A DNA stretch of 64,000 bases, from positions 17,611,919 to 17,675,918 of the forward strand of contig OZ020593.1 in NCBI GenBank assembly GCA_963971535.1. Direction: 5' to 3'. How positions within the stretch are numbered: position 1 is the stretch's first letter; every line of letters starts with the position of its first letter. A program made the translations under genes and the position numbers. The notes beneath the pieces are model-generated. The model was not told the origin of the DNA. It worked only from the letters and a program-made list of their open reading frames with translations, and made no database searches. Shown here piece after piece: positions 1 through 64,000 of the stretch. Source of the DNA: Notolepis coatsorum. Lineage: Eukaryota; Chordata; Actinopteri; Aulopiformes; Paralepididae.

Positions 1-718
1 GTTGGCATGCGAAGAGCCTCCTTCTGTGGTAAGTTGGTGCAGCTGCAGGCAAATTATGGTAAATTATTCACTGGGTTCCTCAGTGGTTCTGCGTTTGCCC
101 AGAGATGAGGGAGGGCAAGGCCTGATGCACATAGCAAGTAGGACACTAAGGTTACAGTTTGTACAGAGATATTTGACGGGACCAAAATATATAGTTTGGA
201 GAGTTAGTGGCCTCTTTTATGAGAGTTAAAAATCTTGGTCTTGATCTTTGTTTCTAACAGACCCTATGACCTTATGACTAAATATACTGTACTTCCTCAA
301 AAAAAAAATTATCAGGTACATTCTTCAAGTGTATTGGGAGTAGGGACTGCTCCTGCTAACTTGTTTGCACTGGTTACTGGAGGAGCCTCTTGTCCATGGT
401 GCAAGACTGGACACAAGTGAATGCGAGCCCTGGGCTGACTGGACTGCTGCGTGCTACAGAAGTAGTACGCCTGGGACAACTGACGTTTGTGTATTACCGT
501 GCTTCCAGCCATGTGCTACAGAAGTATTACGCCTGGGACAACCGGTGGACACAGCAGAACCAGAGTTAAATGATGCTCAGGCTGTGCGCTCTTTATTGGG
601 CCTGAGGTCCCAGTGCTATGTATCGAGGATGCTGGATCTCTGGAGACAGAGGTTGACTGCCAAGGAACTGGGCATGCTTACAGCAGTGGGGCTACAGTAT
701 AATACCTGTCAAAACTAG
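1..718 (+). mobile_element. Degenerate Tx1-like LINE ORF2 C-terminal fragment
   Basis: The plus strand encodes pieces typical of the C-terminal part of Tx1/L1-group LINE ORF2 proteins. They include EEGGQGL-like 'RDEGGQGLMHIASRT' followed by 'LQFVQRYLTGP' (frame at 2-229), then 'LHWLLEEPLVHGARLD' and 'LDLWRQRLTAKELG' (frame at 365-718). Stop codons and shifts around 230-365 break the reading frame, so this is a dead copy. It is cut by the window start on the left and by a MITE on the right. The order of the motifs matches one continuous ORF2, which argues against a host gene. The clade name is from memory of the motif style. Confidence 0.7.
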
Positions 719-1061
719 GGATGTCCGATATTATCGGCCTACCGATATTGGCATTAAAATGTGATATCGGAAAATATCGGTATCGGTTTTAATTTTTTTT
801 ATAAATTTTTTAACATTTATTTAACCTTTATTTACCCAGGAAAGCAAGTAAGAACAGATTCAGATTTTATTTATTGTCAAAAGTATGCATAATGTTGTGT
901 TAATTCCACTACAAGAGATATGTAATGTTAATTAGTATTACCTGAAATTATTCCGTTTTTTGGGGGGGAAACCCTGCATATATTGGTATCGGTTGATATC
1001 GGTATAGGAAATTAAGAGTTGGACAATATCGGTATCGGTATCGGTAAAAAAGCCATTATCG
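716..1061. mobile_element. hAT-like MITE, right end missing
   Basis: It starts with the terminal-repeat-like TAGGGATGTCCGATATTATC and is full of 'atatcgg/tatcgg' subterminal repeats in both halves (742-790 and 980-1045). The expected mirror-image end (GGACATCCCTA) is absent: the sequence stops at 'gccattatcg' and runs into other DNA. It is therefore a truncated non-autonomous DNA transposon of a type common in teleosts. The middle (about 790-950) holds a LINE-tail-like stretch with 'tttatttacccagg'. Confidence 0.6.
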
Positions 1062-1084
1062 ATTGACTGGGGACCGAAGACGCA

Positions 1085-1240
1085 GGCGGATACTGTAGCA
1101 ATATAGAAGATATGTTTATTTAAAAAATGGGGGAAGGTTGGAGGTTTGTTTATTAGGATCCCCATTAGTCATCATCAACGTGTTGACAATTCCTCCTGGG
1201 GTCCTCACAGATATACACATACAAATATGAAACATTCAGT
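1085..1240 (-). mobile_element. LINE 3'-end fragment ('ggatccccattag' type)
   Basis: The string 'aggatccccattagtc...cctggggtcc' is the reverse complement of a LINE 3' end that recurs at 39897-39935. No coding part remains. The assignment rests on this in-window similarity and on recollection of the motif in fish repeats. Confidence 0.45.
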
Positions 1241-1423
1241 GTAAATCAGTCATCACATACATAATCAATAGAAAATAAAACAAAAGGTCATAGGTGAGGA
1301 GGTGGTGAGTCTGTATCAGAGAAGGCAGGCAGGCAGGCAGTGGTGATCCTGAGACAGAAGAAACACAAAAATGAGCGAAGAACACAGGACAACTGACAAA
1401 AAATCGATAAGAGTAATATTTCT

Positions 1424-1728
1424 TTTTTGTGATAAAATTTTTTTTATTTTCCATTTTTCAAACATGAAACATCACAATTCACAACACAATAACAATAATA
1501 CGTAAAAGACATCCAAAAACATAAACTAACCCAACAATTAGAAAATAAATTAGACAGATTATACATTTGCATACATATCCAGTTCAAATAAGCTGTCACA
1601 AAGGAAAATAAAACATTACTATAAAAAAGGGCTTCCTGAGCCCCCTCCATCCCCAGGTCCGGCAGCCGCGAACCCCAAACCCGGAGGACCCGGAGTCCGG
1701 CGCCCCCGCGGGCCAAAGCACCACGGAT
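1424..1728 (-). mobile_element. 5'-truncated L1-like insertion with 14-bp target duplication
   Basis: A 305-bp insert is flanked by the perfect direct repeat agagtaatatttct (1410-1423 and 1729-1742). Just inside the left repeat lies a T-rich run, i.e. a poly(A)-like tail on the minus strand, followed by sequence resembling the 3' region of the full-length L1-like element at 17475-23572 ('acatgaaac...acacaataa'). It is read as a 5'-truncated retrotransposition product. A 90-codon minus frame inside it has no recognisable motif. Confidence 0.7.
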
Positions 1729-1742
1729 AGAGTAATATTTCT

Positions 1743-2309
1743 AAAATATTACGTCACTACCAAGTAGCCGAGTTAACGATCTGACGAAGAGTGACTGAAG
1801 AACCGGGGTAAATGTACTGCAGGGCTTATGAGAAGATGGCTGACAGGTGTGGTTGTTGAGCAGGTGAGTGGAATGAGCTGATTGCCAGGAAGCTGCCCAT
1901 ATATGGTCTGCAGGAAGCTGCTGCTCCCCTCACAGGAGAAACAGGACAAACAGGAGGAGTTTCAAAATGTGTATCTGAGCCCTGTACTGGGTGAGATATC
2001 TGGTCCTTTGCTTTACCATCAAGGACTCTGAAAGTTGAAGGGCTTGTATCCATATAGCGTTTCTTACTGGCAGAAAGGCGGCAGGGGCAGGGAAAAAGTG
2101 GCAGAGTGCTGGGATGAAGTGATCACGGTGAGAAAAAAATAAATCTGCGTGTGAGTTGTGTATCTATGGCAACAGTGTAGCCAATCACCAACCACCTGAC
2201 CACTGTTGTATGACAGACTAGCAACAATGTATCTATCACCAATCACCTGACCACCGTTGTATAACAGACTAGCATTGTTGCTTTTGATTAACATTATCTA
2301 TTTGTTATA
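1743..2309. other. Unassigned DNA with a short tandem duplication
   Basis: No gene is recognised. Positions 2158-2285 contain two imperfect copies of a roughly 60-bp unit ('caatcacc..cctgaccac.gttgtat.acagactagca'). Confidence 0.5.
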
Positions 2310-3506
2310 TTATCATCATCAAAATTTAAGCAGAAATAAAAACCCATTGAGACCGAGGTCTCTTTTTCAAGGGTGATCTGGCCAAGAAGGCAAGCACAAA
2401 TTATGACAATACATATATAACAAGGCACAATACACATACAGTAGACTACCATACAACCGAACTTAAATTAAAAGTAAAATTAAAAAAATACAAGCACAAT
2501 AAAACAATAACAATCAACAATTTCTTTTTATTCAAAATCAAAGCAGGAGCAGCAGGTGGAAAGGATTTCTGATATTTTTATTTTTTAGCAATACAAGGAG
2601 ATCGGAGAGGCCAATTTGAGGTCATTGGAGGTCATTCCAGGACCAAGGACCAACATAAAATATGCTTCTTTTACTTGCCTATTTTATAGCGTGCTGGATC
2701 TGAGATTGAGGGAGTTTTGAATTCATTCAAGCTTGGAACTGATGTACCATGGAAGTTTACCAAGAACAGCCTTATATATAAAAAACATATCAGTGCTGCA
2801 ACCTGCGTGTAGCCAGTGAAGTCCAACCAATTAGTGAATAGAGTGCACAGTGATGCATCCTATATGGTGAATTGGAGATCAATCGCAGAGCGGCATGGTA
2901 AAGTGGATCGTTTGGCTAAAGCAGTAGGACAAGCAAATCTATAATCTATGTCGCCATAATCTAGTTGTGACCAAAAAAGGGCCATAACCACCTGTTTACA
3001 GGAGGCAGGGGAAAAGCATGATTCAACCCTATAGAAAAAAAGCAACTGTGAATTAAAGTTTTTTGATGAAAGCATCAAGATGATGTTTAAAATCTAGGTT
3101 CTTGTCCAGCCAGATGCCAAGGTATTTGTACGTTTCAATAACCTCAATAGAACAACCATCAAGGGTGAACATAGAGGGGGGAGAGGCAGTTGACCTAGTT
3201 GGAGCAAATACCATTGCCTTTGTTTTTCTACCATTCAATAGCAGTTTTGAATCAATGAGAGTATGCTGCAAGGAGGCAAAATCAGACTGTACATTTTTGA
3301 CAGCAGCCTCAAGAGAAAGGAGCACAAGAATACATAACTGTATCATCAGCATGTAATATATGGTACCGGGAGTGAGTTAAATTACATGGATTTTCATCTA
3401 GAAACGCTCGGAGCGGCCGACACAAAAAAAAGCGCAACGCTCTGATAACAGAAGCCGGGCGCTGCGCTTTCCCTCTAGGTGGCCGCGTGCTGCCGGACAC
3501 ACTCAC
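2310..3506 (-). mobile_element. Degenerate LINE: reverse-transcriptase C-terminus plus 3' UTR
   Basis: On the minus strand, 3506 to 2860 encodes 'HADDTVMYS' (a degenerate YADD box of reverse transcriptase), then in other frames 'LLLNGRKTKAMVF', 'YKYLGIWLDKNLDFKHHLD' and 'LDYGDIDY'. This motif order is standard for non-LTR reverse transcriptases. Frameshifts and stops separate the pieces, so it is inactive. The 3' UTR ends near 2335-2390 with 'gagaccgaggtctctttttcaagggtgatctgg' (as read on plus, shown in part), a tail style common in fish LINEs. The 5' part is missing. Confidence 0.75.
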
Positions 3507-3569
3507 TGCTCATTGGGAACAATTGGAAAAGGACGCTGGTGCCCACGAGAAAACACTACTGTGTATGGA

Positions 3570-4189
3570 CACAAACACTTTACAAAATTAACATGGTACA
3601 AGAAACTGTGTAAAGATAAAAGAAAATGGCTTAATAACTAAACTAAATAACTAAAATAGTGGATACTGTATGGAGGAGTGTGTGCAGCCGGTGAAGCTAA
3701 CCCTATTTTTAAAGCAAATTACAAAAAGATGCTCATATCCAAAAAGCAGTAGATAAATAAATAGGTCTATATACATAATATGTATGCATTTGGTTATGTG
3801 GGTGTGTAGGTTTGTAGGCAGGTGGATAGGTGGTTATGTATTATTATTATGTATGCAGTATGCATGTATGTACTGTGTGTATGCATGTTTGTATTTACAC
3901 ATTCTCTTTTGAATGTATGTTTTTTTTTTTAAATAATATGTATATTTTTGTATGTTTGATTTGACAAAATAGGGGACGTTCTTTAATACGCCTCTAGACT
4001 TCTAAACATATCCTACACAATATGGTTATTATGTCTTTTTTTCCTTTTGTTTAACTCTTTGTGTGTTAATAAATAAAATACAAAAATACAAACCTACAGC
4101 AGACCTTCAGTGGAGGATTCTGCTTGGTACTGTCACTTTCGGTTTCAGTTATCAATCCAGTGGTGGTGAATAAATGTCCTTTCTGTAAG
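3570..4189 (+). other. AT-rich stretch, possible LINE tail
   Basis: No gene is seen. The region has repeated 'gtatgcatgtatgt' motifs and ends near 4070 with 'ttaataaataaaatacaaaaatacaaa', which could be the A-rich tail of a plus-strand LINE. No target duplication was found, so this stays tentative. Confidence 0.3.
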
Positions 4190-4201
4190 TTAACTGAGTC
4201 T

Positions 4202-4622
4202 AGAGCGTCTGTCTACCACCACATAGCCAGTGGGATCGAATCCGGCTGTGGTGCCTCGGGCTTGGCCGACCGTCCATACTAACACAATTGGCAGTGTTAG
4301 TGGGTGGGAAGCCGGCGTGGGTGGGTCCTGGTCGTTGTAAACAGCGACTCCTACAGTTCGGTCGGGGCGCCTGCACAGCAAGGGAAGGATCTGGGAGAGG
4401 TAGTGTGACCTTCCACACGTTACACTCTCCCAGTGAGAGTCCGTGCTGCCAGGTGAAAAGAAGCGGTGGGCTGGCTACACATGTGTCGGAGGAAGCATGT
4501 GATAGTCTTCGCCCTCCCAGACCGACGGTAGGGGGTAGAGAATTGGCATAACGACTAACATTGGGATGGGAGAAAAACGGAAAATGAAGGGGGGAAAAGA
4601 TAATAATAAAAAACAAAAAAAA
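4202..4622 (+). mobile_element. tRNA-derived SINE with 12-bp target duplication
   Basis: The insert is flanked by ttaactgagtct (4190-4201 and 4623-4634) and ends in an A-rich tail (about 4590-4622). The body ('actaacacaattggcagtgttag', 'acagcgactcctacag', 'gggatgggagaaaaa') is shared with the SINEs at 15345, 37703, 46432 and 57706. The head carries a B-box-like gatcgaatcc. The 5' head differs from the other copies, which suggests a related subfamily. Confidence 0.8.
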
Positions 4623-4634
4623 TTAACTGAGTCT

Positions 4635-5276
<642 letters not shown>

Positions 5277-5393
5277 TCTCTCTCTCTTGCTCTCTCTGCA
5301 GCCCAGCAGTGTTATCAGTGACAGTAGAGATGCATAAGGAGGCCTTTTCTCTTATTTTTTCTTCACTCTGTGGGCTCCACTGGGTCAGCACAC

Positions 5394-5454
5394 TGCCACA
5401 CACTGCCACACACACTGCCACACACACTGCCACACACACACACACGCACGCACG

Positions 5455-5497
<43 letters not shown>

Positions 5498-5522
5498 ACC
5501 CACCCACCCACCCACCCACCCA
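5394..5522 (+). repeat. Compound CACACTGC / CA / CACC microsatellite
   Basis: Units of 'cacactgcca' pass into (CA)n, (CACG)n, (CA)n and finally (CACC)n within about 130 bp. Confidence 0.95.
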
Positions 5523-5707
5523 TCCTTCCTGAGACCTGCAGTGGGGCGGCGGTGTTGCTTTTGAACCCCGTCAGCCAACCCTGTTGAAAGCGACACTAGC
5601 ACCAGTCCAGAGTACAGGGATACGAAGCTATTACCATCAGAGTATCTGCATCACCAAAGGGTGTGTTAATGTTTTCTTGTCTCCAGAGGGGCCCTGGTGT
5701 GGCACTA

Positions 5708-6399
5708 AAGGCCCTCACATCGTTGGGGGCGGAACGTACGCGGACCGGACTCCGCGGAGGTCCGCGCGTACTCAAAGCGGACTCAAAGCGGGATTCAAAG
5801 CGGACTCCAAGTGCGAAGCTCCAATGTTCTAACCGCATGGACGTCCGCACCGCTCACTTGCTGTCACACAAAAGGCCGCTTTGATTTTTTGGTTGACATC
5901 GACCTGCATTTAATGTGACACCGATTTGCATTTTTATTCACTCTGTGCCAAGAGAGAGAGTAGGGAAGGATCATGGTTAAATGGGTAGGATTGGTCCGGT
6001 AAAAAACGTTGGCAGGTATAGATGGCGCAAAATGTTGTTTCACTATCGCTAATTGTCACCCATTCCAATTCATAATACATTTGGACCATGTCTTTTTTCA
6101 TCATCTGAAGAAACTTGAGACATTTGAATGGCTTTTCTAAATCTAAAGTGTGTAAAACTGCCAGTTTTATTTAGAAATCTTGGAAACGGAGATAACCGAG
6201 ACTCTTTATTTTGACATCGGATGACGACGCCATGGCAGAAGTGTAAACAGCGTGAAAACAACTTAGTAAACTGGAGCGAGACATGTAGGAAATTGGTACG
6301 CGGAGGTACGCTCGACTATGAAAGCTCAAACGACTGCGCGGACATGCCGCCGCGGGGAGTCCGGTCCGTGTACGTTCCGCCGGACTATGTGAGAGCCTT
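5708..6399. mobile_element. Non-autonomous DNA transposon with about 50-bp inverted repeats
   Basis: The left end AAGGCCCTCACAT...GGCGGAACGTACGCGGACCGG mirrors the right end, whose reverse complement begins AAGGCTCTCACAT and also contains GGCGGAACGTACACGGACCGG. Each end abuts a TA dinucleotide (5706-5707 and 6400-6401), consistent with a TA target duplication; a three-base TWA site cannot be excluded. It has no transposase. The superfamily (Tc1/mariner-like or PIF/Harbinger-like) is unresolved. Confidence 0.75.
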
Positions 6400-6401
6400 T
6401 A

Positions 6402-7090
6402 GGCTGAGACCAGTTCAGTCCACCCTGCTGCAAAGCCAATTATTCCCCTCAGCTGCTTAAAAAAACACACCAACATTTTTGGAATTTAGCTTTACCGTCT
6501 TCTGCAGAGAGAGACAAGATGTTGGTGTGTTCCTTTAAGCGAAGCCCAATCCAATCCTGCATTTAAAAACACATGAGCCACCCCCCCCCCCCCCCCCTTC
6601 CTGATGTTCTGAGAGCAGATGTTCAGCAGATGTTACGATCCTCAGCACCACTAGGAGATCATTCTGTAACAACCTGTCCTTCCTGCCTGGCAATGGACTG
6701 CTTTGTCTCCCATAGGCCTTGGACCTCTTCTCTCTACCTTCGTGTTCTTTCTGTTCTCTGTCTGCTCTCCCTCTCTCTTCTGCTCTCTCTCTCTCCACCC
6801 CAGTCATGTTGCCCTGTTAGTTTAGCGTTTAGTATTTTCATGTTTCTCTTGGTCTTGGTCTAGTCTCCGTGTATTATGCTCTATGTTTAGTATTAGTCTT
6901 TGTATTATTCTTGTTTTGCAGTGTCTTGTTTTGTGTTTTGCTTCCTGTTCCTTGTTTTCCATAGTTGTAGTTCCTTTTCCTGTAGTTCTTTGTTAGTCTG
7001 TTTGTTTCTCTTCCAGGTGTCTCCATTTGTACGTGTAGCACCTGTGTCACTAACAGTAACAGCTGTTCACCACGAGCACAGTTCTAGGTT
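6402..7090. other. Repeat-derived DNA without recognised gene
   Basis: A small inverted repeat, aacacaccaaca (about 6464-6475) against tgttggtgtgtt (about 6520-6531), could fold into a stem. The stretch 6865-7015 is an inverted copy of 14925-15050 ('aactacaggaaaaggaac' in reverse complement), so it belongs to a dispersed repeat. A poly-C run lies at 6580-6598. Confidence 0.55.
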
Positions 7091-7879
7091 CGAATGAGGA
7101 GAGGAGTAATATGCACAATTAAAAGAATAGTAGACCAGAGACAGAGTTATAACAATAACCGGTGTTTTAATTAAAAGCGCGCTAGCTAAACAGTAATAAT
7201 ACATACAGACGTAAAGTACAAGTAATGCTTTGAAGTATCCCTTTTAGGTTCTTTCAGTAACCTCTCCTTTCGGGAGGGTTAGTTCGATATCAAGTCCTAG
7301 GTTGATTGGATCAACACATTGGGGTTGGTTCAGACGTCTCTGAGGTTATCATCAGTAAACTCTATATCAGTTTATCATTTCAATAGGTAAACGTTTAAAT
7401 ATATTAATTTGAACCTTTAAGTGTGCAGGGAATGCAAATACCTTATTAGGTGAATTTACCCTTTAAACCATCTTTCTTTACAGGAGAACCATCAGTGATT
7501 CAGTTCAATACAGTGTTTTGTATTAAAATAATAATAATTTAAAAAAATATGTATCCAAAATGCACTTTACTTCCTGCCAAAATGCCATAGGCGCGCGACT
7601 GGGACCGGTGCGCTATTATTGTCGCAGCGTATTATGCTCATGTGTTTCCCTACACTTCATGCGTTCTTGGAGGGAAACAAAGTTGTCATGGGTGAACCTG
7701 TAAAAAGCCTATAACTTACCTGCAAATACTCGTTCCATCTCATCTTTTTATTTATTTAAAAATGCGCTGTCTTCTTACTTCCATAGTACATGTACATGTT
7801 TTTAGTTTATCATTTTTATCATTTTCAGTTTATCATTTTTAGTTTATAATTTTTAGTTTTATCATTTATATATTGCATA
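7091..7879. other. No gene recognised
   Basis: AT-rich sequence with no long frame and no clear repeat ends. Confidence 0.4.
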
Positions 7880-8177
7880 CTATCATGACTTTCATTACTT
7901 ATCTCGTACGAATTAACGATCCATTCCTATCCTTGCTGGATTTTTGTTTTGTTTGTCCTGTTTATTTTATTTTGTGATCTTGTATGTTTGTTTACTTATT
8001 TTGTAATTTCATTTCTCAGTTGATTTTGTTGTTGTAGACTGTTTTGATGTCCAATGTTTTTTTTGTGTTTTTTTTTTCTTTTTCTGAAAATGTACATACG
8101 CTGTATTGTGTTAGGATCCCCTCGAAAACGAGATGCTACATCTCAAGGGGTTATTCCGAATAAAGAATTTCAATATA
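7880..8177 (+). mobile_element. LINE 3' end fragment
   Basis: A T-rich 3'-UTR-like stretch ends with 'taggatcccctcgaaaacgag', a facing 'catctcaaggggttatt' and then 'ccgaataaagaa'. The short hairpin plus AATAAA followed by the end of similarity resembles LINE 3' tails of fish. No coding part is left. Confidence 0.45.
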
Positions 8178-8184
8178 TATAATA

Positions 8185-8502
8185 ACAGAACACCTCAACC
8201 AACTCGCTGAGCAGCTACGGACATATTTCCCACTTATGGATGAATCTCAGATGTGGATTCAACCCATTTTTTTGTTTTAGTTTTGGCCAATCTATGCATG
8301 TAATTCTCATTTTGTTCTTTCGTGTGAAGTATTTTATTTTGTTTGTCATACTTTGGTATGTGTTCTTATTGGATTAAACCTGATGCCTTTAGTGTGCCTA
8401 TGAATAGACTGTGTTGTCTTTTTTATGTTGGGCATTGGGGGTGCGTCAGCTAGGTCGGGAGGTGACAGGGGGTGCATGGCCAAAAAAGTTTGGGAACCGC
8501 TG
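8185..8502 (+). mobile_element. 3' end of a hAT transposon (transposase C-terminus and terminal repeat)
   Basis: The plus strand reads 'LNQLAEQLRTYFPLMDESQ' before a stop near 8279. This resembles the C-terminus of ZBED5/SCAND3-type hAT transposases. The element ends at 8502 with 'ccaaaaaagtttgggaaccgctg', the reverse complement of a CAGCGGTTCCCAAAC terminal repeat. The rest of the element is missing; a LINE tail abuts it on the left. Its right end adjoins the 69-bp minisatellite directly. Confidence 0.65.
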
Positions 8503-8640
8503 TTCTAGAATGTTCTATTATGACATCATACTGTGACATCACAAATGTTCTTACATCTAGAAGATTCTATGTTCTAGAATGTTCTATTATAACATCATAC
8601 TGTGACATCACAAATGTTCTTACATAATAGCATTAACTAT
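8503..8640 (-). repeat. Two units of the 69-bp heat-shock-motif minisatellite
   Basis: Two copies of the same unit found at 11773-12320. Both contain an intact TTCTAGAATGTTC, followed by 'tgacatcatactgtgacatcac'. The tail 'taatagcattaactattt...attcaatggcatTTAA' also matches the end of the right-hand array. The copy therefore represents the same array end, duplicated on the other side of the CDCA7-like frame. Confidence 0.9.
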
Positions 8641-8984
8641 TTATGTTCTTATTCAATGGCATTAAAGGGGCTATGTACTATAAATGTCATTTTTCAGTCT
8701 CTAGCATTGTATTATAGTAATAGGAGTTCGTATCAATGTGTTTTAGTATCTAAATACCATATTGGCGGATTGCTCAGATTCAGCCCAGCCCCTTTCCTCC
8801 TCCAGTAAATCAGGCTATTTTGATTTGAAGGCCTGAGTCACGTCATTCGGGCTCTGGGTAGCGCACAGTGATGCGATTGGCTCTGTGGTTGGAGCTAATG
8901 CCCGCCCCCATTCTACCTAGAATAGAGAGGTACCTCTACCTTCCTACATACCGGAGAACAGGAGTGCAGTCACTTGCCTATCCA

Positions 8985-9476
8985 CCCGGGAGCGATGGCT
9001 AGCTAGTTAGCACCAGCCGGGAGCGATGGCTAGCTAGTTAGCACCAGCCGGGAGCGATGGCTAGCTAGTTAGCACCAGCCGGGAGCGATGCACCAGCCGG
9101 GAGCGATGGCTAGCTAGTTAGCACCAGCCGGGAGCGATGGCTAGCTAGTTAGCACCAGCCGGGAGCGATGGCTAGCTAGTTAGCACCAGCCGGGAGCGAT
9201 GGCTAGCTCACGGCTGGTGCTAACTAGCTAGCCATCGCTCCCGGCTGGTGCATCGCTCCCGGCTGGTGCTAACTAGCTAGCCATCGCTCCCGGCTGGTGC
9301 TAACTAGCTAGCCATCGCTCCCGGCTGGTGCATCGCTCCCGGCTGGTGCTAACTAGCTAGCCATCGCTCCCGGCTGGTGCTAACTAGCTAGCCATCGCTC
9401 CCGGCTGGTGCTAACTAGCTAGCCATCGCTCCCGGGTGGTGCATCGCTCCCGGCTGGTGCTAACTAGCTAGCCTAA
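8985..9476. repeat. Inverted minisatellite (large potential cruciform)
   Basis: Units of about 31 bp ('ccgggagcgatggctagcta' plus 'gttagcacca') run forward from about 8987 to 9207. The same units then run in reverse complement from about 9208 to 9476. Some units are deletion variants of 'gccgggagcgatgcacca' type in both arms. The two arms are near-perfect complements of about 220 bp and more. Confidence 0.95.
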
Positions 9477-9963
9477 CGTTATAGCAAACTATTGAAGCAA
9501 GCTACTGAAGCTAGTCATTACAATACAGTACTGCTCAATACCAACACAACTGCTATAGGATGCTAGGATGGAGACCAGGAAAATACTTTCGTCTTGTTTA
9601 CATCAGGGTCCCCCATTTTCAATTCATTATTACAATTGACATACAGTGGATGCATGTTCCCAAATAACTTTTCTTTTTAATTGCGGGGGGACATTAGGTC
9701 AAATGTGCAGTACTACCAAAGGTCTGGTCGCACGTACAGAACTGTTGCATATAACGGTATGCTGCTCTTTATAAAGTAACGTTATAGCAAACTATTGAAG
9801 CAAGCTAGTCATAATTAAAAACTGCTCAATACAAACACAACTAGTCAGAGGTAAACAAGGTAACGTTACTTATAGCAAGCTATCGAAGCAAGCTGGTCAG
9901 AAGTAAGTACTAACGTTACTCGCTCTTTTCGGCAAGCCATTATACTAACGTTACAACATAAAC

Positions 9964-10068
9964 TTACCACTCGGAAACTATTTGCAAGCCTCGCTGTTGC
10001 AACTCAACTTCTTCTTTCGAAACATAGTCTGGGTCGCTCTCTGGATCCCAAATATACGGTACAGCCAT
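9964..10068 (-). other. Exon-like 34-codon frame with splice donor inside the TTAA element
   Basis: Starting at an ATG (10068, context AGCC on plus), the minus strand encodes MAVPYIWDPESDPDY and continues with an acidic/Glu-rich stretch. In-frame TAA overlaps a strong donor, G|GTAAGT (GT at 9966-9967). This looks like a first coding exon with its donor, without any following exon in sight. It could be the remnant of the N-terminal exon of the parental transposase gene or a captured host exon. I do not recognise the protein family with confidence. Confidence 0.45.
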
Positions 10069-10350
10069 GTTGTATTAGTAGTATAAAGTGTTCACCTGGA
10101 AGGAAGGACGGGGAGATGGGCGGAGCTATTTGGTGGGTGGCTGTCACTCAAAGCATTCTGCTAGTATGGGTGGAGCCAAGCCAATAACAGCTTGAAATCT
10201 TGAGGCAGAAAAATGCTGGTTTTGAGTACTTGATTAGAAATATAAAACAATGATTATTTTTGGAATAAACCTTACAGATGTGTTACATAGACTCACAGGA
10301 ATTGTGTAAAGTTGCCCAAATAGTGCTAGGAATAGCAGTACATAGCCCCT

Positions 10351-10566
10351 TTAACTATTTATGTCCCTAGGACTAAATAGTTATGAATCTGAACCCTGGG
10401 TTACATCCCTTCTATCCTAATGCACGTCCCTGTGCATATTATCCCAGGACTACATTATCACAATCCTATGGGGTTCTTGGGAGTCGGAGTCATCTAACGA
10501 GTCTGTGATTACTGAGCTTAGACTCTGGAATAGTGACTGGATTATCGTTACTAGTGGGTTTCCTAG
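10351..10566. other. Array tail copy and 3' flank of the CDCA7-like frame
   Basis: Bases 10352-10408 ('ctatttatgtccctaggac ... ccctgggttacat') repeat 12346-12400. The array end therefore flanks the CDCA7-like locus on both sides. The remaining 160 bp show no consensus AATAAA on the minus strand. Confidence 0.7.
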
Positions 10567-11517
10567 TCAGGGATAAGTCAGGACTTTTGGAGGTTCTCTA
10601 TGTCTTGTCGACCTTCTTGGCTGTTCATCTATGACATCTCTTTCGTTTTCTTTTTCCACATTGTCTTGGACATTCTCCTGCTCCAGTTCTCTCTTCAAGC
10701 TTTTCAGATAGGCGTGGACGTTGTCGTGGCCGTGGTACTTGGCCCGGTAGACCAGCACGCCCGTGGCACAGCGGCCGTCCCGCGCCCGGCATAAGCTGCA
10801 GTTGCAGATGCCTCTGCATGGTGGGCACTGCCACTCCGGGTCCAGCAGGGCGTCCCGGACCTCCTCTCCGTAGCGGTTGCGTAGACACGGGCCACAGAAC
10901 TGGCCCCTCACCCCGTTGCACTCTTCGCTCCTGCAGTTGGTCTTGGTGTCGATCGTCTTCTGGCGGCACTGGTGGCAGGTGGATCCCGTGGCCTGGCTGT
11001 AGACCTTCTCCCTCACGTTGGTGCAGATGAGGTCCAGCTCGGCCTGCGTGACCTCCTCCACCGGACGCACCACGTGGGGGAACACCATGTGACTGTGACG
11101 TCGGGGCTGCGCCATGTGACTGTGACGTCGGGGCTGCGCCTGCTCCTTGACCTCCTTGTAGTGCCGGCCGCGGCGCAGCCGGCTGGGGGGCTTGTCCACC
11201 TGCGTGCGGGACCTGGTGTGGGGCCGAGAGGCGCGCTCCGGGTTCCTCCTGCGGGATCCGGGGGGGCCCCTGGACTGACGGGGGGCCCGACGGGGCTTGT
11301 TGGACGCCGACAAGGCCATCCCTCTGGGGAACAGGCCGGGCACCGTGTGCAGCTCTGCCATCAGCTTGGCGAGCATGGCTTTGTTCTCCTGGATATTCAG
11401 AGCCCTCTTGTCCAGGAAGCTGGCCTCTCCAGAGTCAGAGTCAGAGTCGGACTCTGCTGCGTCTCTGGGCTGAGGGAGCGGTTCCGACACAGGGAACTTC
11501 ATGGCGGGGAACTTCAT
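10567..11517 (-). CDS. cdca7: Intronless CDCA7-like zinc-finger protein (retrocopy, 316 aa)
   Basis: CDCA7 proteins are nuclear partners of the remodeller HELLS and support DNA methylation in heterochromatin. The frame has an acidic SDSDSDSGE stretch (about 22-31) and the helix 'ALNIQENKAMLAKLMAEL' (39-56). The C-terminal cysteine-rich domain (about 156-275) has CHQCRQKT, GQFCGPCLRNRYGEE and CPPCRGICNCSLC, all cysteines intact. Known family members are spliced; this copy is one exon, so I infer a retrocopy. Family-like residues 'TLKVAMKFPA' begin just before the chosen ATG (11517, context gccATGa), and an in-frame TGA lies about 70 nt further upstream. The usual N-terminus is therefore missing. 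Two small internal duplications (MKFPAMKFP; QPRRHSHMA/QPRRHSHMV) and a C-terminal tail 'RRSTRHREPPKVLTYP' are unusual. No poly(A) tract or flanking short duplication was seen. Expression is not shown by sequence. Confidence 0.85.
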   Translation of the reverse strand: MKFPAMKFPVSEPLPQPRDAAESDSDSDSGEASFLDKRALNIQENKAMLAKLMAELHTVPGLFPRGMALSASNKPRRAPRQSRGPPGSRRRNPERASRPHTRSRTQVDKPPSRLRRGRHYKEVKEQAQPRRHSHMAQPRRHSHMVFPHVVRPVEEVTQAELDLICTNVREKVYSQATGSTCHQCRQKTIDTKTNCRSEECNGVRGQFCGPCLRNRYGEEVRDALLDPEWQCPPCRGICNCSLCRARDGRCATGVLVYRAKYHGHDNVHAYLKSLKRELEQENVQDNVEKENERDVIDEQPRRSTRHREPPKVLTYP

Positions 11518-11764
11518 GGCCACCTTCAGCGTCTGGCCCGGCTTGCGGCCTCGCCTGCGAGGGTTCCGAGTCCACGTCCACTTTCAAAACACGTCGGTAC
11601 TACCGAGTATCGTCCCGCGTGGGCACACGTGGTGATGGGTGGTCTGGAACTGTTCCGGGATGCTGGTTGAGAATTGCAGGTTTCAGTCTATGTTGTTTAG
11701 TCCATTCAGTCTGTTCAGTGCTGCTTCAGATGCCGAGGAGAGGAGATGACTGAGGAGCCGCCCG

Positions 11765-11772
11765 CTTATATA
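11765..11772 (-). promoter_or_regulatory. TATA box (TATATAAG) upstream of the CDCA7-like frame
   Basis: The minus strand reads CTATATAAGCGGGCGGC. It lies about 250 bp upstream of the ATG at 11517 and about 10 bp downstream of the nearest heat-shock-type motif. A start site would be expected near 11740-11745, giving a 5' leader of about 225 nt. The leader contains one tiny upstream ATG (ATGGACTAA). It is a consensus match only. Confidence 0.6.
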
Positions 11773-12320
11773 GAGACCTATGTTCTAGAATGTTCTATTA
11801 TGACATCATACTGTGACATCACAAATGATCTTACATCTAGAAGTTTCTATGTTCTAGAATGTTCTATTATGACATCATACTGTGACATCACAAATGTTCT
11901 TACATCTAGAAGGTTCTATGTTCTAGAATGTTATATTATGACATCATACTGTGACATCACAAATGTTCTTACATCTAGAAGTTTCTATGTTCTAGAATGG
12001 TCTATTATGACATCATACTGTGACCTCACAAAGTTCTTACATCTAGAAGGTTCTATGTTATAGAATGTTCTATTATGACATCATACTGTGACATCACAAA
12101 TGTTCTTACATCTAGAAGGTTCTATGTTCTAGAATGTTCTCATACTGTGACATCACAAAAGTTCTTGCATCTAGAAGATTCTATGTTCTAGAATGTTCTA
12201 TTATGACATCATACTGTGACATCACAAATGTTCTTACATCTAGAAGATTCTATGTTCTAGAATGTTCTATTATGACATCATACTGTGACATCACAAATGT
12301 TTTTACATAATAGCATTAAC
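11773..12320 (-). repeat. 69-bp minisatellite, eight units, each with a heat-shock-element-like motif
   Basis: Eight units of about 69 bp (one shortened, near 12130-12180). The core TTCTAGAATGTTC fits the three-arm heat-shock-factor consensus (nTTCnnGAAnnTTCn). It is perfect in units 1, 2, 6, 7 and 8 counted from 11780 and has one altered arm in units 3, 4 and 5. Unit junctions add GAAgnTTC. Each unit also has TGACATCA and TGTGACATCAC, which resemble CRE/AP-1-type sites. The array lies immediately upstream of the TATA box. Binding is inference. Confidence 0.9.
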
Positions 12321-12484
12321 TATTTGTTCTTATTCAATGGCATTAACTAGTTATGTCCCTAGGACTAAATAGTTATGAATCTGAACCCTGGGTTACATAC
12401 GCAGGTGTGTCTTGTGTGTCTCTTACCCTCTGTGTGCATGTCAGTCCGGTCTTTCTGTTCAGTCCTTGTTGTTCGAGGCTAGTG
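12321..12484. other. Flank of the minisatellite
   Basis: Holds the right-hand copy of the array tail, including the intact TTAA empty site near 12339-12342. No gene. Confidence 0.6.
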
Positions 12485-12489
12485 TAAAT

Positions 12490-12590
12490 GGCAAATGGAC
12501 TGCATTTATATTTTGGATAAAACATTTATAAACCTTCTCATTACCAGACGACTGCTCTACCTCTTGAGCCACTGTCGCCCCCATAGTCTA
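12490..12590 (-). mobile_element. tRNA-derived SINE fragment
   Basis: 'aatggactgcatttatat' at the left and 'accagacgactgctctacc...gagccactgtcgcccc' at the right match, in reverse complement, the two ends of the SINE type at 32840-33075. It is short and decayed. Confidence 0.4.
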
Positions 12591-12946
12591 CAGCCTGTAA
12601 GGTTTCTTCAGTCACCTGTCTTGTTTACATAGGTCAGTCTCTAGTATTCCTTGTTTTTTTGCCTCTACTTTCAGGTTTCAAGTCTTTAGTTTGTATTTTT
12701 GGACACTTATATAAGGCTTTGCCCAACCAGGTTACTTCTGTACTCCAGGCTGTAACTCTCAAGGATCCTGTCCTACAGCTCCCCTGTAATAACACCTATA
12801 GCACTAAATAGTGCTTCTTTTTCTGTGTCTTTAGTTCCATCTGCCATAAGGGAAAATACCTCACTTACCTTGACCTCATTCATGATGGAGGAGCATACTG
12901 TACCATTTCTGCACTTTGCATTACGAGCCCCTGTCCGTTTATTTTC

Positions 12947-12947
<1 letters not shown>

Positions 12948-13010
<63 letters not shown>

Positions 13011-13011
13011 G
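12948..13011 (+). repeat. (AAT)n microsatellite
   Basis: About 21 perfect trinucleotide units. Confidence 0.97.
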
Positions 13012-13310
13012 AGGCCTTACATGGAATGTACTGTATGTGTACAGTTATCTTTCTTCCAGCACGGCTGCGTGTAACATAGCAACCATTGTTCTGTACATGG
13101 CAATGCAAGAGACAACAGTCGGCATGTGCAAAACAATGGTTGCTTTGTGTTCATATTATGAGAAATATATCAACAAAGGACTTACTAACAAAACATAATG
13201 ATTTGGTGGCTTATTGCTGGATCTTATAAACAAGTCACAGTAGACTAGTAATGCTATTCCAATGTTTTACCTACTCTAACACTGCACAGAAATTAGGCGT
13301 TTTCTTTTTA

Positions 13311-13312
<2 letters not shown>

Positions 13313-13380
<68 letters not shown>

Positions 13381-13381
13381 T
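13313..13381 (+). repeat. (AGT)n microsatellite
   Basis: About 23 units, adjoining 'tttattcagtcattacac' to the right. On the minus strand this looks like a LINE or SINE tail ending in 'gaataaaac(tac)n'. The repeat probably grew from such a tail. Confidence 0.9.
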
Positions 13382-13809
13382 TTATTCAGTCATTACACAC
13401 AATACAATAATGCACAATCATTCAACAATCTTTGATTTGGCAGTGACTCAAAAGGTACAGACTGAAGCATAATGCTGTCCTATATTCTTAACAAAATTAA
13501 GACTCAAACAGTATTACAATTTTTTTTTTTTTAAATAACAATAATTATTCACATTTGTAATCTTGTGATGACCCTTCCTTCTCGTATAACATTGTGCAGG
13601 GCCTCTATTGGGTCACGGTTACCAAGCGCATCCAAATTTATAGCCAGGAAGTTTCGCCCATTGTCTGCAGCATCCCTCGTCTCCCCTACGGCGCCTTTGC
13701 GATATACTGTATGTTGGGTTGCATTTAACAGTAAGACTTCACCTACACTTTTTATACGGGTACGATTTTCCTGTATCTGCTTACTGTGTATTTCAGTCAA
13801 GGTACTCAT

Positions 13810-14464
13810 TAAACATGCATTAGCTTTTTCTTCTTCTCACATCCCTTCCAATCAATCATCGCGTTTGTGTGTGTGTGTGTGCCTCACCCTTTGCATGTAC
13901 AACAAAACCCTCCATCGCTGAACGTTCCCTCGCACCCCAAGGCTGAAGTAAAAACTGACTCTATGTTTGGGAGGACAAAGTGTTTTGCATGCATAGCAGC
14001 ACACAGAGGTCTGGCTCGGAGTGTATTTTAAACCAGAAGTCTATAGTGTACCAGGACGTATGAAGGTCTCTTCACCCACCACCCTTTGCGTCCAATGAAA
14101 TGCTTTCTAGAATGACATTTACAGCACATTGTAACTGAGCAGCACTCTGCCTCTGTTAGCTTGCTAGCTAACATTACCAATGTTGCGTAATGTTGCTAAC
14201 CCATGTTGCTAACATAGCTTGCTAGCGAATGGGTCGACCGCAATGCAAATTCAGCACTATTGGCTAGTATGAATGCCAATCAATATCCACAACAAGTCCC
14301 TCCCTAGCTTCCTGCTTTTACAGAAAACAATATGTGGAATCAAATTGCATTCTGCTAGCCGTTTCATGGGGACTTTCAAAACAAAAGGAAGAATTAAGCT
14401 ATTATGTTGAACTATTTTCCAGATGATCCAGGTCCTTCAATCTGCTGAGAAACAGATACTGGAT
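13810..14464. other. No gene recognised
   Basis: A short (GT)n run lies at 13866-13881. Around 14155-14226, 'gctagctaacatta' and 'taacatagcttgctagc' form an imperfect mirror. Otherwise featureless. Confidence 0.45.
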
Positions 14465-14910
14465 ATACACAGAGGGTAAGAGCATGGCTACATGGGTAGA
14501 GCTCCGGACTCATGATCGGACGATCACCGGTTTGAGCTCTGGTCAATGCCGTTGTTGTAGGAAAGTGGTGTTGTTGTCCAGCAGGGGGCACTCTGTCCTC
14601 TAGACTTATCACTAACAATGCCCCTGTTATGGTGATAGGGACACCATACATCTGAGAGTGCCGTCCTTCAGATGAGACCTTAAACCGAGGTTCTGACTGA
14701 ATTAGATCGTTAAAGAACCTAGGGCTTCTATCGCAAAGAGTAGCGGGTTCCCCCGACGTTCCTGGCCAAATTCCCAATCAGGTCTCTGACATCAAGGCCC
14801 CCCCCCCCTAATTGGCTGATATAATCCCTGTCTCCGTTCAGCCATTGTGTAGTGTGATGTGTGCCATGGCAGCCATTGAGCCTTCATAGCCCAAGATTGG
14901 CTGCTACACA
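14465..14910 (+). mobile_element. V-SINE-like tRNA-derived SINE
   Basis: The head has a box-A-like 'tggctacatgggtagagc' and a B-box-like ggtttgagctc. The body 'gatgagaccttaaaccgagg' and 'cctggccaaattcccaatca' is the conserved core of a widespread fish SINE. It is followed by 'gccattgtgtagtgtgatgtg', which reappears in reverse complement near 51205-51235. The usual 3' tail ('agcgctatataaatg') is missing here. Confidence 0.65.
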
Positions 14911-14924
14911 GTGGTGGAAGGGAA

Positions 14925-15050
14925 ACAGACTAACAAAGAACTACAGGAAAAGGAACTACAACTATAGAAAACAAGACAGGAAACAAAATACAAGACACTG
15001 CAAAACAAGAATATTACAAAGACTAATACTAAACAGAGAACATAGCTAAG
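14925..15050 (+). repeat. Dispersed repeat, inverted relative to 6865-7015
   Basis: 'agactaacaaagaactacag' through 'caaagactaatactaaaca' matches the reverse complement of 6865-7015. Family unknown. Confidence 0.6.
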
Positions 15051-15344
15051 TAACAGACTTGTGGCCATTCATCTTAATCTACTTCGATAGATGTGTTTAT
15101 ACGAGGTCATTTCAATCCGTGGCGTGAATCAGTCCTATTCATGAATGATCCGGCTTCATGTAAACATTGCCACTGTATCAAAGTGGGGGAAAACTGGAGT
15201 ATAATTCAAGTGTGCATGTGGAAGAGATGGTACTACATGGAGGTCCACTTGGGCCAGTGGTCAGTGTTGAGGTTTTTGGGAAAACATATTTTAAAAGAAA
15301 GTGTGTTTTTTACATTATCTGTTTAAAAAAAGAATGGACTGCGG
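15051..15344. other. No feature recognised
   Basis: Short overlapping frames without motifs. Confidence 0.4.
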
Positions 15345-15600
15345 GCGGCTACGTGGCGTAGTGGGCAAGGCGCTCGCCACGAATGACGGAGACGCTGGGC
15401 TCGCCTGTTCGAGCCCAGCGCTCCACATTGCTTTCAGTTTAGCTGGTCGTTCATACTAATACAGATTGGCCGTATTAGGGGGAGGGAAACTGATGGGTGG
15501 GGATCGGGCATTGTGGACAGCGACTCCTACAGGTCGGTTGGTGCGCCTGCGCAGTAGAATCAGGAAGTGTCGGGGGCAGTGTGAGCCTCCGATTACCTAC
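15345..15600 (+). mobile_element. tRNA-derived SINE, 3'-truncated
   Basis: It begins with 'ggcggctacgtggcgtagtg', with an A box (tggcgtagtggg) and a B box (gttcgagcc), followed by the common body ('acagcgactcctacaggtcg', 'tgcgcctgcgcagtagaatc'). The 3' part seen at 46432-46879 is absent after about 15590. Confidence 0.8.
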
Positions 15601-15635
15601 CTACCGCCTGAGCCATATGGTTAATAACACTTAGA

Positions 15636-16210
15636 ATCTGAATATATACTATGAGTAAGTAAAGCATACAGTATACACAGGTGCAGTATAAATAAGGTAC
15701 CCTAACTGGCATGATATACGTCATACGTTATACGTTGTAGTCTGTGCAGTTTAGGTGGTAAGGCAAGCACTACCGGAGTCTCATGGCCAGTACAGAGAGA
15801 CTCAATGACTCCATGTAACAACCCATCATCTACACTCATTGCACACACATCCACATGCCCACACTCACTTTTAAACAAACACTCACCGTAACACTCACTT
15901 TAGACACTTTAACACCACATTATATGTATCTATTTATTAAAGAGATTTGCACTACATTCATACCTCATTTGCATTTGCACCTTACCTTAGAGTGTTGTAC
16001 CTCATTGTCTGCATTTTTATAAATTTGTACTCATTGTACTTAGGTTGTACTTTAGATTGTATATTGTATTGTATATTGTATATTCCTCTTTTACTTACTA
16101 CTTTTTTACTGTGTGAAGCACACTCTCAGGGGCTCATACAGAACCAAGCATTTCACCATAAAGTACATGTATTTTATATGTGACAAATAATAAACAAACT
16201 TGAAACTTGT
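15636..16210 (+). mobile_element. LINE-tail-derived repeats
   Basis: The part 15636-15715 ('gaatatatactatgagtaag ... aaggtaccctaactgg') also occurs at 23857-23906 plus 24804-24833. The part to 16207 ends 'gtgacaaataataaacaaac', a common fish LINE 3' end. A 78-codon frame at 15947-16183 has no motif. Confidence 0.5.
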
Positions 16211-16234
16211 AAGAGTCAGACACATAGTGATCAG

Positions 16235-16593
16235 TAGGGGTGTAAAGGTACACGTATCCGTACCGAACCGTTTCAGTGTGTACCATACCGTATACCGAAC
16301 GGCTGTGTACCGAACGAATACAACGGTATGTTAACCACTAACGACCGCCCACCGGGGGCTGTTTTTTTCACCATCTAATATAATAATATTTTTTTAAAGT
16401 CGATTATTCATTTCAATATAGAATATTCATTGACAGCCCTACAAGTACAATTAGTTACTGCACACTACATCACCCCTGAGTGGAACATGGAAAACCAAAC
16501 TTTCCCCCACTGTACCGAAAACCCGTACCGAACCGTGACTTCAAAACCGAGGTACGTACCGAACCGTGGTTTTTGTGTACCGTTACACCCCTA
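16235..16593. mobile_element. hAT MITE, 359 bp, with perfect 8-bp target duplication
   Basis: The ends TAGGGGTGTAAAGGTACAC and GTGTACCGTTACACCCCTA mirror each other. gtgatcag lies on both sides (16227-16234 and 16594-16601). Internal 'gtaccgaaccg' motifs recur near both ends. An 8-bp duplication is the hAT hallmark. Confidence 0.9.
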
Positions 16594-16601
16594 GTGATCA
16601 G

Positions 16602-17455
16602 TTCAGAGTTCAGAGTTCAGAGTTTTTTTTGTAATTTCTTTTGTAATTTTTTTATTTAAATCATACAATCAGAGTTTCTTCATTACACAATCATAAATAT
16701 CATTCCATGGACAAAAGGAGCAGGAAGAAGAATAAATCGTATAGTTACCTGCCCCTTATTCCTAAACTAAACAAGTATTTACTTAATGGTCGGCGTACAA
16801 CCTAATTTACACAAATAATAATTTATACCATTATACAAGAAACACACAATCCACAGTTCAAGAAACACACAATCCACAGTTAAACAAGAAAAAATGTAAT
16901 AATAATAATAATAATAAAGAATAAAGAATAAAAGAAAGACCTGCCGTTAGTTCTCCGTCTGCTGGCAGCGGTCCCTGCCCACTGTTTGTGGAGCCTGATG
17001 GCTGCTGGCCTGGTACAAAAGACTGACCGAGACGCTCAGTGGTGTGTCGGGGGGGGGGGGGGGGGTATGAGTCTGTGGCTTGGGTCAGCGGGGGCTCCTC
17101 TCTCTCTATTAACTCTCTAGTAATGTGCTGTCTCTTCAGCAGTGACGGGTGACCTCCCTCCTACCTCTCTGGCTCCCTCGGGTGTCATATATCCTATTCC
17201 AACAGTCACAACGAAGACACAATTTTAATAACGTGAAATTATGTTATTATTATATATAGCGTGCTATATTTGTGACAACAAAATATCAATACGCTGCTGC
17301 TGTTGCCTCGTTTGACACCAATTATCGCCCCGAAGCACGAAGTGGACTCTTTGTTTGGCAGTAGAATTCATCATGGATTATTTTCTGTTGGCTCAAACAA
17401 ACTCTGCAGCAAAATACTTTCCCTAAATCCCACAAATCATGTCTAGAGAAACAAT
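16602..17455. other. Repeat-like DNA before the L1 insertion
   Basis: 'gttcagagttcagagttcag' is a short tandem repeat. 16620-16930 is A/T-rich and tail-like on the minus strand. A poly-G run sits at 17049-17066. 17180-17455 has no recognised feature. Confidence 0.4.
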
Positions 17456-17474
17456 GGGGAAACTCATGACCTCT
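17456..17474 (+). repeat. Left target-site duplication of the L1-like element
   Basis: ggggaaactcatgacctct, identical to 23573-23591. Confidence 0.95.
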
Positions 17475-17483
17475 TTTTTTTTT

Positions 17484-18059
17484 GATCAAATTTTTTTTAT
17501 TATTAATTACATGAAACAGGACAACACAATAACCACAGTAACAAAAAACATAACTTTCACAGGAGAATAACAAACAATAATAATACAGAATAATAAATTA
17601 TAAAGACAAAAAGAAAAAGAAACAGCGTCCAACCTATCAAATATAGATGGCTACTTCAATAACACAAAGGGTCTTCAAAACATGGCAACCTTTCCCCACC
17701 TTTACAAAGTGGAGTGACTTAAAAGATTGTTTATGAGAGTGTTGCCGCAGATTTACTGTAGATAGCCTAGGTCCCTTACACATGTTCAAGACTGCCAAAC
17801 TTGCAGAAGGTAAAGTGTAAGAAGAAAGAAATTCTTCCTCCAAGTTGGTTGACAGGTCAATCAGTCTGTCAATATTAGTCTCTTGGGGAGATGGCATGTG
17901 AGTTGACATATAGCGCAGAATAGCTAAATACCAACCCCCCCTAAAATCCCCCCAGTCAAAGTTAAGAAGGACAAGACAAAAACCAAGACAGACAAGACAT
18001 TTCCTCCTCCCCCTCCCCAGAGACCGCCGGACCCCCCCGATCAAGCGCCCCAACCCCGC
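17484..18059 (-). other. 3' region of the L1-like element
   Basis: A 138-codon frame (18053-17637) begins just after the ORF2 stop but has no recognisable domain; it is probably untranslated. The end near 17480-17580 is A-rich on the minus strand. Confidence 0.6.
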
Positions 18060-21000
18060 TCAGCCGCACACTGCGGTCTTTACCTTCTCAGCTGCTGCGA
18101 ACCACAGGTAAATTCCAGCCTGCCCTACCCCGATCACCCGGGCCGTGGATATCTCAAGATAAATCACATCCAATAGAGTTAGGGACCAGTTAATCATTGT
18201 AAGCTTCTCAGGCTCCTTCCATCTCATTGCTATTAGCTTCTTCGCTGCTGTGACGCCCGCTAGGACAACCCTTTTCAGTTGTACGGACGCGGGTAGTGTC
18301 GTTATATCGTTCAGGAGTAGCGTAACAGCTGTGAATGGGATAGTTAAGCCACACAGATCTGAAAGTTTGTCCGTTATTGACCTCCAGAAGCGGGCCACTG
18401 GTGGGCAATCCCAATACATATGCATATAAGTGCCAGTGGCCTTTTGAGAGCACAAAGTGCACCGAGAGTCGGTTATCAGTCCCATAGCAAATAGCTTCCT
18501 AGGTGTAAGATAGGTCCTATGAATATAATTAAAATTAATTTGCTGGTGATTGGGGTTGCGGGAAGATAATGCCACATTTGCCCAAACATCATCCCAGTCA
18601 AACTCGGGGTCCAACTCCGGTATATCCACACGCCAGATTGTATCCAATGATAAATTTTTATACGTGGATTGAATTAAGAGCGTATAAAAGTCGGAGACAA
18701 ACCCTCTGGATGTCGTCCTGTCCACTATGAGCCTGAGGAAGGGGTGTGGGTGCAAGGCTTGAGCCCACGGTACGCCATGCGCCCTCAGTGCTGACCTTAG
18801 TTGAAGGTAAAGAAAGAAGGACTCGCCGGGTAGATCATAAAATTCTCTTAAGTCCTGAAACGCACGGAGGCCGTTCTTATCATAAATATCCTCCAGAGTA
18901 TGCACTCCCCTCCTTTGCCATTGAGGAATATTAACCGGCTTGTGTCCAACAAGTAATTGCTGGTTATTAAAAATTGGAGAGTCCAGGTGCCAAGGGCATT
19001 TAACCCCACACGACCTCTGTACATTACGCCACGTTTGGATCACGTGAGTTATGATCGGTCCATACCTCAGCCGGCATTTCGCAATAGAGACAGTGGAGTA
19101 CACTACATCCTGTAATCTTAGCGGAGACACCGCCGCCGCTTCTAAGGAGCGCCACGATACAGCCTCTACAGGGTCTAGCCAGCACATCAAAGGTCTCAGT
19201 GAAAAGGACCAGAAATACAGTTTAAAATCAGGGATTGCGAGGCCCCCATCTTGTTTCCTACGTTGAGTAGTAGCCCTTTTGATTCTCGGGCGTTTGTTAT
19301 TCCAGACAAACTTAGATACCATCGATTGTACCTTGCGCCAGTGGTCTATTGGAGGGGGCAGGGGGAGCATTGAGCTAATAAAATTTATCCTAGGCAGGAT
19401 GTTCATTTTGATTATGGAAGCCCGGGCTTGTAAGGAGTTAGGAAGGGACGACCACCTGTCTAGATCCTGGCGTATTTTATCATAAGTACCCGTGAAGTTG
19501 TACTTAGTAGTTTGGTTCAGCGTGGGGAATATCTCTATGCCCAGGTATTTGAAATGTTCTACTATGGGGATATCAGCTGGTAGTCGTACCGCCTTGGCCA
19601 GTTCATTAAGAGGTAGGCAGGCTGATTTGTTCCAGTTAATCTTAAAACCTGACAATTTACCAAAGTCGTCGATTATCCTCAATAATTTTGTGGCCGACCG
19701 GGAGGGGTCGTCCATGAAAATCAGCAGGTCATCCGCATAGAGAGCAATTTTGTGTGGAGTATTGTTGACCATTATGGGGACGATGTCCTCCGATTGCCTA
19801 ATAAATTGGGCCAAAGGTTCGAGGGAAAGCGCGAACAGTCCCGGGCTCAGAGGGCAACCCTGTCTAGAAGATCTGGAGACTGGAAAGAGTGTGGAACAGT
19901 TTTTGCCTGTCAGTATCATCGCAGACGGCGAGGCATACAGGACTTTAATCATATGAATAAAACTCTTTCCAAGACCCATGACCTCAAGTACCTTCCACAG
20001 ATATGACCACTCAAGTCTGTCAAACGCCTTCATGGCATCCAAAGACAGAACTGTGGATGGAGTTGTATTGTCTTTACTGTTATCGATTACATGCAACAGC
20101 CTCCTAAGATTATCTGCAGCCAGACGCCCCGGGATAAAACCAGTTTGATCGCAGTGTACCAATACAGACATAAATCTCTGCAGGCGACGGGCCAGCACCT
20201 TGGCAAACACCTTTAAATCGGCCCCGAGAAGACTCAAGGGTCTATAGCTACCACAATCATTGGGATCTTTGTCCTTTTTGAGAAGTAAAGAAATCAACGC
20301 CATATTGACATCTCTTGAGAACTCCCCTTGTTCGATAGCGTAATTGATCATATCGAGCATCAATGGACCCAGTTGGTCCCAGAAAGCTAAATACACTTCG
20401 GGTGGAATACCATCCCAGCCTGGCGCCTTACCCCTCTGCATTTCAACAATAGTCTCCCTCAATTCTACGAGAGTAATCGGTCTCCCCAGTTCCTTGGCCT
20501 CTTCCTCAGAAATGTGGGGTATCTCAAGCCCGCCAATGAACGATTCAAATCTAGAGTCATCCAGATTACCCTCTGAGCTATATAACTGTGAGTAAAACTC
20601 TTTAAAAGTGTCATTGATCTTTTTCGAATCAGTAGTGACTGCACCCTGGCTCGTCCTAATCGAGGGGATATCTGAGAAATGATCATTTGATCGTATTTTC
20701 ATTGCCAATAGATGGCTAGGTCTGGAGCCGTGAAAATAGTAATTTTGTCTTGTCCTGTGTATCAAAAACTCAGACTGTTGTTTAAGTATGGAGTTTATTT
20801 CTTTTTTGACTATCTTACGTTGTGTGTTTAGTCGTTCATTATAGTCAGTTTGCAAGGATGCGTATAGGTCCGCATATAATGATTCCAGTCCTTCTAGCTT
20901 TTTTGACCGGGATTTTCGCAAATTGGAGGCAAATAGTGTGACATGACCCCTGATGAATCCTTTCAATGCGTTCCACAGGACCCTAGGGTCTTCTACTGTG

Positions 21001-21830
21001 CCAACGTTGATCTGCAAAAATTCAGCTAGTTTACTCCTGAACTCAGAACAGAAGTCATCGTTCTTTAGCAAGGTCGAATTAAAACGCCATCTGGGAGCTC
21101 TTGCGGAGAGCCTGCCAAAGGTTGCCGTAAGGAAAATCCCCTTGTGGTCTGAGAGAGCCAAGGGAACCAATGAGACATCGAAACTATCAAACATATTAGG
21201 GGACGCGAATGCATAGTCAATTCGAGAGAAGCTTTTGTGTCTGGCTGACAGGTGAGAGTAATCTCTGAGGGTGGGGTTGCATAAGCGCCAGAGGTCTGAG
21301 AGCCCCGTGTCTTTGGCCCACATCCTGAGGGCCTTAGAGGCCCGTTTCTGGTCGCTCGTTTCAGAGGGCCCAGACCTATCCATCTCCGCATCCCAGCACG
21401 CATTAAAATCGCCACCCACAATGAGAGCGTATCCATTAAGTTCCAACATATTCTTCGTGATTGTATTATAGAACGCTGAATCAAATGTGTTAGGAGCATA
21501 CAATGCTATTATAGCCATCTTCCTATGCAAGAATTCAACTTTTGCTATAGTAATCCTTCCCTCCGTGTCCGACCATACATCCAAGATTTTGATATCAAGG
21601 TTACGTCTTGTAACTATGACTACTCCTTTCGTCTTATCATCGGCTGAGGATGCGGAGATAACGTGATATTGCCGATTTGCCAGTCTTGACACGTCACCTA
21701 CCATTAAATGCGTCTCACTAAGGAGAGCAAGGTCAATATTTCTCCTCTTCAATAGCCAAAGGACACTGGCACGCTTGTGTGGGGCGTTAAGCCCTCCTGC
21801 GTTCCAAATTAAAATATTCAATTTAGCCAT
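18060..21830 (-). CDS. L1-like ORF2: endonuclease and reverse transcriptase (1256 aa)
   Basis: Retrotransposon replicase that nicks target DNA and copies the element RNA into it. The N-terminal AP-type endonuclease keeps its active-site set: N10 (IWNAGG), E39 (LSETHL), Y111 (YAPN), D141 and N143 (GGDFN), D205 (SRIDY), D228-H229 (SDH). The reverse transcriptase follows, with GKAPGWDGIP, 'SYRPLSLLGADLKVFAKVLA', RQGCPLSP and the catalytic YADD at 698-701. A C-terminal C-x2-C...H...C knuckle (CTLCSQKATGTYMHMYWDC) is near 1120-1140. The start codon has an optimal context (gaccATGG). No stop or frameshift interrupts it, so the protein may be functional. L1 clade is inferred from motif style; Tx1 is the main alternative. 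Confidence 0.95.
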   Translation of the reverse strand: MAKLNILIWNAGGLNAPHKRASVLWLLKRRNIDLALLSETHLMVGDVSRLANRQYHVISASSADDKTKGVVIVTRRNLDIKILDVWSDTEGRITIAKVEFLHRKMAIIALYAPNTFDSAFYNTITKNMLELNGYALIVGGDFNACWDAEMDRSGPSETSDQKRASKALRMWAKDTGLSDLWRLCNPTLRDYSHLSARHKSFSRIDYAFASPNMFDSFDVSLVPLALSDHKGIFLTATFGRLSARAPRWRFNSTLLKNDDFCSEFRSKLAEFLQINVGTVEDPRVLWNALKGFIRGHVTLFASNLRKSRSKKLEGLESLYADLYASLQTDYNERLNTQRKIVKKEINSILKQQSEFLIHRTRQNYYFHGSRPSHLLAMKIRSNDHFSDIPSIRTSQGAVTTDSKKINDTFKEFYSQLYSSEGNLDDSRFESFIGGLEIPHISEEEAKELGRPITLVELRETIVEMQRGKAPGWDGIPPEVYLAFWDQLGPLMLDMINYAIEQGEFSRDVNMALISLLLKKDKDPNDCGSYRPLSLLGADLKVFAKVLARRLQRFMSVLVHCDQTGFIPGRLAADNLRRLLHVIDNSKDNTTPSTVLSLDAMKAFDRLEWSYLWKVLEVMGLGKSFIHMIKVLYASPSAMILTGKNCSTLFPVSRSSRQGCPLSPGLFALSLEPLAQFIRQSEDIVPIMVNNTPHKIALYADDLLIFMDDPSRSATKLLRIIDDFGKLSGFKINWNKSACLPLNELAKAVRLPADIPIVEHFKYLGIEIFPTLNQTTKYNFTGTYDKIRQDLDRWSSLPNSLQARASIIKMNILPRINFISSMLPLPPPIDHWRKVQSMVSKFVWNNKRPRIKRATTQRRKQDGGLAIPDFKLYFWSFSLRPLMCWLDPVEAVSWRSLEAAAVSPLRLQDVVYSTVSIAKCRLRYGPIITHVIQTWRNVQRSCGVKCPWHLDSPIFNNQQLLVGHKPVNIPQWQRRGVHTLEDIYDKNGLRAFQDLREFYDLPGESFFLYLQLRSALRAHGVPWAQALHPHPFLRLIVDRTTSRGFVSDFYTLLIQSTYKNLSLDTIWRVDIPELDPEFDWDDVWANVALSSRNPNHQQINFNYIHRTYLTPRKLFAMGLITDSRCTLCSQKATGTYMHMYWDCPPVARFWRSITDKLSDLCGLTIPFTAVTLLLNDITTLPASVQLKRVVLAGVTAAKKLIAMRWKEPEKLTMINWSLTLLDVIYLEISTARVIGVGQAGIYLWFAAAEKVKTAVCG

Positions 21831-22394
21831 GGTCGAGCTTGTATAAGTGCGTAGAGAACATACCCGTGCAGCCAGGCTGAGTACAGAGGTGCCGATCCCG
21901 GCGGGCCCGGACGGTCAATCCCAGGAGTTCAGAGGAGGAACACTTACACATATATAAGACAACAGTACATAGAACACATAAAAATACCACCCCAGCTACA
22001 ACCCCCCCTCCTTCTACTCTAAACCCTAACCCACCCGTCCTACTATAAGTTCCTCTATACCCACTCTCCAATCCCCACCCTATGCCCCACCCACTGAGGA
22101 TGGTCATCTTCCTATCACTTCCCACTAGAGACATGGATCAATAAGACGCTTCCCACTCCCACCCCCCTCTAGATAAACCCCTGAGTAAACCCCCACTAGT
22201 CCAATAAACACAAATAATAATAAAATAAAATTCAATAAAGATATCGGTCGAAAACCACCTGAGCCCTGGCCCCAACATGAGAAAACCATAATGGTAAAAA
22301 TAGCCATTATTAAATAATAACTCCGCATCAACCTGCAGCCCTCTATTTCGGAATCTGCGCTTCAACATCACATTGTTATAGCCCAAAAAGGTAT

Positions 22395-23360
22395 AGGAAA
22401 ATTCAATACAAAATTAAATTAAAGCATCCCAGCCGATAGTCTAAGGCAGGTTCGGGTCACAGGTTAATTGTGCAAAATTGTGTGAACAGTGTCAATTAAA
22501 CAATGACAAAAAAAAAGGGAGGAAGGGAAAAAAAAAGGTTATGGTCAAAGTGCACCCCTTTAGCCGTCCCTCTGATCAGGCACAACGGCTGAAATGACCC
22601 AACCTATGTAAGATTAGAATTAAACACAATCATTCATTAATCAATCCGGGGATGGTAATAGGCAACACCTGACACCACCTGTCATCATACATTGTTTCAA
22701 TAAAGATATCGGTCGGAGCAGTTAGTCCAAGGTAGGATCGAATCACATTTAAATTGCTCATTCAAATGCCATTAAAACATATAGGAAAATTCAATACAAA
22801 ATTAAATTAAAGCATCCCAGCCGATAGTCCAAGGCAGGTTCGGGTCACAGGTTAATTGCTCATTCAATTGCCCTTAAAACAGCGACACTAATTATTATAT
22901 AATTACTCAGCATCAACCTGTAACCATCTACCCTGGAGTCTGCATATTAATGTATCAACGTTATAGCATAAGTGCCTCACGGAAAATTCAAAACAAAATT
23001 AAGGCGAGTCAGTAGTTAGTCCAAGGTAGAACCGGATCACATTTAAATTGCTCATTCAAATGCCATTAAAACATATAGGAAAATTCAATACAAAATTAAA
23101 TTAAAGCATCCCAGCCGATAGTCCAAGGCAGGTTCGGGTCACAGGTTAATTGCTCATTCAATTGCCCTTAAAACAGCGACACTAATTATTATATAATTAC
23201 TCAGCATCAACCTGTAACCATCTACCCTGGAGTCTGCATATTAATGTATCAACGTTATAGCATAAGTGCCTCACGGAAAATTCAAAACAAAATTAAGGCT
23301 TGTCAGTAGTTAGTCCAAGGTAGAACCGGATCACATTTAAATCGCGCATATAGATGACAT
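22395..23360 (-). repeat. 5' tandem units of the L1-like element (period 294 bp)
   Basis: 'gtccaaggtag' recurs at 22725, 23019 and 23313, exactly 294 bp apart, with near-identical sequence between. A partial, diverged unit lies at 22395-22490. Within each unit a roughly 100-bp motif ('ccaaggcaggttcgggtcac', then 'ttaattgctcattcaa') is itself repeated in altered form. Such 5' monomers carry the promoter in some mammalian L1s; that role here is inference. Confidence 0.85.
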
Positions 23361-23572
23361 AAAAACAGCGACAGTAGGAAAGAAAAAAGAAAGGAAGAGA
23401 GGGTAATGGTTAGAGTGCAAGCCATATAACCATATAGCCATTAAGTGCAAGCCATACCCGACCCAACCTGTTATCAAATATTGTTTATGCATATTCAACC
23501 GACCTTGGTATCTACTTTGGATCACCAAAGCTCAAAACAACCTGGATATAAAAATAAAAAGCATACCAGAAG

Positions 23573-23591
23573 GGGGAAACTCATGACCTCT
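23573..23591 (+). repeat. Right target-site duplication of the L1-like element
   Basis: ggggaaactcatgacctct, identical to 17456-17474; the joined flank reads on into 'atgcctcatggtcatac'. Confidence 0.95.
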
Positions 23592-23906
23592 ATGCCTCAT
23601 GGTCATACTCTTTTCAGATAAGAAGTCCAGGCATTATAGCAGCATGGGGGAGGGGGGGGGGGGGTACAGGTATGGGCAGGATAATAGTAGAAGACATAAA
23701 TATAGGCAAGAAAACTATAGTAAAGATAAAAATAAGCAGTGTAAACAAAATAATTAACTGTGAATATAAGTACAAGTAAACAGTGTAATCAAAGGTGCAG
23801 ATGAGGGTATGTATGCCCTGTTATAGTATACATTACAATAAACACTTCTTCAATCTGAATATATACTATGAGTAAGTAAAGTATACAGTATACACAGGTG
23901 CAGTAT
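23592..23906 (-). mobile_element. LINE 3'-UTR fragment, left part
   Basis: The segment is an inverted relative of 52560-52850: 'tacaggtatgggcagg', 'gacataaatataggcaa' and 'aggtgcagatgagggt' face 'ctgcccatacctgta', 'ctatatttatgtctttc'-type and 'accctcatctgcacct'. It continues at 24804 after an insertion. Confidence 0.7.
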
Positions 23907-24803
23907 AGCCACTCTTATTGTCTGGGACCAAATACGGCCATGCCCCACTCCCAGCAAAAAGTGGGAATCTCTAGAATTCGGGCGACGCTGTATACGGAAG
24001 TGACTCTAAAGGTGACGATTAGACAACACTTTCTGTTGTCAGTAGATGGCAGCATTGGTTTAAAATTAAAAGGTGAAAATGTTGAAAACTACATGAATAC
24101 ATTTCCCAAGATCCTTAGCACAGGTCACAGGTCACTGGGATGTGTGTATATTCTTCGACGTAATCTGAACAGCGGTAAACTATTACTGCGGCCTCGGTAT
24201 AGCGACCGCGAATGGTAAACTAATTATCTTAGCAAAAGTGCGCTGGTAGCGTTACATATGTTGTCTAAAGAGGGACATATGGTACAATTTAAGATTTGAA
24301 TGATAATCGGCATATAAAGGACAAATAAAACATCGTTAATTTGTAAGAAACCTCAATGAAAACAGCACAGGGTAAGTTATATTTGCTATTGTTATGAAAA
24401 TGTGATCGAATCCTATAAAAATGTGGACGCATTTGGTCTATGTTTCGTTAAATCAACATTAGAATTTTAAATTTTTAATAAAAAAAAACTATCTTTTTTC
24501 TTTAATATTTTTTTCTATTAATTCTGTTTAAACCAATGGGGTTTTTCTTCACAGTTGCAGATAAAGATTAGGCTACACTAATATTATAGTATTAAAAGAA
24601 ACTGATGAGTTATATTCATTAAAGAAAGTTGATTTAATTGATTTAGTTGGGCTGGGGCTTCTCCCTGGGCTGGGGCTGGAAAGTTGATATAATAAAAAAA
24701 TAAATACTAATTTAATCAGATTAATCACTTTATTCAAATTGAGGATTTAGTTTGAGGATATAAAAAAAAAATATATATTATTAAATTATCGGGGACAGCC
24801 TTA
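23907..24803. mobile_element. 897-bp insertion with 9-bp direct repeats, family unknown
   Basis: gtgcagtat occurs at 23898-23906 and 24804-24812. The related copy at 15682-15700 reads 'gtgcagtataaataaggtac' straight through, supporting an insertion here. The right end 'tatcggggacagcctta' resembles a hAT-type end (TAAGGCTGTCCCCGATA in reverse), but the left end does not mirror it well. No coding capacity. Assignment to hAT is tentative. Confidence 0.6.
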
Positions 24804-24833
24804 GTGCAGTATACATAAGGTACCCTAACTGAC

Positions 24834-26404
24834 ACGCAGCAGGTCCAATGAAGGAATACACTCTGTGACTACGGGAGGCTGACGGTTATAGATGCTCAAG
24901 TGGTATTTTTTGTGAAGATAAAGTGTTAAATAGCTCTATATTTCCACAGCCATCACTGATATAGAGTGTTTGGTCAGTAACAAGGGTCTCTCCCGGTCTC
25001 TCCGCTTTCCAGTAAATATTAAATAAATGTTCTGGCATCCCATTCCCACTTCATCCAATCAGGACTGAGAGAAGATAACCCAGCCTAGATGTTATTTCAA
25101 GAGATATGGCCGTGCCAAATTAGCTCATTGCACTGGCCGAATATTGTACTTGTTTCAGTATTTGCTTAGAACTCGTTTTTATTTCTTATTTTTGAAGTGC
25201 AGAGTTCTCTCTCCTGATTGGATAAAGTGGGAACAAAAATGTATTTTCCATTAACTGCAGAGGAACTGGGAGACCCATGTTACTGACCAAACACTGTATC
25301 AGTGGTGGCTGTCATAATGCAGAGCTATTACATGAGCAAAATAACACTTACAGCATCTTTAATAACTAAACCCCGCCGCACATCTTGGTCCAACGAAGGA
25401 AGACACTCTGTGACTACATACTGACGGTTAATAATAACTAACCCCCCCCCCCCGATAAAAATAGGACGTTTTATCTGACGTGACTAAATCCAGTTCGAGC
25501 TGTCCTGGCGTGTGTTATGATTGCCCAACCCTCTATTACAATGTACTAACACTTTTGGCACAGGCATAAAGGACTGGCAATAACCCACCACTTAATGAGT
25601 GAGGCCTATACCGCCACCCTCGCCAAGCGATAATCTCCTCTCTGCATTACCCAATCAGAGACAGAAACGTCCTTATCAGGGAGGAACAGCAGACACTTCC
25701 ACCAGGCGCCCGCCGGACCGCTCTCTTAATTGATTCTCCTCGTCCCCGAAAGAGGCCCGTCGCCTCGGTGCAGTCGGCCTATTTGATTCGCTCCGCAATT
25801 TGTTCGGGGCGGTAAATTCTTCCTGTGCCATTTGTTTTGATTCCGTGATTCAGGTCGAAGATGGTTTTGCGTGGGCGGAGAATAGCTGGGCGCAAGGGCG
25901 GTTTTGTTATTATTGATTTCGTTTCTACTAGAACGTTCACTTCATCTATAATGCGGTGAGTGTTCGTTCCTGCAGCCGTCCTCGGTGTGTTTGTTTACTG
26001 TTGTTGTTGTTGTTAGGAGAATAACTTGTTCACACCAGAGTATGCATAAACAAGCGGAAAAGAAAAGCGCACGACCTTGCGACAGATGCCTTTCGGCTTG
26101 CTCATCATAGAACACTTATAAGATGTAATTATAATAGTTTTTTCCCCCCTCAGAGATGTCACATGCATGTTCCGTTACGCTGCATATGATTTAAAATAAA
26201 CATTAAGGGTGTTATAGATGAAATGTTTATGTTGAGTAATCTTTTTATTGATTTTTTTTAATAATACATCCACAGAGTTTTTTAGATGGTGGTGCTCTAG
26301 TGCAAAATCTAGTTGCTGAAGGTTATCTATTCTATAGCACCTTTAAAATAAGTCATTGCATGTTGACCCTCTACAGTATATACTTTAGATCCAAGATGTT
26401 GTAA
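24834..26404. other. Apparently single-copy DNA
   Basis: No coding exon is recognised. 25560-25930 is balanced in composition with many CpGs and no repeat signature ('ccgaaagaggcccgtcgcct', 'cgctccgcaatttgttc'). A poly-C run is at 25441-25454. Confidence 0.4.
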
Positions 26405-26409
26405 CTTTG

Positions 26410-26875
26410 TGTCATAATCACGGCGAGAGCCTTCTTCACCCCTCCTCCTTCCGTACCCTTATATGGGCAGCATCCGGTCCCTGCGTTCCCACGCTGTCGG
26501 AGGGAGATCAATCAACACGGCTGTGAGGGATTCCCTCATCATCAGACCCCTACTTCAGCCCACGGATCCTGCTCTCCCTCCTCGCAGTGTTAACCTAACA
26601 ACCTAAGTACGACGACGAACCCTAGCCTTGCTACTCTGTCCTTGTTGAAATACCTTGTCCTAATCTTGTTCTCTCTGTGCCCAGGACCACCGCTCCCGAG
26701 ACACCACCCACCTGGACGCTCCTGTGCTGCACAAGGAGTGCACCTGCTCACGTCTATTGCACATTCCTGTTGTCATACCTGTCTGCTTGGTGCCTACAAT
26801 TAAAACCAACCTAAAACGCTCCATTCTCTCTTCTCCTGTGTTCTGCTATTGGGCTCCGCCACTGCTGCCCTAACA
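26410..26875 (+). mobile_element. Solo LTR, 466 bp, with 5-bp target duplication
   Basis: It begins TGTCATAATCACGG, ends CTGCCCTAACA (TG...CA) and is flanked by ctttg on both sides (26405-26409 and 26876-26880). It has a TATA-like 'cttatatggg' near 26460 and an ATTAAA-like signal near 26800. No internal retroviral or gypsy genes are present. The solo form suggests recombination between two LTRs. Whether it is Ty3/gypsy-, BEL- or retrovirus-type is not clear. Confidence 0.75.
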
Positions 26876-26889
26876 CTTTGAACTTGTGA

Positions 26890-27060
26890 GCTTGTGCTCC
26901 GCAAAAGCCGTGTCAACCAGTTGAGCTAAAGGGTCCGACCCGTTAGCAGGTACTGGTTAGTTTACATACGTCCTCCCCCCGAGAAAGTGTGTCCTCGCAC
27001 GTACCATCCCAGGGGTTAAGGCACTGAGATCCCACCCCCATTGCTACGTGACACTGCTTT
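26890..27060 (-). mobile_element. tRNA-related SINE ('ttagctcagctggttagtgc' family)
   Basis: 'accagttgagctaaagggtc' and 'gttagcaggta' mirror the heads at 41045, 41810 and 44460. 'gtgtgtcctcgcacg' and 'tgagatcccacccc' mirror the body at 41670-41740. Confidence 0.65.
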
Positions 27061-27134
27061 CATGCTTTCACAGGCTACAATATAGATATATACAATATAG
27101 TTTACAATATCATCAATTTAACAGGGACCATTTG

Positions 27135-27690
27135 CAGGGGTGTAACAAGTACCTAGAAATTATACTTAAGTGAAAGTATGGGTACCGTCTCAAAATCGTA
27201 CTCAAGTAGAAGTCAGAGTATCTGGCTAAAAACACACTTTATACTTTTAAATGTAGTAAATTTTTTTACTAAAAAGTAAAAGTAAAAACCTTTTTTCTGA
27301 CTGTCTATTCTTCTGATAGCAGGTGTTTAATCAAAGATCCTCGCTTTCTAGTCTTGCACAAGGACCAATCAGCATGGGTATGGGCGGGTTAATTTTCCAT
27401 TGATTGGCTGTTTTTAAATAAAGTGCGGCTGCAGGATTAATAACGTTAACGTTAGTTCAGCCAGAGAAACAAATATACTAATTAAAATAGTTGAACCTGC
27501 GAGATTTGTACTTTGTAGGTCTGCATTTTAAATGTATGGAGTAAAAAGTATGTTTTTTTTTCTCTGAAATGTAATTGAGTAAAAGTACATGTATACAAGC
27601 CTAATAATACTTGAGTAAAGTACAAATCCCCCAAAAACAGTACTTAATTATTGTAACAAAGTACAATTACTCAAGTACTTTACATCCCTG
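27135..27690. mobile_element. hAT MITE, 556 bp, with perfect 8-bp target duplication
   Basis: The ends CAGGGGTGTAA and TTACATCCCTG form a terminal inverted repeat. accatttg lies on both sides (27127-27134 and 27691-27698). Many 'actcaagta/tacttgagta' motifs lie near both ends. No transposase. Confidence 0.92.
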
Positions 27691-27698
27691 ACCATTTG

Positions 27699-28270
27699 TA
27701 ACATGATTCCCCTCGTCATGGTCATTATGCTCCGCATTTGAATCAATCACTTTCTGAGCATTTCCATGACCTTGTACAAACTCAACACATTCTATTGGTT
27801 TGGTTCATCATGTTCACACGTCAGTCTTCATCTTCAAGAACCTCTAGTCAAAATCACAAAAAGTATTGAGTTATTCTCAGTCCTCGCTTGTATAAATAAA
27901 TATGTGTAATTGACAGACCATCTATTTCTATTGTTTATTTATTGTTTTGAGTAAGAGGGCGGGCGGGCTAAATAAGATTTTCTTCTCCCTGCTCCTTTCC
28001 GCTCATGGCATGTGCAAATTGAGAGGTGCTCTGATTATGAAACGATGCTGTTGTGCTTTTGTGGAGCTGTGCAGTGCCATGGACGGAACACATACCAATG
28101 AAATGAAATGAAAACTGTATGCAAGTTCCTACATTTACAGTAGTAGTTTACATTTTTACATTTACATACAAAAGTTTATAATTTAGCTAAGTGCAGTCCT
28201 ACAGTAGGCTATGTCCATCTTATGTAGCGTCACTGTTCACAATGCCATCAGAAGGTTGTGTTACTCACTC
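27699..28270. other. No feature recognised
   Basis: No gene or repeat end seen; it leads into the 54-bp minisatellite. Confidence 0.4.
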
Positions 28271-28274
28271 GAGT

Positions 28275-29010
28275 CAGTGTGATGGCTGTGACTGAATACA
28301 GTCTGTCAGTGCTTTGTAGTTTGGCTCATACCTACAGACAGCCAGTCTGAGACAGTCTGTCAGTACTTTGTAGTTTGGCTCATGGCTACAGACAGCCAGT
28401 CTGAGACAGTCTGTCAGTACTTTGTAGTTTGGCTCATGGCTACAGACAGCCAGTCTGAGACAGTCTGTCAGTGCTTTGTAGTTTGGCTCATAGCTACAGA
28501 CAGCCAGTCTGAGACAGTCTGTCAGTGCTTTGTAGTTTGGCTCATAGCTACAGACAGCCAGTCTGAGACAGTCTGTCAGTGCTTTGTAGTTTGGCTCATG
28601 GCTACAGACAGCCAGTCTGAGACAGCATGTGAGTACTTTGTAGTTTGGCTCATGGCTACAGACAGCCAGTCTGAGACAGTCTGTCAGTACTTTGTAGTTT
28701 GGCTCATGGCTACAGACAGCCAGTCTGAGACAGCATGTGAGTACTTTGTAGTTTGGCTCATGGCTACAGACAGCCAGTCTGAGACAGCATGTGAGTACTT
28801 TGTAGTTTGGCTCATGGCTACAGACAGCCAGTCTGAGACAGCATGTGAGTACTTTGTAGTTTGGCTCATGGCTACAGACAGCCAGTCTGAGACAGCATGT
28901 GAGTACTTTGTAGTTTGGCTCATGGCTACAGACAGCCAGTCTGAGACAGCATGTGAGTACTTTGTAGTTTGGCTCATGGCTACAGACAGCCAGTCTGAGA
29001 CAGTCAGTAC
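28275..29010 (+). repeat. 54-bp minisatellite, about 13 units
   Basis: The unit starts 'atggctacagacagccagtc'. Because 54 is a multiple of three and the unit lacks stops, open frames arise on both strands (plus MATDSQSETVCQYFVVWL, minus MSQTTKYSHAVSDWLSVA). Two unit variants alternate ('gtctgtcagtactttg' and 'gcatgtgagtactttg'). A stray unit lies at 33789-33860. Confidence 0.95.
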
Positions 29011-29145
29011 GGCGGCTCCTGCACTTTGATTGAATTATTTTCCTCTGTGAAAACGCCGTCTCACAGAGGTAAGTGGATCCAATGTGCAGACGAGGTGAGG
29101 AGAGGAGACGTGTCTCTGCTGACGAGTCCCCGGAAGTCTCCTGTC

Positions 29146-30037
29146 CAGGGTTCCCACAGACATTGCAAAATGAAATTCAAGGACTTTTAAGTACTTTTCC
29201 AATCACTATTTTTCATTTTCAAGGATGTCACTCGAAGGATACAATTCACTTTTAAATGCTGTTTTTTTTAAAGCTTCTTCTTGGCCTGCTTGCCAGCTAG
29301 AAAAAGCTAGAGCATCACACGAGAAGAAGAAATGAGGAAAAGCAGTTGGAGCGAGCGAGACAGCGACAGTTAAATATATTTATTACATGGTGTTTTAACA
29401 TTCACCGAAATGCTTGATTGTGATTGGTCAATAGCCCCCGACAGCGGTGAATTATTTTTCGATAACCACCGGTGATTATTGTTTTTCGCAGCTGGAGTAA
29501 TCAAGCCCCACTGACACACACTGTTTCAGTGCAATCAGACACACCTGCCGGGCTGCCCGCGATAATAATAATCACTTTATTTGGGCTGACAGAGCCACAG
29601 AACAACTGCGATTTGTCAAATGAATTAGGTATATTGTTAGTAAGTTAGCCATGTAATAAGCGGGATAATGTATAGCTATACTCGGTCATCATCGCAAAAT
29701 AATTGACCTTCACTGACGTTTAAAACACCTCGCCTCTGTATTTTAAACTCTGTGTCGGTCAATTATTTTGCGACAATGACCTCGTTATTTTATTATATTA
29801 TATTATATATATTATATTATATTATTATATACATTATCCCTTACATATATTTTTTAAATCAAAACGATTTCTTGATGGATGAACAAAACATTCAATGCGA
29901 ATGGTTGGTTTTAATGTCAAGGACTTTTTAAGCACCTTGTTAAAAAAAATCTGTTTTCAAGGAATTCCAGACCTACCTTGACTTTTTTGTAAAAAAACAA
30001 GCACTTTAAGCACTTCAAGGACCTTGTGCAAACCCTG
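29146..30037. mobile_element. hAT-like MITE with a second element inside
   Basis: The ends CAGGGTTCCCACA and TGTGCAAACCCTG are mirrored, with 'ttcaaggac/gtccttgaa' motifs beside both. It sits at the edge of the 27-bp minisatellite: the left flank (29110-29145) already shows 'ctgctgacgagtc' and 'gtctcctgtc'. Only cctgtc is shared directly at both borders. The interior 29382-29844 is a separate insertion. Confidence 0.75.
29382..29844. mobile_element. 463-bp hairpin-forming element nested in the MITE
   Basis: It is flanked by atatattt on both sides (29374-29381 and 29845-29852). It is homologous to 35439-35928. Its right half contains 'gcaaaataattgacc' facing 'ggtcaattattttgcg' around a short loop, a strong stem. 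It ends 'attatcccttac'. The 8-bp duplication suggests a hAT-type or related DNA element. Confidence 0.75.
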
Positions 30038-32690
30038 CCTGTCTCTCTGCTGACGAGTCTCCTGTCTGTCTCTCTGCTGACGAGTCTCCTGTCTCTCTGC
30101 TGACGAGTCTCCTGTCTGTCTCTCTGCTGACGAGTCTCCTGTCTGTCTCTCTGCTGACGAGTCTCCTGTCTGTCTCTCTGCTGACGAGTCTCCTGCCTGT
30201 CTCTCTGCTGACGAGTCTCCTGTCTGTCTCTCTGCTGACGAGTCTCCTGCCTGTCTCTCTGCTGACGAGTCTCCTGCCTGTCTCTCTGCTGACGAGTCTC
30301 CTGTCTGTCTCTCTGCTGACGAGTCTCCTGTCTGTCTCTCTGCTGACGAGTCTCCTGTCTGTCTCTCTGCTGACGAGTCTCCTGCCTGTCTCTCTGCTGA
30401 CGAGTCTCCTGTCTGTCTCTCTGCTGACGAGTCTCCTGCCTGTCTCTCTGCTGACGAGTCTCCTGCCTGTCTCTCTGCTGACGAGTCTCCTGTCTGTCTC
30501 TCTGCTGACGAGTCTCCTGTCTGTCTCTCTGCTGACGAGTCTCCTGTCTGTCTCTCTGCTGACGAGTCTCCTGTCTGTCTCTCTGCTGACAAGTCTCCTG
30601 TCTGTCTGCTGACGAGTCTCCTGTCTGTCTCTCTGCTGACGAGTCTCCTGTCTGTCTCTCTGCTGACGAGTCTCCTGTCTCTCTGCTGACGAGTCTCCTG
30701 TCTCTCTGCTGACGAGTCTCCTGTCTGTCTGCTGACGAGTCTCCTGCCTGTCTCTCTGCTGACGAGTCTCCTGTCTGTCTCTCTGCTGACGAGTCTCCTG
30801 TCTGTCTGCTGACGAGTCTCCTGTCTGTCTCTCTGCTGACGAGTCTCCTGTCTGTCTCTCTGCTGACGAGTCTCCTGTCTGTCTCTCTGCTGACGAGTCT
30901 CCTGTCTCTCTGCTGACGAGTCTCCTGTCTGTCTCTCTGCTGATGAGTCTCCTGTCTGTCTCTCTGCTGACGAGTCTCCTGCCTGTCTCTCTGCTGACGA
31001 GTCTCCTGTCTCTCGCTCTGCTGACGAGTCTCCTGTCTCTCGCTCTGCTGACGAGTCTCCTGTCTCTCTGCTGACGAGTCTCCTGTCTGTCTCTCTGCTG
31101 ACGAGTCTCCTGTCTGTCTCTCTGCTGACGAGTCTCCTGTCTCTCTGCTGATGAGTCTCCTGTCTGTCTCTTTGCTGACGAGTCTCCTGTCTGTCTCTCT
31201 GCTGACGAGTCTCCTGAAGTCTCCTGTCTCTCTGCTGACGAGTCTCCTGTCTGTCTCTCTGCTGACGAGTCTCCTGTCTGTCTCTCTGCTGACGAGTCTC
31301 CTGTCTGTCTCTCTGCTGACGAGTCTCCTGTCTCTCTGCTGACGAGTCTCCTGTCTGTCTCTCTGCTGACGAGTCTCCTGTCTCTCTGCTGATGAGTCTC
31401 CTGTCTGTCTCTCTGCTGACGAGTCTCCTGTCTCTCTCTCTGCTGACGAGTCTCCTGTCTGTCTGCTGACGAGTCTCCTGTCTGTCTCTCTGCTGACGAG
31501 TCTCCTGTCTGTCTCCTGACGAGTCTCCTGTCTGTCTCTCTGCTGACGAGTCTCCTGTCTGTCTCTCTGCTGACGAGTCTCCTGTCTGTCTCTCTGCTGA
31601 CGAGTCTCCTGTCTGTCTCTCTGCTGACGAGTCTCCTGTCTGTCTCTCTGCTGACGAGTCTCCTGTCTGTCTGCTGACGAGTCTCCTGTCTGTCTCTCTG
31701 CTGACAAGTCTCCTGTCTGTCTCTCTGCTGACGAGTCTCCTGTCTGTCTGTCTGCTGACGAGTCTCCTGTCTGTCTCTCTGCTGACGAGTCTCCTGTCTG
31801 TCTCCTGTCTGTCTCTCTGCTGACGAGTCTCCTGTCTGTCTCTCTGCTGACGAGTCTCCTGTCTCTCTGCTGACGAGTCTCCTGTCTGTCTCTCTGCTGA
31901 CGAGTCTCCTGTCTGTCTGCTGACGAGTCTCCTGTCTCTCTGGTGACGAGTCTCCTGTCTCTCTGCTGACGAGTCTCCTGTCTGTCTCTCTGCTGACGAG
32001 TCTCCTGTCTGTCTCTCTGCTGACGAGTCTCCTGTCTGTCTCTCTGCTGATGAGTCTCCTGTCTCTCTGCTGACGAGTCTCCTGTCTGTCTCTCTGCTGA
32101 CGAGTCTCCTGTCTGTCTCTCTGCTGACAAGTCTCCTGTCTGTCTCTCTGCTGACGAGTCTCCTGTCTGTCTCTCTGCTGACGAGTCTCCTGTCTGTCTC
32201 TCTGCTGACGAGTATCCTGTCTCTCTGCTGACGAGTCTCCTGTCTCTCTGCTGACGAGTCTCCTGTCTGTCTCTCTGCTGATGAGTCTCCTGTCTGTCTG
32301 TCTGCTGACGAGTCTCCTGTCTGTCTCTCTGCTGACGAGTCTCCTGTCTGTCTCTCTGCTGACGAGTCTCCTGTCTGTCTCTCTGCTGACGAGTCTCCTG
32401 TCTCTCTGCTGACGAGTCTCCTGTCTGTCTCTCTGCTGACGAGTCTCCTGTCTGTCTCTCTGCTGACGAGTCTCCTGTCTGTCTCTCTGCTGACGAGTCT
32501 CCTGTCTGTCTCTCTGCTGACGAGTCTCCTGTCTGTCTCTCTGCTGACGAGTCTCCTGTCTGTCTCTCTGCTGACGAGTCTCCTGTCTGTCTCTCTGCTG
32601 ACGAGTCTCCTGTCTGTCTCTCTGCTGACGAGTCTCCTGTCTCTCTGCTGACGAGTCTCCTGTCTGTCTCTCTGCTGACGAGTCTCCTGA
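30038..32690 (-). repeat. 27-bp minisatellite array, 2.65 kb
   Basis: The unit on plus is 'gtctcctgtctgtctctctg' plus 'ctgacga'. A 23-bp variant lacks one 'tgtc'. Roughly 100 units. All three minus frames of the unit are open, giving artefactual frames of 737 and 947 codons made of RETDRRLVS, ETRQQRDRQ and SSAERQTGD blocks. Single units carry point changes (atgag, acaag). Confidence 0.97.
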
Positions 32691-32839
32691 AGTGTCCTGT
32701 CCCTCGAGTCGCCCTTCAGCTCCCTGTCGTCTTGCAAACCAACCGTCTCCATGTCGACGAAATTGAAATGGACTGCATCTTTATAGCAGCTTTTATCCAA
32801 AGCGCTTTACAACTTCACATTCACTTTTTCTCTCAGGGG
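32691..32839. other. Flank of the minisatellite
   Basis: 'gaagtgtcctgtccctcgag' resembles the other flank at 29131-29146. 32755-32815 is a SINE tail in reverse ('ttttatccaaagcgctttac'). Confidence 0.5.
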
Positions 32840-33075
32840 CGACAGGGGGAGGTATAGCAGTCGTCTGGTAATCCGGAGGGTTCCCGGTTCGATTCCCGCT
32901 CCTCTCAGGCAGCATGTCGAAGTGTCCTTGAGCAAGACTCTTAACCCCCTAATTGCTCGTGATGAGCAGGTCGGCACCTTGCATGGTCGCCTCCGCCCTC
33001 GGTGTGGGAATGTGTGACTGAACCTGTAAAAATGTAAGGAACAAATTGGATAAAAGCGCTATATAAATGCCGCCT
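32840..33075 (+). mobile_element. tRNA-derived SINE
   Basis: The head has 'aggtatagcagtcgtctgg' and a B box ggttcgattcc. The core reads 'tgtccttgagcaagactctt' and 'gcaggtcggcaccttgcatg', and the tail 'gataaaagcgctatataaat'. This is a well-known fish SINE layout. Confidence 0.75.
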
Positions 33076-33084
33076 TTACCATTT

Positions 33085-33205
33085 ACACCGACGGCGGAGG
33101 CGGGCGGCCATGCAAGGTGCCGAACCTGCTCATGGGGAGCAGTTTAAGGGGTTAAGTGTCTTGCTCAAGGAACTGGGACCCTTCCGATTACCAGATGGCA
33201 GATCG
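33085..33205 (-). mobile_element. Same SINE family, inverted partial copy
   Basis: 'gccatgcaaggtgccgaacc' and 'gtcttgctcaaggaac' are the reverse complement of the core next door. The pair makes an inverted repeat around 33080. Confidence 0.7.
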
Positions 33206-33299
33206 CCTCTCATTCTCAGTGGCCAGGAATGGGTTTGAGACGAATGCAAGCGATATCTTCCATGACGTCTAACTCACCAAAGCGCCCTTTTTTTCTCCA

Positions 33300-33780
33300 A
33301 TCTTTTTGTGAACAATTGTTTTTTTTATCATACAAAACAGGGTCAACAGATGTTTGTAAGACAAATACAGGAAACATAATGGAGAAAAGAAAAAAGTGAA
33401 TAAAACAGGTAGACAGTAAACATATATTCACATACACACAGTGTTCTTATGCATAATGTATGTTATTGCAAATGGGCATCTCATTTTAAAATGGAAGGTG
33501 TATAGCTGTACAGTATACAGAGATGTATCTACACACGTATACACACGTTAAATAATTAACACACAAAATTATAGTATGTGTATATTACAGTGAGAGTTGA
33601 ACATACGATACACACAAATATTGCTCAATCGTACGCATGTATTCACATCCAGAGCACAAAGAGATGAGAAAGAAGAAAAGATAAATAAATCAAATCAAAT
33701 CAAAAGGCGGAGCCGAATTAATGAAGGGGGAGTGGCTATCCAGCCCTTCTGATACAGTAAAATAAAATGTTATTAAAAAT
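33300..33780 (-). mobile_element. LINE-tail-like A/T-rich segment
   Basis: A T-rich left border (about 33300-33330) is followed by 'tacaaaacagg...ataatgg' and alternating 'gtatacacacg' sequence, similar in style to 33934-34396. No duplication was found. At 33700-33745, 'gcggagccgaattaatgaag' repeats at 33895-33925. Confidence 0.35.
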
Positions 33781-33783
33781 ACC

Positions 33784-33932
33784 AAAATGCCAGTCTGAGA
33801 CAGTCTGTGAGTGCTTTGTAGTTTGGCTCATAGATACCAACAGCCAGTCTGTCAGTAAGACGGAAAAAGGGAAAATAAATCAATCAAATAAAAATCAGGA
33901 GCCGAATTGATGCAGGGGGAGTGGCTATCCAA
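33784..33932 (+). repeat. Stray 54-bp minisatellite unit and duplicated flank
   Basis: 33792-33838 matches the 28.3-29.0 kb unit ('gccagtctgagacagtctgt', 'gctttgtagtttggctcata'). It lies between two copies of 'gagccgaatt.atg.aggggg'. Confidence 0.75.
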
Positions 33933-33933
33933 T

Positions 33934-34396
33934 TTTATTTTTTATTTTTTTATTGATATTCTTGCACAAATCTTACAAATATTCAAGAGACATCTTTCAA
34001 CAGCATAATATGCTAAATCCAAGATTTGTCTTTATCTTTTTCGTATTGACATATAAAACATACAAAGGACGTATACAGACATACCAAAAACAGACATGGA
34101 AATTAAAAAAGTACTTACAAAAAAAGAAAAAAAAAACATTACTATATATTGTGCATATATAACCAAGATGCATATACGTTACATGTAGTCCGATTCTACC
34201 TGCGATGCAAGTATGTGCTGCATCTCTATCGGGATGCCATCTTTCTCCATAGTGAGTGTGAGAGGATGCGTGTGAGAACGTGTACGAATGTGTGTCTCAG
34301 ATATGTGTATGTGGGTACGTGTCTCACGTATGTATGTGTGTATGTCTCATATGTGTATGTGTGTATTTCTCAGATACGTGACTGTGACCCTACATT
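33934..34396 (-). mobile_element. L1-like 3' fragment with 10-bp target duplication
   Basis: gctatccaat flanks the insert (33924-33933 and 34397-34406). Its left border is T-rich, i.e. A-rich on the minus strand, and the rest is AT-rich with 'gtatgtgtgtatg' motifs. It is read as a 5'-truncated LINE tail. Confidence 0.6.
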
Positions 34397-34406
34397 GCTA
34401 TCCAAT

Positions 34407-35438
34407 CTTTCTGATAAAGTAAGAAATCTAAAAAAATACGCCTATTGAACTCTGTTGCCACTTTGTCCAGACGAGCGCCGTGCCGGCGCTCAGGGTGAAG
34501 AAACGTCCTCGTCTTCGATGGGCTGTGACATTTCCTCCAGGTTGGGGAATTGTGTCAGCCTCCCGTTCTCTTAGATGTGGCCTTGAACGTGTTCACTGCG
34601 CTTATCGTAAGGGGGCAGGTGTCTGGTCTGGTCCCCGAAGCTCGTTGTAGAGCAGGGGCTCAGGGGGACTGTTTGAAGGGCAGGGGGCGAAAAGAAAAGA
34701 AGGGCACCTACTGTCCTGGGGGGCCCCATCAGCGAAAAGCTATGAGGCGTCATGTATAGTGAATGCAGGCCTTGACTGGAATAATAAAAACAGAGGTCAA
34801 TTGTGGGTAGTTTTGTTTGTAGTTTACTCCTCGAAAACCAGGACAAAGGGATATAGAATGTTGGACACGGGAAAAGAGTTCAATCAATATGTCTTGTTGT
34901 ATTTATTGAAAAGATCAAAATCATAATGATGACATCATATTCACGTAGGGTGGTCCATGGAACACTTAACAGACATCAATGACATGACAGCGGAATGTGA
35001 CGAAAGAATAACCAGGAAGGGGATAGAGAAGTATATTAGGAAATAAGAGAATAGATGGAGAATACGAGAGATTAAAGATAGAAGCCCAGAAAGACAGAAA
35101 GGCAGAACGAGAGAGTGTGACTCCAGAGAGTAGTGTCCAGAAAAAGAGAGGCACCAGAAAGAGAGAGAGAGCTAATGCCCTAGCCCTCATTATTATACTC
35201 TGTTCTGTCCATATAGGCGTATGGTCGGTGGCCAATCCTAAACACGGCATCTGTGCATTTTCCCACGTGTTTCTCCGCTACCCATCTAGCTACACGTTGG
35301 CCCAGAGATAACTAGGCCATGTGCTTGGCCTTGACACAGACACACTGTAGTCCAGAGAGGCCTGAACAAACTTACAATATGTCATAATTCATGCTCAATA
35401 TTCTATATCGATAGTGATTGTACCTAATAATATTTATT
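34407..35438. other. No gene recognised
   Basis: Short frames without motifs. 35100-35175 is purine-rich (agagagag). Confidence 0.4.
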
Positions 35439-35928
35439 ATTACATGGCGTTTTCACATTCGCCGAAATGCTTGCTTGTGATTGGTCAACAGCCCCCCGAC
35501 TGCGGTCATTATTTTTCGATAATGACCGCAGATTTTTCAATAATGACCGCAGAGCGCAGCTGTTTGCAATCAAGCCCACTGACACACACTGTTTCAGTGC
35601 TGCCGGCGATGACAGGGGGCGGAGCAACGAGCGGAGCCTGAACACAGCGGAGCCAGAACAGAGGCTGCTGCTCACGATAATAATAATAATCACTTTATTT
35701 GGGCTGACAGAGCCACAGAACTGCGATTTGTCAAATGAATTAGGTATATTGTTAGTAAGTTAGCCATGTAATAAGCGGGATAATGTATAGCTTTACTCGG
35801 TCATTGTCGCAAAATAATTGACCTTCACTGACGTTTAAAACACCTCGCCGAAGCGGCTCGGTATTTTAAACTCCGTGTCGGTCAATTATTTTGCGACAAT
35901 GACCTCGTAGCTATACATTATCCCTTAC
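35439..35928. mobile_element. Second copy of the hairpin-forming element
   Basis: Homologous to 29382-29844. The left end is 'attacatggcgttttcacat' and the right end 'cattatcccttac'. 'cattgtcgcaaaataattgac' (35803 onward, in part) is the perfect complement of a segment near 35880-35905, a stem of more than 20 bp. The left end has its own small stem (ggcg...cgcc). It also contains an extra 'gataatgaccgcag' duplication near 35515-35550. Confidence 0.75.
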
Positions 35929-36546
35929 ATAATAACTTTTTACTTTTAAAAAGCAGTACGAAGTCAACTGAATAATTCTCGAGCCTGACACTAATTTCCC
36001 ACACTATGGTTGGTCAATTTAAATGTTTACTTCTCTGTCCAAAATGAGCATTCTCTGTGAGAATCCAAACCATGGCTCTGTGAGACGAGCTAGTACATAG
36101 ATAGCAGTGAGGTCTTACAAATACACACATCCGTATCTCCTCCCTTACTGATGCTGTTTGGACCCAGTCTTTCAAAGAGAAGCTGCCTCTTGCAACATTT
36201 TACAGCTGCTTTTTTAATGTTCTTCAGATTTATTTCTCTCCGTGGCAATAAATTCCTAATACAAAAAGGCACAGCAGGACAAGAGAATACAAACAGACAA
36301 TAGGACAAGACAGTACAATCAGACAATAAGACAACAGTAGGCCAACACACGGATAGTGTAGCACAAAGTACAATATATCACATAGGACAATAGCGGGACA
36401 CTAGACATGGGGTTATTTACTAAAGTACAATTAAGCAACCTACAGGATAATGGAGCACAAAGGACAATGTGGCACAGGGGACAATAGAACACAAGCACAG
36501 ATACAAGGGGGAAGGGGCAGGATAAATGGCATGGGAGTGTGAATGA
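35929..36546. other. No gene recognised
   Basis: 36240-36500 shows loosely repeated 'ggacaatag.g.acac' motifs. A (GAAT)n run lies at 36540-36558. Confidence 0.4.
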
Positions 36547-37615
36547 ATGAATGAATGAAAACTTTGCAGAATGGGTACAATACAGTACGGCTCAATACAC
36601 ACAATTGTTAACACTTAGAGCGCCACTCACGGCTAATCTCGGGTTTACGATTGTGACGTTGAAAGCCACGTCACAGCTTTTCTCTGGATTTTTTTTTTTT
36701 TTTTTTTTTTTAGCGATCTGAAATCATATTGCATCACGCGAGCCTACCGTTGGAGATCCAGGGGCCGCCAGCGATCAGATGTGAAAAAAGCGCCCCCTAT
36801 CGTCTCCCAGATGGTAAATCACCCTTTTGGAATGGACTCAATGAAAATGGATGGGGGAAAAAAATATTCCAGTCCACATTTTCCAGTCCACTGATGCAGC
36901 CGGAGTTACCAGAGTTAATTCTGGAGCCTCTGAGCCGCGGCGAGCATGGGTTATACTGTACACACGTTGGATCAATATACTTATCGATTTTTTCGAATGG
37001 TGATCAGGAATTGGAATATACCATTTGGATACCATCTGATGTCAGGTAAGGAATCTATGTTATCAGTGTTAGGATAATCAGACTCGTCTTCATGGAGATA
37101 TAAGCGTTTCCACTATGTGATATGGCTGTTTCACTGTAAAAGCCATGAGGAAATAATAGCAGCGATTATCAGCGCACGGCACAAGCGCGCGTGCGCACAC
37201 ATATACTATCGACCATCTAGCGTTTATTTGAAAACGATTCATAAATAGACCGACAAATGATAACGTTCTGGAATATTCCAGTAAAAGGCGATTATCAGGG
37301 AATGTGTTGTTTTTTCTTCGAAACCGAGTGGTTTTCAAAATGCTATAAAAAGGAAATGAAGATGAAATGAAAAACACAATCTGCTTTGCCAATGTTGACT
37401 GGAAAATGATTCTTTGATAAGCAATGGGCAGATTAGACACATAGCATAATTTAAAACATAGATTAGGCGATATTAACGTTACATGGGCCGTGGACCGTGG
37501 CATCAACGGGGTAAAAAGGAAAACACGGCCTGGCACTGAAAGTGTTAAGGGGATGCAGACCAGAGAAAGACGTTTGTCTTGTTTACATCAGGGTCCCCCA
37601 TTTTCAATTCATAGT
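36547..37615 (+). repeat. Dispersed repeat split by the TTAA element
   Basis: 'cagaatgggtacaatacagt' (36569-36607) and 'catcagggtcccccattttc' (37549-37612) are the two halves of a repeat. It occurs intact at 57125-57260 and 61140-61275 and in part at 9592-9640. Confidence 0.8.
36612..37544. mobile_element. 933-bp TTAA-flanked piggyBac-like non-autonomous element
   Basis: Both ends abut TTAA (36608-36611 and 37545-37548). The left end CACTTAGAGCGCCACTCACGG and the reverse complement of the right end, CACTTTCAGTGCCAGGCCGTG, are imperfect inverted repeats. The host repeat is unbroken elsewhere: 61198-61220 reads 'acaattgttaaggggatgca', a paralogous empty site. No transposase. A poly-T run sits at 36690-36711. 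Confidence 0.8.
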
Positions 37616-37702
37616 GACATTTATGACATACACAACATACATGACATCATGACATTTATGGCATAGGGACATACATGACATACAGGTATATACTGTTAAA
37701 TT

Positions 37703-38129
37703 CTTTTTTATCTACTTTTTCTCCCATTTTCTATTTTTCTCCCATCCCAATTTCGTATTGTCCAATTCTACCCTCCCCTGTCTTGAACGCTGTTAGACCA
37801 TGCCTCCCACAGGCCGGCTGCAATGTGGACAAAGCCTTGCATCACGTGTCCCCTCCGGTACACGAGGAGGCAGCCGTCGCATCTTTTCACCTGCACAGTG
37901 CGATCTCTCAGCGGCGAGGGTCTGCGTGGGAGGGACACGCCGCCCTCGTCGCTTCCTGATTCTGCTGCGCAGGCGCACCAACCGACCTGTAGGAGTCGCT
38001 GTCCACAACGTCCGATCCCCACCCACCAGCTTTCCACCCCTAACACTGCCAATTGTGTTAGTATGAACGAACCCAGCATCTCCTGCATTAGTGGCGAGCG
38101 CCTTGCCCACTGCGGCACTTAGCCGCTAG
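37703..38129 (-). mobile_element. tRNA-derived SINE with imperfect 12-bp duplication
   Basis: tactgttaaatt (37691-37702) and tactgttacatt (38130-38141) flank it, with one mismatch. On the minus strand the head 'agtgccgcagtgggcaaggc' is followed by the same body as at 46432-46879. The B-box region is partly deleted. Confidence 0.8.
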
Positions 38130-38339
38130 TACTGTTACATTTGTGACATATACGATATGCAAATATACAGTACTGTTACCCATAGATCCTAACAGAGAAT
38201 ATACATATGATGGGGAGGAGACTGTACATTAGGAGGGGGTGGGTGGGCGGGAGAAAAAATATACATACGGTGGGGAGAGAATAATACATACGGTGGGGAG
38301 GAGTGTGGGAAAATCAGGGTTTATTGAAGACTAGGGAGT
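38130..38339. other. Short-repeat DNA
   Basis: 'atacatacggtggggag' recurs at 38258-38300. No gene. Confidence 0.5.
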
Positions 38340-38835
38340 AAAAGTGTGTTCTTAGTCTGAACTTAAATGTCTCCAGCGAGGGGGCAGTTCTGATCTCCAG
38401 AGGTAGCTGGTTCCACAGCTTGGGGGCCACAGCCTTGAAAGAGCGATCGCCTCTCTTTTTGAGCCTGGTTGGAATATCTTAGTGACCTGGGTGCTGAGTA
38501 GGGGGTTATGAGCACTGTAATGTAAAGGGGGATGCATCCGATAGTGCCTTAAAGGCCAGGAGGAGGATTTTGAAGTCTAGCCTATATGGGACTGGGAGCC
38601 AGGATAGGGAGGCTAGAACTGGTGTGATGTGCTCTCTCTTTCTGGTGCCGGTAAGGAACCTAGCTGCAGAGTGATGGACCATTTTAAGGCGGGACATGGC
38701 TGCTTGACTAATGCCGGTGTAGAGGGCAATGCAGTAGTCAAGGCGTGATGTGATGGTTGTGCTGTGTACTAATACTGTTGCAAACCAAATTGCCCCTTGG
38801 GGATAATAAAGACTATCCAATCCAATCCAATCCAA
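38340..38835 (-). mobile_element. L2-like LINE reverse-transcriptase C-terminal fragment
   Basis: The minus strand reads 'SRLDYCIALYTGISQAAMSR', 'LTGTRKREHITPVLASLSWL' and 'YRLDFKILLLAFKAL', then after a frameshift a W-x-LP-like segment. These are signature strings of fish L2-type LINE proteins. The 5' part is missing, and the right border is 'aataaagactatcc' plus (TCCAA)n on plus. Confidence 0.8.
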
Positions 38836-39529
38836 TCTTAACTGTAGTTGAGATTAGTACTATATTTTACGTTTTCTGATGAGACCGTGTTGGTTTGGTG
38901 ACACAGCATACATTAACACTTGTCTTTCACAAGGTAAACATAAATTCCTCTTCCCATTTTAGATTGTTTCCATCTAGCTACCTCGCAGGCTATCACCAGC
39001 AAGTGTCAATCGCAAACATTATTGATGTAACGGTTAACATACTGGTAGGCTGGATCAGGAGACAGCGAGAGAGAGAGAGGCGCTTGCAAAACTGTATCTG
39101 TGTATTTATCTTCGTATTATCTTTGGGAGTAGGCTGGGCGACTGGAGTTTCAATTTCAATTACGGTTTTTGGCTTCCCGCGATCATGAAAACAAGATACA
39201 ATTATTATTGTGCTGCATGTTGTGTTGCTTTCATTTTGTCTTGTGTTGTAAATGGAGCGCACCCTTCCTTCACAACGGTGCCCCCCCCCCCCCCCCCCCC
39301 ACCTCCCCAAACAGTAGTTTCAGGAGGGAGGAGGGAGCCGTGCTTCTCCAGTTATTTTGAAATGTATTTGGTAACTTGTAGAAGATGACAGAAAGCCTTT
39401 GATCAAGAAGAAAGCTAAAACAAATTCAGTCGTCATCATATCATGTTCTCAAGTCAATTGTGCAATCGAGTAACCATGTTTAATAATCATGCCATAATCG
39501 AGCAGCCCTATTTGGGAGCTACGGGGAAA
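38836..39529. other. No gene recognised
   Basis: A run of about 20 C lies at 39281-39300. 39130-39170 and 39440-39510 may be the decayed ends of a MITE ('gctgggcgactggag', 'cgagcagcccta'), which I cannot confirm. Confidence 0.35.
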
Positions 39530-39725
39530 GCCAAAGATCTCTGTACATCATATCTATAATTCCCAATATCTCTGTACACCATATCTATAATTCATACTAT
39601 GTACGTCAATGCTCCACTTGATTTGTCCATACTTTGCTAGCTTGTCATTCTACAGAGATCCAGGCTATAGGCCCATTGCTGTAACCCAGGTCTCTCCATG
39701 TTGCAACATGTCATTCCGGCAGTAA
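39530..39725 (-). repeat. Arm of a long-range inverted repeat (partner 45070-45285)
   Basis: 'ggtctctccatgttgcaaca' and 'catatctataattc' are the reverse complement of sequence at 45070-45285. Family unknown. Confidence 0.75.
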
Positions 39726-39884
39726 ACTCTATCCTTAAAAAAAAAGCTGTCGTCGGCCTCCGTGAATAATATCTGGTCAAAGAAAGTCAAAGATCTACCA
39801 GTGGATCGTGATTGACGGGTTGGTGTCCACTGCCCCAGAGCTATGATTAGTCTTGTAACGTGAAGCAGTCCCCTGACCTGATTT

Positions 39885-40535
39885 TTTGATTTTGATTTTA
39901 TTACGGATCCCCATTAGTCTTCCTGGGGTCCACACAAAAAAACATACAAAAACAATTATTGCAAAACAGAATTATTAAAAGCCACTACTCAACATACAAT
40001 ACACAATAAAACTAACAATTAAGATGGCTAAAATTACATGCAAGCAAAGAAACAGAAAACAAAAAAACAAAACAAAACAAAATACAAAATACAGTGTTAA
40101 ATACAATTTAAGATTGTTTTTAAAATTGAATATTTTTAAGAATTGCTTTTAGAATGCTCATCAATGTTACTAAAACATCAATTTCACCATACCTTTAAAA
40201 AGAAAAGAAAAAACACACAAAGTAATCAGAAGAAGTTTTGGATAACATGGCTGCAGCTACACTCATGCATGACATATATTAATTTCCTTCCGGATTATGG
40301 CTCCTTTGAGTTTCTTTTTGAAACTGTCCTTGTTTTCCGTCCGTATAATATGTAATGGGATCCTATTCCAGTATGTTATGGCTCTATACATTGCAGTTTT
40401 CTTTAGAGCGTTGGTTCTAGGCAGAGGTAGGGTGAAGCAAAACACTGCTTCTACCTGGGGTCCTAACACACAACCTACAACATTACAGTACATTACATTA
40501 CAGTAACAAAAAAACAATAAAAACATAAGAAACAC
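39885..40535 (-). mobile_element. LINE 3'-terminal fragment
   Basis: The left part 'ggatccccattagtcttcct' repeats the tail at 1155-1195. The right part encodes on minus 'KTAMYRAITYWNRIPLHIIR', which looks like the very end of a LINE protein (YRAI..WN.LP), followed by a stop at 40263. An A-rich UTR lies between. Confidence 0.6.
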
Positions 40536-41029
40536 CTTAGCCTAAGCACATTCTCAACATCTTCAAAATCTCACAAAAAAAAACACACAAAGGCTCCAAC
40601 CACAAATACAATACTAACTAAACTAACTATTACTAAACTACCAATACTAACTAAATAAATCAGTAACTCAACTGTATTTCACCATTCATAACAGCATCTT
40701 TATCTTCACAGGTATACAATTCCAGTATGCAGCAGCTCTGGTGAGTGCATAATCAGCGTATCCCCCTGAAATGAAAATCATACGAGGGAGTAGTTATTTG
40801 GATAATTGTACGCAGCTCCCTTCTCCTCTTCTGCGGTTCTCCCTCGTGCCTCCTCAGACCATGAAGACGGGAGGACGAGGCTGGACGTCTGAAGTGAACG
40901 ACCCGTCTGGAATAACGCAGTAGCTGTGGAAGACGGAGGTTCAATAACTTTTTTTATTTCACTTCTGAAGCATGATCGATATCTATAGCTCAAATCACAA
41001 ATGCACCGTGTGGAGTCTTTTCACCACGT
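40536..41029. other. No gene recognised
   Basis: Short frames at 40753-40993 on minus show no known domain. Confidence 0.4.
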
Positions 41030-41095
41030 CAATCAGCACCTGCTAAACGGGTCTGAGCCTTTAGCTCAGCTGGTCAGTGCAGCCGCCTGTGGATC
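41030..41095 (+). mobile_element. SINE head fragment
   Basis: 'tttagctcagctggtcagtg' followed by 'ccgcctgtggatcc' matches 41815-41862. Confidence 0.65.
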
Positions 41096-41104
41096 CAAAA
41101 TCCG

Positions 41105-41430
41105 TCTGCCAGGCTACTCACTAAGTCCAAAGAAATCACATCACTAGCTCCCGGTAAACTCCAGAGTAAATTACAAGGTCCTGGTGTTCGCCTACAGAGC
41201 CCTCCATGGGCAAGACACCCCCACTCCCTCAGAGCTCATTTTTAAAAGGCAGCTAAAAACGTACTTCTACAGGCAGGCTTCTTTCTGCTTATGTTTATGT
41301 CTTCTTTTTGTTTTTTGTTCTTTATTCTGTTGTTTTAGCTCATTTTAATGTTTTATTATTTTGTATTGTATTTTTACTGATGTTTTATGAAAATGCTGTA
41401 ATATACATGTATATAGGGCACTATATAAAT
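41105..41430 (+). mobile_element. L2-like LINE 3' end
   Basis: The plus strand resembles a degraded L2 C-terminus ('tacaaggtcctggtgttcgc', 'cctacagagccctccatggg'). It has a 3' UTR ending 'gcactatataaataatgttt' and passes directly into (ACTT)n. Confidence 0.65.
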
Positions 41431-41636
<206 letters not shown>

Positions 41637-41649
41637 CCAGGTTAAAATA

Positions 41650-41895
41650 TACTCTGTAACCAGGTTTGTAGCGACAGGGGTGGGATCTCAGTCCCTGGGA
41701 AAGTGTGCGCATGAAGGAATAACGCGCGAGGACACACTTCATGGAGGGAGGATGACTGTAAACTATACAGTACTAACGAGTCGGGTGCAGTCAACCAGCA
41801 CCTGCTAACGGGTCTGAGCCTTTTCGCTCAGCTGGTTAGTGCGACGAATGCCTGTGGATCCTACGGTCCCAGGTTCAAATCCACTCGGTTACATT
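41650..41895 (+). mobile_element. tRNA-related SINE
   Basis: The body 'aggtttgtagcgacaggggt' and 'gaggacacacttcatgg' is followed by a tRNA-like part: 'cgctcagctggttagtgcga' and ggttcaaatcc (B box). The same order occurs at 44010-44525. Confidence 0.7.
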
Positions 41896-41904
41896 GGTGA
41901 TAAC

Positions 41905-42110
41905 AAATCAAATCAAATCAAATTTATTTGTAAGGCCCGACAACACACATTAATGTCCCCATGGGCCGTACATGTCTTCTTTAAACAAGTCAAGAAGAAA
42001 CATAACAATAAGTCAAGAACAGAACAAGAACACCATAAGGTCCAACAAATTTAAAATAAATGCAAATAAATGAAAGAATGCAAGCACTCCCAGACAGGCA
42101 GTGTGGAGGA
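41905..42110 (-). mobile_element. Dispersed repeat with LINE-like tail
   Basis: 'atcaaatcaaatcaaattta' on plus is an A-rich tail on minus. 'taatgtccccatgggccg' and 'tcttctttaaacaagtcaag' recur at 53442-53510. Confidence 0.6.
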
Positions 42111-42195
42111 AATACACCTTAGAAGGGCCATTCAAGGGGGGATCTCCCTTCTTAGATGTCGGTGATAGTAGTGTTGCAGACTAACAGTTGGTAAG

Positions 42196-42330
42196 CATGC
42201 ACTCATGTGTGTAGTGAAACACAGATGAGTGCATGCAATAACTGAACATTTTGAAAGATTAAAGATAGAGCTGATAGCGATAGTAACTGAACATTTTGAA
42301 AGATTAAAGATAGAGCTGATAGCGAATCTA
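42196..42330. repeat. Hairpin and 45-bp tandem duplication
   Basis: gcatgcactcat and atgagtgcatgc form 12-bp arms (42196-42235). They are followed by two copies of a 45-bp unit beginning 'actgaacattttgaaagatt'. Confidence 0.85.
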
Positions 42331-42629
42331 TTTGAGGCACAGGGGCGGCGCAAAGAGGGTCGCGTCCTCCCCGTCTTAATCACGGGACATTCAACACTCC
42401 GGTCATTGCTCCGAGACAGCCGGAGACAGGGAGATAGGGGGCGGCGCAGAGAGGGTCGCAACCAGTGGCGGCCGCCACTGTCTTCTCCACTAGGGGCGCT
42501 ATAACAAACATTTTGCAAACATGTACAAGGCACGCATTGGCGAATATTATCACCATTGCCATCGATCAATATATGATCACAGTCAGTCAAATGCAACCAC
42601 GTTTCCAATAGCCCAACACAAACACGCAC

Positions 42630-42795
<166 letters not shown>

Positions 42796-42898
42796 AGATG
42801 ATGTCAGATCGATTCAATAATAAGCACATATGTATATCTCGTCATTTTAAACAAGTTACCATTCATTGTCTGAGTGGTTATGCCCCACACGCGGTGAA

Positions 42899-42935
42899 AT
42901 GAGAGAGAGAGAGCGAGAGCGAGAGCGAGAGCGAG

Positions 42936-42987
<52 letters not shown>

Positions 42988-43026
42988 CGAGAGAAAGAGA
43001 AAGAGAAAGAGAGAGAGAGAGAGAGA
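42899..43026 (+). repeat. (GA)n tract
   Basis: About 128 bp of GA with GAGAGC and GAAAGA variants, in inverted sense to the CT tract 100 bp away. Confidence 0.97.
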
Positions 43027-43944
43027 TCCAACTATACCTTGTTGAGGTGAAACGCACAGTGGTCCAGCAGGGCAGAAGGGCTTGATAAAGTATATCCACT
43101 CCACTCCACTGTCCAGATTGTGTTGATGTCCATTTTCCATGCATGTCCAGTTGTCCACACTGCATCAATATAGCTTGTTGTTAACCAACAACGGCAACAA
43201 GTACTGTGAAGAGCTGTGTCTTTGCCCATTTCCTCGTCAAACAGCCTGCAAACTACCTGGCGTTCTATCGCCCTGCTCTAAGACAAACTCTAACCTTAAC
43301 CAACTTTGAAAGAGTGCCTAAGCTTAGTTAACCGTCGAAAGAACTTGCCTTCACGTTCTAAGACAAATAGCTGCATAACAACAACACAGTCTGCCAACCT
43401 AGAAGCTAGAAAATGGTGTTGGCCAATCAGAGAGAGCGTCTCCGCGAAATGCGGCTAAGGAAAAAAATGCTGCTACGGAAAAAAATTATAGACGCTGCTG
43501 CTTAGACCGCTTCAAATCGCGCCCGGCTTCCATCATAAACATCATATTTCAACGCACAGCGCATTACGCACTGATTGGCTGCGACGGATACAGCGATCAA
43601 ACAGTGACGCCCACTCAGAGCGCTATTGCGTCTAGCCCGAGATAAATACGGCAGGAGAAATGCGGCTAAGGTAATGGAACGTTCTTTATCAGACAGAATC
43701 GTCACTTCCTGTTCAGGAAAACGATTATTAATATTTTATATTTTAACGTTATATTGTGCATTGGAAACACAAACATACTTAAAATGAGTAAATATTATTC
43801 ATTTTAAACATGTTTATTTTATTTTTAGGGGTCTAAAATAAAAATAAAAATAAAACATTTTCTTCTTCTCTTGCTCTCTTTACCAAGGGGGCGGCAGGGG
43901 GGGCGGCGCCCTAGCGCCCCCCAGTGGCGGCCACTGGTCGCAAC

Positions 43945-44118
43945 CTCCCCGACATCATCATCATCATGTTATCATCATAACAGTGGGATCTCACTGCCCT
44001 GTGAATCTAACCAGGTTTGTAGCGACGGGGTGGGATCACCTTATATGTGTACTGTATACTTACTTCATCAGAGCATATATTTCGCCTTTTTAGATTATAT
44101 ATATTAGATTAGATTATT
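43945..44118. other. SINE-body-like fragment
   Basis: 'ccaggtttgtagcgacgggg' matches 41660-41690. The sequence then changes to unrelated DNA before the AT run. Confidence 0.4.
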
Positions 44119-44120
44119 AG

Positions 44121-44204
<84 letters not shown>
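44119..44204 (+). repeat. (AT)n microsatellite
   Basis: About 43 perfect units. Confidence 0.97.
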
Positions 44205-44207
<3 letters not shown>

Positions 44208-44345
44208 AATTGTTTTACTGTACTATAATTGTATGACCTGTATCATGTCTTCTACTACCTGTACCTCCCCTCCCCCCTCCCCCATGCTGCTATGGTGCCT
44301 GAATTTCCCCAAGGGGATCAATAAAGGAATATCTTATCTTATCTT
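44205..44345 (+). mobile_element. LINE 3' end ('ccccaaggggatcaataaag')
   Basis: It ends 'ggaatatcttatcttatctt'. A near-identical end occurs at 52827-52900. Confidence 0.65.
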
Positions 44346-44530
44346 AACCCTGGAAAAGTGTACACATGAATGAAGGAACGCCCAAGGACACACTTCTCGA
44401 GGTGAGGATGACCTTAAACTACTACCGGTAGAGTCGGTCGCAGTCAATCAGCAACTGCTAGCGGGTCTGTCTGACCCTTTAGCTCAGTTGGTTAGTGCGG
44501 CCACCTGTGGATCCACTCGGTTACACTACT
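44346..44530 (+). mobile_element. tRNA-related SINE (same family as 41650)
   Basis: 'ggacacacttctcgaggtga' is followed by 'tttagctcagttggttagtg' and 'acctgtggatccactcggtt'. The B-box segment is deleted. Confidence 0.65.
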
Positions 44531-44666
44531 GTATATATGGTCGTCGGACACATGCGACTTCTCTCATGATGCCTGAAAAAGACCAGTGCAACAACAGCAT
44601 GACCAGGACTTGAACTAACAATGCTTGGGCACCCAAGTGGCGACCCATGTAACGCGCTGCGTCGCG

Positions 44667-44737
44667 TATTCACGTTACGTTTAAGTTAAAAAAAAATATA
44701 TATATATATATTTTTTTACTTAAACGTAACGTGAATA
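44667..44737. repeat. Near-perfect 71-bp palindrome
   Basis: tattcacgttacgtttaagt faces acttaaacgtaacgtgaata (20-bp perfect arms) around an A/T-rich centre that is itself mostly self-complementary. Confidence 0.95.
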
Positions 44738-45069
44738 TATTTTGTATACAATATGGAAATATATTACGTATATGACTATAACATAATGTACATATTTTCC
44801 CTGTGGTTGATAAGCACTTTATTTATGTATTTTAAACATATTTCCGTATCCTTCCATCGGGCTGCATGATTTTAAAACAGCTAGAACATAAATAAACAGA
44901 ACCCTGTAATGACATTCACCGTGTGCTGTTCACTCTGTATGCTTTCACAGCTATAGCAGTAGCACACATACTGTAGTAGTACCGCTGCTAAGCAACTACT
45001 GTATATCAATATGATGTGGAACAATTGGACCAGATATTATTCATGGGGGCGGACAACAGAGTTTTTGAT

Positions 45070-45285
45070 TAAGTTTACTGGCGAAATGACATGTTGCAAC
45101 ATGGAGAGACATGGGTTACAGCAATGGGCCCTATTGCCTGGATCTCTGTAGAATGGCGAGCTAGCAAAGTATTTATACAGGAGAGTGGACAAATCAAGTG
45201 GAGCACTGACAAACATAGAATGAATTATAGATATTGTGTACAGAGATATCGGGAATTATAGATATGATGTACAGAGATATCTGGA
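45070..45285 (+). repeat. Arm of a long-range inverted repeat (partner 39530-39725)
   Basis: 'gacatgttgcaacatggaga' and 'gaattatagatatgatgtac' are complementary to 39530-39720. Confidence 0.75.
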
Positions 45286-45629
45286 TAACGATGTATACAT
45301 GAAAAGGCTGTGTGTGTGTGTGTGTGTGTACAGGTTGAAGGCTATGTGTAGAAAGAGTGGGAGATAGTGTAGATAGGTCTAGGACTGTATACAATTGTAC
45401 TGTATGTGTGTGCGTGCATGTAATAGTAAGTGAGAGGGAGAGATAGTGTCCTAGTGCATGTGTGTATTAGAAAGAGAGAGGTGTGTTGGTAAATAGGACA
45501 CATATGATCACAGAGGCTTAACAACTGTATCGATATCATATTTATTGTCACAGGAGCCGAACAACTATATCAATATCACCTTTATTATCACAGGAGCTTA
45601 ATAACTATGTAATGCCATGCTCGCGGTGG
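45286..45629. other. No gene recognised
   Basis: A short (TG)n lies at 45309-45327. 45530-45610 has two imperfect copies of 'tatcgatatcatatttattg'-like sequence. Confidence 0.45.
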
Positions 45630-46045
45630 CCATATTGATCGGTTTCTTTTGGGAGTTAAATTATGGAATAGCCTTAGTGACGGGTTGAAGTTGTGTACTT
45701 CTCAGGGGAGATTTAAAATTAAAATTATTCAGGAGTACAGTTTTGAGTAAAACATGAAACATTTGTTTTTTTCAAAAAATTATATTTTTTTTTATCTTGC
45801 AGCATATTTTAAGTTATTGTTTGTATAAAATATATTTAGTTTTTAAGAATTTGTAAAGGATAGGCATCTGCTTCAGCCTATTCCTTTTTTTAGGTCATTG
45901 ATTTTCGATTTTCTGTGTGAGCTTACCTTGAATATGTACATTTGTGATTTTATTTCTTTTTCTATTTGTAAGTCCACACAAGTGTGTTTTTGATTTATCT
46001 GTAAACAAGACCGAAAAATAAACTTTTTTCATTCATTCATTCAAG
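45630..46045 (+). mobile_element. LINE 3'-terminal fragment
   Basis: The plus strand reads 'LWNSLSDGLKLCTSQGRFK', typical of the last residues of a LINE protein. A T-rich UTR follows, ending 'gaccgaaaaataaact' and (ATTC)n. Confidence 0.6.
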
Positions 46046-47060
46046 TTTGCAGATGATGACACAACGGTAGTGGGCCTCATCAAAAACAATGAGGCCTACA
46101 GGGAGGAGGTCCAGCAAATAACAACTCCAGCTTCAAATTCATGGGTGTCCGTCCACATCTCCGAGATCCTCTCTTCGACCCTCAACACCTCATCACTGGT
46201 CAAGAAGGCTCACCAGGGCCTCTTCTTCCTGAGGAGACTGAGGAAAGCCCACCAGTCCCCTTAGATTCTGGTGAACTTCTACCAGTGCACCATATAAAGC
46301 ATACTGTACTCACCAACTGCTGCACTGCCTCAGACCGGAAAGCACTGCAGAGGGTGATGAAAACCGCCCAACGCATCACCGGTACATCACTCCCTGCAAT
46401 TAAGACTATTCATTAAAAACTGAGGAAGGTGGGCGGCTAAGTGGCAAGGCGCTCGCCACTAATGCAGGAGATGCTGGGTTCGAGCCCAGCTCTCGGCATT
46501 GCTACCAGCTTGGCTGGTCGTTCATACTAACACAATTGGCAGTGTTAGGGGTGGGAAGCTGGTGGGTGGGGATCGGGCGTTGTGGACAGCGACTCCTACA
46601 GGTCGGTTGGTGTGCCTGCGCAGCAGAATCAGGAAGTGGCGGGGGCAGCGTCATGTGTTACTCCTCGCCACTGAGAGATCGCGCTGTTCACGTGAAAAGA
46701 TGCGACGGCTGCTTCCTCGAGTACCGGAGCGGACACGTGATGCAAGGCTTCGTCCACATTGCAGCCGGCTTGTGGGAGGCAAGGCCTAACAGCGTTCGAG
46801 ACAGGGGATGGTAGAATTGGATAATACGAAATTGGGATGGGAGAAAAATAGAAAATGGGAGAAAAAAGTAGATCCAAAAAAAAACTGAGGAAGGTGTCGC
46901 AACATTGTCGAGGACACCTCTCACTCCAATCACAGACTGTTTGCCCTCCTTCCCACTGGGAGGCGCTATAGGAATCTCCGCTCCAAGTCAAGCAGGCTCA
47001 GGAACGGCTTCTTCTCCTCAGCTGTCATCTCTCTGAACTCTGTACCACTATGACCATAGA
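46046..47060 (+). mobile_element. L2-like reverse-transcriptase fragment split by a SINE
   Basis: The first part (46046-46414) reads 'FADDDTTVVGLI', an expanded FADD box, then 'AYREEVQ'. After an internal deletion come 'SSLVKKAHQGLFFLRRLRKA' and 'ALQRVMKTAQRITGTSLPAI'. The second part (46897-47060) continues 'SNHRLFALLPTGRRYRN' and 'SRLRNGFFSSAVISLN'. Stops and the deletion make it a pseudogene. The order equals that of intact fish L2 elements. Confidence 0.8.
46432..46879 (+). mobile_element. tRNA-derived SINE with perfect 17-bp target duplication
   Basis: aaaaactgaggaaggtg occurs at 46415-46431 and 46880-46896. It is the most complete copy of this family: the head 'ggcggctaagtggcaaggcg' (a few bases deleted in the A box), B box ggttcgagcc, body, and tail 'gggatgggagaaaaatagaa' with an A-rich end. 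Confidence 0.9.
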
Positions 47061-47429
47061 TATATAGATATCTATGACTATGACAGCCCCACCCCCATAC
47101 CGTATAAACTCTGAACTCTGAACCCCATTGCCTATATTCAATATGGGCTCTGTTAGCCATATTGTTACTCATACTGTAAGAACTCTGAACTCTGTTGCCA
47201 TTTATACCTGCCTACAACTTCAGTGTCTACAACTGCCCTACACTGTAATAACTACCTACCTCAAACTATAGTCTACCCATATATGTAACTGTATGATAGC
47301 ATGTACAATAATGCTTTGTATACCATATATATATAATTATATATTCATATTTACTGTATATATATGTATCCACATGTGTCTGAATATACTGTACCTGCAT
47401 ATACAAATGTTTTATACCTGTATATAACT
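47061..47429. other. AT-rich DNA without gene
   Basis: Alternating 'tatatgta' sequence, possibly the UTR of the L2 fragment. Confidence 0.4.
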
Positions 47430-47525
47430 TCGATGCCCCGAGTGGGAGTTGAACCCCGGTCTCCCACACCGCGGGCAGCAACACAGACCGCTATACCAAG
47501 AGGTGAATTCACTTCTAAGTACTGG
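47430..47525 (-). mobile_element. tRNA-like SINE head
   Basis: On minus, 'cctcttggtatagcggtctg' is A-box-like and ggttcaactcc matches a B box, with tRNA-like spacing. The acceptor and T stems do not pair properly, so a functional tRNA gene is unlikely. Confidence 0.5.
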
Positions 47526-47529
47526 GTTT

Positions 47530-48479
47530 ATGCGTCTTTTGAGGATGTGAGAGTGAGTTTAACCCATAGCACCGCTACTCACCCCAGCCCTTCTTGACTG
47601 CGCTTCACGATACCATCCGTTACATATATATATGTACATAAACTACATATCCCTTACCTACTCTTACTTTAAACCGCTCGCAAGTATGGCTTAGGAACCA
47701 TAGTGTTTTTATACCTGTATCACTGTACATAATACTATAACATCTGATTATCATTATTACTCAGTAGTACTCGTACTACTAGTATTTATATATCCTCCAG
47801 TTTAATCACTTGTACATTGTATATTGCTATTGTACGTCTTTACTGCTACATTTGCTACTTTGGAATCTAATCGAATCAATTGCATGCAATAATAAACAGG
47901 TCATGTAATGGTTGAATTAGTCTGTGTAGCAAATACAGGAGTTGGGTATAGGGGGTCCCCTGGCAGAATTTAGCTTAGGGCCTCAAAGAGGCTAAGACCG
48001 GCACTGAGGATAACCTTGGGCTTGGGTATATTATAGATCTTGCCAATTATAGCCCATATATTTCACCTGTGTCTCCACTCAGAGTAACATCATGAATGAA
48101 TGAACAGGTGTCTTTAACTTGACCTGACGAAGGTCCATCACGGATCAAAAACGCTGTCTGATTAATGAGGACATCTAAACGAGGGTTCCACCTTCAGATC
48201 ATTGTTCTGCACTGAGGCTGTGATCACATTTGGACGCCTTTTTATTGCTCTCACGTGCGAGGCGTGGAGGTGTATGTTGTAGAGAATGGAACGTGCACAA
48301 GGGTGCAGGCAGCGACACCGCTTATTACCATGGCGACCTCGGCTAACATTACACAAGTCACATACATTACTGTACTCACAGCCTTCCAGGGTTCATATCT
48401 CGGTAAGACCTGCTCGTACAAACAAGGTTTGTCATAAACTGACTAATTAGCTCATTAGCGGTTGATTTGATTGTTTTTT
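47530..48479. other. No gene recognised
   Basis: Mixed sequence without long frames or clear repeat ends. Confidence 0.4.
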
Positions 48480-48920
48480 TCAACCGAGAGCGCCAGAAAG
48501 AAGCGCCGCTCTAAAACGCGAGGGCGCATAGCTTGTAGAAGACATGCGCCCATCGCGACAAAACCATTGAAAGCAATAGAAAACAGCCTTAACAGAACCC
48601 ACTGTCCATACGCGGTGCAGCTAATCTGTTACATTAGCACCCGGAAACTCATCCCATTGCTATGGCTGACCGAATGCCATTGCTTTCCCATGAACAAAGA
48701 CACATGGACCATCTGGAGCCTATTTAGCCAAACATCGATACCTCAAAGGGGGAAACGGCAGCCTCCATTCTTTATTGGCTCTCTGGTAATAATGTTATGT
48801 TGTAATGATGCTCTCGCAGAGACTCAGCCCCCCATGCCAGGCATCATTTTCTGGCTCTCTGTTTGTTTTCCCCTCTCGGCCAGCTCCTCCTCCGTTCAAT
48901 AATTGTACCTCTTGATGCTT
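48480..48920. other. Possible conserved non-coding DNA
   Basis: The stretch has balanced composition and no repeat signatures. It includes homeobox- and Sox-like words ('ggtaataatgttatg', 'gaacaaagacacatgg'). The plus frame of 143 codons has no known domain. Conservation cannot be judged from one sequence. Confidence 0.3.
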
Positions 48921-49007
48921 TATCATTCTATACCCGGGGATGAAAGAGTTTGAGTCTCTTTCATCTGCGACCACCGACCCCCCCCCCCCCCGTCCACCAC
49001 TCCCCTC

Positions 49008-49466
49008 ATCTCTCTCTTGCTTGCTATCTGTCTCTCCCTCACTCGCTATCTTGCTCTCTCTCTCCCTTCTCTCTTTCCCTCTCTCTGTCTCTCTCACTCC
49101 CTCTGTCTCTCTCTCCCTCGCTCTCCCTCTCTCTCTCACTCTCTCTCTCGCTATCTCTCTCCCCCTCACTCTTTTGCGCTCTCTCTGTCTCTCTCTCTCC
49201 CTCACTCTCTTTTGCTCTCTCTCTCTCTCTCTCTTTCTCCTCTGTCTCTCTCTAGCTCTATCTCTCCCTGCTCTCTGTCTCTCTCGCTCTGTCTCGCTCT
49301 CTCTCCCTTACTCTCTTTCGCTCTCTGTCTCTCTGTCTCCCTCGCTCTCTCCCTCTCTCTCCCCCACTTTTTCTCTCTTCTCTCTCTCTGCTATCTCTCC
49401 TCTCCCTCACTCTCTTTTGATCCATCCATCTCTCTCTCCTCTCCACTGTCTCTCTCTTCCTCTGTC

Positions 49467-49498
<32 letters not shown>

Positions 49499-49551
49499 CC
49501 CTCACTCTGTCTCTCTCCCTCGGCCTCTCTCTCTCTCCCTCAGTCTCTTTT

Positions 49552-49625
<74 letters not shown>

Positions 49626-49699
49626 CCTCTGTCTCACTCTCTCCCTCACTCTGTCTCTCTCTCTCTCCTCGCTCTCTCTCCTTCACTCGCTCTCTCTCC

Positions 49700-49759
<60 letters not shown>

Positions 49760-49822
49760 GCCCTCTGTCTCACTCTCTCCCTCACTCTCTCTCTCTCCCT
49801 CGCTCTCTCTCTCCTTCACTCG

Positions 49823-49888
<66 letters not shown>

Positions 49889-49900
49889 CTCTCTCTCCAG
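49008..49900 (+). repeat. Polypyrimidine (CT-rich) tract of about 0.9 kb
   Basis: An almost pure pyrimidine plus strand made of (CT)n runs with CCCT and GTCT variants. Open frames on both strands are compositional artefacts. Confidence 0.97.
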
Positions 49901-50138
49901 CCTGGAGGGACTCAGCAGTTGACAAAACACCCCTCAGGCATGGCCTATCCGCGTTCAGTGGCAATAGATACAGTAGAGTATATACCCCCCCCCCCCACCC
50001 CCCACCAGCCCCGGGAAAGCATGATTTACGATTATTATATTTCATTTTCTCTTATTTTTTGGTTTCACCTGACAGAGTGTTGAGATGAGGTGAGGGTAGT
50101 TTCATCCAGAATTTCATCCTCTGCTTTGGTAGTTTCTC

Positions 50139-50155
50139 TCTCACACACACACACA

Positions 50156-50232
<77 letters not shown>
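50139..50232 (+). repeat. (CA)n microsatellite
   Basis: About 45 units with one ACC break. A shorter GT/GA compound lies at 50332-50390. Confidence 0.97.
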
Positions 50233-50234
<2 letters not shown>

Positions 50235-50695
50235 ATCCATGGCCCTTACAGTATAGCTACAGCCAATCTCTCTCTCACTTCACTGACCCCATTCTTGGCC
50301 TTTTCTACCATGGGTCATGGTTTTGATTCTGTGTGCGTGTGTGTGTGTGCATGTGTGTATGTGTGAGTGAGAGAGAGAGAGAGAGAGAGGTGGGGTCCAT
50401 TCTCATATCACCACACCGAAAGCCTAATGAAGGCCTACAGTATACAGTATATACCCAAGAACCAGAAACCTCAACCACCAAGAAATGTTTCCTCGACAGT
50501 AAATTGGTTAAATATTTAGATTTGAGCTGCACTCCGTGCAAACAAGGCACCTTTCAGTGTGGAGCCTATAAGGCGGGGAGGGTGTTGAAAAGGAGTGACG
50601 TCAAAATAAGTACATACTGTACTATATAAGTAACTGCATTAACGACATTCCTTCTTCACAGTGGTGGAAAGTAACTAAGTATTTGTACTCAAGTA

Positions 50696-51244
50696 ATAAT
50701 AATATAAAAATTGTTCATTGTAAATCATTACATTTATATAGCGCTCTTCTAGACACTCAAAGCGCTCCCCACAATGTATGGTGGAAATTGCCTCCTTCAC
50801 CACCACTGGTAGCACCCAACCTTTAACCTCGTTCCCAGTTTTATTTCCTCCGTGAGATAAAGACTGGTAAAGCACTACGGCCGAAAGTGTCTGTGGGGTA
50901 GAATTTCCGGTGTATGTACTTCCCCTGGAAGCTGCCTCCGAACGGACCAAACTTTTCCCGAATCCTGTCGGCAAACAAGCTAGAACGTCCCGGTCATGTA
51001 GTAAATTCTTCATGCAAAGCCGTTGCAGTGGCTTAAACGAGGAAATATTGTGCACTTCACACGTTTCTATAATTGTTTTGTTGAAACCGGAAAGCCTGTA
51101 GCCGGTACTTGCTGTACTTCCGTTTGCACACTTTAGGAGGCATAGCTTTACCAGCCTACCCAACCTTGGGCTACGCACGCTCAATGGCTGCCATACACTG
51201 GCACCAGGCACACATCACACTACACAATGGCTGAACGGCTCAGT
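50696..51244 (-). mobile_element. V-SINE-like SINE inside the MITE, itself interrupted
   Basis: On minus it reads 'gccattgtgtagtgtgatgt', then 'gcagccattgag' and 'gcccaaggttgggt'. After the interruption come 'ggtgctaccagtggtggtga' and the tail 'tagaagagcgctatataaat'. The 5' tRNA-like head is missing. Confidence 0.7.
50824..51157 (-). pseudogene. RecQ-helicase-like fragment inserted in the SINE
   Basis: The insert is flanked by acccaacctt (50814-50823 and 51158-51167). On minus it encodes 'SSFKPLQRLCMKNLLHDRDV' followed by LACLPTGFGKSL. This corresponds to motif 0 (KPLQ) and motif I (Walker A, PTGFGKS) of RecQ-type DNA helicases. The open frame runs through into SINE sequence, and no later helicase motif (DEAH, motifs III-VI) follows. 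'gaggaaataaaactggg' near its 3' end supplies an AATAAA. It is a gene fragment, not a working helicase. Confidence 0.65.
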
Positions 51245-51520
51245 GCTGTACTTAAGTATACGTTTGAGGTACTTTTAGGCAACTTTGTACTTTCACTCCA
51301 TGACATTTCAAGAAAATAGTGTACCTTTTACTCCACTACGTTTATCAGCTCCTAGTTACTTTGAAGAAATGGACCACATACCACTTTAACATGAAATATA
51401 AAATACTTCTCTACTTTTACTTAAAATTAAGTGGGATTTAGACTTTCGGTATGCCGTTAGAGGGCACAGACGCATAGACGACCGCTCTCCCGGGGCGAAA
51501 TATAATTCTTCCACTTTAAG

Positions 51521-52509
51521 AATTCAATGAACACAAATATCTAAATCAATAGGTAGATGAGTGGAAGAAGGAAAGGGAAGGACCGGAAAAGACTCAAAAA
51601 ACGAGACCACAGAGGAGTCCGACATCGAAGCTAACGTGGTCGCTAGCTTAAACAAAATGTGGCAAGCTGAAGAGCACGGAACACGAATATACAACCAAGG
51701 AGCTGGTGCCGAGAGAAGCATACTTTGAAAAAGCACTGAAGATAAAAGGAACCCGCTTCCAAGACTCCACATTCCAACATAAAGATTCAAAGAAGTACTG
51801 GAAGGAGGCGAGGAGGGAATCGGGGGCATAGGCGCCTCATAACGCAAGAGACGGGACGAGCCGACGGCACCAGCACTAGGCAGACAGAGGAGCCATGTAG
51901 CTGCACTGAGAGCGAGAGAGAGGCTCAGCGAGTACACACATCCTTAAAAAACAATGAGAAAGAAACCATAGGACTCCTCTTGTTTTTGTGATCATGGCAA
52001 TGTTTTACTAAGTGCCCGGGAGGGGTAAGGTAATTTGATTAGCATAGGTTTTCTTTAGCAGCCAACGTTGGACCAAGGGATGGAGGGGTTTTGGATAGAC
52101 GCCTCGTCACACACCCTTAGCGCAGGCCCCCCCCCTAACGAGGGGCTCTCCCTCACACACCAACGGGGTTTATGCCAAGAGGAGCGGGTGTTTCCCCCCT
52201 CGCTTGGAGGTCGAATTCAATAACGTGTTAAATGTTATATGTTAAATGTTGGGAAGAATATAGGGTACGGGAGGCAACTAACACATGCAATAACTGGGAA
52301 ATGAATGTCAGGACCAGACCAAACAAGACAAAAACGGCTATCCTCATATACCAATGCCCTGTCCTGTGAGTCTTGTTTGTCTTGTGGTGGTGGTTGTCTT
52401 ATTCTAGAAAAATGTGTAGATTGGCTATGCAAAAGTGAAACATCATACTGTAAAGAAATAAAAGGTTGATGTAAAATGTGAAAAGGTGATTTTGGATTTG
52501 AAAAGGACA
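51521..52509. other. No gene recognised
   Basis: The 137-codon minus frame 51937-51524 has no known domain; its plus-strand complement is purine-rich and could be a decayed ORF. 52120-52240 is C-rich. Confidence 0.4.
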
Positions 52510-52905
52510 TATGACATATATCATGCCAGTTAGGGCACCCTGTGTATACTGCACCTTGTGTATACTGTTTACTTTTACTCTTACTCATAGTATACATTCA
52601 GATTGAATGCTTCTTTGTCCTATGTATTGTAATGTATAATATAACCGATAGGCATACAGACCCTCATCTGCACCTTTGTCTACACTGTTTACTTTCCTCA
52701 TATTTTTATCCAGAGTTAAGTATTTCTTCTCGTCTATATTCAGATGCAATTGTATTGCCTATATTTATGTCTTTCTACTCTTACCTGCCCATACCTGTAA
52801 CCCCCCCCCCCCCCCCCCCCCTACCCCATGCAGCTACGACGACCACATTTCCCCAAGGGGATCAATAAAGGAATATCGTATATCTTTTCTTATCTTACTG
52901 ATTAC
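52510..52905 (+). mobile_element. LINE 3' UTR fragment
   Basis: A plus-oriented relative of 23592-23906. It ends 'ttccccaaggggatcaataa' and 'ggaatatcgtatatc'. A poly-C run lies at 52800-52822. Confidence 0.65.
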
Positions 52906-53169
52906 AACCTAGGAAAGAGTCGATAAAAAGATAATTTTACACTATTCCAATGTCTGACAACAAGTAGTCGACTACCAGGTCTGCCTGAATCTCATCAACA
53001 GCAAATTGATTGCTTATCTGTGCCTCTCATTCAGAGGTACACACAACGGAGCGGCAGTCATTTCAATTGCTCGAGCAATTTTGTCATGTTGCTGTATTCT
53101 CAGTATGCCTCAAGACGTGCTGATCTGTGACACAATGTACCCCACGATGCTTGTTTGAAATTACTGTAA
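52906..53169. other. No feature recognised
   Basis: Nothing seen. Confidence 0.4.
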
Positions 53170-53378
53170 TTACATCATTGTATTGTAAAGGAAAATGCAG
53201 GATCAATCCTGGGTCCTGTTTTATTTACCATTTAGATGAATATTGTCTCATCTTTGAGTGGCTGTCTTGTCTCATCTTTTATTTGTGTTTTAATATGCCT
53301 GTAAAATTACAACATCATTGTAAATGAGAGTTGGCTCTCAACGATCCCATCAGGATTAAATAAAGATCTAACTGAATT
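53170..53378 (+). mobile_element. LINE 3' end fragment
   Basis: 'ttgtaaatgagagttggctc' then 'atcccatcaggattaaataa' is a common form of fish LINE 3' end. Confidence 0.55.
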
Positions 53379-53429
53379 ATGTATATCAAATTTGTATATA
53401 TATTGTGTATTTTCTCAATCTACCAAAAT

Positions 53430-53525
53430 CCCACACTCACAAGTTAATGTCCCCATGGGCCGGACAAGTCTTCTTTAAACAAGTCAAGAAGAAACATAGA
53501 ATATTTACACTCTGTATGTAAAACG
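53430..53525 (-). repeat. Copy of the dispersed repeat at 41905
   Basis: 'taatgtccccatgggccgga' and 'cttctttaaacaagtcaaga' match 41953-42000. Confidence 0.75.
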
Positions 53526-53689
53526 TGTACATACGAAATTTTTTGAAAGATTGAAATAGAATAGAGCTAAGAACAACAACAACAAAAGGGAAAGCATAGG
53601 GAAACGAGCACTAGTATGAAAATAGGATCAAGCCCCCACACCTGTTGCTACTCTATTGAGTCTCCCCTTCTCACTCCCACGGCCGGCGT

Positions 53690-53755
53690 GAATATGAGAC
53701 ATAAGTTGTAAAGCGCTTTGGATAAAAGTGCTGTATGAATGCAGTCTACCATCCA
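53690..53755 (+). mobile_element. SINE tail fragment
   Basis: 'ttgtaaagcgctttggataa' and 'gctgtatgaatgcagtc' resemble the tail of the SINE at 32840. Confidence 0.5.
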
Positions 53756-55841
53756 ACGCTGTAAAAACCCAGTTGGGGACGGACAACGCGCTGTCATCAT
53801 GAGACCTCCGGCATGAAGTAGTCTGCCATCTCGGAGATCACCTGCCATTATAAGCCCAGGTGTTCAGCCACGATATCATCACGCTCCTATGGGTGACTTG
53901 GAAAACAGCGGGGGAGGAATCCTAGGGGCAGATTGAGCGCCCACTCAACCAATCCGCTGCGGAAAGCAGACGCCTCAGGTCCTCCCATGATTGGTTGACA
54001 TCTCCCACTGCTGTGCATGACTTATCTGATTACAGGGCAAAATAAGTACGCCACATAGTAATCTATATGTTGCAGTATGCGGTATTCATAAAAAATTGAA
54101 AGACTTCCAAGGCTATTAAATCTTTACAAGTTCATGTTACAAGTTCATAAGAGGTTGAAAGACAAAATTGCCAAGCTGACAGCGTCAAATGGTTGCCTAG
54201 AAACACACGTTGAATAGACCACTGCACTTCCATGTTACATTGAGCTCATGGGAGAGAGAGCGGGGGGAGAAAATGAATGAATGTGGATGAGAGCCTTGAC
54301 ATTAAGTGGTTGTAGCTACGGCTGTGGGGGTGCAGGAGACATGATTCAATAGACTTGTATATACGCCTGAGTCTTCTGAACACGGAGAGACCAATCCCTT
54401 TCACTTTCTCTGCCGACTTATAGTCACCTTTCCGCACCTACTCCCGAACTCTGAATGCGCAGATTGCCCACGGAGTCTCTGAATTGTCCAGAGATCTAGA
54501 TTTATCATTCTGTGCATTCACAGTTTGTGCGAACACAGTTTGCAGACAAGGGAGAAGGAACAGAGGCAGAGACGAGGATCGATGCTTGAAGAAGGGGTGT
54601 TTACTACTGATCCAATATACAATACAAATAAAAGACACTACTACTAACAAAACAACGAAGGAAAACAAGAAAACGACAGGAGTATACAGGCAAAGACTCA
54701 CTAGACATCAACGGGGAAGGCAGGCACGACACAGGGACAACACGGGGTACTGGAGGAAATGACACCACAAGGAAATGAGGACAGACAGACACCTAAATAC
54801 CCACACTAATTAACAATGATCAACACCTGGCCAAAACACAGAATCACAAACACAACCTAGACACAAAAGCAATGACACCATAAACACAACTAGACACTAA
54901 GGCAATGACACACTACAACTCAACAGGGGGGTGACATCAAACACAGACAGGGATGGCCCAGGATAACAGAATATTAGAAACAAATCAATAATGTGCAACC
55001 AACATAAAATGGCAGACCGCACCATCGGGCTTAGGTCACCAGAGGCAGGTAGGGAGCCAATGTCAGGCGGAGAGCACTGTCCAATGTTATTCTCATGCCC
55101 GGTCCAGCCAGGACCGGGCCTTGGAACGTAACAGTTATAAGTGAAATTGAACTTCTCAATATCTGTTTTATCTTATGACAACATTTCAGAGTTCAATCTT
55201 AACACATTTTAGAGAAAGGGGGTATAAAGAATTGCAGTGACTACAAAATCTGGATAGTCAAAGAAATGTAAAGTGTTCTCAGTTTCACCGTTTACTGCAG
55301 TTAGCTTCTGCAGGGCAGTGACGTGCATCAGTCAACTTAGGCTATACAGTGGACCGAGTGTCGATAGGTCAAAAATAAATGAAAACCATCTCAGAGGGGA
55401 AAACTGGCTCTCGAGAAATCCACAATGGATGGGAAAATGAACGTGCTGTGCATAGATAGTTCCAGAGACGTTTTTTAGCGCATGGTAAGCTGGATATGTG
55501 CACCCAATTTCATGTCACACAGACATATTATGGTGTGGGAGAAAGGGCTTGTTGAAATTCTAAATGCATTTTAGCAGCAGAGAAATGCATTATACACCTT
55601 GACATTTCATCACCAGACCGTGGTGTCTGAAATCTAGCACATCAGGGACAAATTAATAGACAAATGTAGTTTCCCCACTTAGGCCAACCGGTGCAACAGT
55701 GGTGTGTAGAGACTGTGTTGAGCATGCAGCGCAAATTATAGTCTCACTTAATAAACAGTTTAGTTTATTTATAACTGTATATATTTTTTTATTGTATAAA
55801 TACCGTGGACGCTGAGCCTGATGTACAAAACACCCTTAAAC
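53756..55841. other. Mostly unassigned DNA
   Basis: 54600-55135 has repeat-like texture (frequent 'aacacaac..agacac', and 'ggtccagccaggaccgggcc', which is a short palindrome), but no family was identified. No coding exon was recognised in the rest. Confidence 0.35.
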
Positions 55842-55964
55842 TCACTGCCCTCACATCGCTCACTGCTTTTAAACAAAATCTGCAACAGATCATAACCGAC
55901 TGTTGCACCCGCTGACTGCCTCCCAATCGCACATACAGTATAGCCCTCAGACTCTTCTCTCCTC

Positions 55965-56272
55965 CCCCCAGGCCCCCTCACCTACCTCCCTCCTTCTCCC
56001 CCCAGGCCCCCTCACCTACCTCCCTCCTTCTCCCCCCAGGCCCCCTCACCTACCTCCCTCCTTCTCCCCCCAGGCCCCCCCACCTACCTCCCTCCTTCTC
56101 CCCCCAGGCCCCCTCACCTACCTCCCTCCTTCTCCTCCTAGGCCCCCTCACCTACCTCCCTCCTTCTCCCCCCTAGGCCCCCTCACCTACCTCCCTCCTC
56201 CTCCCCCCAGGCCCCCTCACCTACCTCCCTCCTTCTCCCCCCAGGCCCCCTCACCTACCTCCCTCCTTCTCC
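55965..56272 (+). repeat. 34-bp minisatellite, about 9 units
   Basis: The unit is 'aggccccctcacctacctcc' plus 'ctccttctcccccc'. Three units make 102 bp, so a frame of 34-residue proline-rich blocks appears. Confidence 0.95.
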
Positions 56273-56984
56273 CCCTTTCTCTCTCTCCTCTCTCCCTCTG
56301 GTTCTCACTCTCCCTTTCTCTTTTCCCCCCTCTTCTCTTTCCTTCTACCCTTTATTTATTGTAAATTGTCCTTGTATTGCTATTGCTACGGTATTTTTTT
56401 TTAAATTTGATTTACTTGCATGTACATCATTTGTTTTCGTTGCAGTCTCCCACCCCCCCCCCCCCCCCCCTCTTCCCCCAAAAGGCCTTTGCTTTTTGGT
56501 CAGGCTGATTTTGTATATACGATTTGTTCTTACCTGGGTATGTAAAGATTAAAAAAATAAAATTATTATAATAATGTAGAAGGTTAAACCATCGTGTCAT
56601 GTCTGCAACAGATATGGATGTCGCTGCGCCGTCCCCCGGAATGGAATCATATTACTTCCAGTGTAGGCTTGGGAATGTGCTTTTTAAAAGGAATGCCATT
56701 TTTATCCAAGGAAATATCGACCTTTTCTTCGTCGGCCGACTCGAAAAGACACTTAGCGTGGTGTTTCCCTCTCTACCTCGGGGCAGACGGGATCCTCTTT
56801 AGGAACTTCGGGTTGAACGTATCACTTCACAAGTTCAGGAAAACGGCTGGAATATATATATATCGATGTCTGTCCGACGACGAGTCCTTTCACTTTTGCA
56901 CCGTGTTCGCTTCAAAGGTGTCACTAGTCGATGACACACGTACTGTAGCACCTTTGAGGCATATCACACGTTTGAACCCTTTCA

Positions 56985-57115
56985 CTACCACACTACCGAA
57001 GGTTAACCTTTCACCACCACACTACAGACCCGTCTGTAGTGTGGTGGTGAAAGATTAACCTTCGGTAGTGTGGTAGTGAAAGGGTTAACCCTTTGTCGTG
57101 TGGCAGTGAAAGGGT
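56985..57115. repeat. Palindromic 'gtagtgtggtagtgaaagggttaa' region, copy A
   Basis: 'ccctttcactaccacactac' faces 'gtagtgtggtagtgaaaggg', with further inverted 'ttcaccaccacactaca' between. TTAA occurs next to several units, so terminal repeats of a TTAA-type element are possible. Confidence 0.6.
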
Positions 57116-57705
57116 TTGATTGATTGAACATTTTATTTAACAGATTGTAGAATGGTTACAATACAGTACGGCTCAATACACTTATTGTTAAGGGGACGCA
57201 GACCAGAGAAAGACTTTCGTCTTGTTTACATCAGGGTCCCCCATTTTCAATTCATAACAAACCTGAACCTTAACCTTCTGTATTGTCGCAGTGAAAGGGT
57301 TAACCCTTTGGTAGTGTGGTAGTGAAAGAGGGGTACTGCTTATTTCCTGTTTAACCTTCTGTAGTGTGGTAGTGAAAGGGTAAAATAACCTAGTGAGAAA
57401 ACCTACGCAGAGATACTTGAGAGCAGTGTTGTAGTACTCAAGTCCTGGAGCGATGTTCAGGACTCGTGACTCGACTTGAGGACTTGAGCACTGATGACTG
57501 GGACTTGGACTTGGACTCGAGCATTCACTGCATTCAGACTCGGAAGATGCAGACGAGGACTCTGACTTGTTAATTGATGAATATAGTTAATAATATTTTT
57601 TTTAATAGGCCCTAATCATTTGGCATAAGATATTGATGCATTTGTTTGGCTATTGTGTCACAAAGTAAATGAACTCCCATTGAAATGGTGACCGCTGTGT
57701 CATTT

Positions 57706-59066
57706 CTTATTTTTTTATCCACTTTTTCTCCCATTTTCTATTTTTCTCCCATCCCAATTTTCGTATCATCCAATTCAACTCTCCCCTGTCTCGAACGCTG
57801 TTTCATGCCGCCAGGGGCATCAATTTGGTATGGCAAGGTATGGCACTCGCCATACCTTGGCAAATAAAAATGTAAAAAAAAAAAAAAAAAAAATTACAAT
57901 TTCTTTTTTTTATATATAATTTTATTATTATTTTTTAAACAAACACATAAACATAAACATGACAACATAAAATTAGATATACAAGCATTAATTAACAGTG
58001 CACATCCAATGAAATTACCATTTAAATAAATGTAATATACAAGGTATACACCTAATACTTGCTATCTAATACCCTATACATATATGCTCTCGCTCGCCCC
58101 CCCCCACCGGGCCCCCCCCTTGGATAATCCATCCAATTATTTACAATTTTTTATGTTGATTTAGAATTCCAATGTCAACATTATGAACAAAGCTTCGAAC
58201 TATTCGGTACAGCCCTAGCATGTTTTGATATTGTCAATTATCTCACTTTTACTAGGTGACTTTTACTGTGACTAACTGAAATATGCCCAAAAAAAAGGAA
58301 AATGGACATAGGGACGTTTTTTTATCAAAGGGCAGCAGAGACAAGTGATACAGGGACACAGGTAAGGTCTGGCTTAGTGATTATAACAGTGCAGTTCAGC
58401 ATTCAGTAACCCATACTTTTTGTAAATGTGTTTTTGATACTACATTCTGTTGAACACACACCTCAAAACCGTACCTAAGGAAAATTGGCTCAATTGCAAG
58501 AAAAGTAATAGACAGTTATGATATTACACTCTGCATAATTCGTATGCAAAATATTGTGGTTCCCTGCTTTAGTCTGTTGACACATTTCTATACTAAAAAT
58601 GCTTGTGTAGTCCTGTGTCAAACCTAAATGTCATATAACTGAATTGTATAGAAACAACTCACCAAAAGTGACTATTGCACAACTGATTTGACAAAAAAAA
58701 ATCCACCTTCATCCCGCCCCCCCCCCCCCCTCCGATACTCGAGATAACAGCAGTCGCATCTTTTCACCTGCGCGGCTCGATCTTTCAACGTCAGGGGTCT
58801 GGGCTTTGGAGGGGCCCCGCCCCCGTCGCTTCCTGATTCTACTGTGCAGGCGCACCAACCGACCTGTAGGAGTCGCTGTCCACAACGCCCGATCCCCACC
58901 CATCAGTTTCCCACCCCCTAATACTGCCAATGTGTATTAGTACGGACGACCAGCTAAACTGAAAGCAATGTGGAGCGCTGGGCTCGAACAGGGAGGCGTA
59001 CCTGTTCGAGCCCAGTCTCCAGTATTCGTGGTGAGCGCCTTGCCCACTGCACCATGTAGCCACCCC
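57706..59066 (-). mobile_element. tRNA-derived SINE with 14-bp target duplication and an internal insertion
   Basis: ccgctgtgtcattt lies on both sides (57692-57705 and 59067-59080) and occurs once at the matching place in copy B (near 61725-61738). The SINE tail is at 57706-57800 and the body and head at 58737-59066; the head reads 'tggtgcagtgggcaaggcgc' on minus. The middle belongs to another insertion. Confidence 0.85.
57801..58736 (-). mobile_element. Unidentified insertion inside the SINE
   Basis: It contains 'tggtatggcaaggtatggca' with inverted 'gccataccttgg' (57830-57868) and an A/T-rich tail-like part (57870-57960). No coding motif and no clear duplication; it may be composite. Confidence 0.4.
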
Positions 59067-59389
59067 CCGCTGTGTCATTTATGTGTAGACCTTTTTTTCC
59101 AGTCAGCTCTTTGACTGCCAGAGTGGAGTGGACTTGGACTTGGACTCGAAATAGGTAGCTAACCCATTTAGACCGAAAACGCCTGCTAATAATGCATTTA
59201 TAGCCTAATGGGGACTCGACTCAGGCTCTTCTTTGGTGACTCGGACTTGGGACTCGGACTCAAACACTGGGGACTTGAGACTCGACTCGGACTCGAGATT
59301 TAGTGACTCGACTACAACACTGCTTGGGAGACACTTGGAAGCAGTAAGCTGCGGCAGACCAACCGCCAAGCGTGCATAGAGAGAACTGA

Positions 59390-59504
59390 GTCATCTGAAA
59401 ATGTGATGATTTGTGATGTCAGAGAGACACCGCTGCATGATAATGTGGCTGTGTGGCATCAGGTACATGATGAGCTGCACACAGTGGCTGGAGCCCAGGC
59501 TCAA
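59390..59504. other. Spacer between duplication copies
   Basis: Unassigned sequence before the TTAA-element remnant. Confidence 0.5.
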
Positions 59505-59668
59505 AACGGCTTAAGATCTTGAGGTAGAAAAATGCTGTTTTTGAGGACTTGATTAGAAATACAAAACAATGAATAAAAAAATATAAAAATTACAGAGGTG
59601 TTCCATAGACTCACAGGAATTGTGTAAAAGTGCCCAAATAGTGAAAGAAATAGTAAAATAGTTCCCCT
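59505..59668 (+). mobile_element. 3' remnant of the TTAA element seen at 8666-10350
   Basis: 'cttgattagaaatacaaaac' and 'catagactcacaggaattgt' match 10230-10320. It ends 'gttcccct' followed by TTAA (59669-59672) at the exact start of duplication copy B. In copy A the corresponding place reads 'acacccttaaactc'. Confidence 0.75.
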
Positions 59669-59802
59669 TTAAACTCATTGCCCTCACATCGCTCACTGCT
59701 TTTAAACAAAATCTGCAACAGATCATAACCGACTGTTGCACCTGCTGACTGCCTCCCAATCGCACGTACAGTATAGCCCTCAGACTCTTTTCTCCTCCCC
59801 CA

Positions 59803-60375
59803 GGCCCCCTCACCTACCTCCCTCCTTCTCCCCCCAGGCCCCCTCACCTACCTCCCTCCTTCTCCCCCCAGGCCCCCTCACCTACCTCCCTCCTTCTCCC
59901 CCCAGGCCCCCTCACCTACCTCCCTCCTTCTCCCCCCAGGCCCCCTCACCTACCTCCCTCCTTCTCCCCCCAGGCCCCCTCACCTACCTCCCTCCTTCTC
60001 CCCCAGGCCCCCTCACCTACCTCCCTCCTTCTCCCCCCAGGCCCCCTCACCTACCTCCCTCCTTCTCCCCCCAGGCCCCCTCACCTACCTCCCCCCTTCT
60101 CCCCCCAGGCCCCCTCACCGACCTCCCTCCTTCTCCCCCCAGGCCCCCTCACCGACCTCCCTCCTTCTCCCCCCAGGCCCCCTCACCTACCTCCCTCCTT
60201 CTCCCCCCAGGCCCCCTCACTGACCTCCCTCCTTCTCCCCCCAGGCCCCCTCACCTACCTCCCTCCTTCTCCCCCCAGGCCCCCTCACCTACCTCCCTCC
60301 TTCTCCCCCCAGGCCCCCTCACCTACCTCCCTCCTTCTCCCCCCAGGCCCCCTCACCGACCTCCCTCCTTCTCCC
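59803..60375 (+). repeat. 34-bp minisatellite, about 17 units
   Basis: Same unit as 55965-56272 with nearly twice as many copies. Some units carry 'accgacctcc' or 'actgacctcc'. Confidence 0.95.
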
Positions 60376-61454
60376 CCTTTCTTCTCTCTCCTCTCTCCCT
60401 CTGGTTCTCACTCTCCCTTTCTCTTTTCCCCCCTCTTCTCTTTTCTTCTACCCTTTATTTATTGTAAATTGTCCTTGTATACTATTGCTACTGTATTTTT
60501 TTTTTATTTGATTTATGTACATCATTTGTTTTTGTTGCAGTCCCCCCCCCCCCTTCCTCCAAAAGGCCTTTGCTTTTTGGTCAGGCTGATTTTGTATATA
60601 CGAATTTGTTCTTACTTGCTTGCCTGGGTATGTAAAGATTAAAAAAATAAAATAATTATAATAATGTAGAAGGTTAAACCATCGTGTCATGTCTGCAACA
60701 GATATGGATGTCGCCGCGCCGTCCCCCGGAATGGAATCATATTACTTCCAGTGTAGCCTTGGGAATGTGCTTTTTAAAAGGAATGCCATTTTTATCCAAG
60801 GAAATATCGACCTTTTCCTCGTCGGCCGACTCGAAAAGACACTTAGCGTGGTGTTTCCCTCTCTACCTCGGGGGCAGACGGGATCCTCTTTAGGAACTTC
60901 GGGGTGAACGTATCACTTCACAAGTTCAGGAAAACGGCTGGAATATATATATCGATGTCTGTCCGACGACGAGTCCTTTCACTTTTGCATCGTGTTCGCT
61001 TCAAAGGTGTCACTAGTCGATGACACACGTACTGTAGCACCTTTGAGGCATATCTTCACACGTCTTAACCCTTTCACTACCACACTACCGAAGGTTAAGG
61101 GTTAACCCTTTGTCGTGTGGCAGTGAAAGGGTTTGATTGATTGAACATTTTATTAACAGATTGCAGAATGGGTACAATACAGTATGGCTCAATACACACA
61201 ATTGTTAAGGGGATGCAGACCAGAGAAAGACTTTCGTCGTGTTTACATCAGGGTCCCCCATTTTCAATTCATAACAAACCTGAACCTTAACCTTCTGTAT
61301 CGTCGCAGTGAAAGGGTTAACCCTTTGGTAGTGTGGTTGGTAGTGAAAGAGGGGTACTGCTTATTTCCCGTTTAACCTTCTGTAGTGTGGTAGTGAAAGG
61401 GTTAAAAAAGAAAAGAAGGCCCAGTGAGAAAACCTATGCAGATATACTTGAGAG

Positions 61455-61998
61455 CAGTGTTGTAGTACTCGAGTCCTGGAGCGATGTTCAGGACTCGTGA
61501 CTCGACTTGAGGACTTGAGCACTGATGACTGGGACTTGGACTTGGACTCGAGCATTGACTGCATTCGGACTCGGAAGGTGCAGATGAGGACTCTGACTTG
61601 TTAATTGATGAATATAGTTTAAAAAAATATATATATAATAGGCCCTAATCATTTGGCATAAGATATCAATGCATTTGTTTGGCTATTGTGTCACAAAGTA
61701 AATAAACTCCCATTGAAATGGTGACCGCTGTGTCATTTATGTGTAGACCTTTTGTTTTCAGTCAGCTCTTTGACTGCCAGAGTGGAGTGGACTTGGACTT
61801 GGACTCGAAATAGGGTAGCTAACCCATTTAGACCGAAAACGCCTGCTAATAATGCATTTATAGCCTAATGGGGACTCGACTCCGATTCGGACTCGACTCA
61901 GGCTCTTCTTTGGTGACTCGGACTTGGACTCGGACTCAAACACTGGGGACTCGGGGCTCGACTCGGACTCGAGATTTAGTGACTCAACTACAACACTG
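61455..61998. mobile_element. hAT MITE (CAGTGTTGTAGT), uninterrupted copy B
   Basis: CAGTGTTGTAGTACTCGAG at the left and AACTACAACACTG at the right. Flanks are cttgagag (61447-61454) and catgggag (61999-62006), a decayed 8-bp duplication matching at six of eight bases. Confidence 0.8.
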
Positions 61999-62061
61999 CA
62001 TGGGAGACACTTGGAAGCAGTAAGCTGCGGCAGACCAACCGCCAAGCGTGCGTAGAGAGAA

Positions 62062-62146
62062 GACAGGAGGGAATTGGGGGAATTATTCTATATTCCGTGA
62101 GCTGGCGTCCTTGGGGGCAGGGAGCCAGTCTGTGGGGGGTGTGGTT

Positions 62147-62198
<52 letters not shown>

Positions 62199-62511
62199 AT
62201 TCAGGAGAAGGGGGATGAGTCACACCAGGGGGGGCAACATAACAAGGGAACGGGGGGTCACAGTAGGGGGTAAAGACACTTAATAGAATTATGAAACATT
62301 GTAGGAACAAAGGTTTTCGGATTACCTCCCGCCTGTGCTCTCCTCTACCCGCTCCAGGAGGTACATGGGGGGGGGGGACCACTAGTAGCGTTGGCCACGC
62401 ATGAAAGGGAACATTAAATTACTTTACATCCCCCAGATTCATCGGGAACACTTATGTCCCTGTGCGCTATCTGCAGGTGAGCCTGTTTGATGCCACTCGA
62501 CACGAGAGGGC

Positions 62512-62559
<48 letters not shown>

Positions 62560-62699
62560 CATGGAGATGGCATACAGAGTAGTTGATTTCCAAGTGGTGC
62601 CAGGCGCGTTGTGTAATCAGTGTCCCTCTGGTCCACAGGCCTAACATACTTATTTGAGCGTCCTCCTTTTATTATGTGTCTCTGCTCCCAGCATCCCCC
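62062..62699. other. Microsatellite-rich DNA
   Basis: (TG)n at 62148-62193 and (GA)n at 62514-62556. The rest shows no recognised gene. Confidence 0.6.
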
Positions 62700-62700
62700 T

Positions 62701-62774
<74 letters not shown>

Positions 62775-62790
62775 TCTCCCTCTCTCTCAG
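62701..62790 (+). repeat. (CT)n tract
   Basis: About 90 bp of CT, slightly interrupted after 62768. Confidence 0.97.
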
Positions 62791-63142
62791 TTGGCGGGTG
62801 GAGCAGCCCGCTCTCCACAGAGGCGTCCGGGAGCGTTGCCCAGGGGAGAGGCTCGTGGATAATTACAAAGCATTCAGCAAACACAGCCACAGTCGGCACG
62901 CAGACACACTCTTGACGGGGAGCCAATGGGGCAAACAGAGCTGCGACGAGCGAGGGGAAGACAGACAGGCGACATTAGAAGTACACGAGTCGCGGGGCGT
63001 CGGCCAAATACAACGCCGCATGGCGCCGCCCCCCCCCCCCCGGGGGAGGAGGCGGAGCCGATCTGAAAAAGGCGGCGGGATTCCTTAGATTCGGGAGGGA
63101 AGTGGAGAGAGGACCTGGTGGCCACAGCTGAGGTGAGGCTGT
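62791..63142. other. GC-richer single-copy-like DNA
   Basis: No repeat signature apart from a poly-C/poly-G mirror at 63029-63050. Includes 'gtggataattacaaagcatt'. It could be regulatory or conserved, but nothing proves it. Confidence 0.3.
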
Positions 63143-63150
63143 GTGTCATC

Positions 63151-63650
63151 CAGCGGTGGAAAGTATTTTTTACTCAAGTACTGTACGGTTTTGAGGTACT
63201 TTTTGTACTTTTACTCCACTACATTTCAAAGGAAATATTGTTTTACTCCACTGCATTCATCCAACGCCATCAGTTACTAGTTACTTTGAAGAATAGGATT
63301 TTGCATAGAAAACATGGCAAAAATGTATGAAGATAATGTTTTTATTTTATTTTTTCATATCTGAACCCTGCCAACTTGAGGGTTGAGGGTATTCCAAGCA
63401 CCGGAATACACAAACATTACGTAGAATGTGTACTTTTACTTTGGATACTTAAGTACATTCAATATCGAATACTTCTCTACTTTTACTTAAGTCGAATTTC
63501 GAATGGAGGGCTTTTACCAGAATACTATTTTATCTGGGTATTTATACTTTTACTTAAGTAGAATTTCGAACGGAGGACTTTTACTTTTACCAGACTACTA
63601 TTTTATCTGGGTATTTATTATTGTACAACTGTGTACTTCTTCCACCACTG
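63151..63650. mobile_element. hAT MITE, 500 bp, with perfect 8-bp target duplication
   Basis: The ends CAGCGGTGGAA and TTCCACCACTG are mirrored. gtgtcatc lies on both sides (63143-63150 and 63651-63658). The interior has repeated 'tacttttacttaagt' and a tandem 'agaatttcgaa.ggagg.cttttac' duplication (63494-63590). Confidence 0.92.
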
Positions 63651-63658
63651 GTGTCATC

Positions 63659-64000
63659 TCATAACAGAGTAGTAGTAAACAACATGTTAACCGGTCCCGT
63701 TGGATTTGAATGGTTTTGGCAAAATGAAGACGATAATCGCGCCGAAAAGCTTATACCGTGATGGCAAGGAGGTTAAAAGGAGAGGGTAAATGGGGCGTAA
63801 AGTGTTCTCGTCCTCTCTGATCCCCTCCAACCATATTTTCCTGTCTCATTATCATTACAATCACCTCTGTGATCAGCATCATCACCACCACGACCACCAT
63901 CATCACCACAAGTCATGCCACTCCACTTCCCAGACTTTAAGTGTAATTACCCCCATTAGTAAATGTCACCTCTATCTGTGTCCAGACTCAATATAACCAC
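63659..64000. other. No gene recognised
   Basis: A CAT/CAC-rich run (63865-63912) gives a histidine-rich frame that is compositional. Confidence 0.45.

Follow-up and report, generated by a model that had tools for sequence, protein, structure and literature searches.

The window analysed in this study is a 64-kb stretch of the genome of Notolepis coatsorum. A preliminary description had placed a tandem array of heat-shock elements, a TATA box and an open reading frame on the minus strand at 10567-12320, and all three were found at these positions. The array (11778-12308, minus strand) consists of eight units of about 69 bp, the lengths of which are 69, 69, 59, 69, 68, 69, 69 and ~57 bp. The perfect heat-shock element, GAAnnTTCnnGAA on the minus strand and TTCnnGAAnnTTC on the plus strand, is located at 11783-11795, 11852-11864, 12127-12139, 12186-12198 and 12255-12267. 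It had been stated that most units carry a perfect motif; five of the eight units contain the perfect three-block element, while the remaining three match it at 8 of 9 bases. The TATATAAG box (11772-11765, minus strand), described as lying about 10 bp past the array, is indeed found 10 bp after the last heat-shock element.

The open frame (10567-11517, minus strand) encodes 316 residues, which comprise cdca7a residues followed by the tail of a Gypsy Pol protein. As had been described, it is unbroken and includes a complete CDCA7 domain (zf-4CXXC_R1, E 2.7e-38). Residues 143-280 match CDCA7 structures. Among the best 120 listed out of 1893 database relatives, the frame is nearest to the cdca7a of Diretmus argenteus (71%). 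The product of cdca7a helps to maintain DNA methylation; CDCA7 is an accessory factor.

The 316-residue protein was compared with its own genome (source assembly of 3.42 Gb in 4,787 contigs), and 126 matches were scored from 326 candidates. The window accounts for one of them, the exons of a single gene on the contig designated C8 for five, and two paralogues for four. The other 116, seven of which were fetched for reading, cover only approximately residues 270-316. The cdca7a and Pol parts occur together in one of the 126 scored matches, namely the window.

The cdca7a-derived part of the copy (10675-11584, minus strand) consists of seven parental exons joined without introns. On C8 these exons measure 222, 78, 192, 126, 150, 137 and 34 bp, the last being counted to the stop codon. 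The parental splice sites show AG at 7/7 acceptors and GT at 6/6 donors, and the six introns are missing from the copy. Since the exons of the gene were located elsewhere in the same genome, the gene identity of the frame is beyond chance. Copy and parent differ by 40 substitutions in 873 aligned bases (95% identical). Inside the frame the copy has lost 21 and 36 bp at two places and gained 9 and 27 bp at two others, in each case without a frameshift; a further insertion, of 1 bp, is found upstream of the present start codon. The N-terminal parental exons at C8:157417816-157417944 and around 157421002-157421163 are missing, and the copy is without about 110 N-terminal residues. The cdca7a gene of C8 is the source of the copy.

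The residues of the frame after ~280, together with the sequence past the stop codon, correspond to the C-terminal end of Gypsy Pol proteins of fish (10459-10680, minus strand). In the match with one of these proteins (P0122; E 1.5e-24), which bears RVT_1, RNase H, integrase H2C2 and rve domains, 57 of 77 residues are identical. The stop codon at 10567-10569 lies inside the Pol tail, at a place where the relatives read on. Ten proteins match the Pol tail, all with E < 1e-4 for the long query. Nine of them list reverse transcriptase, RNase H and integrase domains; the tenth, a Merluccius protein named Tafazzin, is without them. The Pol identity of the tail required the long query: a tail-only query against proteins of 174-553 residues gave one candidate and no match.

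The whole structure is bordered by LTR sequences. The 5' LTR (11610-12397, minus strand), a Gypsy LTR which starts TGTAACCC, is truncated at its 3' side and retains U3, the TATA box and the start of the transcribed part. A 55-bp direct repeat starting TGTAACCC is found at 12397-12343 and again at 10405-10351 (54/55 identical), and we read the two repeats as the two LTRs of one element. The second LTR is preceded by a purine-rich, polypurine-tract-like stretch (10406-10418, minus strand), which is also present before the LTR in a complete element of the family. The first piece of the 3' LTR (10351-10405, minus strand) stops at TTAA. Here it is split by a later transposon of 1,685 bp (8666-10350, no strand assigned), which has TTAA on both sides and perfect, inverted 14-bp ends, AGGGGCTATGTACT. 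The second piece (8501-8665, minus strand) takes up at 8665 where the first breaks off, carries two heat-shock units and is identical to the 5' LTR at 161 of 163 compared bases, with one 2-bp gap. It is cut at 8500 by a sequence that is presumably hAT-like. These two further array units, the 55-bp direct repeat and the Pol tail of the frame had gone unnoticed in the preliminary description. Taken over both pieces, the two LTRs have the same orientation, and of the 218 bases compared 3 are substituted. A search of the 64-kb window did not identify where the 3' LTR ends; the LTR end region of the family gives a 61-bp match of 79% at 7496-7436.

Heat-shock elements across the LTR family

The preliminary description had proposed that a mobile copy of cdca7 gained stress-inducible control through minisatellite growth. 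It is true that the cdca7 copy is mobile and intronless, and that heat-shock elements in a promoter-like array, together with a TATA box, stand directly in front of it. The growth of a minisatellite as the source of control was not borne out, since the array and the TATA box are the U3 of a Gypsy LTR. At least 57 stretches in the genome match this LTR; two of them are the window locus itself, some LTRs account for two stretches, and the count is a lower bound from 40 scored out of 4485 candidates. In a complete family member the paired LTRs measure 809 and 791 bp.

We compared 17 copies of the LTR over the TATATAAG box and the 330 bp upstream of it. Sixteen were taken from the 19 loci L020-L038, with L033, L034 and L036 left out (the TATATAAG box was missing from the position inspected), L038 and L042, which are the same place, also left out, and L041 added; the window is the 17th. 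Perfect GAAnnTTCnnGAA elements were present in all 17 copies, 68 in total. The left-out loci and L013 also hold such trimers, 1 to 5 each. Of the other 63 trimer patterns built in this way, the most frequent, with 5 occurrences, is the same element in its other phase, and the remaining 62 occur at most once. Dinucleotide shuffles of the 17 sequences gave a mean of only 0.00-0.01 elements per 338 bp, and the heat-shock array is thus beyond chance. The element nearest to the TATATAAG box lies 10-13 bp before it in 13 of the 17 copies and 58-100 bp before it in the other four. Since all the copies compared carry trimers, the promoter arrived with its vehicle. The number of array units varies between LTR copies, and unit growth is a detail of the promoter rather than its origin.

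These LTR copies are related to each other (median identity 0.91). The heat-shock columns are not better conserved than the rest of U3 (mean column identity 0.941 versus 0.943), and their conservation was therefore rejected as proof of selection. A CpG-free promoter was likewise rejected as a family trait. The U3 of the window copy has no CpG where 15.6 are expected, whereas the 16 other U3 copies have 88 where 158.3 are expected. The latter is near the background, as 20 kb of the parental intron contain 516 CpG against 855.2 expected.

The LTR of the window could transcribe the copy, perhaps more strongly under heat through HSF, and a CDCA7-Pol-tail protein would then be produced. In our judgement, heat inducibility of the family is a real possibility at somewhat less than even odds. 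For the window copy itself we consider it rather doubtful.

Junctions and probable mechanism of capture

Both ends of the cdca7a-derived part can be read base by base. At the 3' junction the hexamer CAGGAG (10675-10680, minus strand) is common to cdca7a and Gypsy, and it is present in 7/7 fetched Gypsy copies. The parent reads GAGCAGGAG followed by GCTGAG, the Gypsy element reads CAGGAG followed by AATGTC, and the chimera switches from one to the other within CAGGAG. No poly(A) was found at the end of the cdca7a part.

At the 5' side, 25 nt of a high-copy repeat (11585-11609, minus strand) lie between the LTR and cdca7a, and we read them as a small exon. The 24-nt core of the repeat has 3,885 + 3,894 genome matches at up to 3 mismatches, compared with 1 + 0 for the reversed control. 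The stretch GTGTTTTG is the part of the repeat directly before the would-be donor. In all 20 exact repeat copies that were read, GT follows right after the last shared base (GTAAG in 3, GTAGG in 4 and GTTCG in 13). In the window, the last base of the repeat is instead followed at once by a cdca7a exon, beginning with the first base of that exon. Such a join is the pattern that splicing would leave. Since the repeat piece stops at the point where GT follows in its genome copies, and joins the first base of an exon, it was probably a non-standard spliced RNA that was captured.

Fourteen distinct LTR copies were compared at this point; in 13 of them the homology ends at 11610, and in the other one at 11607. 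Past the break, most family LTRs continue GG[C/T]GGTGTGC. The other side of the repeat reads CGATACTCGG in 18 of 20 copies, and the LTR reads ACGA (of 14 copies at the break, 12 have GACGA and two GATGA). CGA is thus common to the LTR and the repeat where they meet. When up to 3 mismatches are allowed, the genome has a single junction of LTR and repeat, and with only one chimera among the 126 scored matches, no second copy was found. The 5' LTR has lost its remainder, which amounts to about 450 bp in a complete element. No primer-binding site follows it, the LTR being cut at 11610 and continued by the repeat piece and cdca7a.

We conclude that a Gypsy (Ty3-type) LTR retrotransposon very probably captured host cdca7a. 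We put the probability of the capture as such at about 0.9; the 5' join is less certain. The capture could have proceeded as follows. Inside a Gypsy particle, reverse transcription would have switched template from Gypsy RNA to spliced cdca7a RNA through CAGGAG. The RNA so captured would have been a cdca7a transcript of non-standard form, one exon of which came from the repeat. The reverse transcriptase would then have moved from the cdca7a RNA back to LTR RNA at the common CGA. Since this switch passes over the primer site as well as the remainder of the LTR, the 5' LTR may have been finished through R/U5 homology. The same loss would explain why no sister copy was found. Some points stand against this course of events. 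In this assembly the parental gene offers no source for the repeat exon: the 31.7-kb intron that precedes the joined exon in the parent was examined and the repeat was not detected, and we rejected the siting of the exon there. In addition, the last step of reverse transcription is non-standard once the primer site is lost.

It is worth considering a variant in which the capture began at the DNA level, as in retroviral transduction. An LTR would have been inserted upstream of the exon in cdca7a, its read-through RNA would have been spliced onto this exon, and only the 3' join would be a template switch. The exact exon start at the 5' join and the GT on the donor side of every repeat copy read are in keeping with this variant. 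The intron in question also contains a sense-oriented fragment of a related LTR (C8:157423256-157423457). This fragment, however, is short and about 80% alike in longer pieces, and the family has many copies; its presence in the intron may be a coincidence. Moreover, the intron contains no junction of LTR and repeat, just as it contains no copy of the repeat, and the junction was not found elsewhere in the genome. This variant has the capture by Gypsy in common with the account above, and we consider a DNA-first origin unlikely.

Fate of the copy and remaining explanations

In order to compare the copy with its parent, 285 codons were used, codons touching gaps being left out. The comparison gave dS of 0.067 (13/202.2) and dN of 0.043 (27/652.8), with a ratio of 0.63. 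If a gene is constrained and its copy is neutral, the ratio should lie near 0.5 plus half the ratio of the parent. The preliminary description had named dN/dS against the parental gene as a check. Since the observed ratio fits a neutral copy of a constrained gene, nothing indicates that the copy was retained as a regulator.

Twenty-three amino-acid differences separate copy and parent. By our assignment, 16 of these changes fall to the copy and 6 to the parent, and one falls to neither. One of the 16 (parental codon 121) is ambiguous, as Diretmus has the residue of the copy. If half of the synonymous changes belong to the copy, its own dN/dS is roughly 0.76. Purifying selection on the captured gene was thus not seen in the comparison with the parent; yet all four indels within the frame are in frame, for which the chance is 0.012 if each is given 1/3. 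This fact is a hint of constraint.

The copy could nevertheless be a retained, heat-inducible gene, the protein of which acts with HELLS at hemimethylated DNA, perhaps in a dominant-negative manner. The features of the domain agree with this. The class I zf-4CXXC_R1 pattern is CXXCX10CX4CX7CXXCX19CXXCX3CXCXXC, with 11 cysteines (PMC10538959). All 11 are present in the frame in this spacing (C181, 184, 195, 200, 208, 211, 231, 234, 238, 240 and 243). Functional roles of human R274, Q275, G294, R304 and S330 are described in the available part of one report (PMC11343034). R185, G205 and R215 of the frame match R274, G294 and R304 through the chain alignment with 8yv8, the first residue of which was taken as human 264, and the residues matching Q275 and S330 are likewise kept. 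The predicted DNA-contact residues are kept as well, and so is a helix-like stretch presumed to bind HELLS, which was placed by resemblance and not by alignment to the Xenopus helix. The in-frame indels and the heat-shock elements of the promoter point in the same direction.

Other findings speak against it. Besides the two dN/dS values, the copy has the changes F242L and L258R, at positions that 104-105 of 105 fish sequences conserve, it has lost its N-terminus, and it is represented by one copy. The open frame itself is unsurprising, the probability of no stop codon being about 0.47 for 24 substitutions. We regard retention as improbable. The copy looks near-neutral and is most likely neither maintained nor a working gene.

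A further proposal would build on such a protein. Under heat stress, HSF would activate the LTR in the germ line or soma, and a CDCA7-Pol-tail protein without its N-terminus, with the HELLS-binding helix and the hemimethyl-CpG reader, would be produced. It might shift HELLS activity and loosen Gypsy methylation in the same burst. If true, a by-product of a retrotransposon would feed back on its own silencing. We regard this chain of events as highly improbable.

The age of the capture can be judged in relative terms, with no calibrated rate. The synonymous divergence of the copy (13/202) exceeds that of the LTRs (3/218; Fisher p 0.009), and this excess would suit a capture older than the insertion. 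By eye, about seven of the twelve synonymous codon changes involve CpG, and when CpG-related changes, also split by eye, are removed, the excess fades to p 0.32. CpG thus accounts in part for the excess. The data fit a single recent capture event, while an older capture is possible. In a comparison with other fish, the branch of the copy (0.41) was the longest of 106 rows, with 45 changes in the copy only and 6 in Diretmus only; the input was the best 120 of 1893 relatives listed, from which 15 proteins outside 385-415 residues were dropped. We had considered from this branch that an old chimera was re-mobilised recently. This reading was rejected because the parent in this genome is 95% identical to the copy; the branch is long mostly because the cdca7a of this species is itself distant from the database sequences.

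The copy might also be an ordinary processed retrogene, made by a LINE and landed by chance beside an LTR. LINE-made copies are often intronless and 5'-truncated, and the cdca7a copy is both. Its cdca7a end, however, is without poly(A), and is instead fused in frame to Gypsy pol via the 6 common bases and followed by the purine tract and the LTR; the same LTR, moreover, flanks both sides. The fusion to Pol largely refutes this explanation, and we give it very little weight. Least probable of all is that the assembly has wrongly brought unrelated pieces together. The LTR-repeat junction is present a single time in it and the junctions were read from the assembly, but the locus lies within a 134-Mb contig, and the pieces have one orientation, a biologically sensible order and microhomology at their junctions.

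Comparison with known systems

With both junctions readable, the locus is a base-by-base record of a vertebrate Gypsy element capturing a host mRNA. What it carries is a factor that serves to maintain DNA methylation, and elements of this type are silenced by that very system. As the copy is near-neutral, it is of value mainly because it illustrates clearly the way in which genes are taken up by such elements. Captures of these kinds are already known; the locus adds the combination and its anatomy. Neither the capture of CDCA7 by a retrotransposon nor a heat-shock LTR in fish is described in the titles and abstract beginnings among the literature matches listed.

LTR-mediated retroposition was reportedly presented by Tan et al. 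(2016) in Genome Research. For this process, it is established that host mRNA is copied by template switching at microsimilarities (PMC5408686). The locus shares with it the host mRNA inside a retrotransposon, the LTR on both sides and the template switch at microsimilarities. The chimera is an intronless copy of a multi-exon gene, flanked by one and the same LTR in like orientation and joined to internal sequence with microhomology, and is a member of the LTR-retrocopy kind. It goes beyond that kind in its 5' repeat-derived, apparently spliced piece, its in-frame fusion to the Pol C-terminus and its LTR promoter of heat-shock type. It is not a self-propagating gene-carrying retrotransposon, since it was found in one copy, gave no sign of purifying selection in dN/dS and is without a primer site.

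Crocodilian endogenous retroviruses captured the host genes KIT-ligand and nectin3 (PMC4299795). There, as here, host mRNA with an open frame lies between LTRs. The crocodilian captures are under purifying selection and nectin3 is found in several insertions, whereas the present capture is one near-neutral copy in a Gypsy element, not in an endogenous retrovirus. Dinoflagellate and charophyte retrotransposons that carry DNMT (PMC5890265) resemble our locus in that a host gene of the DNA-methylation machinery was taken up. These DNMT elements multiplied, are conserved and encode enzymes, in contrast to a single copy of CDCA7 without a primer site.

ONSEN/COPIA78 of Arabidopsis is the model for heat-shock elements in LTRs (PMC3907296). 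ONSEN and the present family share heat-shock elements in their LTRs, here across all the copies compared. ONSEN is a plant COPIA element and the present family a vertebrate Gypsy, and the likeness is one of motifs. The promoter of ONSEN is free of CG sites, a property seen here in the U3 of the window copy and not in the 16 others. With heat-shock elements near the TATA box of its LTRs, this vertebrate Gypsy family is a possible animal counterpart of ONSEN.

Interruptions of the 3' LTR

The 3' LTR of the Gypsy element that carries the cdca7a copy (10351-10405 and 8501-8665, minus strand) is split by a transposon of 1,685 bp at 8666-10350. This transposon sits at a TTAA target, and its 14-bp ends, AGGGGCTATGTACT, are perfect. 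Arrays of 31/49-bp units lie inside it, and their orientation reverses at about 9206. Elsewhere in the window, positions 59485-59672 show 81% likeness to the transposon. The 3' LTR is interrupted again by a hAT-like end, CAGCGGTTCCCAAACTTTTTTGGCCATGCACCCCC, at 8500 and below. At 7436-7496 (minus strand), 61 bp show a 79% match to part of a complete family LTR, close to its end. This segment could be left over from the 3' LTR or could represent a repeat of its own, the latter because the matching part also recurs just outside that complete LTR.

High-copy repeat and the parental gene

The repeat pattern of window 11585-11608, between the 5' LTR and the cdca7a-derived part, was found at approximately 7,800 places genome-wide with three or fewer mismatches. 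In all 20 exact copies that were read, GT directly follows GTGTTTTG. The repeat could therefore act as a source of exons for host genes. In the parental cdca7a gene (C8:157453962-157456224), conserved residues are changed unusually: VPGLF is replaced by VGGMF, and R by C at codon 120. Both changes belong to the parent and are absent from the copy.

Other elements and arrays in the window

A LINE ORF2-like open frame of 1,256 aa at 18060-21830 (minus strand) carries endonuclease and reverse transcriptase domains (Exo_endo_phos, E = 8.6e-13; RVT_1, E = 1.3e-34). At 30034-32689, a 27-bp unit repeated about 101 times reads as a 931-aa open frame, and a 54-bp array (28298-29005) gives a frame of 215 aa. 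A 34-bp unit forms two separate arrays, 55962-56275 and 59797-60377, about 3.5 kb apart.

Heat-shock trimers and octamers

In a complete family member (L041 and L042; C23:8389500-8403000), heat-shock trimers occur twice within each LTR, once in U3 and again near the LTR 3' end. Most of the 69-bp units in the window (11778-12308) contain two TGATGTCA octamers in addition to the heat-shock element. Per 338 bp, octamers of this type number nine in the window and three to seven in each of 16 other LTR copies. Within the octamers, a change of CpG to TpG may have occurred. The octamers resemble CRE/ATF sites.
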